Shown here: positions 1 through 64,000 of the stretch, one piece after another
Numbering within the stretch: the first letter of the stretch is position 1
Layout of the letters: every line of letters begins with the position of its first letter
Assembly (NCBI GenBank): GCA_033807695.1
Contig: CM066306.1
Span: forward strand, 2,232,001-2,296,000
DNA from: Daedaleopsis sinensis
Taxonomy: Eukaryota > Basidiomycota > Agaricomycetes > Polyporales > Polyporaceae
Direction of reading: 5' to 3'
Length of the DNA stretch: 64,000 nucleotides
The notes under the pieces: model-generated
Database searches by the model: none
The model's input: the letters and a program-made list of their open reading frames with translations, nothing else
Told to the model about the DNA's origin: nothing
Program-made: the position numbers and the translations under genes

Positions 1-1748
1 CCAAGTCCGTAATGGGCGGGGCAGCTCGTCTTGCAGAAGAAATATGGGGAGAGAGAGAGGTCGAGGGGGAGGACGGAGGAGAGAGAGAGGAAGGAGTCGG
101 ACGCATTCCAGATAGCGACACGGTCACGTGCGTCGTAGACGCTGGCCTGTCCACTGGTGCTCCGCTCTTCGCTCTCGCCGCCATGTCCTCATCTGACGAG
201 CCCACCTACCGCGACGCGATGGCAGGCCCCGAACGAGACGACTGGCGAGCCGCTATGAAAGAGGAACTCAAACGAATCGAAGAAATGAAGACCTACGAGC
301 TTGTCGAACGCCCCCACGGTGTGAACGTTGTAGGAGCTGTCTGGGCACTGCGCAAGAAACGCGACGAGAACAATGTCGTCGTGAAACTCAAAGCCCGCCT
401 CTGTGCTCAGGGCTTCTCACAGGTCTACGGTATCGACTACACGCAAACCGCATCCCCGACTGCCCGTACCTCTTCTTTTCGACTCATCCTCAGCCTTGCG
501 GCCAAACACGACTGGGAGATACACCAGATCGATTTCAAGAACACCTATCTGAACGGTGAGCTCGACGAAACCATCTATATGCGTCAACCGCCCGGATTTG
601 AGGCTCCCGGTCAAGAGCACCTCGTCTGGCGACTGCGAAAGGCGCTCTATGGCCTCAAGCAAGCCGGACTCCTCTAGTACCGCGTCGTTTGCGCCCTCAT
701 GGACGAGATCGGCCTGCAACGAAGCGACTTCGACCCCGGCGTGTTTCACTTCATCGCCGCCGGCATAGTGATTATCCTTGTCATTCACGTCGACGACTGC
801 ACGCTTGTCACCAAAGGGACGAAGCTCATGACTGGACTCAAGCAACAGTTGAAGCAGCGTTTCGAGATCGTCGACCTCGGCGAAATCCGCTGGCTCCTGG
901 GCTTCGAGATCCGTCGTGACCGTTCTGCTCGCACGATCTCCCTCTCACAACGGGCCTATATCGACACCATGCTCATCCGCTTTGACATGGCCGACTCGCA
1001 TCCTTTGACAGTTCCCATGGATCCTCACGTGAATTTATTCGCGTTCGAGTTGACCGAGGACGAACGCAAGGTGATGAAGAAGAAGCCATACGCACAGCTC
1101 GTGGGTTCCCTCATGTACGCCGCCGTCGGTACTCGACCCGACATTGCGTACGCCGTCTCCACTCTGGCCCGATTTATGTCGGACCCAGCTATCCTCCACT
1201 GGGACACGGCGAAGCGCACTTTGCGCTACTTGAAGGGGACACGCGACTATACCCTCACCTTTGGTCGCACATCCGGAGGTCTATCCGGTTACTCCGACGC
1301 CGACTGGGCCTCTGAAGCTCATCGACACTCGATATCCGGCTACGCCTTCCTCTTTAACGGCGGTGCAATAAGCTGGCGCTCTGGCAAACAGCCCATTATT
1401 GCATTGTCCTCCACCGAGGCCGAATACATCGCCGCCTCGGACTCGTCCAGAGAGCTCATTTGGCTCCGGTATCTCCTCGCTGAGCTCACTACCCCTCTCA
1501 CCCGTCCTACCATTCTGCACTGCGACAACAAGAGCGCACTCGATCTCGCCTCGAATCCCGACATGTTCCATCCACGCACTAAACATATCGACATTCGCTA
1601 TCATTTTATCTGCGAGCTCGTGCTCAACAAGACTATCGCTCTCGAGTACTGCCCTACGAACGAAATGGCCGCCGACCTTTTGACGAAGGCTCTCCCTCGT
1701 CCCCGAGTGAATGCCCATGCATTTACACTCGGCCTTCGTCAGGCTTGA
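1..1748 (+). pseudogene. Ty1/Copia pol remnant: reverse transcriptase and RNase H
   Basis: This is the C-terminal half of a Copia polyprotein; the upstream part (gag, protease, integrase) lies outside the window. One frame is open from position 12 to 1748 except for a single in-frame TAG at 675-677. Before the stop lie the RT entry (KLKARLCAQGFSQ) and the block HQIDFKNTYLNG with its catalytic Asp. After the stop come the HVDD active-site box near 787 and an RNase H domain (DADW, STEAEY, HCDNKSALDLA, TKHIDIRYHF). Copia elements normally read W at the stop (context KQAGLL-stop-YR), so TGG has become TAG. The element is followed directly by a polypurine tract and an LTR. It looks young apart from the nonsense change, but as it stands RT is cut in two. 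Confidence 0.93.
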
Positions 1749-1755
1749 GGGGGAG
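1745..1755 (+). other. Polypurine tract of Copia element 1
   Basis: A purine run (TTGAGGGGGAG) lies between the stop codon of the pol ORF and the TGTTGGAG that opens the LTR. This is the normal position of the plus-strand primer in LTR retrotransposons. Confidence 0.7.
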
Positions 1756-2096
1756 TGTTGGAGTACTAGCGCTGACGAAGACGTTATAGGCACGCAATCA
1801 GTACGCCCACAGACCGAGTCAATCAATCTCGGATCTTTCCCTTCCCGCTACACGCCTCGTTGTTCGTCTCGTTGTCCCCCACATATACCGCGTCCTCACG
1901 AACCCGGTGCTTCAGTCTCTTCTCCCATACTGAAGCACCGGTGAGCATATCTGTACGATCCCCATGCATTCCTTCTATACTGACATTATGTAGTTCGTGT
2001 CTAGGTACTTAGCTATGGACAATATGAGTCTCTTCTCCCATACTGAAGCACCGTTCGTGTCTAGCTCTCCCCCTCTCGACGGCTCGACCTTTGACA
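1756..2096 (+). repeat. LTR1: 3' LTR of Copia element 1
   Basis: It starts TGTTGGAG directly after the polypurine tract and probably ends TTTGACA at 2096 (TG...CA ends; the right end is inferred). A TATA-like ACATATAC lies at 1881. About 25 nt downstream is a perfect 13-bp inverted repeat (1904-1916 with 1929-1941, 12-nt loop) whose right arm runs into a GTGAGC splice-donor motif. The leader block 1914-1940 plus 1994-2004 recurs intron-less at 2027-2064 (separate entry). No second LTR copy is in the window, so target-site duplications cannot be tested. Confidence 0.75.
1914..2064 (+). other. Intron-bearing LTR leader followed by its processed copy (LTR1)
   Basis: Copy 1 is a 27-nt block (1914-1940), a 53-nt intron-like segment (1941-1993: GTGAGC donor, CTGAC branch-like motif, TGTAG acceptor) and an 11-nt block TTCGTGTCTAG (1994-2004). 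After a short spacer that begins GTACTT, copy 2 (2027-2064) repeats the 27-nt and 11-nt blocks without the 53-nt segment; all 38 nt are identical. Copy 2 therefore has the sequence expected from splicing copy 1. The spacer plus copy 2 could itself form a second intron (GTACTT to GTCTAG at 2064). The relation is seen directly; splicing is inferred. Confidence 0.8.
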
Positions 2097-2099
2097 AAG

Positions 2100-4872
2100 A
2101 CTATATATCTAAGGTGCACAGAATGGCATGCAAGAAGTGGATAACCGAGGTTGCACTGACCCAGTAACCAAAGTCTGTAAAGCACATTTCCCTCGAGACA
2201 CTTTTACTGAAACTGCAGTAGATCCAGAATCAGGAGCCCTCATTATGAAGAAGGGAGAACCTTGGCTGAATACATTTACCCCGTCAGCCTCATACCTACT
2301 CCGGTGCAATCATGATGTGACAAGTTTACTGTCAGGAACTGCTATAAAGTCGGTCATTGCTTATGTAGCTGACTATATCACTAAAACACCATTGAAAACC
2401 AATGTTATGTTCCAATCTATCCAATAGGTTTTTGAGAGAAATGTTGAGTTAATTGGGGGTGACCGCAGTTCCAAAGATAAAGCTCGATCATTAGTCACTA
2501 AGATGGTCAATGCATTGACTGCAGCATCAGAGATAGGAGGTCTTATGGCTGCTATGTATCTACTGAAACATCCAGATCATTACACTGGTTACAAGTTCCA
2601 AGCATGCTTTTGGAGAGGATACATACTTAAGATCATGCGAGCATGGGAAGATTCAAAGGACATATTACAAGAGGGTAGATCAACCATGGTTGTAGATTGC
2701 GAGAAGAGCAATATTGAAGGCCCAAAGTGTATAATCATAGGAGACCTATTCCCAAGTGTCGCAGAAGGACCATTTTCTTACAGGCAGATGCAAAGGATGC
2801 CTATGAATCTGATGAGTTTGAGGACAACTATCATGTGGACGAGGGAATTCCAAGAAATCTTGGAGCTAGCAACAGTGATCAATTAGAAGGCGAAGAACCT
2901 GATGTTGCTGGAAATAGCAATGATGAAATATCAGATGATGAAGAAACAACATGCTGTGGTGGAGGTAAACTAATGCTGCCGGTACCAGATGATGATTCTG
3001 AGGATGAGTCATTACTCACATCCAAGACTAATGCCAAGCTTGAACATGAAGTCCGCATTGCCATGAGTAATTGAACCAAGGCCAATATTCTCTCGTACTC
3101 CAACTTCTCAGATAAATATCTGCAGGCCCGAACACATGAGGTATGCCTACTTGATGAGAAGGAGTCCTTTGTACCTAACTTTATTGGTGGCGCAATACCT
3201 GCAAAAGATGTTGGAAGTAGAGAGGAGTATTGCATGACAATGTTGACTCTATTCAAGCCTTGGAGGTCAGGTAGAGACTTGCAACCAAACTCAGGGACTT
3301 CATGGAGTGATATTTTTGAAAGTCATATATCCACTAAACAAGAACAAAAGGATATGAAATTCTTTCACATTACATATAAGTGCAATGACGCGAGAGATGA
3401 CTTCTCTGCCCAATGTAAACAAGCAGAGAAGGAGGTACCAACCCAATGTATATGAGCAATAGTGACATGGATGAGATTGACACTCAAGCTGTTGTGTTTG
3501 ATCTGGCCCACAGGGAGGATGACATAGTGAATGCTGAAGATTGGGATCAAGACAGTACTGCAGAAATATTAAGAAAATCATGTATGGCAACCACTGAAAA
3601 TGTTATGAAGATATCAGGTTGGATGGACCGCATGGATTCCGCTTCGGAGGAGTATCCAGGATATCTACACTGCCTAGGAGATTAAGGCCAGATAAGCCTT
3701 TCACAGACTGGAAAACCCCGTTGGACAATCTAAGGAAAGATACCCTAGATGCGAGAAGCAAGCAAGAAAGATGATTTCGGGGACAAGTTACCTGAGAATG
3801 ATGCAGTAAATCAAGTAAAGTTTGTGGATAAGCAGTACTTCTGGCCAAAGAGTTTGAGGGCCGTGATCCACAATCCAAGGAACTTATTGACAGTACGGTG
3901 GCTTCATTCAGTTTGAACGAGGAGCAAGAAAGAGCATTTCATATTGTTGCCAACCATGCTGTACAATCTTGCGGTGAACACTTGAAGATGTACTTGGGCA
4001 GTATGGCAGGGACTGGTAAATCACAAGTGATTAAAGCCCTATCTCATTTCTTTGCAGAGAGGCAAGAAAGCTATCGGTTTATGTGTCTAGCACCGACTGG
4101 GTCAGCTGCAGCATTAATCAAGTTAGAGATCGACTAAGATTGGTGCAATATATATTTGTAGATGAGGTCAGCATGGTGGACTGCGGAAGTCTATATAAGA
4201 TATGTGCAAAGATATGCACTGCAATACAAAATGATGGTGCACCCTTTGGAGGGATCAATATGATTTTCGCTGGTGATTTTGCTCAACTTCCTCCTGCCAT
4301 GTGTGGGAAGGCATTATATGTCCATGATGTAGGGTGGGTAATTCACTGAACCCATAACCACAACAAGCAAAAAGCATCTATTGGGAAAGCATTATGGCAT
4401 CAGTTTACTACAGTAGTCATTCTTAGACAGAACATGAGACAACAGTTTCAAACACCTGAGGATGCCAAGTTGCAGACAGCATTAGAAAATCTTACGTACC
4501 GGGCATGTACCAAGGATGACATTCAACTACTAAAGTCTAGAGTTGCTGGTCGAGGTCCAAATAATCCTAAGCTAAATTAACCCAACTTTCGCATTGTCTC
4601 AGTTATTGCTTCATGGAACTCTTATAGACAAGATCAATGAACTCGGATGCAAAAGGTTTGCAAGAGAGAATAGAACAGCATTGAAGTCTTTCTATTCAAT
4701 TGACAAACTTACTTCAGAGACTAACCCATCAGAGCTGACTAAAAAAGTTCGTGCCAAGCAGGTGAATCCCAAGAGAGAGAAAGAATAATATTGTGAATGA
4801 GAAACTTCAGGAGACCTTATGTGGGCTATCGCATCATTTGACAGAGCATCATCCTGGCACACTTGAGCTCTG
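2100..4872 (+). pseudogene. Decayed Helitron: helitron-like N domain and PIF1-type helicase
   Basis: Broken reading frames on the plus strand resemble fungal Helitron proteins in the right order. At 2128-2886 is the Helitron N-terminal region (LLRCNHDVTSLLSGTAIK, AYVADYITKT, SLVTKMVNALTA, MAAMYLLKHPDHYT). At 3898-4349 is a PIF1-family helicase with a Walker A loop (MAGTGKSQ), APTGSAAALI, a Walker B-like VDEVSM and NMIFAGDFAQLPP. At 4793-4872 is the late motif PGTLELCVGM. There are several frameshifts and stops, and an internal deletion near 4130 joins helicase motif Ia almost directly to motif II. The AT-rich composition contrasts with the nearby Copia. Helitron termini (5' TC, 3' hairpin-CTRR) were not identified. 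It cannot encode a working rolling-circle transposase. Confidence 0.88.
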
Positions 4873-5625
4873 CGTTGGGATGCTTGTTCTCAAGCTGGAG
4901 CAGGTATTCCAGCAATCTCTGGCCACACCGCCGACAATGAGCCTCATTCAGGCTAGAAATCACATTAGAGATATGCTCGGTTGCAAGAATCCTGAGTTAG
5001 CTGCACGAGAGAAGACTTATACTGATCTTTATGAGCTAGCTGAGAGACTACTAGCAGTAGATGAAGATGTCCTAACCAAGACTAACATTTGCTGCCATTG
5101 CGATTATAAGTTTGATGAGAATCATTTGTCACAAGTAATGTGGACATATATAGAGAACACATAGAAGAATAATCCAGAGAAGTTAGGTACATACAAAGGT
5201 AAGACAACATCAAAATGGATACATGCATTAAGAACACAGCATAGAGAAACTCCTTGCCCCCACTGCTGTTATCCAATGCTAAGATATAGGGAGTACAATG
5301 CTTGGCCTCCTTTTATCTCATTTATCATTAATGGGCACAAAATGTGCTTGGACCATCAGATTGTCTTCCCTTCTTTAAGGAGGCTGGTGTGCGGCCAGAC
5401 AGGTTCTCGCTGCCACACAAACTTGCAGCTGCCTGGGTAGAGTTTGCTGCTCACCATATGTGGCATGGTCCGCTCCTTCCACCGATTCCTGAGCATCACA
5501 TCTGGGACAGTCTCGACCTTGAAGACTACAATGCTGAGGACCCCGATGATGTTGCTGAGTGCCATGCAGCCCTAGAGGATGATGAAGATGGTGGGCCTGT
5601 GGATGATACCGACATACTTGGTTGA
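4873..5625 (+). pseudogene. Unassigned decayed ORF with paired cysteines, between Helitron and Plavaka parts
   Basis: The frame continues from the helicase into sequence I cannot place in the helicase family. It contains a C-x2-C pair (CCHCDYKF near 5092), then after a TAG at 5162 a second pair (CPHCC near 5260) and a hydrophobic PPFISFIINGHK stretch. After a frame change comes an acidic segment (DLEDYNAEDPDDVAE, 5512-5560). Two CxxC pairs about 55 residues apart suggest a zinc-binding module. It may be a passenger gene carried by the Helitron, or the upstream part of the Plavaka remnant. No function is assigned. Confidence 0.4.
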
Positions 5626-6375
5626 GTCACTCTTGTGAAGCGTAAAGGTGCACCTCTAGCCATTGTCAGAGGAGACTATGGGTAGTACTAATACCTAGCA
5701 TCTATAGCGCAAGAATATCCCAAGAACCTCACCCTGCTCGCCGGCCACATTGGTGTACCAGAGCTTCCAGAGCTTGTCTGATGTTTTCTCTCTACACAGG
5801 TGCACCCCGAGTCTCTCGTCCCAGGAGAGGAAGCGGACATTGATCTCTGTCTACCTCCTCCAGCTCATGCCACAGTCATTCTGTTTGCAGTCACTATCTT
5901 CCATGCCCCAAGTGACATCTGTGGGATCAGGGGCATGAAGAAAGAGAGGATACGAGCCACATGCTCATGGTGTGGCGGTCTACCACACTATGACTGTAGA
6001 TATGTAGACAAAGATGAAACTCTTTCTAGATTCTGAGGTCTTAGCACTGTGTGTGTGCATTTACTATTCTCTTTCAAGTACACCAATGGTGTTACATATC
6101 CCTGTGCTCTTGTCTCGTGGTTTGGGTTTGTCCCTGTGAGTGACAGACCATGCGAACAGACGGGGTTATGGATGGTAGAGCCACAGATGGACCAGTTTGG
6201 TCGCTATGTCACATCAGTCATCCACCTTGATTGTATGCTACGTGCTGCTCATCTGATTGGTGTGGCTGGCAATGATCCTATACCTATCCATCTGGCCCAT
6301 ACTACCGACTTGTAGATGCTTTCACAGCCTTCTATGTCAACAAATACGCATACCATCATGCACACGAAATAGCAT
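5626..6375 (+). pseudogene. Plavaka (CMC superfamily) transposase, C-terminal remnant
   Basis: Broken plus-strand frames match the C-terminal part of Plavaka transposases: HIGVPELPELV (5746-5780), FHAPSDICGIRGMKKERIR (5899-5955), YPCALVSWFG (6096-6128), GRYVTSVIHLDCMLRAAHLI (6201-6260) and finally AFTAFYVNKYAYHHAHE (about 6318-6370, one frame over). The catalytic core is not present, so this is a dead 3' fragment. It sits immediately downstream of the Helitron remnant and may have been captured by it or inserted next to it. Confidence 0.75.
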
Positions 6376-6605
6376 ACTAGTTACTTTACAGTGGCCTGCA
6401 CATTACTGCTAGTCTACTATGTCCTAATATTACTTCATATATCAAGTAGCATTGACTTCGCACCATATGATGTCACAAGTTTATAGTCATAGAGTCAAGT
6501 AGTATATGCCCTAACAAGGAGAGCAAGTCCAGCTGCTGCATCCCAAGTGGTCCTCTTGCTCCAAGTCCTCAAGGACTTGACTTGAGAGTGTTAAAGTCTG
6601 GTATT
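6376..6605. other. No gene recognised (about 230 bp)
   Basis: AT-rich sequence between the Plavaka remnant and LTR4. A short palindromic patch (AAGTCCTCAAGGACTT, about 6564-6579) is the only structure seen. Confidence 0.5.
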
Positions 6606-6780
6606 TGTCAGCCTAACAACTGTACGAATACGTGAGTAGAGTATTGCAGACAACATAGTATGGAAACTTACCTCAGTAGAATGGTACAACTAGCTGAGGT
6701 AAGAGGGAGAAGGGGAAGATGAAGTTTAAGTACTGGCGTCTATGCCACGCAGGGAACTCGTGACTAGCATAACTCTAACA
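6606..6780 (-). repeat. LTR4: Copia LTR on the minus strand, with hairpin and intron
   Basis: Read on the minus strand it begins TGTTAGAG after the purine tract GAGGAGGAG and probably ends GCTGACA (TG...CA), 175 bp. A 9-bp inverted repeat (TTACCTCAG / CTGAGGTAA) lies near 6696-6667. Its right arm contains a consensus donor GTAAGT at 6671, followed 52 nt later by a TACAG acceptor (6620). Unlike LTR1-LTR3 there is no processed copy of the leader downstream; either it never existed or the element is truncated there. Confidence 0.6.
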
Positions 6781-6894
6781 CTCCTCCTCAGTGCAAAAAT
6801 GAATGAGAAAGATACCGTAAGGAAAGTGGGTGAGTATGTAGTGATGTAGGCTTGTAATTAAGGTAATGAAACTCCTCCTTGCATGGAAAATATG

Positions 6895-7146
6895 CTAGTG
6901 TAAACCAAGACGGGCACGTAGAAGAAGGAATTGAGGACGTGGGAGAGGTTTCGTAAAAATGTCGGCAACATTATCCTTGGTGGGTATCCAGTGCAGTAAG
7001 ATTTGCTTCGAATTAGAGTACTCGTGTAATATGTGATGCTTAACTTCTATATGTTTAGAGCGAGCGTGGAAGGTGGGCTTACCAGAAAGAGAGATAGTGC
7101 CAGTGTTATTGGCGGCAATGGGAGAGGGATCAAGTTGGGGGTACAC
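6895..7146 (-). pseudogene. Copia RNase H C-terminal fragment
   Basis: An 83-codon minus-strand open frame shows the C-terminal Copia RNase H signature: ANNTGTISLSG, KHIEVKHHILHE, HWIPTKDNVADIFTKPL. It ends at a stop just before two purine tracts (AAGGAGGAG near 6873 and GAGGAGGAG at 6781-6789), the second of which precedes LTR4. The rest of the element is missing upstream; at about 7147 the similarity stops. Confidence 0.85.
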
Positions 7147-7423
7147 TAGCTGTGGTAGTTCTGATGTATTACAAACAGGTACTTTGTCTAAGCCTTATTG
7201 CAATAGGAACAGGCAGGGCATATGATGTATTACGAAGCTCTGGGGAGGAGCTGGGCACCATCAGCTTGGCAAACCCAATTAGGCAAAAAGATGCAAAAGG
7301 CTTGATATCTAGCAAATCAAGCAGATCCAATGCTTATCTCTATAGATAATAGCACTATTAGGCCTGTCCTGGGAGCACTTTTGGGCACCTATTTTCGTTC
7401 CAGCATTCCCACACCTTCCTGCA

Positions 7424-7451
7424 CCTGATTAGGTAATTTGCTGGGGGCTAC
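7424..7451 (+). repeat. Left part of repeat R1 (interrupted copy)
   Basis: The sequence from CCTGCACCTGATTAGG up to GGGGGCTAC matches the minus-strand copy at about 15296-15323. It is cut at 7452 by the Tc1/mariner-like element and continues at 10285. Confidence 0.75.
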
Positions 7452-7453
7452 TA

Positions 7454-7472
7454 AGGTAGGCCCGGCACAGAC
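7454..7472 (+). repeat. Left TIR of the Tc1/mariner-like element
   Basis: AGGTAGGCCCGGCACAGAC, preceded by the TA target duplication at 7452-7453. Confidence 0.93.
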
Positions 7473-7652
7473 TCAACCATGTCGTTACACTGTGACATGG
7501 GTGTGACAGGTCACGTGTGATCTGCCGATAAGTCCTACTTTAGCACACTAAGTCTCGAAGCCTGCCGTTCTCGTTCTCCACGTACATTTACTACCAAGAT
7601 GTATACTATATGACTACACAAGATGTACTATATGTTCAAGGAGTGTGATGTA

Positions 7653-10032
7653 TTAAGAGTCATAGTGTGCATCATCAAATTGAGCCAAGATGTTGTGAGG
7701 AAGAGTACGGTGTCCATGGTATTGTTTAGTAGCCCAAGCAGCTTGACTCCCGGTCAGTCCTTTGTGGTATGCATCCATGAAGTGATATGCACAGTTATAG
7801 AACCTATAGACAAGGTCAGATGAGTAAGTAAGTCAATATCTAAAGCACTTACCGCCGGATCTGCAGTGTTGTTACTGAATCCAAAGCTGTGAGCATATTG
7901 CGCTCCAAATCAGCCTCGAGTGAAGATGGTGGAAACTCCCAGTAGATCCGCTTCGCAGCACACCAGCACTGCTTAATTGGGTTAAGTTCACAATGGAACT
8001 TTGGCAGAAATATCACGTCAAACCCCCTTGCATGGCAATGAGTTTCAACGAGAGATTCCACATCCCGAAAGTCAGGCTGTTCATAAAGTAGCCGTCTGCA
8101 GCAGCACTGTGTCGCACCAGGAGGGCATTTGAAGCTGGGGCACTCCGCTCGCAGGCTAGCAGCATTTGAGAAACCCCGCTCCTCAAGAATGTGGGCCATT
8201 CCTTTGAATCTCCCATCAGGAAAATATAGAGACTGAGGAGTGCCATCAGGGAGGGTTGTGCTGCACATGGGGATCTTCTTTTTGAGTCGCTTTCCATCAG
8301 GACCATAGACAATCTTCCCGTCAGGGCCAGTGACACATGTATCCACTGCAAAGGGAGCCTTTCCAGGACGGGTTGGCCACTTGGGCATGCGACGTGCAGA
8401 GAGAGCATCATCGGCACGCTTGAGGTGAGTGAGTGCATTGTCGAGGATGAAACAGAACCGCTGGTCTGGATAGTCTGTGGTGCAGATGTCCATGGCGCTA
8501 GTGAGTTGATCGAGGATTTCTTGATGGGTGAAATAACCATCATGGTTTTTTCCCGCCCAAACAATGACACGTGCAGAACGTGACCCATCCTTTGACTTGA
8601 ACCAGCCAAACTCGGGGCTGACAAAGTCCGCTGCCATCAGAGATGCACCCTCACCCTTCTTCCGTGGTACAGCCTTCTCTGTTGGTGAGATCCAGCGAGT
8701 CTCCCGGCGGTCATGAGCATAGAACTGGGATTCGTCGTGGAAAAGATAATGGAGAGGACGGTTTTGAGGGTGACAGACAGGAGAGTTCGATGGAATAGGG
8801 GTGCCGTCAAGGGAGTTGTATTGTGGAGCATCGTGATCAAGCTCTGCAAGCTTTGGAAGGAAGACTTCTTGATGGTACTTCACAACATTATCCCACTCGT
8901 GTCCATCCACGTACTGGCCATGAGGTGCCTTCCCCCAACGATATTCTAGGTCGTGCATCCACTCCTGCGCCGTTGACAAAGCAATAGTCTTCTTCAGGCC
9001 ATGCTCCTCTTGAACCTTGGGGATGGCAAGATATTCCACCATGTTGAGGGCACGGACATACTTGCCAACCCCTTGAAGGTGAGCTATAATTGCTTGTCGC
9101 AGGTTATCATCCTCAAGAAGAGAGTGCTTCGAGTCGACTCCACGCTTCTCAAGAGGAAGAGCATGACGATCATGAATGAAAGCAGATGTCCACGCTCGGA
9201 GAACTTTTGCACGATGGACACCACCTTCAAACGTGAACGCAGTACACAACGATGCCTCTATCCAGCCAACTCCATGGTCACCATTGGCATATATCCAGAG
9301 GAGTGTCCGCATATGTGTCATCCGAAGAAACAGCCGGTCATCGCCTTCCTTGAAAGGAAGATGCCCATGTTTTCCTTTTGAACGACGTGGCTGCAGAAGC
9401 TCAACAAGATCGGCATGAGCCGACTTGGCTTCCTCGCGGGTTGGGGGTACTCCAGAGCGAGAAGGTGTGTAGGCAGAGTGCTCTTCAGAGTCATCATCCT
9501 CCTGGTCCAAGACAGACATGGAGCATGCAACAGGAGGTGGTACTAACCCTGCGGGCAACCCCACAGGGTTAGTAGCAGGAATGGTGCAAGCAGAGGCCAG
9601 GGAAAGACTCAGAAATGATGAGATTGGTGCACTAGATGGATGGCAGGGTGGTGTTTGAGACACTGATGACAAAACCCTATTTGCCTGAGCCGGGACACTG
9701 GGTTGAAGGAGAGCAGGAGGAGGGGGAGAGGGTTGATCTACTTGGACTGCAGATCTGAAACCGGAAGGAGCCTGTTGGCATGTTTAGTAAGTTAGTAGTA
9801 GCTGGAAAATTTTCTTACTACTCACATTCTCCTTTTCCCCTTCATTCTGGACAGTGCCAGCAATGTGGAATCGTTTCCGTGCGTGATCTCCCAGATTACT
9901 GGTTCTCTGGTACACAGAATGCTTCCTTTTGGGAATTGCTAGCACCGTCAAGGCCAGTGAAGAGCAATTGGCGCTGTGGACTCGATTTTCCAGTGCCAGC
10001 GCTAGGATTCCCAGGCTGTCACCACTTACCGC
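7653..10032 (-). CDS. DDE transposase, three exons, probably catalytically dead
   Basis: The reading frame runs over three exons. An upstream open stretch (10032-9826) joins via a 54-nt intron (9825-9772, GTGAGT, ACTAAC branch, CAACAG) to the main exon (9771-7853), then via a 49-nt intron (7852-7804, GTAAGT...CTATAG) to a last exon (7803-7653, stop TAA) encoding a typical tail (HFMDAYHKGL). The start is unsettled: exon 1 has no in-frame ATG, and the first ATG in the main exon is at 9519. DDE landmarks are the first Asp in FHDESQFYAHD, the second in FILDNALTH, and the third acidic block in FHCELNPIKQCW. The family is known to carry E where this copy has K, so a GAG to AAG change has removed the third metal ligand. 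The frame is otherwise uninterrupted, up to 758 codons. Confidence 0.85.
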
Positions 10033-10263
10033 TCATAAATAAATATATTATTTGAAGGGCAGTCAAACATTTCGAATGGGATAATGTAGAGACTCTATAT
10101 CAGAAATTGAGAACCAACAAAACTTACAGCAGGGTGCCCTCTATAACTTGTTGGTTCCACATTTTTGATATATTGATTACAGGAGTTCACATTCAAAATA
10201 CAGTGTGCGCCCTCTGCCAAAGTCCCTTAAGCGTGACAGACGCTGGTCACGTGACGTAGTTGT

Positions 10264-10282
10264 GTCTGTGCCGGGCCTACCT
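10264..10282 (-). repeat. Right TIR of the Tc1/mariner-like element
   Basis: Exact reverse complement of the left TIR, followed by TA at 10283-10284. Confidence 0.93.
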
Positions 10283-10284
10283 TA

Positions 10285-10661
10285 TAGGTGGGGGATTGGT
10301 TCTACTATTGCTCCCTCAATTCTGGATGGATTTGGATGGTTGTAGGTGCATTAGAGAGGTATTACAAGGGCTATTTGAGCACACCATAGAGAGGGTGTAC
10401 TATAGCTACATACATGCTATAAATTGCGACCTGATAGGCATAAATGCAGGTTTTCAATGGGGTATGGCCTATTTGGTTCTAGGTGGACATATGGGTGTTC
10501 ATTTCTCCTAGAATACAGTACAGGAGCACTCTCCAACAAGCCCATGATCATAGAATTTCATTCAGTAATTGGGGAGATATACTGTCCCTGCCCCACGAGG
10601 AGGAGGGGTCAGTATATCTCCATCAATTATGGTTGGAATTCTTTCGAGTTTTTTTGTAATA
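10285..10661 (+). repeat. Right part of repeat R1 (plus-strand copy)
   Basis: Continuation of R1 after the transposon insertion. It is highly similar to the minus-strand copy at 14888-15296, including a shared short frame (GGGLVLLLLPQF...DGCRCIREVLQG) that stays open in both copies. The similarity ends at 10661, where LTR3 begins; the paralogue continues with different sequence, so the Copia 2 insertion (or its junction) defines this edge. Confidence 0.8.
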
Positions 10662-10919
10662 TGTGAAAGGCTAATCCGTATGTCAGTGAGTCTCACTCGT
10701 GTGGTGGTAGAACGAGTGTTATTAACCTAATCGGTATGTCAGTGAGTCTACAGACATACATTAGCTAGGATACTGTGGGATAGGATACGGGATATGAGCT
10801 CACCTCACTCATGTGGTGGTAGAACGAGTGAGGGTTGAGATTGTGACTATGTAGAGTAAATACCCGTGCGGGTGATACCGACGAGGGGAGCATTGACGCT
10901 GGAACAGTGGCGCTCAATA
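10662..10919 (-). repeat. LTR3: 3' LTR of Copia element 2 (minus strand)
   Basis: Read on the minus strand it starts TATTGAG (probably a decayed TGTTGAG) after the purine tract GAGGAGGAG (10928-10920) and ends CCTTTCACA at 10662, exactly where R1 homology stops. It contains the inverted repeat CCTCACTC / GAGTGAGG. The right arm abuts the donor GTGAGC (10803) of a 56-nt intron-like segment, and a processed copy of the leader lies downstream (separate entry). The LTR is about 258 bp. Confidence 0.75.
10671..10830 (-). other. Intron-bearing LTR leader followed by its processed copy (LTR3)
   Basis: On the minus strand, copy 1 is a 27-nt block (10830-10804), a 56-nt intron-like segment (10803-10748: GTGAGC donor, CTAAT branch-like motif, CTGTAG acceptor) and a 21-nt block (10747-10727). 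After the 8-nt spacer GTTAATAA comes copy 2: the same 27-nt block (10718-10692) fused directly to the 21-nt block (10691-10671). The exon-like parts match at 46 of 48 positions. The sequence is unrelated to those of LTR1 and LTR2 although the plan is identical. Confidence 0.8.
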
Positions 10920-11028
10920 CTCCTCCTCGACCAGAAGACGGTAGAGGTAAGTATGGGTGAACATAGAGAGGAAAGGGAAGGAAAAGAAGAATAGCACAAT
11001 GTATGGATACTCCTCCTCGCATGAAGAA

Positions 11029-13181
11029 CTAACATAAGCCAAGGAAACCGCGAAGGCGGGTGAACACGGGAGATGCGAGAGGTTTTGTAAAAATGTCCGC
11101 GAGGTTGTTGGAGCTGGGAATGTAATGAACGGACATAAACTGCTCAGCAGTATGATGGCGGAGGATGTGATGTTTGATCTCGATGTGTTTTGTGCGGGCG
11201 TGGAAGGACTGGTCGCCGGAGAGGACAATGGCACTGTTATTGTCGACGAACAGCGGGGAGGCGGTAGGTTGAGGGTAGCTGAGTGCGTCGAGCAGTTGGC
11301 GGAGCCACACACACTCCTTGGAAGTGTCAGCGGTGGCAATGTATTCGGCTTCCGTGGATGAGTCGGAAACGGAGTGCTGTTTACGAGCAGCCCAGGAGAT
11401 GACCCCAGATCCGAGTGAGAAGCAGTAACCGCCGACAGACTTTCGGGAATCAGGGCAGCATGCCCAATCGGAGTCGGAGAAGCCCAGTAGATTCGCGACA
11501 CGAGATCCACCCAGTGTGAGTTCGAGGTCGCGGGTGCCTTTCAAGTAATGAACAACATGTTTCGCGGCCTCCCAATGGTCGGCCGTGAAGCAGTCCAAGA
11601 ATTGGGCGAGCTGCTGCATCGCAAAGGAGATGTCGGGTCGAGTCGCGACAGCGATGTAGTTCAGGCTGCCGACAAGAGACCGGTAGGGCAGGTGAGATAC
11701 AGCGGGGTGCTCAGTGTCGGCGTGTTCGCGGGACAGCTTAACGGCGGGGTCCATGGGGGTTGACACGGGCGTAGCGGAACCGAGGTGAAATTCGGCGACA
11801 ATCTTGTCGATCAGCGCGGGTTGGGAGAGGGACACAGTGCGGAGAGCGCGGTCGCGATGGATAGAAATCCCGACGCAGAAACAGGCCTCGCCGAGGTCGG
11901 ATATTTCCCATGCCGAGCGAAGGTCGGATTTGAAGTGGACCGCGGCGAGCGGGGAACTGATGCCAGCGAGGAAGTTGTCGACGTAAGCACCAGTGATGAC
12001 GCCTCCCTCGGGAGTGACACGGACGTAGATGCTGAGTTCGCACTCCACACACACAAACCCGACAGATTTCAGGTGGGCGTCCATGGTGCGGTTCCAGACT
12101 TGTCTGCTGTTGGGTAGACCATAGAGCTTTTACCAGCTTCCAGACCCAAGACTCCTTCCCACGCTCCTCGAAGCCGGGGGGCTGCTCCATGTAGCACTCT
12201 TGGCCATCACCGAGTAGGCCGTAGAGGTAAGCAGTTTTAATGTTGACCTGATGTAGTTCCCAGCCGAGTGCCGCGGTGATGTGACAAATAACACGGAAGG
12301 ACTCCATGCGCATAGTGGGAGAGGAAGTTTTCGTGTAGTCCTGTCCGAAAACGGCTTCATTGCCTCGCGCGACCCATCGAACTTTGAAACGCGCGGGTTC
12401 TCTGAGCTTGTTGTGTTTGAGTCGGAAGACGGGACGTCCGCACAGGATTTTTTGGTTGGCGGGGACAGCTGAGCAAGGGACGAGTTCGTAGACGCCAAAT
12501 TCTCGAATGGATTTGAATTCGTCTTCCAGAGCGGCGCGCCATTGGTCGGCGAATGGACTGTCGAAAGCTTCCCTAAGGGAGCTGGGGTCACCTTTGTAGG
12601 GATGCGGCCAGGGCTAGATCAGAGTTGGACCAGAGGGCATCGGCAGCCGCAGACCAAATGCCGTGACGAGCGACGTGTTCAGCGCACACACGCTCTCCAG
12701 CAACAGCGGACTCTTGGACCATCTCACGCAACCGATCAATGTGTGGCACGCCAGTGGCGGCCGCACATTTTTCTGTGGGTTGGCAAACGCGAGCAGGGTG
12801 GAGAGAACGCGGGGCAGGAGGGACGGCCAGAACGGGAGGCGGGGTGACGACGTGCACAGGGTCGGCAGGGGGGGCCGCAGCGACAGCGGTTGGCAAGGGC
12901 ACGGGCGCGGGTATGACAGAGGGAACAGGTGACACTGGACGGGGAGGGACATCGTCGTGAAGGGGAGAAGGGGGTGGGGGGGAAGGGTGGGGAAGGGGGA
13001 GCAACGGGAGGTGGAGGGTCGTAATGTAAAGGATCTTCGTGAGACTCAATAAACTGGACATGGAAAGAGGAAATGACGCGATGGGTAGCACGGTGGTATA
13101 GACGGTAAGTCTTCAAATCAGGCCCGTACCCAATAAGAACACATTCGAACGAACGTGGGCATGAAGAATTGCATGATATAT
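11029..13181 (-). pseudogene. Copia element 2: 5'-truncated pol with frameshift and mutated active sites
   Basis: A minus-strand Copia whose 5' half is missing. Near 13180 it enters in the SH3-like linker after integrase (SFECVLIGYGPDLKTYRLYH), passes a Pro-rich stretch, then RT (about 12610-11700) and RNase H (about 11500-11040, KHIEIKHHILR, IPSSNNLADIFTKPL). A frameshift near 12130 separates HQVNIKTAYLYG and YMEQPPGFEERG from the following RT segment. Two catalytic Asp residues are Asn: VNIKTAYL in place of VDIKTAYL, and GAYVDNFL in place of YVDD. Upstream, at the truncation, is a small tandem repeat of CTTTAAGACA (about 13199-13233). The element is dead. Confidence 0.9.
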
Positions 13182-13970
13182 GGCCCATACACAGATTAAG
13201 ACTTAAAGACACTTTAAGACACTTTAAGACACCTGCCACAGACACAGTTTGCGGCAATATAATTGTATATGTACACAGTCTATGCACGAGTGATGATTAT
13301 AGGTAATTAAGCAGCAGATGTAGCTACTAGAGTGTTGAACTTGTGGTTAGTTGTACAGATAGAAGCGTGTTAGACGCTGCAAGTAGGTATAATGTCAACG
13401 GGAATCAGTTATTGGTCATTCAAAAGTGGTATCCGGTCCTGTGCTAAGTCAACAAAGTAACTAACAAACTATTGAAATCTTGTCCTGCGGCAGAAGGTAA
13501 TCCGGTCCGGCCATTTAGCGCCTTCGGTCCACCGTGAATCAATCATCGGTCCCGACCTTCGACAGAGAGGTAACGGGAGAGCATACGGACCTCAAATCAG
13601 TGTCAGCAGATAGGTAATGAATTCTCAAATACTAGAAAAATGCTCGCTCATCCACTAGGTGTTTCGAAGAAGTCCTACATTCCTCCGATATGACCGAACA
13701 GACAAGCGCTTCATGCTGTTAAGTCGAGGAGGCGCCCGGTGACTGCTAGCGCGCGATATACTTACCCCAAATAAGGTAAGGCGCCCGTGGAACGGGTGTA
13801 TACGAGAAGATGGTCTAGAAGGGGACAGGGATGTAAAAGAGTAGATATAGTATTTTTCCTGGCATGAGGAGGACACAAGAAAGCGATTGAGATTGTCAAA
13901 AGGGGCGAGGAGGATGGAGGGAGGGAGATCTAGCTTGGGCTGGACCGATGCTCGATCCCAAGGCGAAGAG
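13182..13970. other. No intact gene; possible 3' UTR of a plus-strand Copia
   Basis: No coding similarity was recognised. The purine-rich CATGAGGAGGAC at about 13863 resembles the first purine tract found after the stop codon of the two minus-strand Copia copies, and GGCGAAGAG at 13962-13970 resembles a polypurine tract directly before LTR2. The stretch may therefore be the decayed 3' end of the element that owned LTR2. Confidence 0.3.
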
Positions 13971-14228
13971 TGTCAGTGGCCGGGACCAATGCTTGATTTC
14001 CGTTGACATTATACCATTTTGCTTAGACGCTATGGACACAGCCTCATACGATACTTCTCTCGGTTATCTCGGTTACCTTTTATCTCTCGTTCATTGTTCC
14101 CTATATAGCAACTATTGTACTTTCATTGCTTCTCTCCTTCATTTGTTGTTTTACGTCGCTGCAGATCACTTCTCCGTGGTCAGATGATCACTCCTTTATT
14201 CCTTCTTTAGATATCTCTTTGTCTCTAC

Positions 14229-14299
14229 TGAGTCAGCTACGCACAGCACGACTCAGCTCACTCCGTTCCTCATGAGTCAGCCTCGTACTGCCTGACTCA
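14229..14299 (+). promoter_or_regulatory. Cluster of Gcn4/AP-1-like sites in LTR2 U3
   Basis: Three exact TGA(G/C)TCA heptamers (14229-14235, 14273-14279, 14293-14299) and one near match, CGACTCA (14249-14255), lie within 71 bp, about 50-120 bp upstream of the TATA box. This is the consensus bound by Gcn4/CPC1-type bZIP factors. Binding is inferred from the motif only. Confidence 0.55.
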
Positions 14300-14384
14300 T
14301 CTCGTCACATGTCTCTCCTCTAGTCGCTTACTCATGCTGCTCCTATACGGTATATAAGGAGGGACTCTCTGGCTCGGACTCCTC

Positions 14385-14549
14385 AGTCTTTTGCTCACTG
14401 ACTGAGGAGTAAGTACACTCACCTACATATGCTCTCTTATGCTTTACTTACAAGTATCTACAGTGCCCTTCCGTGTGTCTCTAGGTACTTGCTCATCTAT
14501 GCTATAGTCTTTGCTCACTGACTGAGGACGCCCTTCCGTGTGTCTCTAG
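14385..14549 (+). other. Intron-bearing LTR leader followed by its processed copy (LTR2)
   Basis: Copy 1 is a 24-nt block (14385-14408), a 55-nt intron-like segment (14409-14463: GTAAGT donor, CTTAC branch-like motif, CTACAG acceptor) and a 21-nt block (14464-14484). After a spacer starting GTACTT, copy 2 has the first block (14506-14528, one T shorter) joined directly to the 21-nt block (14529-14549, one mismatch). The spacer and copy 2 could be removed as a second intron (GTACTT to CTCTAG). Confidence 0.8.
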
Positions 14550-14573
14550 TCATTGCGTCTCTTTGCCTTCACA

Positions 14574-14887
14574 GGTTCAGACTTCATCATAGAGCCACAT
14601 AGCAGTATGCACATTCATGCAGAAATAGAGGTTCTATAAGGTAATCAGATTGCATGAAGGGCAGGAGGAGAGGGTAGTGATACTGGATGATTCTGTGGAT
14701 CAATTGCCATGATATCTATACCGTTAGAAAGGTACATGCTGTGGCTTTCCAGCAATGTATATAATAACAGTGTGCATCGGGAACTGCACATTCTATGCAG
14801 GATGAAACACCTCTGTGGCTGAAGTATTAGTTCCCTCCTCTATATAGCTCTTGATATTTTATGGCCAGGAATCATGGGCACCCTGCA
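14574..14887. other. No gene recognised
   Basis: The first bases after LTR2 (GGTTCAGACTTC) could be a decayed primer-binding region, which would make LTR2 a 5' LTR instead. Otherwise nothing was recognised. Confidence 0.35.
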
Positions 14888-15335
14888 TCACGTACATAGG
14901 TAGAGTGTATTACAAAAAAACTCGAAAGAATTCCAACCATAATTGATGGAGATATACTGACCCCTCCTCCTCATGGGGCAGGGACAGTATATCTCCCCAA
15001 CTACTGAATGAAATTCTATGATCATGGGCTTGTTGGAGAGTGCTCTTGTACTGTATTCTAGGACAATTGAACACCCATATGTCCACATAGAACTAAGTAG
15101 GCTATACCCCATTGAAAACCTGCATTTATGCTTATCAGGCTGCAATTTATAGCATGTATGTAGCTATAGTATACCCCCTCTATGGTGTGCTTTAATGGCC
15201 CTTGTAATACCTCTCTAATGCACCTACAACCATCCGAATCCATCCGGAATTGAGGGAGCAATAGTAGAACCAATCCCCCACCTATTGTAGCCCCCAGCAA
15301 ATTACCTAATCAGGTGCAGGGGCCTAGGCTTGTTT
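14888..15335 (-). repeat. Repeat R1, uninterrupted minus-strand copy
   Basis: Inverted paralogue of 7424-7451 plus 10285-10661. It spans the site where the other copy carries the Tc1/mariner-like element and so serves as an empty-site reference. It has a short frame open in both copies, but no recognisable protein domain. R1 is probably itself a fragment of a larger repeat. Confidence 0.8.
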
Positions 15336-15362
15336 TACTTGAGAGGGTGAGTAAGGGACCCC
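15335..15362 (+). repeat. 28-bp sequence repeated in inverted orientation at 27202-27229
   Basis: It begins TTACTTGAGAGGGTGAG and ends AAGGGACCCC. The reverse complement occurs at 27202-27229 with one mismatch. It could be the terminal repeat of a DNA transposon present as two separate decayed ends. Confidence 0.55.
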
Positions 15363-16523
15363 GCCGTGAGAATGTCGGAGTGCCAATCCGACGCAGTGAG
15401 TGCCTATATGGAATCACCGCCACCGTGCACCCATCAGTAGATCCCCATTTGCCTTATTGGCATTATCACTATTAAATCTGGGCAGTAATTGGATCAATAG
15501 CAATAATCAGAATAATTGTGTAAGTGTAAACATTATCTTGTGACTGCAGTACAAAATCAACTTACACATTTGCCCTGGTGTCAGAAAGTGTTTTCTATGC
15601 TGCTCTTATGTTCACACTAGTACAGACTGGCCTGTATGTCGCAGGGAAGTAGGGCTTGCCTTGGGCGCTTGAATTGATGCTCATTTTGTTTGCTAAGTCC
15701 ACAGTCCACTGTTTGCTGCTATTTGCTACAGGCGGCTACTCATGAGCAAGACACATTGCAGTGTGTCGTCTTGCTGGACTTGTCTTCTACTTACACTTGC
15801 TGATGGTTTGACCTCTTGCTCTCTCCACTAGCTTCTCAGAGTCTACCGCAATGATGTCACAGCACCAGATTTCAAAGGTAAGTCTGTCCAATTGCGTGAC
15901 AGAGCTGGATGGCAGTTGGCCAGCTCAGATGACGGTCCTAACAGCTAGTTAGGCTACCGTGGGTCCGTGACAGGCAAGACTGCTGGCACACCCTCGACAC
16001 TTGTGAGTCTTCTCCTTCAAGTCTATGTCTAGAGACTAGCGCACACCCAGCCTGCCCCAAACCCACTTTTTCAAGTACAGTCCAGTGAGCAGGCCTTGAG
16101 CTTTGGAGCGTGAAGACAGCCATTGACAACACCTCCGGCTGTTTTCAGCATACTTTGAGCCTACCTCGGATTGGCTTCTTCAAGGATGACCCCCCCAACG
16201 GTGCCCGCACTCTGTGAGCTGCATATTACTACCTCCCCTCCCTGCGCGAATCCGACAAGCCCACCGCCTCCAGCTCACCCCGAGCCTGCTCCGAGTCCAC
16301 TTCATGTGCAACCTCGTGTTACCGGGATCAGCTCCTCGTGCACTCGAGCTTCATCCCACACAATGACCACCCCCTGGGGCGGCACTGCGCAGAGGTTGGG
16401 GTATATACCCTACTATTGAGCTCCATCTCGTGTGACAACCACCTGGGGCGGTGCAGTGCTGTATACCTTGTAGATAGATTACCTGTGTAGTATATATGAA
16501 TCAATCAGTTTATGCAATGTATC
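15363..16523. other. No gene recognised; two imperfect tandem blocks near 16350-16480
   Basis: No open frame with recognisable similarity. Two related blocks (GAGCTTCATCCC...CTGGGGCGGCACTGC and GAGCTCCATCTC...CTGGGGCGGTGCAGTGC) lie about 75 bp apart with a TATATA in between. They lack the clean processed/unprocessed relation seen in the Copia LTRs. The stretch ends at the target-site duplication of the gypsy element. Confidence 0.4.
16519..16523 (+). repeat. Target-site duplication (left) of the gypsy element
   Basis: GTATC here and at 26797-26801 directly flank the two LTRs. Confidence 0.9.
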
Positions 16524-16769
16524 TGTAAAAGCACAATGTCTACTCCTCGCCCTAGTCGTGACTCGTCCAAGCCTGTATATTCAGGAGACGTGTACAACGG
16601 GGGGTGAAGAGAGAGTTGTCCTCTCTCTTCCCTGACACGCGGATACACTACATGATAACTGTACAGTACTTCAGCCACAGTGATGATATAAGCGGTAGTC
16701 CATGGTTCGAGACGCCAGCACAGCCACTAGGCGTTAATACCGGGGTATTAACGCCTCGCGGCCTTTACA
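16524..16769 (-). repeat. 3' LTR of the gypsy element
   Basis: 246 bp, identical to the other LTR. It contains a perfect 12-bp inverted repeat with 2-nt loop (GGCGTTAATACC / GGTATTAACGCC, 16730-16755), close to the U3 end when read in element orientation. Confidence 0.95.
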
Positions 16770-16782
16770 TCCTCCCCCTCTC
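16770..16782 (-). other. Polypurine tract of the gypsy element
   Basis: GAGAGGGGGAGGA on the minus strand, directly before the 3' LTR (TGTAAAGGCC). Confidence 0.85.
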
Positions 16783-16887
16783 GACCGAGCAGCGGTCGGA
16801 ACATGTACGTAAACCAAGAGCAATATAATGAATGGATCGCGCAGGATGCGCGTGCGAAGGAAGGTGGTAACGAACGTAACTGGGGAA

Positions 16888-19290
16888 CTAGTCCGTGGAG
16901 GGAGCGGGAGCGGAAGTGGGAGCGGCAGCGGTGGACGGTGCGATGGCGGCAGCGGGTGCGGACGACGAGGGTGCGGCGGCGGAAGCGGCGGTGCGAGCGG
17001 CGGATGAGGATGAGGAAGGGGTAGTGGGCGGCGGCGCGATTCGCGCGGGCGCTTCTCCCATTATGATGTCCTCAGCCGGCGGGGTGGTGTAGTCGCGTTC
17101 CGCGCGGGCGAATGCATGCTCGCGCAGTGGTATGCGAGACGCGTACGACTCGTGGCAGATGTCGAGGGTGTCGCGGGGCACGGAGGGGAAGCGGGTAGTG
17201 CCGATAGGGAGGTCCTCGAGACGGCAACGGGTCTGGCGCGCGTAGGAGTGGAGGGCCGCGGTGAGCTCGCCGAGCAAGGGTGCCGAATGCGCAGCTATCC
17301 AAGCCGCGACGTGGTGGTAGCAGAGGCCTCGGCAGTCGTAGGGGTAGGGCGCCGGGGTCATCTCCACTAGCAGCATGTCGTACTGCCCTTGCTGTACGAT
17401 CCACTCGTACACGCCGTCGATGGAGAGGAGCTCGATAGCGCCGCGGAAGAAGGAGGACTCCTCGTACCGCTCGACGACACCGGGCGGCACGAATGGCAGG
17501 ATCGTGGAGAGAAACGTCTCAGCCACGACGTCGGTGGCCTGCGGCATCGCGAGGACCGTCGGGGGAGCCGGAACGAGGTTCTCGCGCGTGCGCATCCCAA
17601 GCGGCCATTCCGCGGTTGGCTTTGCCGCGAAGTGACGGATCACCTCGCCGGTGGACCCAAGGCTCGAGATGAACCGGTCACGGCCCGATCTCGAGCGCGT
17701 GAGCCACTGCTGGGCGGTATCGGTCTCGTAAGGGATGACACGGAGCGCGGGGATCTGCGGCTCGGCAGGGGCGACGGGAGCAGGAAGGGATGATGATGAT
17801 GAGGATGGTCCGGGAACAGGAGGGACATTTTCGAGTGCCTGCGCTTTGAAAGGTGCGATGTACTTCTGGTCGTGCGGGTACGCCGAAATGAGGTAGCGAA
17901 GCCCCTCATTTCGGCGCGCAGTTGGCTCGTGCGCGACGTGCGTCAAGCGCGTATAAAAGCGCATGGCCTCGACGTTCTTCTCGTTGATGGCGAGGCAGCG
18001 AAGGTTGTGCGCTTGGTGGAGCATCACAATCTTCACACCCTCCCAAGGACCGCACGGCAGCTGCCCAAATTTGGGGGGGTTGGGAGGAGGAGTGCTCTTC
18101 AGTCGGCGAGCCGATCGACGAACATGCTTGTCCTCCTCTTCCTCGCCCTCCGTCGTGCACTCGTTCTCTGCCCACTCCGGGATCTCGAATGGGACTGGCC
18201 CATGCTCGTTCGCGGAGGGAGTGGTGTCGAGCACTTTGTCGATCTGCTCGCCCACGTTCGAGCCGCGCCACCATATATACCACTTGGACCAGGGCTGGCC
18301 CTCGACTGAAGGGTCAGGCCCTGGGCCAACAGCGTGCGACGAGATGAGCGCGTTGGGAATACGCTGGCCCAAATCGTCGCGCTGGAGCTGCGCGTTGTCG
18401 ATCGCGGGCGCGGGCACGACTGCCATAGCGTTCCCATCCTCGTTGGCGCGCTTTAATGGGATGATCCCGGATGACGATTCGGCCGGGGCGTTCTCGGCGA
18501 TCGTCATCGGGGTGTCCTGGTCCGCCAGCTGGACGATCGGGACAGTTGTCTCGACCGTCTGGTTGGGCGGAGCAGCGGGCCCGAGGTTCTGGGTTGCGGA
18601 GGAGGGGCCGGTGGAAGTTGACGACGAGGGGCCGGCCGGCTGGGCGGTGGCGGGCGCCACGAACTGACGCTGCGGCCATCCCGAGTCGGACCTCCTTGGC
18701 GGTGCGTGCGACGACGCGCGAAGGTCGCGATTGCGGGGCGGCGGGCCGACGAGTTGCAACTGACGTTGCTGCAAGTCGGCCTCACGCCTCGCGACCTCAG
18801 CCTCGCGCTCGCGCAACGAGTGTTCTCGTTGCCGCGTCTCACGAAGCTCGGCCTCGACCTCGTCGTTCCGTTTTGCAAGATCGTTGATGCGCGCCTGCAG
18901 CGCCTCGACGGTCTTGCATGACGCATTGTATGCAATGCGCCATGGGTCCTCCGGGGTGGCGGCTGCAGTCATCATTTGGGGGACTGGGTACCCCGGGGCG
19001 CCGATGTACATGGGCTGTTGCCTGTACATCGGCCCCGGGTAGTATTGCGGGATCGGGGGGAGTTGTTGTTGAGGTGCCGGGGGGGCATGGACGGTCGGCG
19101 GAAGCGGGGGGGCTTCCGCCACCGATCCTCCCCCTCTGGACACGCTACTCGGGTCCTGTGGCGGCGGCGGTCCCCAGCCACCATGAGAGGACGGCTCACC
19201 CCACGTATTGGTGGGCGCAGCGCCCCACGAGTCTCCGGCGGTGGATCTTGTTGTCGGCGAGCCGGCGGTTGGGGTGTTGTGGGAGTTCAT
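16888..19290 (-). CDS. Gypsy ORF3: large protein of unknown function in the env position
   Basis: An 800-codon frame starting at ATG 19290, 171 bp downstream of the pol stop, in the same orientation and ending 118 bp before the 3' LTR. Regions in order: Pro/Gly/Gln-rich N-terminus (about 1-110), a charged heptad-like segment about 130-185 (ALQARINDLAKRNDEVEAEL, REREAEVARREADLQQRQL) that should form a coiled coil, a low-complexity linker, a basic patch after an acidic run (EGEEEEDK then RRSARRLK, about 370-385), and a folded-looking part (EGVKIVMLHQAHNLRCLAIN, RFYTRLTHVAHE) up to an Ala/Ser/Pro-rich end. I see no signal peptide, transmembrane segment or furin-like site, so it is not an envelope protein. 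Function unknown. Its intact frame in a young element suggests it is used. Confidence 0.85.
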   Translation of the reverse strand: MNSHNTPTAGSPTTRSTAGDSWGAAPTNTWGEPSSHGGWGPPPPQDPSSVSRGGGSVAEAPPLPPTVHAPPAPQQQLPPIPQYYPGPMYRQQPMYIGAPGYPVPQMMTAAATPEDPWRIAYNASCKTVEALQARINDLAKRNDEVEAELRETRQREHSLREREAEVARREADLQQRQLQLVGPPPRNRDLRASSHAPPRRSDSGWPQRQFVAPATAQPAGPSSSTSTGPSSATQNLGPAAPPNQTVETTVPIVQLADQDTPMTIAENAPAESSSGIIPLKRANEDGNAMAVVPAPAIDNAQLQRDDLGQRIPNALISSHAVGPGPDPSVEGQPWSKWYIWWRGSNVGEQIDKVLDTTPSANEHGPVPFEIPEWAENECTTEGEEEEDKHVRRSARRLKSTPPPNPPKFGQLPCGPWEGVKIVMLHQAHNLRCLAINEKNVEAMRFYTRLTHVAHEPTARRNEGLRYLISAYPHDQKYIAPFKAQALENVPPVPGPSSSSSSLPAPVAPAEPQIPALRVIPYETDTAQQWLTRSRSGRDRFISSLGSTGEVIRHFAAKPTAEWPLGMRTRENLVPAPPTVLAMPQATDVVAETFLSTILPFVPPGVVERYEESSFFRGAIELLSIDGVYEWIVQQGQYDMLLVEMTPAPYPYDCRGLCYHHVAAWIAAHSAPLLGELTAALHSYARQTRCRLEDLPIGTTRFPSVPRDTLDICHESYASRIPLREHAFARAERDYTTPPAEDIIMGEAPARIAPPPTTPSSSSSAARTAASAAAPSSSAPAAAIAPSTAAAPTSAPAPSTD

Positions 19291-19460
19291 CGGGTCGGTG
19301 GGTGGGAGTAGGCGATAGTCGAGAAGAAGAGATGCAGGAAAATGATTCGAAGTCCGCCAGCGTCCTGAGCTGGCGCTATCCCACGCATGTGGAATTGGGG
19401 CGGAGCCTCAATTCCAGTCACGTGGCCGCGACGCGTCATTACACGCGCGCGGCCTGATTG

Positions 19461-22400
19461 CTATTCTCGCCTTGGACCATTTGCACTCGTAGAGGGCGCA
19501 TCGCGCTCCCTACGCGGCAACTGCGCCAAGTCCCTTACGCCGAGTACGGCTAGATAGTCGTCGAGTGCCTTGAGATCCTCGCATTCGTGCGCAGGTTCCC
19601 AAGTGTGCTCGCCTACTGTCCAGTGTACGAGGAGCTCGATGGCATTTCCTTGCCATCGATGTCCCACTATCTCGTCCACCTGCCACTCCAAATTGTCGGG
19701 CATACCGAAGTCGTAAAACTTCTTGGTTTCCCGAGCGGGGAATAGTTCGTCATCGTTCGCATTATGGGGCTTCAGAAGTGACGAGTGGAACGATGGATGC
19801 ACTCGTCGCTTCTTTAGCTCTTCCGGTAATTCGAGCGTATAATGAGATGTATCATTATGCGCTGACTTTATCTCGAAAGGTCCAATGTACTTTGGGGCTA
19901 GTTTGCGTGCCCTGCCCTTTGGCAACGCCAGGTTCTTAGTGGATAAGTACACTAAGTCCCCAACGTTGTAGTGGGGAGGGTCCGCCGCACGCCGCCGGTT
20001 AGCCTGGTGGGCCGCCACGACGCGACTCTCGATGATCGCGTCGTGCGCCTGCTCCAGGTTCAGTCGGGCGCGCTCTGCAAACGCTTTGGCTCCGGGTAGA
20101 GCCCTAGATATCGTCGGGAATGACGACATCTTGGGCATATACCCGTATATTAGTTCGAAAGGTGCGTACCCCGTAGATGAGCTGACACTTGAATTTATAG
20201 CGAATTCGACTAGCGGGAGCTTCTCCTGCCAGTCGGACTGGTCCGGGTGTACTATTGAACGTAGGATCTGTCCTACGTTTCTGATAGCACGCTCTGACGC
20301 TCCGTCTGTCTGCGGGTGGAACGCAGTTGACATGAGCAACTGTGTTCCTAGTAGACGTTGTACCTCTTGCCAAAATCGCGACGTGAACTTAGAGTCACGA
20401 TCCGATACGATTGTTTCGGGTACTCCGTGAAGTCGTATGACTTCGCGGATGTATACGTACGCTAGGTCCGTAGCCGTATCTGTGACGCGGCATGGTATCA
20501 GATGTACCATGCTGGTCAGTCTACACAGTACCACCCATATGTAGTTGTACCCGTTGGCGTCGGGGAATGGGCCCAAAAAGTCCATTCCCGCTGACTGCCA
20601 CAGGAACAGCGGAATTGGCATCGAGTGTAGCCATCCCGCGGGCGGTTGTGGGCTCGTCTTTGACATCTGGCAGGTCTCGCATGTAGCGCAGAACTGTTGG
20701 ATTTCAAATGACATTCTGGGCCACCATACCCATCGACGCAAGTATTCGATGGTCTTCCTAGGTCCCAGGTGCCCAATTGTGCGATGCCCAGCGTCGATGA
20801 CGATCTCGTTCAATCGTCGTCGACCCTTGAGCTTCGTTCGAGGTATGCACAGGCATTGGAACCCCAGTCGAGTACGGACGTATAGTAGTTCGTCCTTGAC
20901 CGTGAAGTTCGGGTATGCAGAAGGTTTTTCTACAACCTTCTTGAACAGTGCATCCGCTCCGTAACCAGCGCGAATTGATTTCATCAATTCGTCGTTGGTC
21001 TGGAGTGCGGTGACAAGTGGAGGTCCATCCTGCATGGCGTCTTTTACCGTGACTTCCGATAGCTCGTAGCGCTGCTTCAGCGTCGCAGTATCGGTAGGAA
21101 TGTGGCGGGGTGTCACGGCGCTGACAGCGTTGTGCATCTCCGCCGCCTCCACTTCACGCGGTTCGATCTTGTCGCGCGGCTTCCGAGTCCGTTTCACGGG
21201 CCACTCGGCAGCATTATTTGGATCCACCTTACGGGGACGTGGGGGGCGAAGCGACATGGCTCGAACCTCCACGTCTGCAGTCAATTCCTTTCTCCGCGCT
21301 TCGGGCAGATCGTCTAATTCCGGGTTGAGGCGGACGTCTGCGTTGACGTACTCCTCGACTGGATGGAGATCGTCTGCCCCATCGTTTTCGTAATACCGCG
21401 ACAGACAGTCCGCGACCTTGTTCTGCTCGCCTTCGACGTGCACTGCCTGCGCGTCGAATCGATCCAAGAACTCGGTCCATCGTATGATCCGGCCACTTTT
21501 GGTCTCTCTCGAGGCTGTCTTCAGCTTCGTGAGAGCCTCATGGTCAGTCGCGATGAAGAACTTGCGGCCAATCAGCCGGTCTTCCCATTTCATCAACGCC
21601 TCAATCACACCCAGTGCTTCCTGCTCATAGGTGTGATATGATCGTTGTGCCGATGAGAATTTCTTGGACATGAACCCGGCTGGGCGACATGTTCGCCAGT
21701 CGGGTCCTTGTCCATATACGGCTCCGACCCCATATACTGAAGCGTCCGTGATCACCCAAATCGGTTCGTCCGATTTGGGATCTATGGGCTTTAGTATGGG
21801 TACCTTGCACGCCAGAGCCTTGATTCGATTCAAGCACGCTTGATGAATCGGCCTCCAGTGGAAAGGTTGCCCGTTCCGGCATATAGATTCGAGCGGCGAC
21901 GTATAGGCAGATACGTCGGGCAAGAAATGGGCCAGGTACTGTACGAGTCCGAGAAATCGTTGAACTTCGTTCAACGATCTCATGGGCCTCCAGTCGCGGA
22001 TGCGAGCCATCTTGTCCGAGTCAGCGTGGAGTCCCTTGTCATCTATTAGATGGCCGAGACAGTCCATGCTCTCGGAGTATAGGTCTAGTTTGGATTTGCT
22101 GAGGTACATTCGCTGCTCTCGGAGGTGCTGGAACACGAGGGTCAAGTGACTCTCGTGTTCCTCCATAGTTTCCGAGAACACGAATATATCATCAAGATAT
22201 ATGTGCACGAACATTCCGATGTATTCTCGGAATATCCATGTCATGAGTCGTTGGAACGTACTGGGAGCATTGCAGTCGCCTTGCTGCATGACGTGTGAGA
22301 TGGCGGTTCCGTAGATGGTGGAGAACGCCGTCTTCCAGACGTCCTCTGCCTCTATACGGATCTGCTCGTACGCGTCGGACATATCGATCTTTGTGCGATA

Positions 22401-23498
22401 TTTTGCACGTGCAACATCGTATCGAATGTTGTCCTGATCTGGGAATGGTGTGACGTCTTTCAACGTGTTATTGTTCCGTTGTCGCGCATCGACCACCGTA
22501 CGTAGCTTTCCATTCTTTTTGGGAATGCAAAGCAACGGGGCGGCTTGCGTGGCGGGTTTCATCTCCCACCATTGCACCTTGATGTATTTATCCATCTTTT
22601 CCCAGAGGGCGCCCTTGAGCGCATCCGGGCATCGAGGGTGATGGTAGTTATACCGCTTGTTATCGTCAACAAGCGGTATTCGGTGATTGACTTCTCGCCA
22701 CGGAGGAAGTACTAGGGGGATGTCTCCGAGTAAATCGGATACCTCCTCTATCCACTTCTTCCGTATACGAGGCAGTTCTTCTTCTTTTAGCTGGGGCTGA
22801 GACAGTTGATTAACTATCTCATCCTCCATGGCGTCATTGATTCCATACGGATCCTCTCGTCCAAACCGATCCCTGCGAACGTTCTCGCTCGACTTCCGAC
22901 TGACAGTATCGCGATACTTCAGCGGAGGCGTTGGGTTGCGAGAGTCCCGTGTCTTGATACGTGGCTCCATCCGGGAGAGTGTAGCGTGCTCACTGTCCGG
23001 GTATCGTATATGCACGATCCTCGGTTTAGTGGTATTCGCACTCATATTTGAAGGCTCAGCTTGGGTTGATCGGGGTTCAGAGGGAGACGGTGGTGAGTCC
23101 GTCTCCTGCTCTTTACCTGGTCGACCCTTTTGCGCCGACTTGTAGCGGTGCGTTGTTTTTCTTGGTTTCTTTTTCATACGGGGTGAGGAAGGCTCCTTGT
23201 CTTCCTCATCCGTCGGTATGAATATGGAGGGATGATGTGGAGGCAGGTGAGGAACATCTCGTTGTAGCTTGATGTCCTCATCTTCCTCTTCAACGATACT
23301 TACTTTGTTTTTCTTATTGGTTTTACGGTCTGCCGATGCCTTCTTTTTCTCACATTTATCCTCCTCGTCCGAGGGGATAAATATTGACGGATGATCATGG
23401 CGTAACGTGGGTTTAGCACGTTGCGCTCGTAGGTCCTGATCTTCAACTTCCTCGACTGTGGTACTTCTTTTGGAAATACCACGGCGAGGGTGTGCGAG
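19461..23498 (-). CDS. Gypsy Pol: RT, RNase H, integrase, chromodomain
   Basis: The frame is open from 23498 (just after an in-frame TGA at 23501-23499) to the stop at 19461. The first ATG is at 23177, giving 1238 residues. Domains from that ATG: RT with YLDD near residue 325 (HIYLDDIFVFS); RNase H beginning near 472 (WVITDASVYGVGAVYG, ATDHEALTKLK); HHCC zinc motif near 790 (HRTIGH...CATCETC); integrase core with D (GMDFLGPFPD, about 863), D (IVSDRDSKF, about 925) and E (ASERAIRN, about 961); chromodomain at about 1163-1210 (WQVDEIVGHRWQG, HTWEPAHECEDL). The N-terminal linker holds a tandem repeat containing HPSIFIP(S/T)DEEDK. Pol is in the same frame as Gag, separated by two TGA codons 30 nt apart (23531-23529 and 23501-23499). 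Confidence 0.93.
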   Translation of the reverse strand, partial: LAHPRRGISKRSTTVEEVEDQDLRAQRAKPTLRHDHPSIFIPSDEEDKCEKKKASADRKTNKKNKVSIVEEEDEDIKLQRDVPHLPPHHPSIFIPTDEEDKEPSSPRMKKKPRKTTHRYKSAQKGRPGKEQETDSPPSPSEPRSTQAEPSNMSANTTKPRIVHIRYPDSEHATLSRMEPRIKTRDSRNPTPPLKYRDTVSRKSSENVRRDRFGREDPYGINDAMEDEIVNQLSQPQLKEEELPRIRKKWIEEVSDLLGDIPLVLPPWREVNHRIPLVDDNKRYNYHHPRCPDALKGALWEKMDKYIKVQWWEMKPATQAAPLLCIPKKNGKLRTVVDARQRNNNTLKDVTPFPDQDNIRYDVARAKYRTKIDMSDAYEQIRIEAEDVWKTAFSTIYGTAISHVMQQGDCNAPSTFQRLMTWIFREYIGMFVHIYLDDIFVFSETMEEHESHLTLVFQHLREQRMYLSKSKLDLYSESMDCLGHLIDDKGLHADSDKMARIRDWRPMRSLNEVQRFLGLVQYLAHFLPDVSAYTSPLESICRNGQPFHWRPIHQACLNRIKALACKVPILKPIDPKSDEPIWVITDASVYGVGAVYGQGPDWRTCRPAGFMSKKFSSAQRSYHTYEQEALGVIEALMKWEDRLIGRKFFIATDHEALTKLKTASRETKSGRIIRWTEFLDRFDAQAVHVEGEQNKVADCLSRYYENDGADDLHPVEEYVNADVRLNPELDDLPEARRKELTADVEVRAMSLRPPRPRKVDPNNAAEWPVKRTRKPRDKIEPREVEAAEMHNAVSAVTPRHIPTDTATLKQRYELSEVTVKDAMQDGPPLVTALQTNDELMKSIRAGYGADALFKKVVEKPSAYPNFTVKDELLYVRTRLGFQCLCIPRTKLKGRRRLNEIVIDAGHRTIGHLGPRKTIEYLRRWVWWPRMSFEIQQFCATCETCQMSKTSPQPPAGWLHSMPIPLFLWQSAGMDFLGPFPDANGYNYIWVVLCRLTSMVHLIPCRVTDTATDLAYVYIREVIRLHGVPETIVSDRDSKFTSRFWQEVQRLLGTQLLMSTAFHPQTDGASERAIRNVGQILRSIVHPDQSDWQEKLPLVEFAINSSVSSSTGYAPFELIYGYMPKMSSFPTISRALPGAKAFAERARLNLEQAHDAIIESRVVAAHQANRRRAADPPHYNVGDLVYLSTKNLALPKGRARKLAPKYIGPFEIKSAHNDTSHYTLELPEELKKRRVHPSFHSSLLKPHNANDDELFPARETKKFYDFGMPDNLEWQVDEIVGHRWQGNAIELLVHWTVGEHTWEPAHECEDLKALDDYLAVLGVRDLAQLPRRERDAPSTSANGPRRE

Positions 23499-23528
23499 TC
23501 AGGGACTTCTTTCACGCTTTCTGTTGCT

Positions 23529-26513
23529 TCAGTACTCCGAGTCCTGCTCATGGCTGAATGCGGGGATTATAGTGCCGTTCACTATAATGTTCCGCTTCTG
23601 CACATCGAGCACTACTCCGTACTTTGCCATGAATGGTGTGCCAATGACGCAGTCGTATCGATCAAGGTTAACTTGGTCGAAGTATACGATATCGTCCACT
23701 GGCCCCAGCTTTACCGGTATTCTAGTGCCATAGCTGATCTTTGATCGGCTACCGGAGCATCCAAGTTGTAGAGTGACTTGTTGCTCCAGTATTATTTTCG
23801 GAGCACGGCAGATATGTGCAAACTCCAGCGTGATCGAATCAGTCGTACTCCCTGTATCAAACAGGGTGTACGCCATGATCCCGTTCACGTCGACTAGTGC
23901 GCACAACGTCGCCGTCTCTTTCGCGCTTCGGTTGGGTTGTACCATGAGCGGGGTGGTAGACCTACGCCGTACTGTTGCCGAATGCTCTCTCGGGGCCTGC
24001 GGGGGCGTGTGTGCCTTCATGGCATACACACGCTCCTTTGCATCGGGCTCCGTACGCATTGCGCAAACACGGACGTACGGTTCTTCTGGCTCGGTTTCCG
24101 AGTCGCAATCAATGATTCGCATTGATTGCGCCCGTACTACTTCCGAGCTTGCATCGTCCTCTCCGTTTTCCTCCTCCTCTGGCTCGCCCTGTGAGCCATG
24201 ATCACTCTCGTACTGGGATCCGCCCCATTGCTCGGGGCTGGGTCCCAGTTCGGATTCCTCGCCGTCTTCTACTCGTTGCGAGTGGAAGCGGGGTCGAGGA
24301 CGGGCATTCGCGGGTCCCTGCGATGCTTTTGGGCATGACGGGTCACCGCGGAAATGCCCCACTTGGCCACAGGCGAAACACGCGTTATCACGCGGTTTTG
24401 CTCCGGGGGTAGGAGGACGGTAAGGTGTCTTTGCAGTCGGTGTGCGCGAGCTCGATTCGCGTGGTTCCTCGCGACGGCCGCGGTCGCGCGATTGCGATCG
24501 CGGTCTCTCGCGCGAGTGCCGATTGCGTCCCGTTTCGTGGTCTCGACGGTGCTGGATTGTCTGGTTCGCGCTCGTCGTCGGGCGGACATATGTGGGTGCG
24601 TTGCGATGACTAATCGCGTCCGCGCCCGCATATGCCTCCTCGAGTTGACGAGCATTCTCCACGATTGTATCCCAACGATTATACTCAGCAGTAATCCCTC
24701 GATTAATGCTGAGGTTACGCCGGATGTTATCAGGCAGCCCGTTGAATAGCTTCCGTTTCATTTCATATTCCGTTGGATGCTCGATCATCTCACGCGCGCG
24801 GCGGCGTAAGTCCGCTGCGTATCGCTCCACTCCATGCTGGGAGCGATATGCGCACTTTATAAACTCCTCCGTCGCGCGAGCAGCCGTGCTCGAGTGCACG
24901 AACCTTGCGTGCAGGAGGCATACTGCCTCCTCGAACGATGGCGTGTGCGAGTTGTCGGGATGGTCTATCTCCTGAGCATACCAGTCGTCAGCATCTCCTT
25001 TCAGATGCTGGCGCAAGTATATCAGTCGATATCCGTCCGCGTCCGGGCCGCAGACATTGTATGCTCGCATCCAATCCAGTACTCCATCCAACCAAGTATA
25101 AAATACTTGGTGGTTGTTAGCACCATCATATTTAGATGGTACCTCAATTTTTGGGTGCTTCATCCCTTCCGGGATGACCAGTTTCTTGCCTACTTTGTGT
25201 CTGATGTTATTGACAAGCTGCTCCAAGAGCGCGTCGAGATGCGCTCTTGGATTCGCCGTAGGTGTGGTGTCCGCGCGCGGGGCAGTCGATTGGAGCACGC
25301 TCATCGGCTGTCCCGCCGTGTATATAGTGACATTGCCATACCTCGCAGCTCCTGGGCGGAGTGCATCCGAGATGGACCCCGCCAGCTGCCGCGAGTTGTC
25401 TGTCTCGCCGGAGGGGGGTACAAACCTGACATTATTTTGTCCCCCCCTATGCGCGTTCTCGCCGCGCGGCGTGTTAGGCGCGTCGCGCATTATACGTGCA
25501 GCATCGTGCTGCTCGTTTAATATGTCATTGTACGTGGGACGTAGATACGCATATCTATCTACGTTCGACTCATCAAACGCGGGCGGCGGGACTACTGAGC
25601 GCGACGATTCGTTCTCGGACGGTATCGACGTGTTCGCAGCATGGAGCACCTCGTCCACATTCGGCTGGATGGCCTGCCGGTTGCGACCTTGATGTCGTAC
25701 GGCGCGCGTGATTCGCGCGTCGTATTCGTCAAGACTCTCGCCAGACTGTCGCGCGTGCGAGCTCGTAGACTCGGCTACCGCGTGCGACGCCGAGTCTTGC
25801 TCCGTATTGTTAGTTGGGGGGCCTGGCTTGAACTCCATGTTGCGGCGCTGGGCTATCTCCGAAAGTGGAGGTAGCCCTAGTAGCAGTCGCGCCTCCGCGA
25901 TGGTCTGCTCGACATCGCGGATCATGTTTTGGTTGTCCTGGAGTGCGCGATTGGTACGGGCGTGTGCGGCTCGTACCTCATCGGCGTACTCCTGGATCAC
26001 TACCGTGGAGCGGGCTTGAAGTTGATTTAACTCGTGGCCATGCTCGGTAAGCTGTTGGGTGCGCAGATACATTTGTTCACGCAAAGCTAACTGGCTTTGC
26101 GTGACAACTTCTGCCACCCGGTTCTGCCTTTCCTCGGTCGTCGCAGGGGAATGGGCGGGGCGTCGATCACTCGACGCTGCCGCCGCTTCCATCTGCGACG
26201 CACTGACCGCGAATGCGGCCAGGGATATGGTCGGATTTGGTTGATGGATTTCGGGGGACTCACCGGGGGCGCCTCGGATCAGCGGGGTGGTCCGTCCTCC
26301 TCGGGGAGTCGGCGAAATCGTTGATGTTGAATTGTCGCCCCGGCCCAGTTCCTGGTCCGGTACGTCTGTTACGTACGGGGCCCGGGGAGCTGTCGGGGCT
26401 GTGGCGAAGCTTCCAGCCGGAGTGCTTCGCGATGAGGGATTGGTTCTCGTCGTGGGATCCGCGTTTGGATTGCCGGCCTGGTGGGAATTCGAAGCGTCGC
26501 CTGAGAAAGACAT
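23529..26513 (-). CDS. Gypsy Gag with zinc knuckle and aspartic protease
   Basis: 994 residues from ATG 26513, only 37 bp after the 5' LTR. The N-terminal half is Ser/Thr/Pro-rich with a helical stretch around 130-200. A retrotransposon-gag region (YAQEIDHPDN, FVHSSTAARATEEFIKCAYR, about 500-590) is followed by an Arg/Ser-rich linker and a CCHC knuckle near residue 709 (CFACGQVGHFRGDPSC). The C-terminal part is a retroviral-type aspartic protease with the catalytic DTGS (TLFDTGSTTDSITLEF, about 885) and a VIGTPFMAKYGV flap-side block. Ends in TGA at 23531-23529. Confidence 0.92.
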   Translation of the reverse strand: MSFSGDASNSHQAGNPNADPTTRTNPSSRSTPAGSFATAPTAPRAPYVTDVPDQELGRGDNSTSTISPTPRGGRTTPLIRGAPGESPEIHQPNPTISLAAFAVSASQMEAAAASSDRRPAHSPATTEERQNRVAEVVTQSQLALREQMYLRTQQLTEHGHELNQLQARSTVVIQEYADEVRAAHARTNRALQDNQNMIRDVEQTIAEARLLLGLPPLSEIAQRRNMEFKPGPPTNNTEQDSASHAVAESTSSHARQSGESLDEYDARITRAVRHQGRNRQAIQPNVDEVLHAANTSIPSENESSRSVVPPPAFDESNVDRYAYLRPTYNDILNEQHDAARIMRDAPNTPRGENAHRGGQNNVRFVPPSGETDNSRQLAGSISDALRPGAARYGNVTIYTAGQPMSVLQSTAPRADTTPTANPRAHLDALLEQLVNNIRHKVGKKLVIPEGMKHPKIEVPSKYDGANNHQVFYTWLDGVLDWMRAYNVCGPDADGYRLIYLRQHLKGDADDWYAQEIDHPDNSHTPSFEEAVCLLHARFVHSSTAARATEEFIKCAYRSQHGVERYAADLRRRAREMIEHPTEYEMKRKLFNGLPDNIRRNLSINRGITAEYNRWDTIVENARQLEEAYAGADAISHRNAPTYVRPTTSANQTIQHRRDHETGRNRHSRERPRSQSRDRGRREEPRESSSRTPTAKTPYRPPTPGAKPRDNACFACGQVGHFRGDPSCPKASQGPANARPRPRFHSQRVEDGEESELGPSPEQWGGSQYESDHGSQGEPEEEENGEDDASSEVVRAQSMRIIDCDSETEPEEPYVRVCAMRTEPDAKERVYAMKAHTPPQAPREHSATVRRRSTTPLMVQPNRSAKETATLCALVDVNGIMAYTLFDTGSTTDSITLEFAHICRAPKIILEQQVTLQLGCSGSRSKISYGTRIPVKLGPVDDIVYFDQVNLDRYDCVIGTPFMAKYGVVLDVQKRNIIVNGTIIPAFSHEQDSEY

Positions 26514-26550
26514 GTCGCCTAGAATTGAGTACGAGGCGAGTCAAAAAAGA

Positions 26551-26796
26551 TGTAAAAGCACAATGTCTACTCCTCGCCCTAGTCGTGACTCGTCCAAGCC
26601 TGTATATTCAGGAGACGTGTACAACGGGGGGTGAAGAGAGAGTTGTCCTCTCTCTTCCCTGACACGCGGATACACTACATGATAACTGTACAGTACTTCA
26701 GCCACAGTGATGATATAAGCGGTAGTCCATGGTTCGAGACGCCAGCACAGCCACTAGGCGTTAATACCGGGGTATTAACGCCTCGCGGCCTTTACA
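26551..26796 (-). repeat. 5' LTR of the gypsy element
   Basis: Identical to 16524-16769. Immediately downstream in element orientation the sequence is TCTTTTTTGACTCGCC. The TGG expected of a tRNA primer-binding site is absent. Confidence 0.95.
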
Positions 26797-26801
26797 GTAT
26801 C
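26797..26801 (+). repeat. Target-site duplication (right) of the gypsy element
   Basis: GTATC, matching 16519-16523. Confidence 0.9.
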
Positions 26802-27585
26802 CTTGAGATCGTACAACTGTGAGATGCTAGCGATTGCTATACTGTCCCCGGTGGCATTATCCACATATTATCCACATTATCAGAAGACATCATTGGCCGA
26901 TTAAAGCCATGAATAACTCACCCGTTAATAGCCTGATAATTGATGTTAGTTGCCGTCAATGGTGGCTTAAGAGTGTTAAGGCAGATGGGGTTCTACTGAT
27001 GCCCCAGGAGTGAGTGCTAGAGCCTTCGGCCTCGACGCTCATGGCGGGACATTTGGGCCCAGTTTTAACCTCATTGAAAGTGCACAATCAATCCTCGAGC
27101 CGAAGCTCTTGCTAATAAGCCAAAATTTGACTGCTCAATACACCATACGGTGGCGAAAGTGTGTGTGAGCTTCCGCATTGAAACTCTGACGTTCTCACGG
27201 GGGGGTCCCTTACCCACCCTCTCAAGTAATACCAGCCTCTCTATTAGTAAGGGACGCAATACGAGAGGCTGGCATGCGAGCCTACAGGGGCCCTCCACAT
27301 CCTCATTGAAGCTCGTGAAAGCCTACACAATGATTTTATGAGCATAGTGTATCACAACCACGAATTTTGAGCCCATACTGAGGTTGCAAACAAGTCAGAT
27401 AGCGCAGACCTTGACGTTACATAAGCTTCCAGTTAGCGAACGTGGACGACGACTTGGGATTTACTCCAGAGGCGAGGCTCGAGAAATGGCTTGACATCGG
27501 CAGAGATGCGCATCATCCATCAGCTTGTTGCCGACAAACACCTCCGAACGAACAGCAGCGAACGAACAAAATTGAACACCCCTAA
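26802..27585. other. Intergenic; inverted repeats at 27202-27272
   Basis: No gene recognised. 27202-27229 is the inverted copy of 15335-15362. Two inverted repeats interleave: GTCCCTTAC (27205-27213) with GTAAGGGAC (27247-27255), and CCAGCCTCTC (27232-27241) with GAGAGGCTGG (27263-27272). Confidence 0.5.
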
Positions 27586-27703
27586 TAGAGCGTATTCGAG
27601 GGAAGTAACTTAGAATTTGGAGCGGGCGTTGAGATTTCTCATTGGCCGAGAACGGGCGATCCGATGGTACGGCTCTAATATTTACTCCCTCGAATACGCT
27701 CTA
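27586..27703. mobile_element. MITE-like element, about 118 bp
   Basis: Terminal inverted repeats of 18 bp (TAGAGCGTATTCGAGGGA at 27586-27603; its complement at 27686-27703) enclose about 80 bp without coding capacity. If the end is read as GAGCG, a TA dinucleotide flanks both sides. It lies only 63 bp beyond the stop codon of the tryptophan gene, so it may be within its 3' UTR. Confidence 0.75.
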
Positions 27704-27766
27704 ATCACAATTCCCGACTCTAGCTAAGCACAGTACTAGTAGGATCCCTGCGATTCACTTCTGCAA

Positions 27767-30729
27767 CTACGACTGCATGCCCTTCACAGCTTCAATGAAT
27801 GCCTGCACCCTTGCTGGATCCTTCGCAGACCCGTCCTTGAGCTCCACCCCGCCGCTCACGTCCACCGCCCACGGACGGACGACCTCCAGGATCTCCTTGA
27901 CACTGTCCGGCGTGAGCCCGCCGGCGAGCATGATCGGCAGCGTCTCCCCGTGCCCGACCTCGCCCTTGTCGACGACCGCCTTCGCGATCTCGAGGTCGAC
28001 GCGCACGCCGGTGCCGCCGCTGAGGCCCGTCGGGGAGCCCTTCGCGACGGCGTCGAGCAGGAGGAACTGGTGCGCGCCGACGCGCGTGATGCCCGCGAGC
28101 CCATGGCCCTCGTCGTCGACGTGGAACGCGCGGATGACGGGCACGGGGATGTACCGCGTCCACTCGCTCGCCTCGTTCCCGTGCAGCTGCACCATGTCGA
28201 GCGCCGCCACCTCGACCGCCCGCAGGATGGTCTCCAGCGGCTGGTTCTGGAACACGCCCACGACGAGCGGCCGCTTCGAGGGCTGGCCCGAGAGCGACTC
28301 CTTCAGTCGACGGGCGTGCAGGTTGAACCACGGCTCGTTCGCGATGCTCGGGGCATCCTCTGCGGTCGGCGCCGGCGGCGGGCGCCGCGCGTGGATGGCA
28401 GCCGATATCTTCTGTGCTTGCTCAAAGGAGACGAACCGCTTGCTGGAGGGGACGAACATGAGCCCGAGGAAGTCCGCGCCGGCCTCGCTCGCATGGATGG
28501 CCTCATCGACCGTGCGAATCCCACATATCTTGACTAGCGGCGGCGCAGACTCCACACTTTTGCCCTTCCCGTCTTCGGGCTCGGGCCAGTCCAGAAGCTG
28601 ACGGATGAACGCCTTCGTGTCCTTCGCGCGCATGAGGGCCTCACCGACCAGGACCGCGTTGACGCCCTGCTCGGTGTAGGTGCGGACGTCCTGCGCGTCC
28701 TTGATGCCGCTTAGCGCGCAGAGCACGACATCGCGCTCGCGGACCATGTCCACCAGACGCGAGGTCGTCTTCATGTCGACCTCGAAGTCGTGGAGGTTCC
28801 TGTTGTTGACCCCGATGACTTTTGCGCCCAGCGCGAGCGCGGCGTCCATCTCGCGCGCGTTATTCACCTCGACTAGCGGCTCCATTCCCAGCGACCGGGA
28901 GTACTCGTACAGGGCGTGGAGGCGAGGCACGGGGAGCATCGCAACGATAAGCAGGACGCTGTCGGCGCCGTGGAGGCGCGCCTCTGCGATCTGATACTCA
29001 TCAAAGATGAAGTCCTTGCGGAGCACGGCGGGGCGGTAGGGCAAGGAATCGATCGCCTGGCGGACGAGACGCATGTCGAGGAGCGTGCCCTTGAACCAAG
29101 TGGGCTCGGTGAGGACCGAGATGACGGACGCGCCGGCGAGGGCATAGGTCAACGCCTGTTGTGCGGCGTTGGTCGACATCGCGATGGGGCCTTTGGACGG
29201 GCTGGCGCGCTTGATCTCCGCCATGAGCGAAGGTTTCTTCGGAGCCTGCTTCAGGCGGGAGAGGAACGAGATCGGCGGGGGTGCGATGTTGAGGTTGAGC
29301 AGCGTCTCGAGATCATCCGGAGTCGTCCCCGGAGTCTGCTTGGCGAGCTCGACGTCCTTGATTCTCTGAGCGTAGATCTTCTCTAGAACGGTAGGGATTT
29401 TAGCATTGGATGCGCCGGGAGTGGCGTTCCCGAGGACAAGCTTGTCTGCGATGCCCTCCAGCCCAAAGGCGGGGAGAGCCTCGTCGGAGACGCGGTAGCC
29501 CGGGTTGAGGTCCCAGCTGCCGCCTCGGAGGGCCAAGAAGTTCTTGAAGAGGGTGTCGCCACCTTCGGAAAGGATGCTCTCCGGGTGGTACTGGACGGCT
29601 TCCAGGGTGTACTTGCGGTGGCGAACTCCCATGATCACGCCGCTGTCTTGGGTGATCGCGGTGATTGCGAGGTCCGTGGGCAGAGTGCTCGTACTTGCAC
29701 TGAGCGAGTGGTAGCGCGTAGACTTGATGCCTTGGGGCACGTCCTTGAAGCATCCCCGTCCGTCATGGCGGATAGCACTCACTTTTCCGTGCATGATTTC
29801 CCCCGCAAATCTAGAATGTCACGATGTAAGCACGACAGAAGCCAGAGAAACGGGAGACCGAGTAGAGTCAAGAGGGACTCAAAATTGAAGCCAGCCGGCG
29901 GCGAGCGTTGGAAGGATCCATGGTCAACCCAACGAACCGAAGATCCAAGCAAGTTCCATCCCAGCGCCCCTGCAACGTTCGCCACACGGACGAGCGCAAC
30001 GCAAAGCGAACAGAACGTCACTGTCCGCGCAGACTGACACGGACGACGACCTCTGCGCAGCCGCGAACAGATCGGCGAGGCAGCACGTTCGCGCGCAGAA
30101 CGAGCCAACCGCGAACCTTCCGTCCACGCACCGCAAGCCCCTGTCGGCACGACGCGAGCCGACCCCGCCCCGCACACAACGGCGTGCATGCGTCGGTGCG
30201 GCCGATCGCGCCCACAGCGAGGCTTGCGCATCGCCCGCCACCCAGCCCACGGGCCCGCACTCCCCATCGCAGCGCAGCAGGCTCCTTCCCATCCTCCCTC
30301 ACCTCGCCGATGCCCGCCCGAACAGAAAGAGAAACAGGGGTCTGCGTCTCGCCCCCCGCCCCTCCCAAAGAAGAAAACGAACAGCGCACTCACGCGCACT
30401 CACCCGATGCTGCCCCCAAAGGCGTCCACGAGGCACTGCAGGCCCATGCACACGCCGAGCACGGGCACCTTCCCGGTAAAGTAGCGGATCGCCTCGCGCG
30501 AGATGCCCGAGTCCGTGCTCGGGTGGCCCGGGCCCGGGGAGATGATGAGCGCGTTGAGCTTGAGGAGCGGGAGCGCGGCGGGCGCGAGCGCGTCGTTGCG
30601 CACGACGGTCACGTCCGCGCCGAGCAGGCACAGGCTCTGGTAGATGTTCCACGTGAACGAGTCGAAGTTGTCGATGAGCAGCACGTCGAGCGGGCGCGCG
30701 AGCTCGAGCGGGAGCACCAGGGCGGCCAT
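27767..30729 (-). CDS. trpC: Trifunctional tryptophan biosynthesis protein (GATase, IGPS, PRAI)
   Basis: Makes the glutamine-amidotransferase subunit of anthranilate synthase fused to indole-3-glycerol-phosphate synthase and phosphoribosylanthranilate isomerase. Exon 1 (30729-30404) holds [17 protein letters not shown] and the GATase nucleophile region [12 protein letters not shown] 593-nt intron (30403-29811, GTGAGT...TTCTAG) splits a Gly codon. Exon 2 (29810-27767) continues [12 protein letters not shown] and the GATase His-x-Glu (VQYHPES). IGPS follows ([38 protein letters not shown]) and then PRAI ([39 protein letters not shown]). The total is 789 aa, the usual length. The ATG at 30729 (MAALVLP) is the first in frame. 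The gene is called trpC in some fungi and TRP1 in others. An intron in the GATase domain is known from Phanerochaete trpC. Confidence 0.95.
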
Positions 30730-31055
30730 GGCGGTCAAGTTTTGGAGACGGGGCTTCGGTCGCTTGCGATTGTGTCGCTGGAGTGCGCAGTTTGCGCTGG
30801 AGATAGGGGGAGGGGATGGATGAGTCAGGGAGCAAGGGGCGTATTGGCGATCGAGGCCGGACGCAGTCAGTTAAGTACGGCCAAATCGACCGAGGCGCCG
30901 CAGTCCGAGAAGGTGGCGAGTGTGGAGAAGAGGCAGCTGGTGACCGCGAGGCGAAAGCAGCAGACGTCCGAGTCGGAGGAGGTGCGAGGGCACAGTCGAG
31001 GTCCAGGGGCAACTCCCAAGCACCGCTCCTGAATCAGTCCACTCAACTTTTATGA

Positions 31056-31066
31056 CCCTAACCCTA
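31056..31066 (+). promoter_or_regulatory. Telobox-like CCCTAACCCTA upstream of trpC
   Basis: Nearly two units of the fungal telomere repeat, 327 bp upstream of the trpC ATG (TAGGGTTAGGG in gene orientation). A similar motif lies upstream of the PDAT gene. Either a promoter telobox or chance. Confidence 0.3.
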
Positions 31067-31237
31067 CCGTGCCGCGATCATGATACACATCCAATGCCAT
31101 GTTATGCAGGTGGTGGATAGAAGGTGCAAGGCGCACAAACTGAACGCCATCGACGATGGATAGAGTCTATAACGTACAGGGTACAATACACAGGCGCACA
31201 CCCCTCCCGTCGGAGCGCTCGTTGCCCCACGCAGCGT

Positions 31238-32492
31238 TCACCGGGCTGCATAATAGAGCCCTTCAACCGCCACGTTCGCCTGCCAGATCCCAACTCTCCT
31301 CGCCAGCCGCAGCACCGCCGGAAGCGGGACGACCGTCACCGCCGCGATCGGAGTCAGCACGAGGAAGAAGAGGAACATGAGGACCGTGATGCCCGGCTTG
31401 AGCACGAGGAAGTAGAACAGCGCCTGGTAGCTCGTCGGGTCCGTGAACATCGCGTACGCGTTGCGGTAGAACGACGTCTCCTGCACGCGCACGCTCGCGG
31501 GCACGCCCGCCTCGAGCTGCGCGGGGGTCGGCGCGCGCGTGCGCGTAAAGATCGGGAGCGGCGGGTGCGGGTGCGGGTACGAGAGCGGCCCGTGGAACGT
31601 CGTCTGCAGCGCGAGCTCCCCGCGGGAGAGCACGCGCGCGCCGAAGAGGTCCACGAAGCAGAAGACGGCGCCGAGGGGCAGGGCCACTAGCGTGCATGTG
31701 CCCACCTGTGGAACGCGGGTGAGCACCGTGCGTTGCGGGGGAGCACGAGACACGCACCAATGTGAAGACGAAGCAGAAGATCCAGCACACGAGCGCGTAT
31801 GGGAAGTTCAGGACGAGGATGTGGAGGAGCGAGGAGTAGTACGCCCGTACTTTGAGCGGTCGGAAGTAGCGGCGGGCGCGGGGCCAGAACGCGAGTTGGG
31901 ATCTCTGCGACTGACGGGGTGCGTACCCGGACAACTCGGCGGCGAGGGCCCTCTGCTCGGGATCGTATTCTGGCGCGACGGGACTGTCGAGCTCAGCTTC
32001 GGAGTCGCCATGTTCTCCTCCGATGGGCAGCTCGTCACGGCAGTCCGGGTCGATGTCCGGGTCGCGTTCGGGATGGAAGGCGGAGAGGACGGTCTGAGCG
32101 AAGGACGGGGCGAGGGATGTGGAAGATCGCAGAGTGCTGGTGAGCGACAGGGTCCGTCTGCGGCCTACCGCAGCGGAGTGAAGAGGACGAGAGGAGGCGG
32201 TCGTGTGGGGGCCCAATAGGGGAGTGGTCTCGGCGGCGGCGTCGGTATCATCTGGGCCCTCCGGGAATTGATGGGAGTAGCCTTGTGGAGGAGAGTCGTA
32301 CTCTTCTGAAGGTGGTTGTGTATGGGAGTGCTCACTGGATTCGACAAGGGCTCGTCGTCTGCGGTTTTGTCGAGTGCGACGTGCGGATGGATATGGCGGA
32401 GGTGGGTCATTTGGAGGGGTGGCAGACATGACAAGAGCAGACGCGGAGGTATCGAGGAGCAGACTTGTTGACGCAGGATCTGTTGTAGACAT
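31238..32492 (-). CDS. Multi-pass membrane protein with Sensor-like domain
   Basis: Two exons: 32492-31758 and 31705-31238, with a 52-nt intron (31757-31706, GTGCGT...CACAG), 400 aa. The ATG at 32492 is the first true ATG in frame; upstream codons open only with GTG. About 200 N-terminal residues are Ser/Pro-rich and probably cytosolic. Then come hydrophobic stretches: LLHILVLNFPYALVCWIFCF, a second that spans the intron (TLVGTCTLVALPLGAVFCF), and ALFYFLVLKPGITVLMFLFF with ITVLMFLFFLVLTPIAAVTV after a conserved-looking FTDPTSYQ. The arrangement of two hairpins around a FxDPxxY-like turn resembles the Sensor domain best known from bacteria. This is a family-level guess from memory and the function is unknown. 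Confidence 0.6.
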
Positions 32493-36864
<4,372 letters not shown>

Positions 36865-37302
36865 GTGCAACCAGGACTGCTACCCATTATTAACTTATGA
36901 TTCGGAGTATACCCCGGGTTCGTGCGCTACGGCTTGTCTGCGGGACTACTGTGTTCCTTTGTATATAGTTTGCTCTCTCCCGCCCTCTCGCGTGGACCAG
37001 TAAGCAGCTTCGGGGCGTCCGTGTTGTAAATTAAATATGTTTTACCCAATGGAATTCAATACAGGTGCTCGCTATGTAGCTTGTGTGATGAGGTGTTTCT
37101 GCAGTTGCACGATGGACGCCGCGTGTATAGCAAGGTATAATTTAAGCCGAGTACAGATTATTATACTACTAGCAGGTATAAGGCCTATAGCGATCCGGGA
37201 TAGCAGCTGTAGTAGCCCGACATGTTCGTCAAGGTAGCTAGTTCGTCTGCTCGTATACAACAGGGCCCCAAGCCGCACGGACACCACGCCCCCCTTGCAA
37301 GA
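36865..37302. other. Convergent 3' intergenic region
   Basis: 438 bp between the stop codons of the halogenase (+) and PDAT (-) genes; nothing coding is seen. AT-rich patches near 37027-37060 and 37140-37170 could hold polyadenylation signals. Confidence 0.5.
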
Positions 37303-40300
37303 CTAGTCCCACTTCACCCTCTTCGCGTAGTGGCGGATGTTCGACACAAACGAGTCCTGCACGTCGTCCCCTGCCCCAGTCGCGACCTTCAGGATGATCT
37401 CGTTGACACCCGTCGCGCCCAGAATGTCGACGTGGTCGCCCGTCGTCCCGCCCCCGCGCGGAATCGTCGCGACAGGGTTGTGCGGGAGCTGCCCGAGTCC
37501 GCAAACCAATCAGCCCCGTGCCCGTCCGTCCGCGCCCGACAAAAAAAGCGGCGCACCTCGACCGTCGTGACCCGGATCCCCGCCGGGTTCCAGCGCTCGC
37601 GCTTCCAGCCCTCGACGCACATCGCGCCGAGGCTGAGCAGGCTGACCGTGCCGTCGCCCTCGCCCATCTTCACGCCGTTCACGACGGGCGGGCGTACGCG
37701 CGCGTCCGTGTACTCCGCGTCGATGTGCGTGTCGCGCACGAGCGGGAGGTCGAGCGGCGTGCGCGGCGACGTGCAGTTCCCGCCCGTCTCCGGCGCGTCC
37801 TCCGCGCACAGCGCGCGCGGGTCGTCCGCGGGCACCTCGTCGTGCTCGTAGGCCTGCTGCGTGTACCAGTACGAGCGCTGGGGGCGGGAGCGGCTTAAGC
37901 TTTAGAGGAGGGCGCGAATGGAAGGCGCGCGCGGTGGACGTACCTCTGTTTCCTTCCCGTGGCCGTAGACGCAGTAGATCTTCATCGAGGGGGCGTGTGG
38001 GAGCCTGCAGAGGCGTCGCGTTCAGTCTATTATTCTAGAGATGTGAGGGCGCCCCGACGCACTGGATCTCGAGCGGATTGCTCCACTTCCTGAAGTCGAG
38101 GTTGTTCTCCTTGAGCTGTTCCACGTCCCGCTCGATCCCGAACGAGTAGTTGTTCTCCAGCATTTTCTGCGGGGTTGCGTGGGATGAGGACTGGTCTGCC
38201 TTGATGTCAGGTGTCGCACACATACCTGGAAAGTAACGGGGGTGCGCTGGAGGATCCAAGTGCCAGCACTGCTGGAGGTCATGTTCTGCAGATCGCTCTC
38301 TGCCTCCGCCGCGACCGAATCCTGGCGGAAAGCGATCAGCGCACCGTGAGTATGGGTAGAGTTCTCGAGATCGTCCGGTGCAGAGTCGGCGGTGCCCCAC
38401 ACATCATCTCCGCCCTAAAAATGGTCCATAGTCGTTCAGACCGTATATCGAAAGTGATGGCGATGACACAGACCTTGATCCACATGCTCGCACTTCCTGC
38501 CCAGCTGCGAAACAGTTTCTGGCGTTCGTTACGCGAGAAGAATCGTTCGAGTACTACACCAATTTCGGGTCAGTGCGATATTTAGCTAAACAAAGGGAGA
38601 CTAACCGTAAGCTCCGGCGGGGTTGATTTGCACCGTATCCTTCATCTCGCCAGAGAGGAAAGCGGACATGGCCTTGGCCTGAGACGATAAATAAGTCAGG
38701 GGCAGCTCGCATCCCAGCTGACATGATGCATACCACACCCTATATGTGTCGTTAGCTGAGCTTTTGACGTGTAGAAGCAGGGGGCCACGTACCAAGTGCG
38801 TACCGGCGATGGAAATGAAGGCTTCGATATGGTTCTGTGCATGTTCTGTTATCCAAAACGTCCAAAGCCAGAACCATATAGGCACACCTCAACCCAGTCA
38901 GGTCCACCCTTACCATGCAGAGGAGATTCGACCCACTTCAGGCTAAGACATGAGATTAGGCGAGCCACTCTCCTTGCGAATGTGGGGGCTGACGTACAAA
39001 TGCTAAGACCGATCATGAGCGTATGCTGTCAACATTCAATGCACAACATACCAGAATCACCTGTGTGGTTGCGAGGTTAGTAAAACACACGAGATGAGAT
39101 CGTAGCGACTCACGGTGCTACCCATGGAATGCGCAGCCAGTACCACCTTTCGATTCTCTCGAGCTCTAACAGAAAGTTCAACGATGAAGCCGAATGAATC
39201 AGAACGAGTGCTTCATGGGGGAACTCACACAAAGCCTTCAATTGTAGCGCGAAGTTTTGAGAAGTAGCCGTCCCGCTCTTCAAGATTGTAATATGACAGA
39301 CGCCAATCGTACGGTGCAAGATGCAGATTATTCGTATCGTAGCCTACGACGGCGAGGTTCTCGACAATCTTTGACCTGGCATGATCGTGAACGAATGAGA
39401 TCGCTTGGAGTTCTGTATTACTGTGCACGTACCAAAGCCAATATCCCTGTATGAAACTACTTGCGGCGTCGATACCCTCAGCCGCTCTGACCTTGGTACC
39501 AGGCGGGTCCAGACCAGTCACAGGATCGAGCATGAGAGCAGCAATCCACTTGTCACGGTTGAAGGTGACATGAGAGATCATCGAGAAGCCACCCCAGACC
39601 TTCTTACGGAAGAATGCTCGGTAGTCTGGAGATGTAGACCATGACTCCAGTCCCTGTGTGACCAAGATATAGCAGGGTTTCATTCTTGGCGTCATTCGGT
39701 ACTCACAGTAGAAATAATACCCGGGATCAGGACGACCGGGTGCTTCGCTGACAGACCCTGGGCAGCAATGGCCTCGCCCACCGTGAATTCTAGACCATTG
39801 TTTGCAAGTTTCCACGGTTCCGGGATGTTTTTCCAGAGTTTCTGCCATTCGGTCTCTACGCGAGAGAAGTCCAACATCGCGAGGGCCGGAAATTCTGGCA
39901 TATTCAGCTCGAATTCGTCCATCAGGAGGGCAACATGTGTTTGAAAGTCCGCGAAGTCGGAGGGTTGAATCAAGACAAAGCCGACAAGGACCCCCACTAT
40001 CCCAGACGTGTTCAACATTCACATCGAAGTCAAGCAATCAGAGTTTACAATGTATAATCACTCACGCAGTAGGCCTAGCGGAAAGAGGAAACGACGTTTG
40101 GCAAAAAAACGTCGATCATCCTACTCAGAGTACCTGATGAGAGACATAGCGGCCGAGTTTACGCGACTCACTTGTTTCTTATTCCCCCCGTGTTTACTCT
40201 CAGTCCCCTCCTTGACGGCGTGTAGGTCATAAGTGGTCGTTTGTTCTTCATGGCGTGGTTCGGAGAGAACCGAGTCTGACCGATTCCTCTTCTTGAGGCG

Positions 40301-40315
40301 TTGCGTAATAGCCAT
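37303..40315 (-). CDS. lro1: Phospholipid:diacylglycerol acyltransferase (PDAT)
   Basis: Transfers an acyl chain from phospholipid to diacylglycerol to make triacylglycerol at the ER. Seventeen exons join in frame to 677 aa: 40315-40172, 40120-40066, 39996-39707, 39653-39433, 39375-39229, 39165-39114, 39060-39052, 39002-38998, 38942-38888, 38834-38793, 38678-38606, 38553-38474, 38414-38226, 38166-38063, 38004-37944, 37877-37557, 37488-37303. The N-terminus is basic and cytosolic, then one membrane helix (FLFPLGLLLGVLVGFVLI). The lumenal LCAT-type hydrolase domain follows: HPVVLIPGI, GLESWS, the nucleophile elbow AAHSMGST (Ser), SGEMKDTVQ, FSRNERQKLF, the catalytic Asp in GEGDGTVSLLSLG and the catalytic His in GDHVDILG. 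Two consecutive exons are only 9 and 5 nt; together they give VILHFLKWVE, matching the family. Confidence 0.93.
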
Positions 40316-41792
40316 GCTTGGCAGCTTGACGCAGGTGCAAGCTTCGCAGGCAGCAGGTGCAGAGAAGGCGACAACGACGAGCTCTGCACAAGAGGAACGA
40401 GTGTGAGGAAATTGCGTTGCTGTATGGACCATTGGACGCATTGCTGATACCGCGACGCGACTACGTAACTCCTAACCCTAACAAACCAGTGCCGGTCTGA
40501 TTCCGGTCCGGGCCACCCGTTCGGACAGAGTGCCGGCGTCGAGGCTGCGACGCATAAGTATCCTCGACTCCCTCAAGACCTATCACTGTCAGCTCGTTTA
40601 GAACCGTTGAGGATGGCCGTGAGTCGCACGCGCGACTGATCAAAGGCAATATATACTGACCTCAGGCCTAGGAGTTCCAGAAACAGGAAACATTCCCTCT
40701 GTAGCTGAGGGTGATCTCGAGCTCGCGCTCTAGAATAACCTGAGATATCCCTCAAAACTGCATACTCGATGAGCTGCATTCTGGTCTGCTCAGGCGCAAC
40801 TCAGGCGGTCCTGTCGTTCCTCCTGCCTGGCGCTGGCAGTTGAACACATTGCCAGCAACCCTGATCGGCTGAGCTCTGCTAAATGCAAATGCCCTGTAGA
40901 ATGATGATGAACAGTAAGTTCAGATGTATCACGAAGTTTTCTGACACCTTTGACACGCTCTGTCCAGCTATTTGCAACTGTCGACTTGTTCAACACAGTG
41001 CTGGCACTCCAACATGACGAAGCATTCGTAACGCCCGGGTAATCCTGGCCGGCAGGTTGTTGTATCGGAGATGTGCAGCAGTACCTACTGTAAGTATGGA
41101 GTACCGGAGACTGTGCTGCAGTAGGCTAACCTACTGTATTGCTTAAGTGTCTCAATCGTGGGCGACTAGGTCCCACTCCTTCCACGTCCAGACATTTTAT
41201 TTTGAGACCGCTCGCTCGAAGGCGGTATCTCGCGCGTCTACAATGAGCATCCCTTCTCACGAAACGGTTTCCTCACCCACTGTGGGCCTATCATTACTAT
41301 CTGTGCGACATTGTACCTTCATCTGGGACATTCCTGCGTTTCTTCTGGCGGCCGTCACTGCGATGTCCCTGCGTAGCCGCTGCATCTCACGACGGCGCGC
41401 CCACGGCAGGCCAATCCTGTGGCAGCCACTGTAGCGGATGACAGTCGCAGTCACCGGCTACTTTGGTACCGACGTCGATGCCCTCTCGCCACAGACATGG
41501 GTCAGGCCGCTGTGGGAGACGACCTCCCAGAACCGTGTCACCGGAGCGTACCAATCGTATGGCGGTGAGTATGTTAGAAAGCGCGACTCCCACTGACGTG
41601 TTGCCGTGGTCTTCGCACAATGCTCGGAGGTCCCTCGGTTCTCCTGCACTATATACCTGGTGTCTCCTCCGTTTCCGTCCCTTCACTCTACCCCTGATCG
41701 AGTCTGCGCGCACTCGCTCCCGCTTCTCCTGCTCCTGCGCCAGTGCCTCAACTCTTCGTCTCTGAGCGCCACACCCTCTACCCTCCTACATC
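40316..41792. other. Intergenic between divergent genes, with telobox-like motif
   Basis: No gene recognised. CCTAACCCTAAC at 40471-40482 lies 156 bp upstream of the PDAT ATG (GTTAGGGTTAGG in gene orientation). A TATA-like CTATATACC at about 41650 precedes the DUF6593 gene, followed by a pyrimidine-rich leader. Confidence 0.5.
40471..40482 (+). promoter_or_regulatory. Telobox-like motif upstream of PDAT
   Basis: CCTAACCCTAAC, two telomere-type units in the same relative orientation to its gene as the motif upstream of trpC. Confidence 0.3.
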
Positions 41793-42575
41793 ATGCCGCC
41801 GCCCGCCACCAAGCCCAAGCCGCCACAGAAGTTCGAGTTCACGATGAACAGCCTGCGGAATACGACGCTCTCGACAGGCGACGATTCCATGTACTTCGAG
41901 ATCGTGACGCGCTTCTGGCACCCGAACATCACCAAAATTAACAAGTTCGACATGGAGACCCGGGAGCTGGTCACCGTCGCCGAAATAGAGGGCCTGCAAA
42001 CAAGAGAGCCCCGTGTGCGCTTTGGTGGCGACAAGGGTCACTGGATTTCAGCGGCAGACTTCATCAAGTACGACTCCGAGCATGTGTGCGTGTCTCTCGC
42101 CATTTCGACCAGCATACGAAACGACCGAGGTGCTAATGAGCCTTGACGTCATAAGCAGCGGGGGTACGTTCCAGGCTAACACCGGAGCGGAGTATCGGTG
42201 GAAGACGCACAGGGGACGCTTCCAGGTCAGTCGTGCATTCCGATCGTCTTCGATCCGGAGGTTGTTCCATCAATTAACCCGTGCTTGTTTCGTGCAGCTT
42301 GTCAAGTCTGACGATCCCGAGAAGAAAGCCGTAGCCGAGTTTCATCCGCACCAGAGGCATTTCTTCGTCTTCCGCATGTCGAAGCACGCGTACTTCGAGG
42401 TCCAGCCTATCCCGGAAATCACTGACGCAATCGAGAAATTTATTGGTACGCTCACTCCAACTCGCCTGTCCAAGGAGGCGCGGCTGACCTGCTCCTCTGT
42501 ACTACAGTGAGCTACCTGCTAGTCGAGAGGAAGAGGAGGGATTCTCGGATCCGAGTTAAGCTCGAGAGGCACTAA
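41793..42575 (+). CDS. DUF6593 domain protein
   Basis: Four exons (41793-42085, 42159-42225, 42298-42445, 42508-42575) give 191 aa. The pattern matches the small basidiomycete DUF6593 family: an N-terminal strand block (KFEFTMNSLRNTTLSTGDD), YFEIVTRFWHPNITKI, VAEIEGL, then GTFQANTGAEYRWKTHRGRF, VAEFHPHQRHFFVFR and the closing helix or strand ITDAIEKFIVSYLLVERKRR with a basic tail. Introns are 73, 72 and 62 nt and all joins keep frame. The family has no established biochemical function; these proteins are abundant in mushroom genomes. No signal peptide is seen. Confidence 0.85.
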
Positions 42576-42920
42576 GCTCAAATGATTCCTCGTCATCCAT
42601 CGGTTCTTCTTCTTCATCATCAACGCATTCCTTGTCGAGATCGACTCACTTATTGCGGACCAGACCCGCATTCACACTCATTAGACTCATCACATGTAAT
42701 CAACTTGGCCCGCGTATTCAGGGTAGTAGCTCAGAATAGACATTTCTTTCAACGCGTAATGCATTTGCAGTGGGAAGCCCTCAATACGCGCTGCCCTGTA
42801 CCGGCAGACCTTGAGGGAAGAACTCATTGAACAGATCAGGGTAGTGCTTCTCGGCGACATCAGGGTGGCTCCTGATCGAAATTCAGCGGAAGCACCTCCA
42901 GGATGAGATACTTCATGTAC
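42576..42920. other. Convergent 3' intergenic region
   Basis: 345 bp between two convergent stop codons. No feature was recognised. Confidence 0.5.
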
Positions 42921-44240
42921 TCACTTCACGCGCCCAATCAGCGTGACGTAGCCCGAAGGGTATTGTCCGTATTCTGCGTAGTTAACAGCTGGGACAAGGC
43001 AAAAATAAGCACGTTTGCGCGAACGGGCAAGTAACACTAATCTCACAGTCCACAGCTCCGACTTGTCCGCGCGAATCCTTCAGCTTGAGTATTTCTGGCT
43101 TCACTAGAATATTCGCGTGAGCTCTGGACCCTGAAGCAGTATAGATCACACGCACACTCCAACACATAATCGCCGAGGCAAATATCTTGGGAGATGAATT
43201 GGAAAAAAGGAATAGAGTACCGAGGGGTCGAGCCCGGAACTGGCGAGAGCACCCGGTGGGACGTTGCACGGGCAAGACCTTGCGTGACGGTCTCCAAAGC
43301 TACATTGGGCCCTAGTGAACCACGGGGAAACGTGGAACAGGAGTACCTATGACATACCTTTGCCAATGTTGACAACGAAAGTCCCAGGGATAGGTGGCGC
43401 ATCGATCCACTGCCCGGCAAGGTTCTGAACTTGTAGCCCAGGATGGTCAGAAGCTTGCAAAAGCTGTCCCACAAGCTTAGCAGCCGCTCAGCAAATAATT
43501 TTGTCGATGTGAATACGCACGAATGTGAGGAAACCACCGTCAAAATGAGGCCCCACACCCTGGTCGGACTCGCCATCTTGGCGGGCCGGGTACTTGATGA
43601 TCTTGGATCGGTGCTGCAAAAGACCAGGCTTCGGCTTCGTAAATCCACTGAAGAATGGAGCAAGAGCCTCCTCGGATACTTCGAAGGCTTCGGCGAGAAG
43701 GGCAATGAACTCATAACTGAGCTGCTCGACCTGGTCAAGGTAGCGGAGATATATTTCCTGGAAGCCCGGAATGAGTTGCTCCGATGGCCACTACGAATGC
43801 TCCAGTTAACGAGGTCATGGGGTTGAGGGAACGAACCGACGTAGGCATACCTGTGATGCACCCCATAGCTTCAAGTAGTCAGGATCTCCCAGCTTCCACT
43901 TGTTCTGGTAGGGAGTGCCGAAATCGAACTGCTCCCTTTGATCCGTCTTACCCTTGGTAAGTTCGGCACCAAAGCGCGTGTAGCCGAAGAAGTGAGGAGA
44001 GTTAACCATCTGAATGCGTTCCTTCTCCTCTTGGGGTATGTCGAAGAGTCGAGGAGTGTAGTCTACGAGAGCATCCAAGACATTGCGTTCGACAGGCGGG
44101 TTTGCAAGATAGAGAAAGCCAACATGAATGAGTACGTGCCGCAACTGTTCGACGAACTTGCTGTGCCCGTCGTCGGTCGAGAGGAGAGAGTAATCTAAGA
44201 TTGGTATGCTAGAAAAGCTCCTTGATGTGGTCCCTGGCAT
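42921..44240 (-). CDS. 2-oxoglutarate/Fe(II)-dependent oxygenase (isopenicillin N synthase-like)
   Basis: Predicted non-haem iron dioxygenase. Five exons (44240-43851, 43790-43358, 43299-43156, 43103-43047, 42988-42921) give 363 aa, the usual size. The N-terminal DIOX_N part has IPILDYSLL, LIHVGFLYLANPP, FFGYTRFGAE and REQFDFGTPY. The C-terminal jelly roll carries the iron ligands H-x-D in VGPHFDGGFLTFLLQ and the distal His in ATSHRVLSPV, with the 2-oxoglutarate-binding R-x-S in RYSIPFF. The ATG at 44240 is chosen because the longer in-frame extension opens only with GTG. Substrate unknown. The halogenase lies about 7 kb away on the other strand with PDAT between, so linkage to a pathway is not supported. 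Confidence 0.9.
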
Positions 44241-45568
44241 GATGCTCTGTGGTATGTTGGTGGTCCGGTTAGAAGCTGGCCATGGGTTGGATTGGGTGGA
44301 AGTCACTTACACCCTGCTACTTATATATGGCTGAAAGGATATCGCCCGATGACGCGATATGAGCGATTTCTAACCTGTGACCTCGTTACCGACTTATAAG
44401 CCAGCTGCAGACTTCATGGACTGCACTCTACGTTTGCACATAGTGCTGGTCCTCGAGACCCGAAACATTACCGTGAGACAGATGAAAAGCCACAACAGCT
44501 TGCAAGACTCGAACGCAGTGAGAGTTTAGACATACTGCAGGGCAGGGGTGGCGGGGCGGATGTTGCCGATGGCTGCTGCCAAAGTCATTGTCAACCTCGA
44601 GTGGCGGAGCTCTTCCAACTCTTTCATACACCACTACAGTACTGTTTCCTTGGACCCTCCACGAGCACACGACCGTCACAGAACATCCATCGGCCCACAT
44701 CGCTGTCGTCTGGCATGGAATGCTCACGCCGTCGAGCAATATCGCACCTATCGACGAAGTCCTGCATGTCATCGCAATTTCGTCTACGGTCTCCTTGAGC
44801 TGCAAGGTCTACCCGAAGCTCCCTGTTCGCTTTAGCAGCCTGGGACCAACTCGCCATATTGTGTTGCCTTGGCGCCGACCTTGTCGCTGGTGAGCACGGC
44901 CTATGCATGTATCGAGTAAAGCCTGGTCGAGTCTCGACAGACCATAGCCCTCGTCCTGGCGCCCTCGACAACAGCTTCAAGTTGTTGTAGCAGTGGTGCG
45001 GCACCTGCATTTACACCCTTACTAACAGAGGATGATACTCACCACAGTGACTTTCGCCCCTCAAGGTGGTGAAGCCATCCGAGGACCAGACGTCGAGGCA
45101 AATCTGTTCGTCCTGGATGCTACCGCACGCTCCCCTTATCGCTCAGGTTGTCGATGCAGATACTGGATACCCACGATGCGTGTGCGCTCCGTGCCAAGCC
45201 GAAACTTTGGATGAAACCGTCTTGTGGCGAACGGAATGGACAATACTTACTGGATGGACGTCCGGGATGGCTTGTTGGTCGAGACAGAAACAATCGCTAT
45301 GTGGTCCTATCGGTTGTGTGTGTGTGGACGTTGATGGAAGTGCGTAGTAGGTAGAGATCAGCGCAGAGACGGAATTGCAGCTGAGTTGCAACTCTACTTG
45401 GACCAGAAGCGCACGGGCCCTCTATGCCGGCTGCCGCCCCCGGGGATTGCCGGTCCAAGGGGTTCAACCTTTACTGTTGACCACCAACTCCCTCCTCCTC
45501 CTCCCAGTCGACCCCTCCTCTCCTGCGCTCCCGTCCCCGCTCCGTCGACGCGTTCTATCCCATCAAAC
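44241..45568. other. Intergenic between divergent genes; one weak minus-strand candidate
   Basis: A minus-strand ATG at 44859 (MASWSQAAKANRELR) followed one frame away by a strand-rich segment (SSIGAILLDGVSIPCQTTAM, about 44757-44560) might be a small gene, but the junction lacks a plausible intron and no family is recognised. Otherwise nothing is seen. Confidence 0.25.
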
Positions 45569-47237
45569 ATGAGCGCAAAGAACTCGAAGAGCCAAGAGAA
45601 GGAGCAGACGTACGAGATACGCGATGTCGTCCTCGCCAAAGTGCGCGGCTTCGCCCCATGGCCCGGCATGGTGAGCTTATTTCCGACTCTCAATCGCGTC
45701 CCAGCGCGTTCTATCTCTCCTCGTCGCGCTCTGTCACTTATGCTGCTGCTGTCTCACGCGTAGATTGTCGACCCGGACGCCGTTCCCGACGGTGTTGCGA
45801 AGGAGCGTCCGAACGCGAAGTTCAAAAAGGGCAACTGGTACTGTGTCCGTTTCTTCCCTGCGGGTGACTAGTAAGTGATTATACGTGTATCTGGTGCGCG
45901 TTGAAATGCTGACAAGACCGTCTGCGCGAAACAGCGCATGGCTTGTGCCCAAGGACATCTCCAGGTTGCAGAAGCACGAGATTGAATCCTACCTGGCGGA
46001 TCCTCCCAAACGTTCGGGAGATCTCCTCAAGGGCTATCGCATCGCACTCGATCCTACCAAGTGGGAAGAAGAGCGCGATGCAGCCATCGCTGAAGCACAG
46101 GAGGAGGAGGCCAACGCAGAGGTCGATCAGCTCGACAGCGATGGCGAGGAGGAGGCTGCGGCAGATGAAGGCGAGGAGAAGAAAAAGAAACCCAAGAAGC
46201 GCAAGCGGGACTCCGACGTGGCACCTGCAAAATCCAAGGCGAAGGCGAAGAAGACATCTGCTGAGCCTGCCAGCAAGACGCGTGCCCCCCCTGCGAAGGG
46301 CAAAAAGAACGGTCCCAAGTCCAAGGCCGTAGTTGAGTCGGAGGACGAAGGTGGTGCTGAGGGGGAACGGGAAAGCAAGAACAAGCGCGCCTCCCCTCCC
46401 CCTAACAAGAAGGCCAAACGCGATAAGGAGGAGGACGTGGATCGTGAGTATCTAGTCCCTCCTACAATCGACATGTTCTCAAGGTGTTTCTGGTCTGGAT
46501 GCCTGGTACAACCTCAGCTGCTCTCCTCAATGACCCCGAAGCTCTCAAGGTCAGAGAGTGGCGGCATAAACTGCAGAAGGCGTTCCTCAACCCAAAGGCC
46601 GTACCAAAGGAGGAGGTGAGTTTCTTGAAAACACCCTGGCCTCGAGCATCAAACCTCAGACGTCTTCCAGGAAATGACTGGTTTCGACCAGTTGTTCTCT
46701 ACTGTAGAGAATTACCCCAACATGACGACAGAGTATCTGCTGGTGAGTCCGTCTTCAAATCCCCACGTCCCCCCGACAGAGTGCATTTAGTGGTCAGTTT
46801 GCTTTGCTGGCAACGCGTGGCAAGGGACGTTCCCGTGATCGCTTGCCCCCCATCCCTCATCGTTGTTATGTATGGTATCAGTCAGGCTGATGAATTTACT
46901 CTTATCCCGCCCTCAGTTCTCGAAGATAGGCAAAGTCATGCGCCACATCAACGCGCTCTCAGTCGATAGAGTCCCGCGAGACGACGAGTTCAAGTTCCGC
47001 GAGCGGGCCAAGGTCCTAGTCGACAAATGGCACGACATGCTTAGGGCAAACGGCGCCTCTGACTCGGCGAAGCCTGCGACCAACGGCGTGCGCAAAGCCG
47101 CCGATGCGGAAGATGCCGCGGATGCGAAGGAGAACGGGCGCAAGGCCGATCCCGACGTGGCTATGAAGAGCGACGATGCGAATGGTGTTGGCGAGGAGTC
47201 GATGCTCGCGGATGTGACCATGTCGGAGATTGCATGA
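45569..47237 (+). CDS. PWWP-domain protein with C-terminal TFIIS-N/LEDGF-like domain
   Basis: Probable chromatin reader linking methylated histone H3 to transcription elongation factors. Six exons (45569-45670, 45764-45870, 45935-46443, 46518-46615, 46671-46742, 46917-47237) give 402 aa. The PWWP fold occupies about 14-95 (VVLAKVRGFAPWPGMIVDPD, WYCVRFFPAGDYAWLVPKDI). A long Lys/Glu-rich linker holds nuclear-localisation-like runs (KKKKPKKRKR; SPPPNKKAKR). A helical C-terminal domain (ALKVREWRHKLQKAFLN, MTGFDQLFSTVENYPNMTTE, KIGKVMRHINAL, RERAKVLVDKWHDML) matches the TFIIS N-terminal/LEDGF integrase-binding type. An acidic/Ala tail closes the protein. The last intron is 174 nt; the others are 55-93 nt. 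Confidence 0.88.
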
Positions 47238-47843
47238 GTACACCTTGGTGCGCAAACCGCGCTCTATCCCCACTGCTGGAAGGCCACACCTGAGCGACGC
47301 CCCAACCCCCTGCTCTCGTCTCCTTGCCTCGCAAATGCGTTTTCCAAATGTCCCTATTGGACACAAGCCCAGCTCAAATGCTCTGTTGACGGTTGTACGT
47401 TTGCTCAGTGTATCCTATATCTTCTCCTGCTCTGCGCTCTATTGTCAATTATTTACTCGCCCGAGTTGTGCCGTCCAGCTGCGTATCCTCCACTTTCACA
47501 TTTCCCCTTCCTCTTTGCTTGCATCATTTGCACCTACCTGCTATCGTAGTTCAACTTCCCCATGCCAGTCCCTCGAACACCCCAAAGGCACAGACCCCAA
47601 GGTTCTGAGCGATGCTTGTAGACGAAACTTCTACTGTGTTGCATCCAGCATGTTATGATATGCGATTGTACATAATCAACTCAATATGCACCCCGTATGT
47701 AGATGTGGATGAGAAAGAATCAGTGTTGCAGTTGATAACCTAGACATGCAGGAGAGTAAACGGGTGTACAGAGCAGGGTGTGAGAGGGGGAGAGGTATCT
47801 GGTGGCTGCGGGGAGAATCTGAATGTGATCTGAAGGTATGCTC
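47238..47843. other. Convergent 3' intergenic region
   Basis: About 600 bp between the PWWP and Sec2 stop codons; pyrimidine-rich and without recognised features. Confidence 0.5.
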
Positions 47844-49454
47844 TCATGTGGTGACCTTTGGTGACGACGCGGCGGAGGTTGCATCTGCCCATGGCGACTC
47901 CTCACCATCAAAGTAACTCACGGGAGGGGTAAAGAGAAAGTGTCCGGGCGCGGATAGGGGAGACGGCGAGACTGATGGTGACGGAGATGGAGATGGAGAC
48001 TCGGCGGAAGCTGGTGGTATTTGTAGCGTCGGGTCGGGTAGTGCGTTCGACGCTGGGGCAGGGTTCTCCGCTATCGCATTGAGGGATGTTGACCTCTCAG
48101 GTCGCGTAGGTGGATGGGCGATTTCGGGACTTGGTTCGGTCTCGATCTCGCGACTTGTGACTGCTGCAATCGACGGTGTCGCCGCAGAGATTGTCTTCGC
48201 GGACAAGGGGTCCTCGGCCGCAGGGAGTGCTGGCGAGCTTGGACGAGAATGGGGAGTGGGTATACCCGACGACGGCGACTTGACACCGACGACGGATGAG
48301 GAAGCACGATGGCGAGAGCGACTAGGGCCGGGAGTCTCCGCACTCTCGGGGTCGACCGCGTGCGTGCGTGTATGCGCGGCTGCGCTGTCGCGCTCGAAGA
48401 GGCGGAGGACGCTCTTCAAGGCTTCCCCTTGTTCCCGGGCTTCTCGCAACGCGTCTTCGGTCTCTGCGCGCTTTATACGCTCTGTGGCGACCATTTTGTT
48501 CGCCTGCAGCGAGCCGGTTCAGATAAAGCTGGGTGGAGACGGTACCATGGTACAGAGATGCTCACCTCCTCAAAGAGAGCTTGCGAGAGTGATTCTAGCT
48601 CGGCTTCCAACGCGGTCTTCGCCTCGCACGCCTGCTTGTGAGCCTTCCGCTCGGCTTCCAACTGGTGATGTAGGTCCTCCAGCTCCTTGTCCACATCCCT
48701 CGGGGGTACAAGGGACGGGAGTGACGCCGACGTTAGGTGAGTTCCTGAAAGGGTGGGCGACTGGGCAGCCGACAGGCGTGGGGAAGACGGATGGCTTGAC
48801 GACGCCGCGCCGTTCCCGAAGCGGAAGCGGAAGAACCGACCCTCGCTCGTCGGGGCGGGAGAGGGCATGGTGGCCGATCTGGGGACCATCGGGGAGTAAT
48901 CCGGATATGGGGACGGTTGGGAGTGGGAGAGCGTTGGGGAGTCTGTCGAGGCGAGGCTGTCGGTGCTTCGCCTGCGGTCTGCGTCCGCGACGACCTTCAG
49001 GTTCTGCTCGCGGGCACTCATACGCCTCCACCCAACGTCTTTGGAGTGACCCGGATCGCGTTTGAGGGCATCTTCAAGCATCTCGTTATTTGCGAGGGCC
49101 ATTTGGAGGTTGGATTTGGCGAGCGTAAGCTCAGTCTGGAGATCTGCCTGCGCCTTGTAGGCCTCCTGAAGCTTGGATGACTGCCGGACGGCGTAAAAGC
49201 ACTTGAGCCATAATGATAGAGCACAAGGAGGGAGAGAAATAGCGGCGTACAAGCTCCTCTACCCTGTGGATCGTCCTGCTCAATGCATACCTAAGGTCTT
49301 CCTCCTGGCCTTGCGCGTGGACACGCCTAACATCTCTAAGTTCATCATCGAGCTCTATGAAGTAGGGAGTTTGGGTAGATTTCAGGCTGTCCACCCGACG
49401 GGGGAGGCCTCGAGCGGAGGATTGAAAGTGGTTCGGGAGGGGCATATGGATCAT
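47844..49454 (-). CDS. sec2: Sec2-domain Rab guanine-nucleotide exchange factor
   Basis: Predicted to activate the Sec4/Rab8-type GTPase on secretory vesicles. Three exons (49454-49251, 49180-48566, 48503-47844) give 492 aa from ATG 49454; an additional upstream exon is possible. Extended coiled coil: ELDDELRDVRRVHAQGQEED, TIHRVEELSSKLQEAYKAQA, LQMALANNEMLEDAL. The Sec2p signature spans the second intron: LEDLHHQLEAERKAHKQACE, then ELESLSQALFEE joined to ANKMVATERIKRAETEDALR and LKSVLRLFE. The region between the coils and the C-terminal third are Ser/Pro-rich. A C-terminal FLFTPPVSYFDG patch may be a conserved short motif. The gene is convergent with the PWWP gene. Confidence 0.88.
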
Positions 49455-50214
49455 ACGTTAAGGCTGGATAGTGTGGTCGATCGCCAACGCGCTTGTGTAA
49501 GAATATCGCTACCAGTGACAGTATAGAGTCTGCTCGCTGGCGGTCGAGGTAGTTGCTTTCGAGAGGACAGGTGCTGGCGTCTGACGGGGCGGGAATGGAG
49601 CAAGTGGGGAAGACAAGGATCAATTGCGATCCTGACCCCGCGGAAAAGATAGAACACTTGAGAGGGCGAGAGACTTGAGTGCTCAGAGGACGGGGAGTTT
49701 GTAGAGTCTGAAGTCAAGAGGAAGAATAGGACATAGCTTGAGTCGAGAGAAGAAAACAAGCACTTCCAGGGCTGTTGTTAGTTGGCGACTTGAAGCCGTG
49801 TTCGATTCCACTGGCACGCGCCCACCGGCCCCCCACAAGCGCTCCATATACATATAGCAGACCCGCATCGGCGCATGATATCATGTTGAGTCGTCGTGCT
49901 AGGTACCTCATTGAGAAGATTGTTAGAAGCAAGTGATTGATGGATTGATCATTATCATAAGTACATTTTTATCACATCAGTATGATGTTCGTGCTACTCC
50001 GCTGCAGTCGTCCGACGGTCGATCTTTCTCTACGTACGTGCATGCTTTGTGTATGCGGCAACTTGTGTACGCATCAGTTCGTAGAAGACCTCTCTTGGTG
50101 AGACGTGTAGCTTTCCTAGATTCTGAAACAAAGGTGAGTGTGTGTAACTAACGCCGGAGCGTAGACATTAACCACTGACATGAGCGCGTAGGTATAACTT
50201 GTTCTTGTGGGGTC
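49455..50214. other. Intergenic, 760 bp
   Basis: Includes the 5' region of the Sec2 gene. Minus-strand frames at 49500-49760 could be a missed first exon (SDASTCPLESNYLDRQRADS) but lack a clear ATG. Confidence 0.4.
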
Positions 50215-51112
50215 TTATAGAACTCCGTTACCAGTACCTCGGTCGAAGAAAATGCACCCCGAGTCTGTGAGTCGATAGTGGGCAGCTGCGCCTCGAGGGA
50301 TGCATTCTTGAACGGGCCCGACGGCAGCTGGGCCGCAATGCAAGGCAACCTATTATTCAATGTCAGCTGATGACTGAAAGACAGCAGAAATCGCACTGAT
50401 TTACCTGACCACTAACAGAGCCACTTCTCCCACTAGATAGAGGGAAGACGTCGAGGTGGTAGTGGCACATCTGAAGCAACCGTTTGAATAATTCGTCGGG
50501 TTCATCTGGAGTCGCGATATGATGTCGCAGTATGAGGGACGAGGGGTGCTAGAGTGTTTGTGTAAGCCAAAATTACTGTTAGGTAGCCATAAATAGACAA
50601 ACCTTGCGACACAATCCACACAAAGCGCGAACAAAACGCACAATTTCATCTACAGGAACACCTGTCCACTCCATAGAAGCAAGATCATCCAGGATGATCA
50701 GGGGAGCTTTCTCCGAGCCCCCCTGCAGGGTCGCAAGAACCGGTCGGATATTATCGTAAAGTTCCCTCAGAGTAGGATGACCTTCGGGCCTCGTTGAAGC
50801 TACTTGCGCCATTACATCGATCAAAATGACTCTTCCCTGATCAAGATGGGTAGCGAGGTTCACGTTCTGGAGGAGACGTATTTGTTCGGTAGCAATCGTG
50901 AGTTGGTCGATAGTGCACCATACCGATCTACTGGCCAGAGCTTTCCATCGTCCGATGTCTTCAGAGAATGAGACGAGTACGATTGGAGAGCCACTACCCT
51001 CCTTCAGATGAGTGGTAAGATATCGGTGCAGCAGGAAGTCCGCCGGTGCGAGAAGTTCATCAGTTATGAGAAGGACTTCCGTGGGAAGTAAGGAGGGAGT
51101 AGTGAGAATCAT
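50215..51112 (-). CDS. elp6: Elongator complex subunit ELP6
   Basis: One of the RecA-fold subunits (Elp4-Elp5-Elp6 ring) of Elongator, which modifies wobble uridines of tRNA. Three exons (51112-50603, 50548-50405, 50349-50215) give 262 aa, the expected size. Recognisable features: EVLLITDELLAPADFLLHRY near the start, PIVLVSFSEDIGRWKALA, GRVILIDVMA, LIILDDLASMEWTGVPVDEI, then IATPDEPDELFKRLLQMCHY, PLSSGRSGSVSGQ and a C-terminal strand set (YRLTDSGCIFFDRGTGNGVL). There is no Walker A motif, which is normal for Elp6. Introns are 54 and 55 nt. The gene shares a 316-bp divergent promoter with COG3. Confidence 0.9.
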
Positions 51113-51428
51113 CTGTATGAAGGACGATGAGAAGGATGAGTGGTCGAAAGAGGAAGGAGCGTTGAGGGTGTTGCAAAACAAGCGCAAACAACCGCTGTGG
51201 CCGCCCCGGGTGGCTTGGCATGAAGTCACCTCGGTCTGCTTAGTGCTAAGTTCTCTACACTCTCTGCGGTCTCTACTGGTACCTTATGACACTATTGCCT
51301 CTTGTGTTGCGTGCAATCACCTCTGGCTGACTCTCGCCTTACACGGACATCTCTACTAATCACGGTTTACTGGTGAGTGAAGCACTGCGAGCACTGTTCA
51401 GTTCGTGACTGTTCTTCTCCATACAGAC
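51113..51428. promoter_or_regulatory. Bidirectional promoter region of ELP6 and COG3
   Basis: 316 bp between the two divergent start codons. No single TATA box stands out. Confidence 0.55.
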
Positions 51429-54400
51429 ATGGCCTCGACCAGCAAGCGACCTTTGAACCTGACGTCTCTGACCCCACATGCCAAACCCACTATCACCGTG
51501 GAAGAATGGGAGGCCTCCGCGCCCATCGGGGACATAGAGTCTAGAAGTGTGGGCTATGTGCAATCGGCCAGTCAACGTTCGACTCTTCCACTCAAGGTGC
51601 GTACTCGTCATGAGTGCAATGCATTTCTTGCATAACCTCGCGCGTCAAGTTTAGCGTGGAAGAGTCCAGCTCCTCCTCTCGTCCGTCCACCCCCATAATT
51701 CGTGGTAAACTCGGCCAGTCATCCCGTCCGTCTACACCAAACCTCGCAGCGTCACATCGCCACACTGCCTCTCATGCCCTCCATCCGAAGCAACCAATCC
51801 AAACTCCGCAACAGTTCTATGACTGGTTTGCGCTCATCGACCGCTCTGTGACCCATAGTCAAGAAGCGCACATCCGTGCACACCTCAGTACTGTATCCGA
51901 TCACCTCGAGACGTGCGACAGACTAGTGAACCGCATAGATGTTATTGACCGGGAAGTAGAGGATATGCTGCAAGGCTGGCGGTCGGTGGAAGAAAGTGGG
52001 AGGAGTCTCAAAGATGCCTGCGAACAGCTGCTGCAAGAGCGGGTGAGTATTCACCAGTTAGGATGCGTATTTCGACTGAACTCGGCGCATGAAACTAGGA
52101 CCGGATATTGGATATGACTATCGCAATCGACGAGAGGCTAGAGTACTTCCAAGAACTCGAGCAAGCGACGCGCATGCTGAACCATCCTGGAGAATCTCTC
52201 GTCCTGCAAACAGACTTCTTGTACATGGTCGAACGAGTCGACATATGCATCGACTATCTCAAGGCCCACGTCAGTCCCGAACTCATTATTTCATGAGACG
52301 CCTGCTAACCCCCCTACAGCGGCATTTCAGGGAGGCTGAAATATACCTCCTCCGCTTCCAGCAATGTATGACACGGGCAATGACCTTGATTAAAATGTAC
52401 TTCGTTGGGTCGCTTCGTGCGCTCACAACCGACGTATCCAAGCGGCTATCGGAGAAGGTGTGCGCATTCTCTTTATCCGGCCCCCTTCCTCTATCTGATT
52501 TCCGAGCAGGATGTATCCACGACAGCCCAGATGCATCTACTGTATACAAGGTTCCAGACGGTGTCGGGCCCGCTTGCACCACTATTGGCTGAGTTAGAAC
52601 GCCGTGCCCAGGCTCATCCCGATGAATTGTCAGCTCTACTAGCAGAGTGTCATACCGCCTATTTCTCCGCTCGCAAGAGTCTTCTTGTGAACCGCCTTAT
52701 GGAGGAGATCAAGGGTCTGGATCCTGCGCGAACGGAGCTTGTAGAGCTAGTGAGTGCAATTGAGAAGTGGAGCGATCAGGATCTCACGGGAGCAAAAAGA
52801 CCAGGGCTGGATGTAGTTATCTCAAGCAACTATGCACGGACGAGTTCAGTCTTTTCCGTGCGTTCTTCAATTCTGGGGAAGAGCAACTCTAGTACGTAAG
52901 ATGCCGCGCCGCGTACTGTCGGTTGAGACTGATGAACACCGTCAGCCAGTACCTTGAGAGTCTGTGCGACTACCTCTACGATGACCTCCGTCCACGAATC
53001 CTTCACGAGCCCCGACTCACCGCACTCTGTGAGGTCTGCACCGTCCTCCAGGCACTCATGGTTCTCGATATACCGTCATTACCGGAATCGTCTTCGGATG
53101 ATGAGGCGGAGCTTGAGGAGCTAACCCTCGACTTGGATCAACCTCGACGCCACAAGGGTCTGCGAACCCTCCACATCAGTCACCTTCTGCAAATGGTTCT
53201 GCAAGATGCCCAGACTCGCCTCTTCTTCAAGGCACAATCTGTCATACAGGCTGAGATAAGGTACTATGTGCCGAAGCCAGAAGACCTCGCATACCCCGAC
53301 AAACTCCTTGGTACGTAGTGCGGCCCCACGCATTGGAGCAGCGTTAACTCTTCGTTCGCAGCTGCGAGGAGACCGGTATCAGGTCATGACATCAAGGAGA
53401 AGCAGAGCGTGAGCCAGATCTTCCAGCTGAAGTCGCTGGACAAGCAAGAGACTTGGTACCCCACCTTGCAGAAGATGGTCTGGGTTCTGTCACAGCTCAA
53501 GGACTTCGTGAAGGTACCGGTCTGCACGAAACTCAGCACACGAGTCCCTGACCGCGTCCAATAGCCTGCCATCTTCGACGACCTGGCACAAGAAGCCATC
53601 AACTATTGTAGGCAAACCCTCGTGAGCGCGGCGGAGACGCTCAAGTCGAAGAACCCGCCATCGTCCGTGTTCGAGGGCCAGCTTTTCCTTGCGCGTCACC
53701 TGCTTATCCTGAAGGAAATGACACAAAACCTCGACCTCGTGCACCGAAATGTGGACCGGGGGATCGACCTCTCGGGGGTGAACGGTAAGTCCGACGGAAC
53801 GGCCGCACCCACGCCCCCCTCGCTCACGCGCTTTCTCAGAGACCCTCGCTTCGATGCTCGGCAGGACGACGTCTCTTCTTCCGAACGCGCTCTTGACTTC
53901 CCTCGGTATGCCTCGTGACGAGGGCCTGGCCGATGTCCGCCACGTGAGTCGCCCGTCCTCGAGCCTGAGCCCGCGGGCGCAGTGGGAACGCCCGGTCTGA
54001 CACCTTCCCTGATCCCACCTCTCTATCTGACAGGGCATCGACCAGGAGCTCAAACAGGCGTGTGAGGCTGTCATCCACTCGGCCGTCGACGAGCTCACAG
54101 GCACCGTCCGCGCCTGGGCGGACAAAGTGCGCGCCACGTACGCCCTCGACACCGACCCCGTCGGACCCGACGGCAAGCCCGCGCTCCCGCGGCTCGACTA
54201 CGCGCAGCCGAACGCGTGGGCGGGCGCGCATGCCGCACAGGCCCTCGTCGACGCCGCCCAGCAGACCCTGGAGAGCGACATGCACCGCGTCGCGACGCGC
54301 CTGCGGCTGTACATCGAGGACGAGCGCACCGTCGGCGTCCTGCTCACGCACGTGCAGGACAAGGTCGTCGACGACTGGGCGAACTTCAGCGACCTGATCT

Positions 54401-54615
54401 GCAACATGTACAACGGCGCCCTGCGGTCCAAGGCTCCCACGGAGCAGTCTATCCGCGCCAAGGTTGTGCGGGGATGCAGCGAGGACTGGGAGCCAGAGCC
54501 CTTCGTTCTTCCAGGCGGAACCGCCATGCATCCCAATGGCCAGAACGGGCCTGCCTACCTGGACTCCAACGGTGGCAGTAGTAGCAGTGCAGCGAGTAGC
54601 AGCGCAGCTTCTTAG
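51429..54615 (+). CDS. cog3: Conserved oligomeric Golgi complex subunit 3
   Basis: Lobe A subunit of the COG tether for retrograde intra-Golgi vesicles (Sec34 in yeast). Eleven exons (51429-51596, 51650-52042, 52099-52269, 52320-52457, 52510-52749, 52800-52891, 52946-53310, 53362-53513, 53565-53784, 53840-53943, 54034-54615) join in frame to 874 aa. Sec34-type landmarks: QQFYDWFALIDRSVTHSQEA, EDMLQGWRSVEESGRSLKDA, RLEYFQELEQATRMLN, FREAEIYLLRFQQCMTRAMT, SYLKQLCTDEFSLFRAFF, YLESLCDYLYDDLRPRILHE, YPTLQKMVWVLSQLKDF and HLLILKEMTQNLDL. The N-terminus is Ser/Pro-rich and the C-terminus ends in a Ser/Ala run. All introns are 50-90 nt. Confidence 0.93.
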
Positions 54616-55011
54616 CCGCGCTTCGAGAGCTCTCGCAAGCATGGACGTTTGCTATCATCCATCTTACCACAATAGCGCACTCAATGACGCGTGGGGTCCT
54701 CGCTGCAGGCACAGACGTGATAACAGCCAAATGCTGAGCGCACTACGTAGTATGATCATGGGAACGGCTATAAGCTACAGTATACATCACACTTTCGTGT
54801 AAGCCAAAATACTAGGGTGGACGCGGTAATTGTAGACACATGAGTAAGTAGATGCGGTCTTGACATGGCAAGCTATCCATTAGCAAATCCATTAGCAAAT
54901 GAGGGGATGAGCAGAATTCGTGTCCATTGAGGCTGACGAAATGAGCGGGGTGCGTGACGATGACTCGGAGCTGAGGGAGTGAAGGGGCGGTTGCGGTATC
55001 ATGAGCATGCG
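54616..55011. other. Convergent 3' intergenic region
   Basis: Nothing recognised apart from the 3' ends of the two flanking genes. Confidence 0.5.
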
Positions 55012-56056
55012 TTAGAGACGTCCCAGCACGAAGGCCAGGGGGCAGGAGAGGGCGAGGGCGACGCCAAATGGGTGGTAGTCGCGCCGTATATCCGTCGGAG
55101 AGCCAGAGGGGAAGCGGGGGGTGGCACAAGGGCTTCACTCGCCCCAACTCTGGGAGATGCTTCCGACGTCCTCTATTTTGAACTCGGACGCAAGGAACGC
55201 TGCTTTGCGGTCCGACGCAGCGTTCCCGCTTCCATCGGCCTGCACGCCGTTCGCGTTGCGCGGTCCCAGCCGGTCGCTTCTGTCCTCGCTGGAATCCCCG
55301 GGCGTCGAAGGGGACTCGACCTGAAGAACCCCGTCGGCGCCGTTTTCGACCTGCTTGCGCTTGCCGTTCGCGTTCTCGACGCCCTCGCCCCGCTCCTCGC
55401 CGAAGCGGCCCAGGCGTCGGCGCGTCACGCTCCGCCCTTGACGCACTCTGCCGCCGGCGATAAACCCACCTGGGCTGCGGACGAGCCGGACGTTCAGTAT
55501 CGGTCGGCGGACACCGCCGTCTGGGTTGGCTTCTGGCGGCAGATAAGATGCATCTCCGGGGTGTAATGAGGAGGTGGAGCGGCTCGTCTGGATTGAAGGC
55601 GAGGGTTCACGGGACGGCGTGTACGAGGGGACGTGTGCTTGGGCTGGGAAGGCAGAAGTTGAAGGAGAGTCAGGCAGAGGGTTCGCGGACGACGTGGGTC
55701 GCGGTGGAGTAGTGTTTGCAGACAGACTGCGGTCCATGTGGCCGTATGTGGGACGGTTGTGCAGGTTGAAGGGCAGCGGCTGGTTGACGTTGACCATTTT
55801 TCTGCAGCGACGCAGGTGCAGACGGTGGAGGGACACGAGTGAATGGGAGTCGGCGGGAGAACAAGGGAGAGACATACCCTTCTTTGGACCGCACGATATG
55901 CCCGAGCCGCTCCTTCATCTTTTGGTGGTCGACGGTGTAGTTCCGCGGTCTTGTGCATGCAGTGAGATGGAGCAGAAGAGCGGAGATGAGGATTGGATAC
56001 TGACGGAGGAACCTCGTCCGTGGGCTGAATGAACGGAGTGCGTTCGTCCGGGCCAT
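55012..56056 (-). CDS. Unknown membrane protein, possible C-terminal extension past a TGA
   Basis: Two exons (56056-55878 and 55801-55135) with a 76-nt intron (55877-55802, GTATGT...CTGCAG) give 282 aa ending in TGA at 55137-55135. The N-terminus has a hydrophobic segment (YPILISALLLHLTA) followed by TRPRNYTVDHQKMKERLGHI, which looks conserved; the remainder is Ser/Pro-rich with a final FKIEDVGSISQSWGE. The same frame stays open for 40 more codons after the TGA to TAA at 55014-55012 and encodes YHPFGVALALSCPLAFVLGR, a plausible second membrane segment. This could reflect readthrough, or a cryptic intron ending at GTGAAG (55132). The protein family was not recognised. Confidence 0.6.
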
Positions 56057-59000
56057 TCTGCAATGGAAGTCAGGTGTGCTCCGCTATTCGCTGAGTGGGG
56101 GACTGACCGGTGGTGGGGAGTGACCGCGTATGCAGCAGGCAAAGACATAGTGGATGACGGCGGCCATGGGGACCGAGGCAGCGGGCGTTGTCGAAGGGGC
56201 GGGAGAGAGGCTGCAAGCGGCGTGCACCCGACCCTGCAGATTTTGGCGCTTCCCAGAAAGGCAATGCCTCTTCGGGGCGGGCGCGCCGGGATAGAAGCGA
56301 ACGCCACAGTGCCACCATTGTACTCAACGCCCGCCACTCCACTCCCAACCATCTCCTCCTCCCGCTCGTCAGTGGCGCGCTCCCCGACTCTATCTGCGCC
56401 GCGGCTCCGACTGCCTGCCACTGTCCCAGAGCCTGCCCAGTTCGTGCGCTCGCGGTGTCCTGCTGTGGTGCTATGATCCGTTACCGAGATGATGTCACTC
56501 TCGACTGCTAAGTAGCAATCAATACAAACCGCGATCGTAGGCATTGAACGTTGAACGTCAAAATGCTCTTACCTCAGCAAAGCTGCGATCTGCTAGCATG
56601 GTAGTGAGGCCGTGACTCACGTGCTAGTCGACCTGGTGGAGACTCCGGAGTCCGTAGCCCCCCGCTTCGAGCTTCGAGCTCCGAGCCTCGAGAGCGCATG
56701 CGGTGAGCAGCACCGAAGAGCGGAATCACGACTCGCGCGCAGTGAAGACGTCGACTCGAACATGGCCCCCATGCGTTCCATATGTCGGAAGGATCGATCT
56801 TATTGCTCCCATCGATAGGCCCGAGGCACCAGGCAACGTACCGGATTTCCGCTGAGCATATGGTGCCCCTGCGGGCCTGCACACAGCCCGACGACTTATC
56901 GCGGGGGTGTATAAGAACATGCAGAATGTACGCATTGTCCCGGCATGACGCTGCATTGACGGCTTTTCTCCAGCTGCGTGAACCGCGGCCACCCTCGACA
57001 TATGTACATACAGACATTTGTAGTACATGCTGAATAACAGTGAATATCTGGCCCGACCCCAATCTCCGACGACCTGATGAACGCCGGCGGCGATGGCCAG
57101 TCTAACGCGTCCCGGCCGCGCGCGTTCTCACCGCGCGCGTGCATCCTCGCTGAGCCGACGAGCGAGAACCACCCCGGTCGGCGTGCGAAAACTGAGCACT
57201 TACTGAATGCCGAATTCTCCGTCCGAGCGAGCTTGGGCCCAAGTCCTACTAAGCGAGAGAACCCAACGTCGGGGAAATTCTCTTGATGTTCATGGGGCAC
57301 CGGCGCGTCCCCACGACCGTCCCAGGCTGGGCAATCGTCGGTGCCGAGGGCCAGTCGCGTGTTGACGGATAGGCTTTCCGACGTTGGCCACGGCTCGGGG
57401 GGCGCTGTGTGAACGGCTCGGGCCCAGTACCCGCACTTGGAGGCCGCGCCTGTCATATCGGGACGTGCGGCGTCGGACGCTGTGCGTGTCTGCGGAACGG
57501 CGAGGGATCTACGGGAACGCGTGCAGCGCAGAAGCGGGGCGGACGCATTTGCGAGCAAGTCCCCACAGGCCGCAAACGACTAAACACACCCTAGAATGCG
57601 GTGCTCGAATGTCGGGACACAGTCGTCTGCAGTTCGTCACGGGAGCAGTTGGGGCCCATTGTCGGACGTGTTCACAGCGTCTGGGGCCCGCGCGACATAC
57701 GACCTGGGCAGGAGTCGCGGCCAGGCCGACCACACGACCGAGGGCGAGCAGTCGGGTGACCAGTCCTTTCAATGCGCACTCGAGCGCAGTCCCACCACGC
57801 CAAGTCTGCGTGCGGGATTCCGTCGACGCGTCGGCCGCCTCGCCTGCAAATGAACAATCCGTCGCGTTCGTGGAAGGACAAGCGCAGTCGCCGCGGACGA
57901 GGGGTACACGAGGCGCGGCGCCCGACGTCCGACGGGGCTCGTACTTGCTCGAACGGTGTGACTGTCATTGTCATCTGCGAACCAGGACGGAAGATGTTCG
58001 TACCTCCGCGCCTTGGGCCGGCGTGCGGCCTCGAGGCAGACCCTCCGGCGTGGACGGACGCTCGGATGGTTAACAATAATACTGGGACGCCCTCGAATGC
58101 GATGCCGGAGTGCACCCCGAACAGAAACGAGAAGGCTGTCAAACAGGAGTGTTGGAAGCCTGAACAGAAGGCGAGGCGAATGAGCGGATATCACTCGGAA
58201 GCGCTAGCAGGGGGAAATGCCAGCCGACACACGCATACACCGCGATAGACGATGTCTGTGCTCGAACGCGAAAGTTAGTCCGACAATTTGTTCGCGTTCT
58301 CATGTAGTGACGATCGAGCCACAGTCGAGCTGCGCGGGAGATGCCGCCTAGGGTCACGTTCGAGACGATGCTCGGCGTGATCTGGGGGCGGTGATAGGCA
58401 GGCGGAGCAGGTACCGCCGATAGGACGTACCTGCAGTGGATGACGGTCGAGTGCATGGCAGACATACGCCATCGAGCGGGGGATGAACGCAAAGTACGAG
58501 GGGAGAGCGGGCGTTGGATTCGGTACCGAAGGCCTGTGCACGTCGAGCGGGATTCGCACTGGGAGCGCACTCGAACTGCGCAGAGAGGTGGAGGGAAGAA
58601 AGGGCGCAGACCGCCATCGAATGATCCGCGAGAGGAGGGACTCCCACCGCGGCTGCCCACTCGAGCCACGATATATTTACCGCCATTCAGTCCCCGGCGC
58701 CCTTGCCTGTCGCTTGCCATCCCGGGAGTCCTTCGATGATCAGGGCGTTGCCGGAGTGTGGCACACAACCTCTGGCTTGTTCCCCGGTCGGCTTCTTACA
58801 GCCACCGAGCGGCCAGGTGCTCCGTGGGTACTGTCACTGGTTGACACCTCTCCCCTAATCCGGCGCTCTCAGAATGGCTATGTAAGAATGAACCATAGCA
58901 GGTGGACGTAAGAGCACACTGATCATTCCCGCACCAGCCCTTGGCCGTCGTGCCACCACACCCTGCTCGCTGTCGAGTACGAGCGCGCTAAGCACCGCGC

Positions 59001-61067
59001 GCAGGCGGCCAGCAGCCCTGAATTAAGTGGTCCGTACCTGCATCGGTAGACTGCTGTCGAGAGTGCGCTCGAAGAAGCGGGCTCGGCGGCATGCCGCCAA
59101 AGCAGGCCCGCGCGCCGAGCCCCAGAATCAATGGAAGTCTCCGAGATCGATGGCTGCGTATGATAAGCCCTAGGCCGCGCACGACGAATGAAATGCACGT
59201 TTGCGCAATGCGCCCGCTGCGAGGAACCATCGAATCGGGAGACGTTGACGGCTGTCCCCTCGGGGCGGGTACCGCGGTGGTCCGGCACGGATCGTCGGAG
59301 AGCGGGTCCCGGGAACATATGCACTCCTCGTGCTACTCGTGTCGCGACGAGCGAGAGGCGCAGTGGACCGCACCGTCGCGCGTGTCGGAAGACGACCGGC
59401 ACCCAAGGCTGCGGCAGTGGTCCACCATGGAGGACGGTGCCTCACCCGGCGCGGCAGGATGGGTGCCATACACGTCAATTGAGCGGCCTCCGAGAAACCG
59501 GCCTGAGAATAAGGTCGAGGGATATGCATCGGCCGTGCCAGTGGCTGGAGGTTGTCGCCCATTTGGCGAACAATCACAGCCAGATGAAGACCGAATTGGT
59601 GAGCTGTCAAGCAAGCGGGCCTGGCCCGTGATGCGGGCGACAACATATGAGGACATGCGATCGTCATTGTGAGGGCTGAAGATGGCTGAGCCATGGCTGG
59701 AAGGATAGTCGCACCGAGTGGTCGCGGCGGAGAACTGAGGGTGCCAGATTGAATGTTGGGCTTCCTTCGCGCGGCCGACCACGTGTGGATGGCCAACCGG
59801 ACGTGCGGTACCAAACCATAAAGTTACCAATTCGTCGAAGGGGTTTCCGGGCAAGCATGAGAACCTTTTTCCGTCGCGTGGGCTGGCTGCGGTGAAAACT
59901 AGGAGAGGATCGTCCTGGAGTTTAGATGCAAAAAGTGGACGGGTGAGTAGAGTCGATCAACGGAGTAAGAGATGAAAGGCTAAGTTGAAACGCGGGCGGA
60001 CAATGCGGATGCAGCGCGCATATCTAGAAATGACCGGAGAGGGAGTCAGGGAGAAGGCGTTCTGGTCGTCTTCTAGCGTGGAGGAAGAGCGCGGTGGGTG
60101 GTACGGTTGTGTCGAAGAGATGTGGGAGATAGCGGTCGCATGCTGGCTTGGTCGCGCGTGAGAGAGGGCAGCGGACTTTGACTGGCGTCATAGCTGGGGA
60201 TTACTGCGGAATCGGAGGCGAGAGAATGAGTGGCCACGAACAGAACCGGCCAGAATCTTCCCTCTTTCGGCGACGCCCAGCGGCCGCCGCGACGGATTTG
60301 CCCCAAAGAAGCGCGCGGTTGTGGGATGTTTGGTCCTCGGATCGTTCGTTCTCCATTCTTGGTGTGCGATGGAGAGTGGTTCGTGCGAGAGTGCGGTGCG
60401 CGTGTGCCCGCTGGACAGAAGCTGCAACTCGAAAGTCGACGAGTAGGACTCGAATGAAAGGAGCTGGTTTCAAGAGTCAAAAAGTGAGGAGGATGGTAGC
60501 CACGCTGTCGCGGATGGTTGCGCGCGAGAACCTCGGTGAGGGCTCGCTTGCGGCTGCGATGATGGCGTGACAGGCCGCTCGTCCGCCAATCGCCCCGCCA
60601 ACTCTGGGAGACGCAGCTCCCAGCAGCTCCCAGCCGGCCAACAAACACGTTCTCACAGCGGACGCAACCTCCCAATATATTATTTATTTCCACCTCCGCC
60701 GCCACAAGGCCGTCACTGATCTGCTCGAGAGTGTTCGCGTAGGCGTCCGTCTCCCTTCGTGAAAGCCTCGGCGCGGAAGGCTGTCGGCCTCGATCCGCAG
60801 GCGATCCCCGGGAAAGCAGCAAGGCAAGCCCCCCACTTCCCATCCCGGTAGGTCTGCAGTTCTCAGTAATTTGTCAAACTGGCTGAAATCTTCCAAGCTT
60901 CTAGCATCTCAGATCTCTCCGCGCGTCTTACCGCCGTGGGTATGGGACCCGCTCTGGGTTGAGGCACTCTCGCGTGGTTTTCATATCTATCCACTCCCTC
61001 TTCAACTCCCCATGTTTTGACGCCGCCTTCTCCCTCGTCTACCCTGCCTTCCACCCATCCCCCCGAC
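56057..61067. other. Gene-poor 5-kb interval
   Basis: Overlapping open frames of 60-260 codons occur on both strands throughout, as expected of GC-rich sequence with few stops, but none has a recognisable motif or convincing splice structure. The last 400 bp must hold the promoter of the Zn2Cys6 gene (AT-rich TATATTATTTATTT near 60675). A non-coding RNA or an unrecognised gene cannot be excluded. Confidence 0.4.
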
Positions 61068-63993
61068 ATGGTCGCCAGCTCGACCGGCGACCTCTATACC
61101 CCTTTCCCCCACGTGTCCGTCATGGAAGACGGCGTACAGTCTAGCGAGGAAGGCTCCGATCTCCATTCGCCCATATTTGAGGCCTCGTACGCAACCCCAG
61201 ACCGTATGTCTCCTCCTTATCTCGTTGCAGTCCACTCAGTGTTCTCATGTCCGTTTGCCGTAAAAAGCCCGGTATCATCACCTAGGCCACTACGCCGAGT
61301 ACGATGTTTCTAACCAACTCCTGCCGCCCTCCTCCGCCTTTGACGCTCGTTATTCCGCTCCGGCTATGGATCCGCATTCCCGAGATCCCCATATCTTGGA
61401 GACACTACATCTCCCGAGCCCCTCGACCATGCACCATCACCCGCCGCCCTCACATCCGCCTACCGACCTCGTTCTGCATGGACACTCGATGCTCGATTTG
61501 GGAATCCCGTCGCAATCCCGCCTCCAGCCGAATGTCATGCACCCTGCCCCAGAATATTCCATGCATTTGTCTCAACAGCACGCCCGCATTCCAGAAGCCC
61601 ACGTCCGATTCTCTAGCGATCCCTCTCGACAGCCAGCCACCCTCTCGCCGGCCGAGCAGAAGCCCCAGATATCGCTCCCGTCGTCCACTGGTACCATGAG
61701 GGGCAGCACGACCGGCAGCAACCTGCCTTCGTCCCGCCCACCCAGACGCGAGGCCTCTACGGTTGTCATCGCCTGTCGGCAATGGTGCGCCGCCCTCTTC
61801 TTCTCGGTCGTGCGCTCGCAGACGCCCTTAATCTGTTGACATCCCAGCCGTGCGCGGAAGATCCGTTGCGACTCCACCCGCCCGTGCTGCCACAACTGCC
61901 TCCGGCGCAATAACGAGTGCGAGTACGACGCCGTCCCGAAGAGACGGGGGCCCGACAAGCGGCCCGGTACGCGACAACGCTCCTGCAAGAAACGTCCGCC
62001 GGACGCAGAGCCCGCTTCCGCTTCCGCGAAGAAGAAGCGGAAGATCAGCTCAGAGGGTGAGGGCGATGTGCTCTCGTTCGATGTCAAAGTGAAGGAGAAC
62101 GTAACAGGCGGTCCCAGGAGAGGCCCACTCCCGTCGCGAAGTGCAATGGATGACATGAATGGGATGCACCTCCCCCCGACGCCAGGACAGTTGTACATCG
62201 ACACCTCGATACCTGCGCGGGGGACGGCGTCCGACGCAATATACCCCAAAGTGAGCTTTTCATCTAGCCCGTCTTCGGAGTAATATTCGACGACGAGTAT
62301 TTATTCTGTCGCGGTTAGGATGAGCTCTCACCATCGTTTCGTCGCCCTTCAGTGATCATGGACCCCATCGATCCCAACTCATTCGCTCGACCCATCGACG
62401 TTTCTCGCCATCAGCTTGAAGACCAACATATACCACTCTCTTCCCCTCTCGCCTCCAACCCGCCAGATTGGTGGGCCGACCTCCTTGACCAGTACAATCC
62501 GACCTCACGAGAACAATCGTCAGCACCGTATCCGCTGTCCGCGATATGCCCATACTGATTTGAGTTTGACTTACAGTATGAAGGATATCGTCGCCGACCT
62601 GAACTTTCTGTACGTGGAGTTCTTGAACCTTCTCTGTTCCTCGAAACGGTCGTTGACATCCCACCGCAGTTTTACCTCCAGCAGCTACTGGCTTTCTTTC
62701 ATTAATGTGAACCTATTCTTCCGGGATCTGCAGCAGCCCGACCGTCGGGCACGCATGCAGCCTCTCGTAATGTCCGCGCTTGCGATGGCGACTCTGATGA
62801 AGTCTAGCGAGTTAGAGCTGGGACGACACGGTCGCGAGCTTGCGCTCGACTTTCACGCTCGTGCCCAGACGGCTTTGGAACAGGCGTGCAACTCGCACTC
62901 TTTCGACTACACGTGTGCAGGAGCAGCCCTCGTAAGTAACTCTGTGGTATGCAAATGCAGTGCTCTGATCGCCCGTTCTTGGCAGATCCTGGCTCTCTTC
63001 GAGTCCTCTTCCCATCCCATGTACTCGCCAGACCGGGCCAGCGGCGCTCTCCGACTCCTCGACCGTCTCATCCACCTCCTGTCCCTCTGCTCCCTGGATC
63101 GTGACGAGCGGTTCGCGAATCGTTTCTATCCGCGCTCAGCTCCTCTTGCAGACCTGCCCGACGGCTACCGGCGGCCTGCCAGATGCTCCTGTATCGTCTA
63201 CACGGTGACCCCGGGCTCTCCCACCATGCCCGACACGTTCTCCTACACCTGCTCGTACGACGCGCCCTGGGATCCCTCCTGGGACGAGACGGACATCCGC
63301 AAGGAGGAGTGCCGTCGCCTCTGCTGGTGCGCGCTCACCCTGGTCTCTGCCTACACGGCGCATTGTTCTGCCTTCCACATGGAGCCCGTCGAACTCACGC
63401 TCGCGGAGCCGTCCAACGTAAGTCCAAAGGCGTCGTCTGGCGCATTCGCGGCTCACACGTGGTGCCCGCAGTACGCGCTCCTGTTCCCCGGCGAAGCGTT
63501 CGAGCGCACGCCAGGGCATCAGCAGGCGTCCGGGCAGTCGCCCAAGGAGTCCGTGTGGGCCCTCTACTGCCGCTCGATGCTTCTGTGGAACGGCTGCAGC
63601 TCCCTTCAGCGGGTGGAGTCTCTCACCACGGACGAACGCGCGCACTTCGCGATCAGTGCCTTCCAGGAGACGCGCGAGATCCAGGACGCGCTCGACATGC
63701 ACGTGTGCAACTTCGACACCGGGCTGATGTACGTCTGCCGGGAGTATCTGTACAAGTGCGTCTCTCTTATCGCCTTCGATTCCACACGTTACGTGCAGCA
63801 CTGACGTGCGCGGGCTGTGCCTCGTCGGCCACGCCTATAGCACTCGTATGACCATTACGTACGAGCTCCGCCGGTATGTCCTCTCCCGTTTCGTGCCGCC
63901 CTTTCCCAACTCTGAGCGGCTCCAGCAGATTGCAGGATGGCAACATCCCGGTTCCGCTGCCCATGTTCAACCGCCGGCAGGCCGAGGAGTGGC
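61068..63993 (+). CDS. Zn2Cys6 fungal transcription factor (3' end outside window)
   Basis: Binuclear zinc-cluster activator or repressor. Ten exons are visible: 61068-61203, 61286-61784, 61848-62250, 62319-62518, 62577-62609, 62670-62931, 62986-63417, 63472-63755, 63841-63873, 63929-63993; a GTGAGT donor follows at 63994, so the gene continues. A His/Pro-rich N-terminal region precedes the zinc cluster ACRQCRARKIRCDSTRPCCH plus NCLRRNNECEY (about residues 210-240), followed by the basic RRGPDKRPGTRQRSCKK linker and an NLS-like KKKRK. The downstream part matches the fungal-specific regulatory domain (YWLSFINVNLFFRDL, RMQPLVMSALAMATLMKS, ECRRLCWCALTLVSAYTAH). An intron falls inside the codon of the second cluster cysteine. 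Target genes unknown. Confidence 0.9.
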
Positions 63994-64000
63994 GTGAGTC

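Follow-up and report, generated by a model that had tools for sequence, protein, structure and literature searches.

Copia LTRs of Daedaleopsis sinensis carry an intron-split leader and a contiguous copy that is probably rewritten from spliced RNA

Results

Three LTRs share one arrangement of a split leader and its contiguous copy

Many LTRs of the Copia elements in Daedaleopsis sinensis contain a leader arranged as exon A, a short GT..AG segment (intron 1), exon B, and a spacer, followed by A joined directly to B (AB). The sequences suggest that, in most of the Copia elements checked, each jump passes through spliced RNA and rewrites the second copy. The repeat R of these elements is probably the spliced AB, which would be spliced at the RNA 5′ end, contiguous near the 3′ end, and homogenized at each minus-strand transfer.

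The window, i.e., the whole 64,000-nucleotide stretch of D. sinensis DNA that was analyzed, contains three such LTRs. LTR1 (1756 to 2096, plus strand; termini TGTTGG..TTGACA) is the 3′ LTR of a Copia element whose RVT_2-type RT (PF07727), at 288 to 1019, indicates Ty1/Copia membership. Its exon A (1914 to 1940) begins at the presumed transcription start, 1914, with a TATA-like motif 30 to 32 nt upstream, and is followed by the 53-nt intron 1 (1941 to 1993; GTGAGC..TGTAG, with a branch-like CTGAC) and by exon B (1994 to 2004), which ends in TAG. A putative intron 2 (2005 to 2064; GT..TAG) consists of the spacer (2005 to 2026) and the contiguous second AB (2027 to 2064), which is identical to A+B at 38/38 positions and is the candidate R for strand transfer. 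U5 occupies 2065 to 2096, and a hairpin arm in U3 (1904 to 1913) is predicted to pair with the end of A and the donor G of intron 1.

LTR2 (13333 to 14589, plus strand) is taken as a solo LTR; by eye, its U3 is interrupted by a nested 644-bp insertion (size approximate; about 13379 to 14022). Exon A (14385 to 14408), a 55-nt GT..AG intron 1 (14409 to 14463), and exon B (14464 to 14484) precede a putative intron 2 (14485 to 14549), made up of the spacer (14485 to 14505) and an AB (14506 to 14549) that differs from A+B by one mismatch and one missing T; U5 spans 14550 to 14589. On the minus strand, LTR3 (10662 to 10919) comprises exon A (10804 to 10829), a 56-nt GT..AG intron 1 (10748 to 10803), exon B (10727 to 10747), and a putative intron 2 (10671 to 10726), within which the spacer (10726 to 10718) is followed by an AB (10717 to 10671) with two mismatches to A+B. 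The RT of the LTR3 element also matches PF07727 (C7:2243752-2244490, window 11752 to 12490, minus strand). The coordinates and copy identities given for these LTRs in the original prediction were confirmed on rechecking. Its statement that the three share no A or B sequence was slightly too strong: by eye, A of LTR1 and A of LTR2 both start with AGTCT, and their B exons end in GTGTCTAG and GTGTCTCTAG, respectively.

The arrangement recurs in 21 families across the genome

The Copia LTRs of the 51.6-Mb genome were surveyed for the A-intron-B-spacer-AB plan, as had been proposed with the original prediction. PF07727 has 86 matches in the genome, and the RT is present also in the LTR2 relatives L044 to L054. 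Among 55 strong Copia RT loci, 53 were examined, and the full plan was found at 38/53, in 21 families. The others comprised one decayed plan, four one-intron versions, three loci resembling intron loss, one plain LTR (L059), one truncated locus, and five uninformative loci. The three families originally described are a small part of this larger set.

A looser scan returned 62 rows, from which 44 distinct LTRs were kept and 18 rows dropped. Kept rows had ≤1 mismatch, an A longer than 15 nt, and an intron shorter than 70 nt, with the decayed L088 retained at 2 mismatches; dropped rows had 2 to 3 mismatches or a short A (one, in L024, at 1 mismatch), several were tandem repeats, and they included the one-intron L070 family and a decayed relative, L093. 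Clustering the kept LTRs by A+B yielded 22 clusters, and since cluster L024 is in fact LTR2, these correspond to 21 families.

Chance was rejected as the origin of the plan. It was scored in 11/20 fetched Copia 3′ ends (L069 to L088; ≤1 mismatch over 20 nt) versus 0/400 dinucleotide shuffles of the same loci. Within the window, which has one Gypsy match, the plan scan picks up LTR1, LTR2, and LTR3 as the sole matches; for Gypsy, 121 integrase matches were listed.

Both segments have intron-like edges

Intron 1 has GT..AG edges and a length of 50 to 62 nt. A branch-like CTNAY whose A lies 11 to 18 nt from the 3′ end was found in 22/22 clusters, so every cluster combines the edges and the branch-point motif near the 3′ end by which a spliceosomal intron would be recognized. 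With AG at the end of B and GT at the start of the spacer, the spacer and the second AB together form another GT..AG segment, and the genomic A-B-U5 string equals the 5′ end of a doubly spliced RNA. The match between the two B copies stops exactly at AG|GT in 36/44 distinct LTRs, where this criterion was not imposed; it ends 1 to 2 nt away in 7/44, and the remaining LTR (L088) is decayed. Intron 2 starts with GT in 21/21 clusters with a parsed B, a set in which AG|GT was imposed. Only 11/21 clusters have a CTNAY motif 11 to 22 nt from the 3′ end of intron 2, whose donors (GTAC.., GTTA..) are weak.

The 3′ end of intron 2 coincides with the boundary of the LTR in some families. A string, GGTTATGAGCCC, which we take to be a PBS matching half tRNA-iMet, directly follows the LTR in L002, L035, L038, L092, and L095. 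In the L064, L069, and L071/L075 families, the 3′ LTR stops one base before completion of the AG, and in two of them the PBS supplies the missing G in the 5′ LTRs (L095 and L092); the third looks alike. The last G of the intron 2 acceptor is thus the first G of the PBS in two families, and a complete acceptor exists only in their 5′ LTR. L090 has an A at the expected position of the PBS G. AATA was found in 13/20 spacers, compared with a mean of 5.7 and a maximum of 12 in 2000 shuffles. Our guess is that the poly(A) signal lies in the AT-rich spacer, often with AATA.

The second copy appears to be rewritten within each element

Measured from the A of a TCA motif, the left edge of the second copy lies at offset 0 in 15/23 LTRs, at −1 in 6, and at −3 in 2. 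Because the TCA closest to that edge was itself taken to define +1, this agreement between start and edge is not independent. A TATA-like motif lies 30 to 34 nt upstream of the presumed start in 17/23, a count based on loose motifs and without a chance control. The base preceding the second A in LTR2 elements is T in 10, A in 4, and C in 1 of 15 elements, and that preceding the first A is C in 24/25 parsed copies. This position ranks third among 550 columns, and one intron 1 column equals it. The same base varies in the L039, L055, and L035/36 groups and is constant in 6/9 non-LTR2 groups with comparable members. In LTR2 and 3/9 other groups, the variable base precedes the second A rather than the first and, in these groups, resembles the junction expected from minus-strand transfer. 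A literature search on untemplated bases at strand transfer found nothing.

The two copies also change together. Two LTR2 elements carry a run of five T's in each copy, L028/L029 has CTAACT in each, and TTCGT versus TCTCT distinguishes B in both copies between LTR1 subfamilies. In L028/L029, intron 1 is precisely absent from both LTRs, and a U3-AB-U5 form occurs in L030/33, L065, and L086, for which deletion between the two A copies could be an alternative source. The original prediction that the second copy is regenerated from spliced RNA is supported by the exact absence of intron 1, the edge at the presumed start, the joint change between subfamilies, and, in some families, the variable −1 base.

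Two alternatives were weighed against this interpretation. The first does without splicing: an old partial tandem repeat would stay uniform through gene conversion or template switching, and the GT..AG edges would be coincidental. Concerted change alone could indeed be gene conversion, and a deletion between A copies should produce U3-AB-U5 LTRs. However, the GT..AG edges with branch-like motifs in 22/22 clusters, the second AG|GT edge, the exact lack of intron 1 in L028/L029, and a second copy whose left edge falls at the presumed start all speak against this explanation, which we consider very improbable. According to the second, which comes closest to the cycle of the original prediction, intron 1 alone is spliced, and end-joining or a jump that needs no R homology attaches the leader to an RNA whose 3′ end lies in the spacer. 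A second copy running from the presumed +1, with a variable preceding base in some families, is expected here as well, but each cycle would then add an AB. No third copy of the last 14 nt of A was found in the tested loci of the kept LTRs, which counts for double splicing, and the AG at the end of B, the GT at the start of the spacer, and the G supplied by the PBS would be left unexplained. We therefore regard splicing of intron 1 alone as unlikely and favor double splicing.

A predicted hairpin joins U3 to the putative 5′ splice site

The 3 to 9 bases that close U3 can base-pair with the end of A, next to the putative 5′ splice site. The original prediction had missed this hairpin, which is a possible reason for the intron being kept in the 3′ copy. 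The mean hairpin energy is −19.7 kcal/mol when the U3 arm is included, −6.2 when it is left out, and −11.6 with shuffled arms, and ≤5% of shuffled arms equal the real arm in 22/23 LTRs. At the second copy, where the U3 arm is missing, the mean is −8.0 kcal/mol. In the L070 family, the fold has −25 with the arm versus −0.2 without it. Stem positions −2 to −7 covary, with 3 to 4 pair types. At least six of the nine splice-site bases are paired to U3 in 22/26 LTRs, and only 4/9 are paired in the other four (L035, L039, L041, and L043).

Cognate U3 arms outperform swapped ones on average (−22.6 versus −19.7; 0/10000 permutations as good), although this test overstates arm specificity because the families are related. 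The cognate U3 ranks 26th of 26 in L035, 22nd in L043, 21st in L041, and 19th in LTR3. When only the first 10 intron bases are considered, their pairing with U3 is weak (493/10000 permutations). Splice-site exposure at the two RNA ends showed no clear difference in global folds of whole leaders and differed on average in local folds (mean unpaired, 0.25 to 0.47 versus 0.11 to 0.12). The local difference was absent in LTR2 (L005, shut at both ends), L035, and L061 to L068, and L080 was mixed.

As modeled, the hairpin can form only in RNA of the 3′ LTR and may account for intron survival there. It is also possible, if somewhat doubtful, that the splicing cycle is true and that the hairpin is instead a promoter palindrome or serves 3′-end processing or packaging, intron 1 being kept because introns near poly(A) sites splice poorly. 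The exposure difference that is weak or absent in several families, LTR2 included, fits such a role, as does an arm spanning the presumed start, the site of promoter elements. Against it, the arm and the exon end covary, the stem often runs into the first bases of the intron, and the arm is absent at the second copy.

Discussion

A probable replication cycle that passes through spliced RNA

The sequence relations can be assembled into a cycle. Transcription of the 5′ LTR would begin at A, and removal of intron 1 and of intron 2 (the spacer plus the second AB) would leave an RNA whose 5′ end reads A-B-U5-PBS. Splicing of intron 2 would also free the 5′ leader of the poly(A) region. The 3′ end would retain U3-A-intron 1-B-spacer-AB, with polyadenylation within the second AB or shortly past it, so that AB would be present at both RNA ends. 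Minus-strand strong-stop DNA, (AB-U5)′, made from the spliced 5′ end and running to the cap, would move onto the contiguous 3′ AB by an ordinary R-R jump. The transfer would restore U3-A-intron 1-B-spacer-AB-U5, and the second AB would be overwritten by the spliced first copy in each cycle. The intron would be kept at the 3′ end through U3/A pairing, the arm being lacking in RNA started at +1, and the same hairpin would make the first A inaccessible to the incoming cDNA.

The original prediction had joined a spliced leader onto a 3′ end that kept the intron. The intron-retaining 3′ end is kept in our model; the join becomes an ordinary R-to-R transfer, and intron 1 is not the only segment spliced. 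A second GT..AG segment is needed for this and is present, which points to a doubly spliced copied RNA end and to AB as R. Our confidence is evenly divided on a broader proposal drawn from the same sequences, in which the spliceosome is an obligatory step, the terminal repeat is made by splicing at one RNA end and kept, in spliced form, within an intron, and a hairpin straddling the start distinguishes the two LTRs, identical in other respects, so that one splice site is open in the 5′ copy and shut in the 3′ copy.

Origin and distribution

The original prediction had treated the elements as unrelated and argued against a single ancient duplication. Regeneration of the copies within elements is supported; the elements themselves are related Copia lineages, with RTs 40 to 49% identical to that of LTR2 across nine aligned rows (the LTR3 RT is outside the alignment). 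Because of this relatedness, one origin of the plan with later concerted evolution is possible. In the RT-domain tree, LTR2 groups with the plain-LTR L059 (98/91), whose branch is long, and the rows from this genome are not united in one supported clade.

Elsewhere, 67 pattern stretches were found in viral contigs, and none codes for a relative. Contigs titled bacteria or archaea contained 42 loci, apparently contaminating eukaryotic DNA with no host known to be fungal, so that they bear little on how far the plan is spread. Scanning all 42 (230 kb, ≤2 mismatches over 18 nt, best 4 per strand) produced scattered matches, and the plan was not recognized in any of them. The sole 0-mismatch match among the best 4 per strand, in L106, was rejected as a 42-nt tandem repeat. 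No description of such an LTR layout was found in a literature search that reached few subscription papers; PMC5542766, on an engineered vector, was set aside as irrelevant.

Comparison with known systems

If the cycle is true, splicing belongs to the reverse-transcription cycle of many Copia lineages, beyond making extra mRNAs, and the LTR preserves its own spliced RNA in genomic form. DNA alone would then reveal where transcription starts, where splicing occurs, and where strand transfer takes place, and annotation built on U3-R-U5 would put R in the wrong place in these elements. The cycle would also offer a concrete, testable answer to the old identical-ends problem, namely how poly(A) addition is avoided at the 5′ copy and carried out at the 3′ copy.

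As in classical U3-R-U5 elements and retroviruses, the element has an LTR at each end, a putative PBS immediately downstream of the 5′ LTR, and a pol with RVT_2, and R would likewise be used at both RNA ends for the minus-strand jump. Unlike in the classical layout, R at the presumed start is an A..B split by 50 to 62 nt and is contiguous only ∼100 nt farther on. R is thus not contiguous from the start to the poly(A) site, with the start placed by TATA spacing and the copy edge, and the transfer edge and the transcription start are at different places. HTLV and BLV have a splice donor within R, which serves other mRNAs; to our knowledge, no spliced copy of R inside an LTR is known. Ogre and Drosophila copia have introns that are removed from the RNA and located in the internal part, whereas here the LTR itself contains the putative introns, and it is the spliced product that would be written back. 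In HIV-1 and foamy virus, according to PMC12789967, the U1-bound major splice donor suppresses 5′ poly(A) addition; here as there, splicing machinery near the 5′ end would help to silence an upstream poly(A) site. Unlike in these viruses, the putative poly(A) region here lies in an LTR intron and would be removed with it, and the 3′ part of that intron copies the RNA's own 5′ end.

Prevalence of the duplicated leader among Copia elements

The anatomy originally predicted for the three Copia LTRs of the window (C7:2232001-2296000, in a 51.6-Mb assembly of 24 contigs), in which exon A, a GT..AG intron, exon B, and a spacer precede a fused second copy of A and B (AB), was borne out in LTR1 (1756..2096, plus strand), LTR2 (13333..14589, plus strand), and LTR3 (10662..10919, minus strand). 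Searches of the genome with their leader regions gave at least 3, 30, and 5 matches, respectively. The Copia reverse transcriptase (RT) profile PF07727 matched 86 sites, 55 of them with at least 150 bits, and the 3′ side was examined for 53 of these 55 strong loci, i.e., all but C5:1461379 and C7:955424. The 53 comprise the sequence pieces L039 to L068 (30 loci) and L069 to L088 (20 loci), L036, L037, and the window's LTR1. The full plan was present in 38/53 loci (23 + 12 + 3), counting L088, whose spacer no longer starts with GT. Among the others, the plan is decayed in L079 (by eye), no LTR lies within the piece examined in L058, L060, L066, L074, and L085, L067 is truncated where intron 1 ends, the LTR of L059 lacks the duplication, and L065 and L086 read U3-AB-U5 (by eye). 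Four loci of one family (L070, L073, L076, and L087) have a simpler layout without intron 1, in which an R of 23 nt is followed by a spacer starting with GT and a second R ending in AG (R-spacer-R, one intron). Grouping 44 kept distinct LTRs by A and B yielded 22 clusters, which represent 21 families because cluster L024 belongs to LTR2. The RT domains of the Copia elements are 40 to 49% identical to that of LTR2 (nine rows aligned with it). Thus, with 38/53 loci and 21 families, the three LTRs of the window exemplify what is the rule for Copia elements in this genome.

The surroundings of these LTRs were inspected by eye. The U3 of LTR2 contains an insertion of ∼644 bp (13379-14022); its target duplication measures 9 bp (TTAGACGCT), its inverted ends ∼23 bp (GCAAGTAGGTATAATGTCAACGG / CCGTTGACATTATACCATTTTGC), and it looks like a small MULE/MITE-type element. 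Inverted copies of an ∼85-nt hairpin-bearing repeat (GGAGATATACTG..CAGTATATCTCC; 10573-10660 and 14905-15000) flank the LTR3 remnant and LTR2 on both sides. The degraded coding sequence directly after LTR1, at 2100-6200, contains a GTGKS P-loop and by eye resembles a PIF1/Helitron-type helicase.

Two putative introns in the leader

Intron 1 spans 50 to 62 nt and carries a branch-like CTNAY motif 11 to 18 nt from its AG in 22/22 clusters, a length and motif that suggest a fungal genome. The original prediction named this one GT..AG segment; the spacer and second AB form another (putative intron 2). In 36/44 LTRs the B-copy match ends exactly at the AG that closes the first B, where GT follows; it extends 2 nt further in L037, L038, and L095, stops 1 nt short in L064, L069, L071, and L096, and has decayed at this edge in L088. 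The genomic A-B-U5 string is therefore the product expected from double splicing.

The most telling case for intron 2 is an acceptor completed by the PBS. The 3′ LTRs of families L064, L069, and L071/L075 end one base before the G of the acceptor AG, and the following base is flanking DNA (L089, L091, and L094), whereas at the 5′ LTR the PBS supplies this G (CTACA|GGTTATGAG in L092 and GATTATA|GGTTATGAG in L095); a further 5′ LTR, L090, has A at this position. In these families the acceptor exists in the 5′ copy only, 5′ LTRs having been seen for two of the three and none for L069. In L092 (C8:3485756) the 5′ LTR also has a deletion reaching from U3 into intron 1 between CTCACC repeats, and its 3′ LTR, L091, is intact here.

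If intron 1 alone were spliced, the leader would read AB-spacer-AB and the array would grow after transfer. A third copy was absent from the loci tested (all but the window's three LTRs and L088), which makes this reading improbable; only one exact copy was found in L002 and L083, because their copies differ.

Concerted change and a possible strand-transfer junction

Under the proposed model, R is the spliced AB, and the second AB would be rewritten at each minus-strand transfer. Changes shared by both copies include a run of five T in the elements at C8:2.71M and C7:2.81M, CTAACT in both LTRs of the C3:2.29M element, and the A and B differences among LTR1 subfamilies. Differences confined to one copy are also present (window LTR2 and LTR3, L017, L026, L002, L037, and L083) and look like later mutations. 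In L024 both B copies have a C-to-T change, for which two separate CpG mutations could account. An LTR2-family element at C3:2.296-2.302M (L028/L029, L049), with a 1563-aa open frame, lacks exactly intron 1 in both LTRs, and L049 reads AB-spacer-AB. At L080:413-713, within a tandem element pair, an LTR broken off inside exon A adjoins the start of a complete LTR of the same family.

The presumed transcription start (+1) was defined as the TCA(G/C) closest to the copy's left edge, and the agreement of the two is therefore not independent: the edge coincides with +1 in 15/23 rows and lies 1 nt upstream in six and 3 nt upstream in two. TATA-like motifs (TATA, TATT, or TTTAA, counted without a chance control) occur 30 to 34 nt upstream of +1 in 17/23, at 26 or 39 nt in two, and not in the other four. 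The molecule that was copied thus plausibly extended to the 5′ end of the RNA.

Over 15 LTR2 elements, the base immediately preceding the second A is T in 10, A in 4, and C in 1, with A found on both spacer backgrounds. Its variability ranks third among 550 columns, level with a column in intron 1; the two that rank higher are far upstream in U3. By contrast, the first A is preceded by C in 24/25 parsed LTR2 copies. Among the other groups with comparable members, LTR1 not being one of them, the base before the second A varies within L039 (a/t/t), L055 (c, gc, t), and L035/L036 (c/a); in the remaining six (L041, L077, L064, L071, L080, and L037) it is constant. Since RTs add untemplated bases at template ends, this variable base could be what a strand-transfer junction at the second copy looks like.

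A predicted hairpin between U3 and exon A

In 21/21 rows folded, the end of A beside the intron 1 donor pairs with 3 to 9 bases of U3, and at least 6/9 splice-site bases are paired with U3 in 22/26 LTRs. Mean fold energies across 23 LTRs were −19.7 kcal/mol when the U3 arm was included and −11.6 when arms were shuffled; the second copy gave −8.0, and RNA starting at +1 gave −6.2. Stem positions −2 to −7 show three to four pair types across families, and position −8 shows three plus one G-U pair. Cognate arms averaged −22.6 versus −19.7 for swapped ones (0/10000 permutations, a statistic that ignores family kinship). The one-intron L070 family is built alike, folding at −25 when the arm is present and at −0.2 when it is not. 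Because the RNA presumably begins inside the 5′ arm of the stem, only 3′-LTR RNA could form the hairpin, which might block intron 1 splicing there, so that the 3′ copy would keep its intron, and might steer cDNA to the second A. Several results count against such a role: whole-leader folds revealed no clear difference in splice-site exposure between the two RNA ends, the difference that local folds give on average is absent from LTR2, L035, and L061 to L068, the cognate arm is not always the best pairing (L035 is the worst of 26), and U3 pairing with the first 10 intron bases alone is weak.

Origin of the plan and comparison with retroviruses

The plan occurs in diverse lineages and is missing from one Copia lineage (L059); the RT-domain tree is compatible with a single origin as well as with several. 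No such plan was present among 42 compared loci from records titled as bacteria or archaea, apparently contaminating eukaryotic DNA, and literature searches on this LTR architecture returned no description.

The AT content of the spacers is 76%, with 48% in A, 58% in intron 1, and 55% in B. AATA occurs in 13/20 spacers (mean of 5.7 and maximum of 12 in 2000 shuffles). We infer that poly(A) addition takes place in or after the second AB; splicing of intron 2 would therefore free the 5′ leader of this region. According to PMC12789967, retroviruses that carry the signal in R must silence the 5′ copy by other means.
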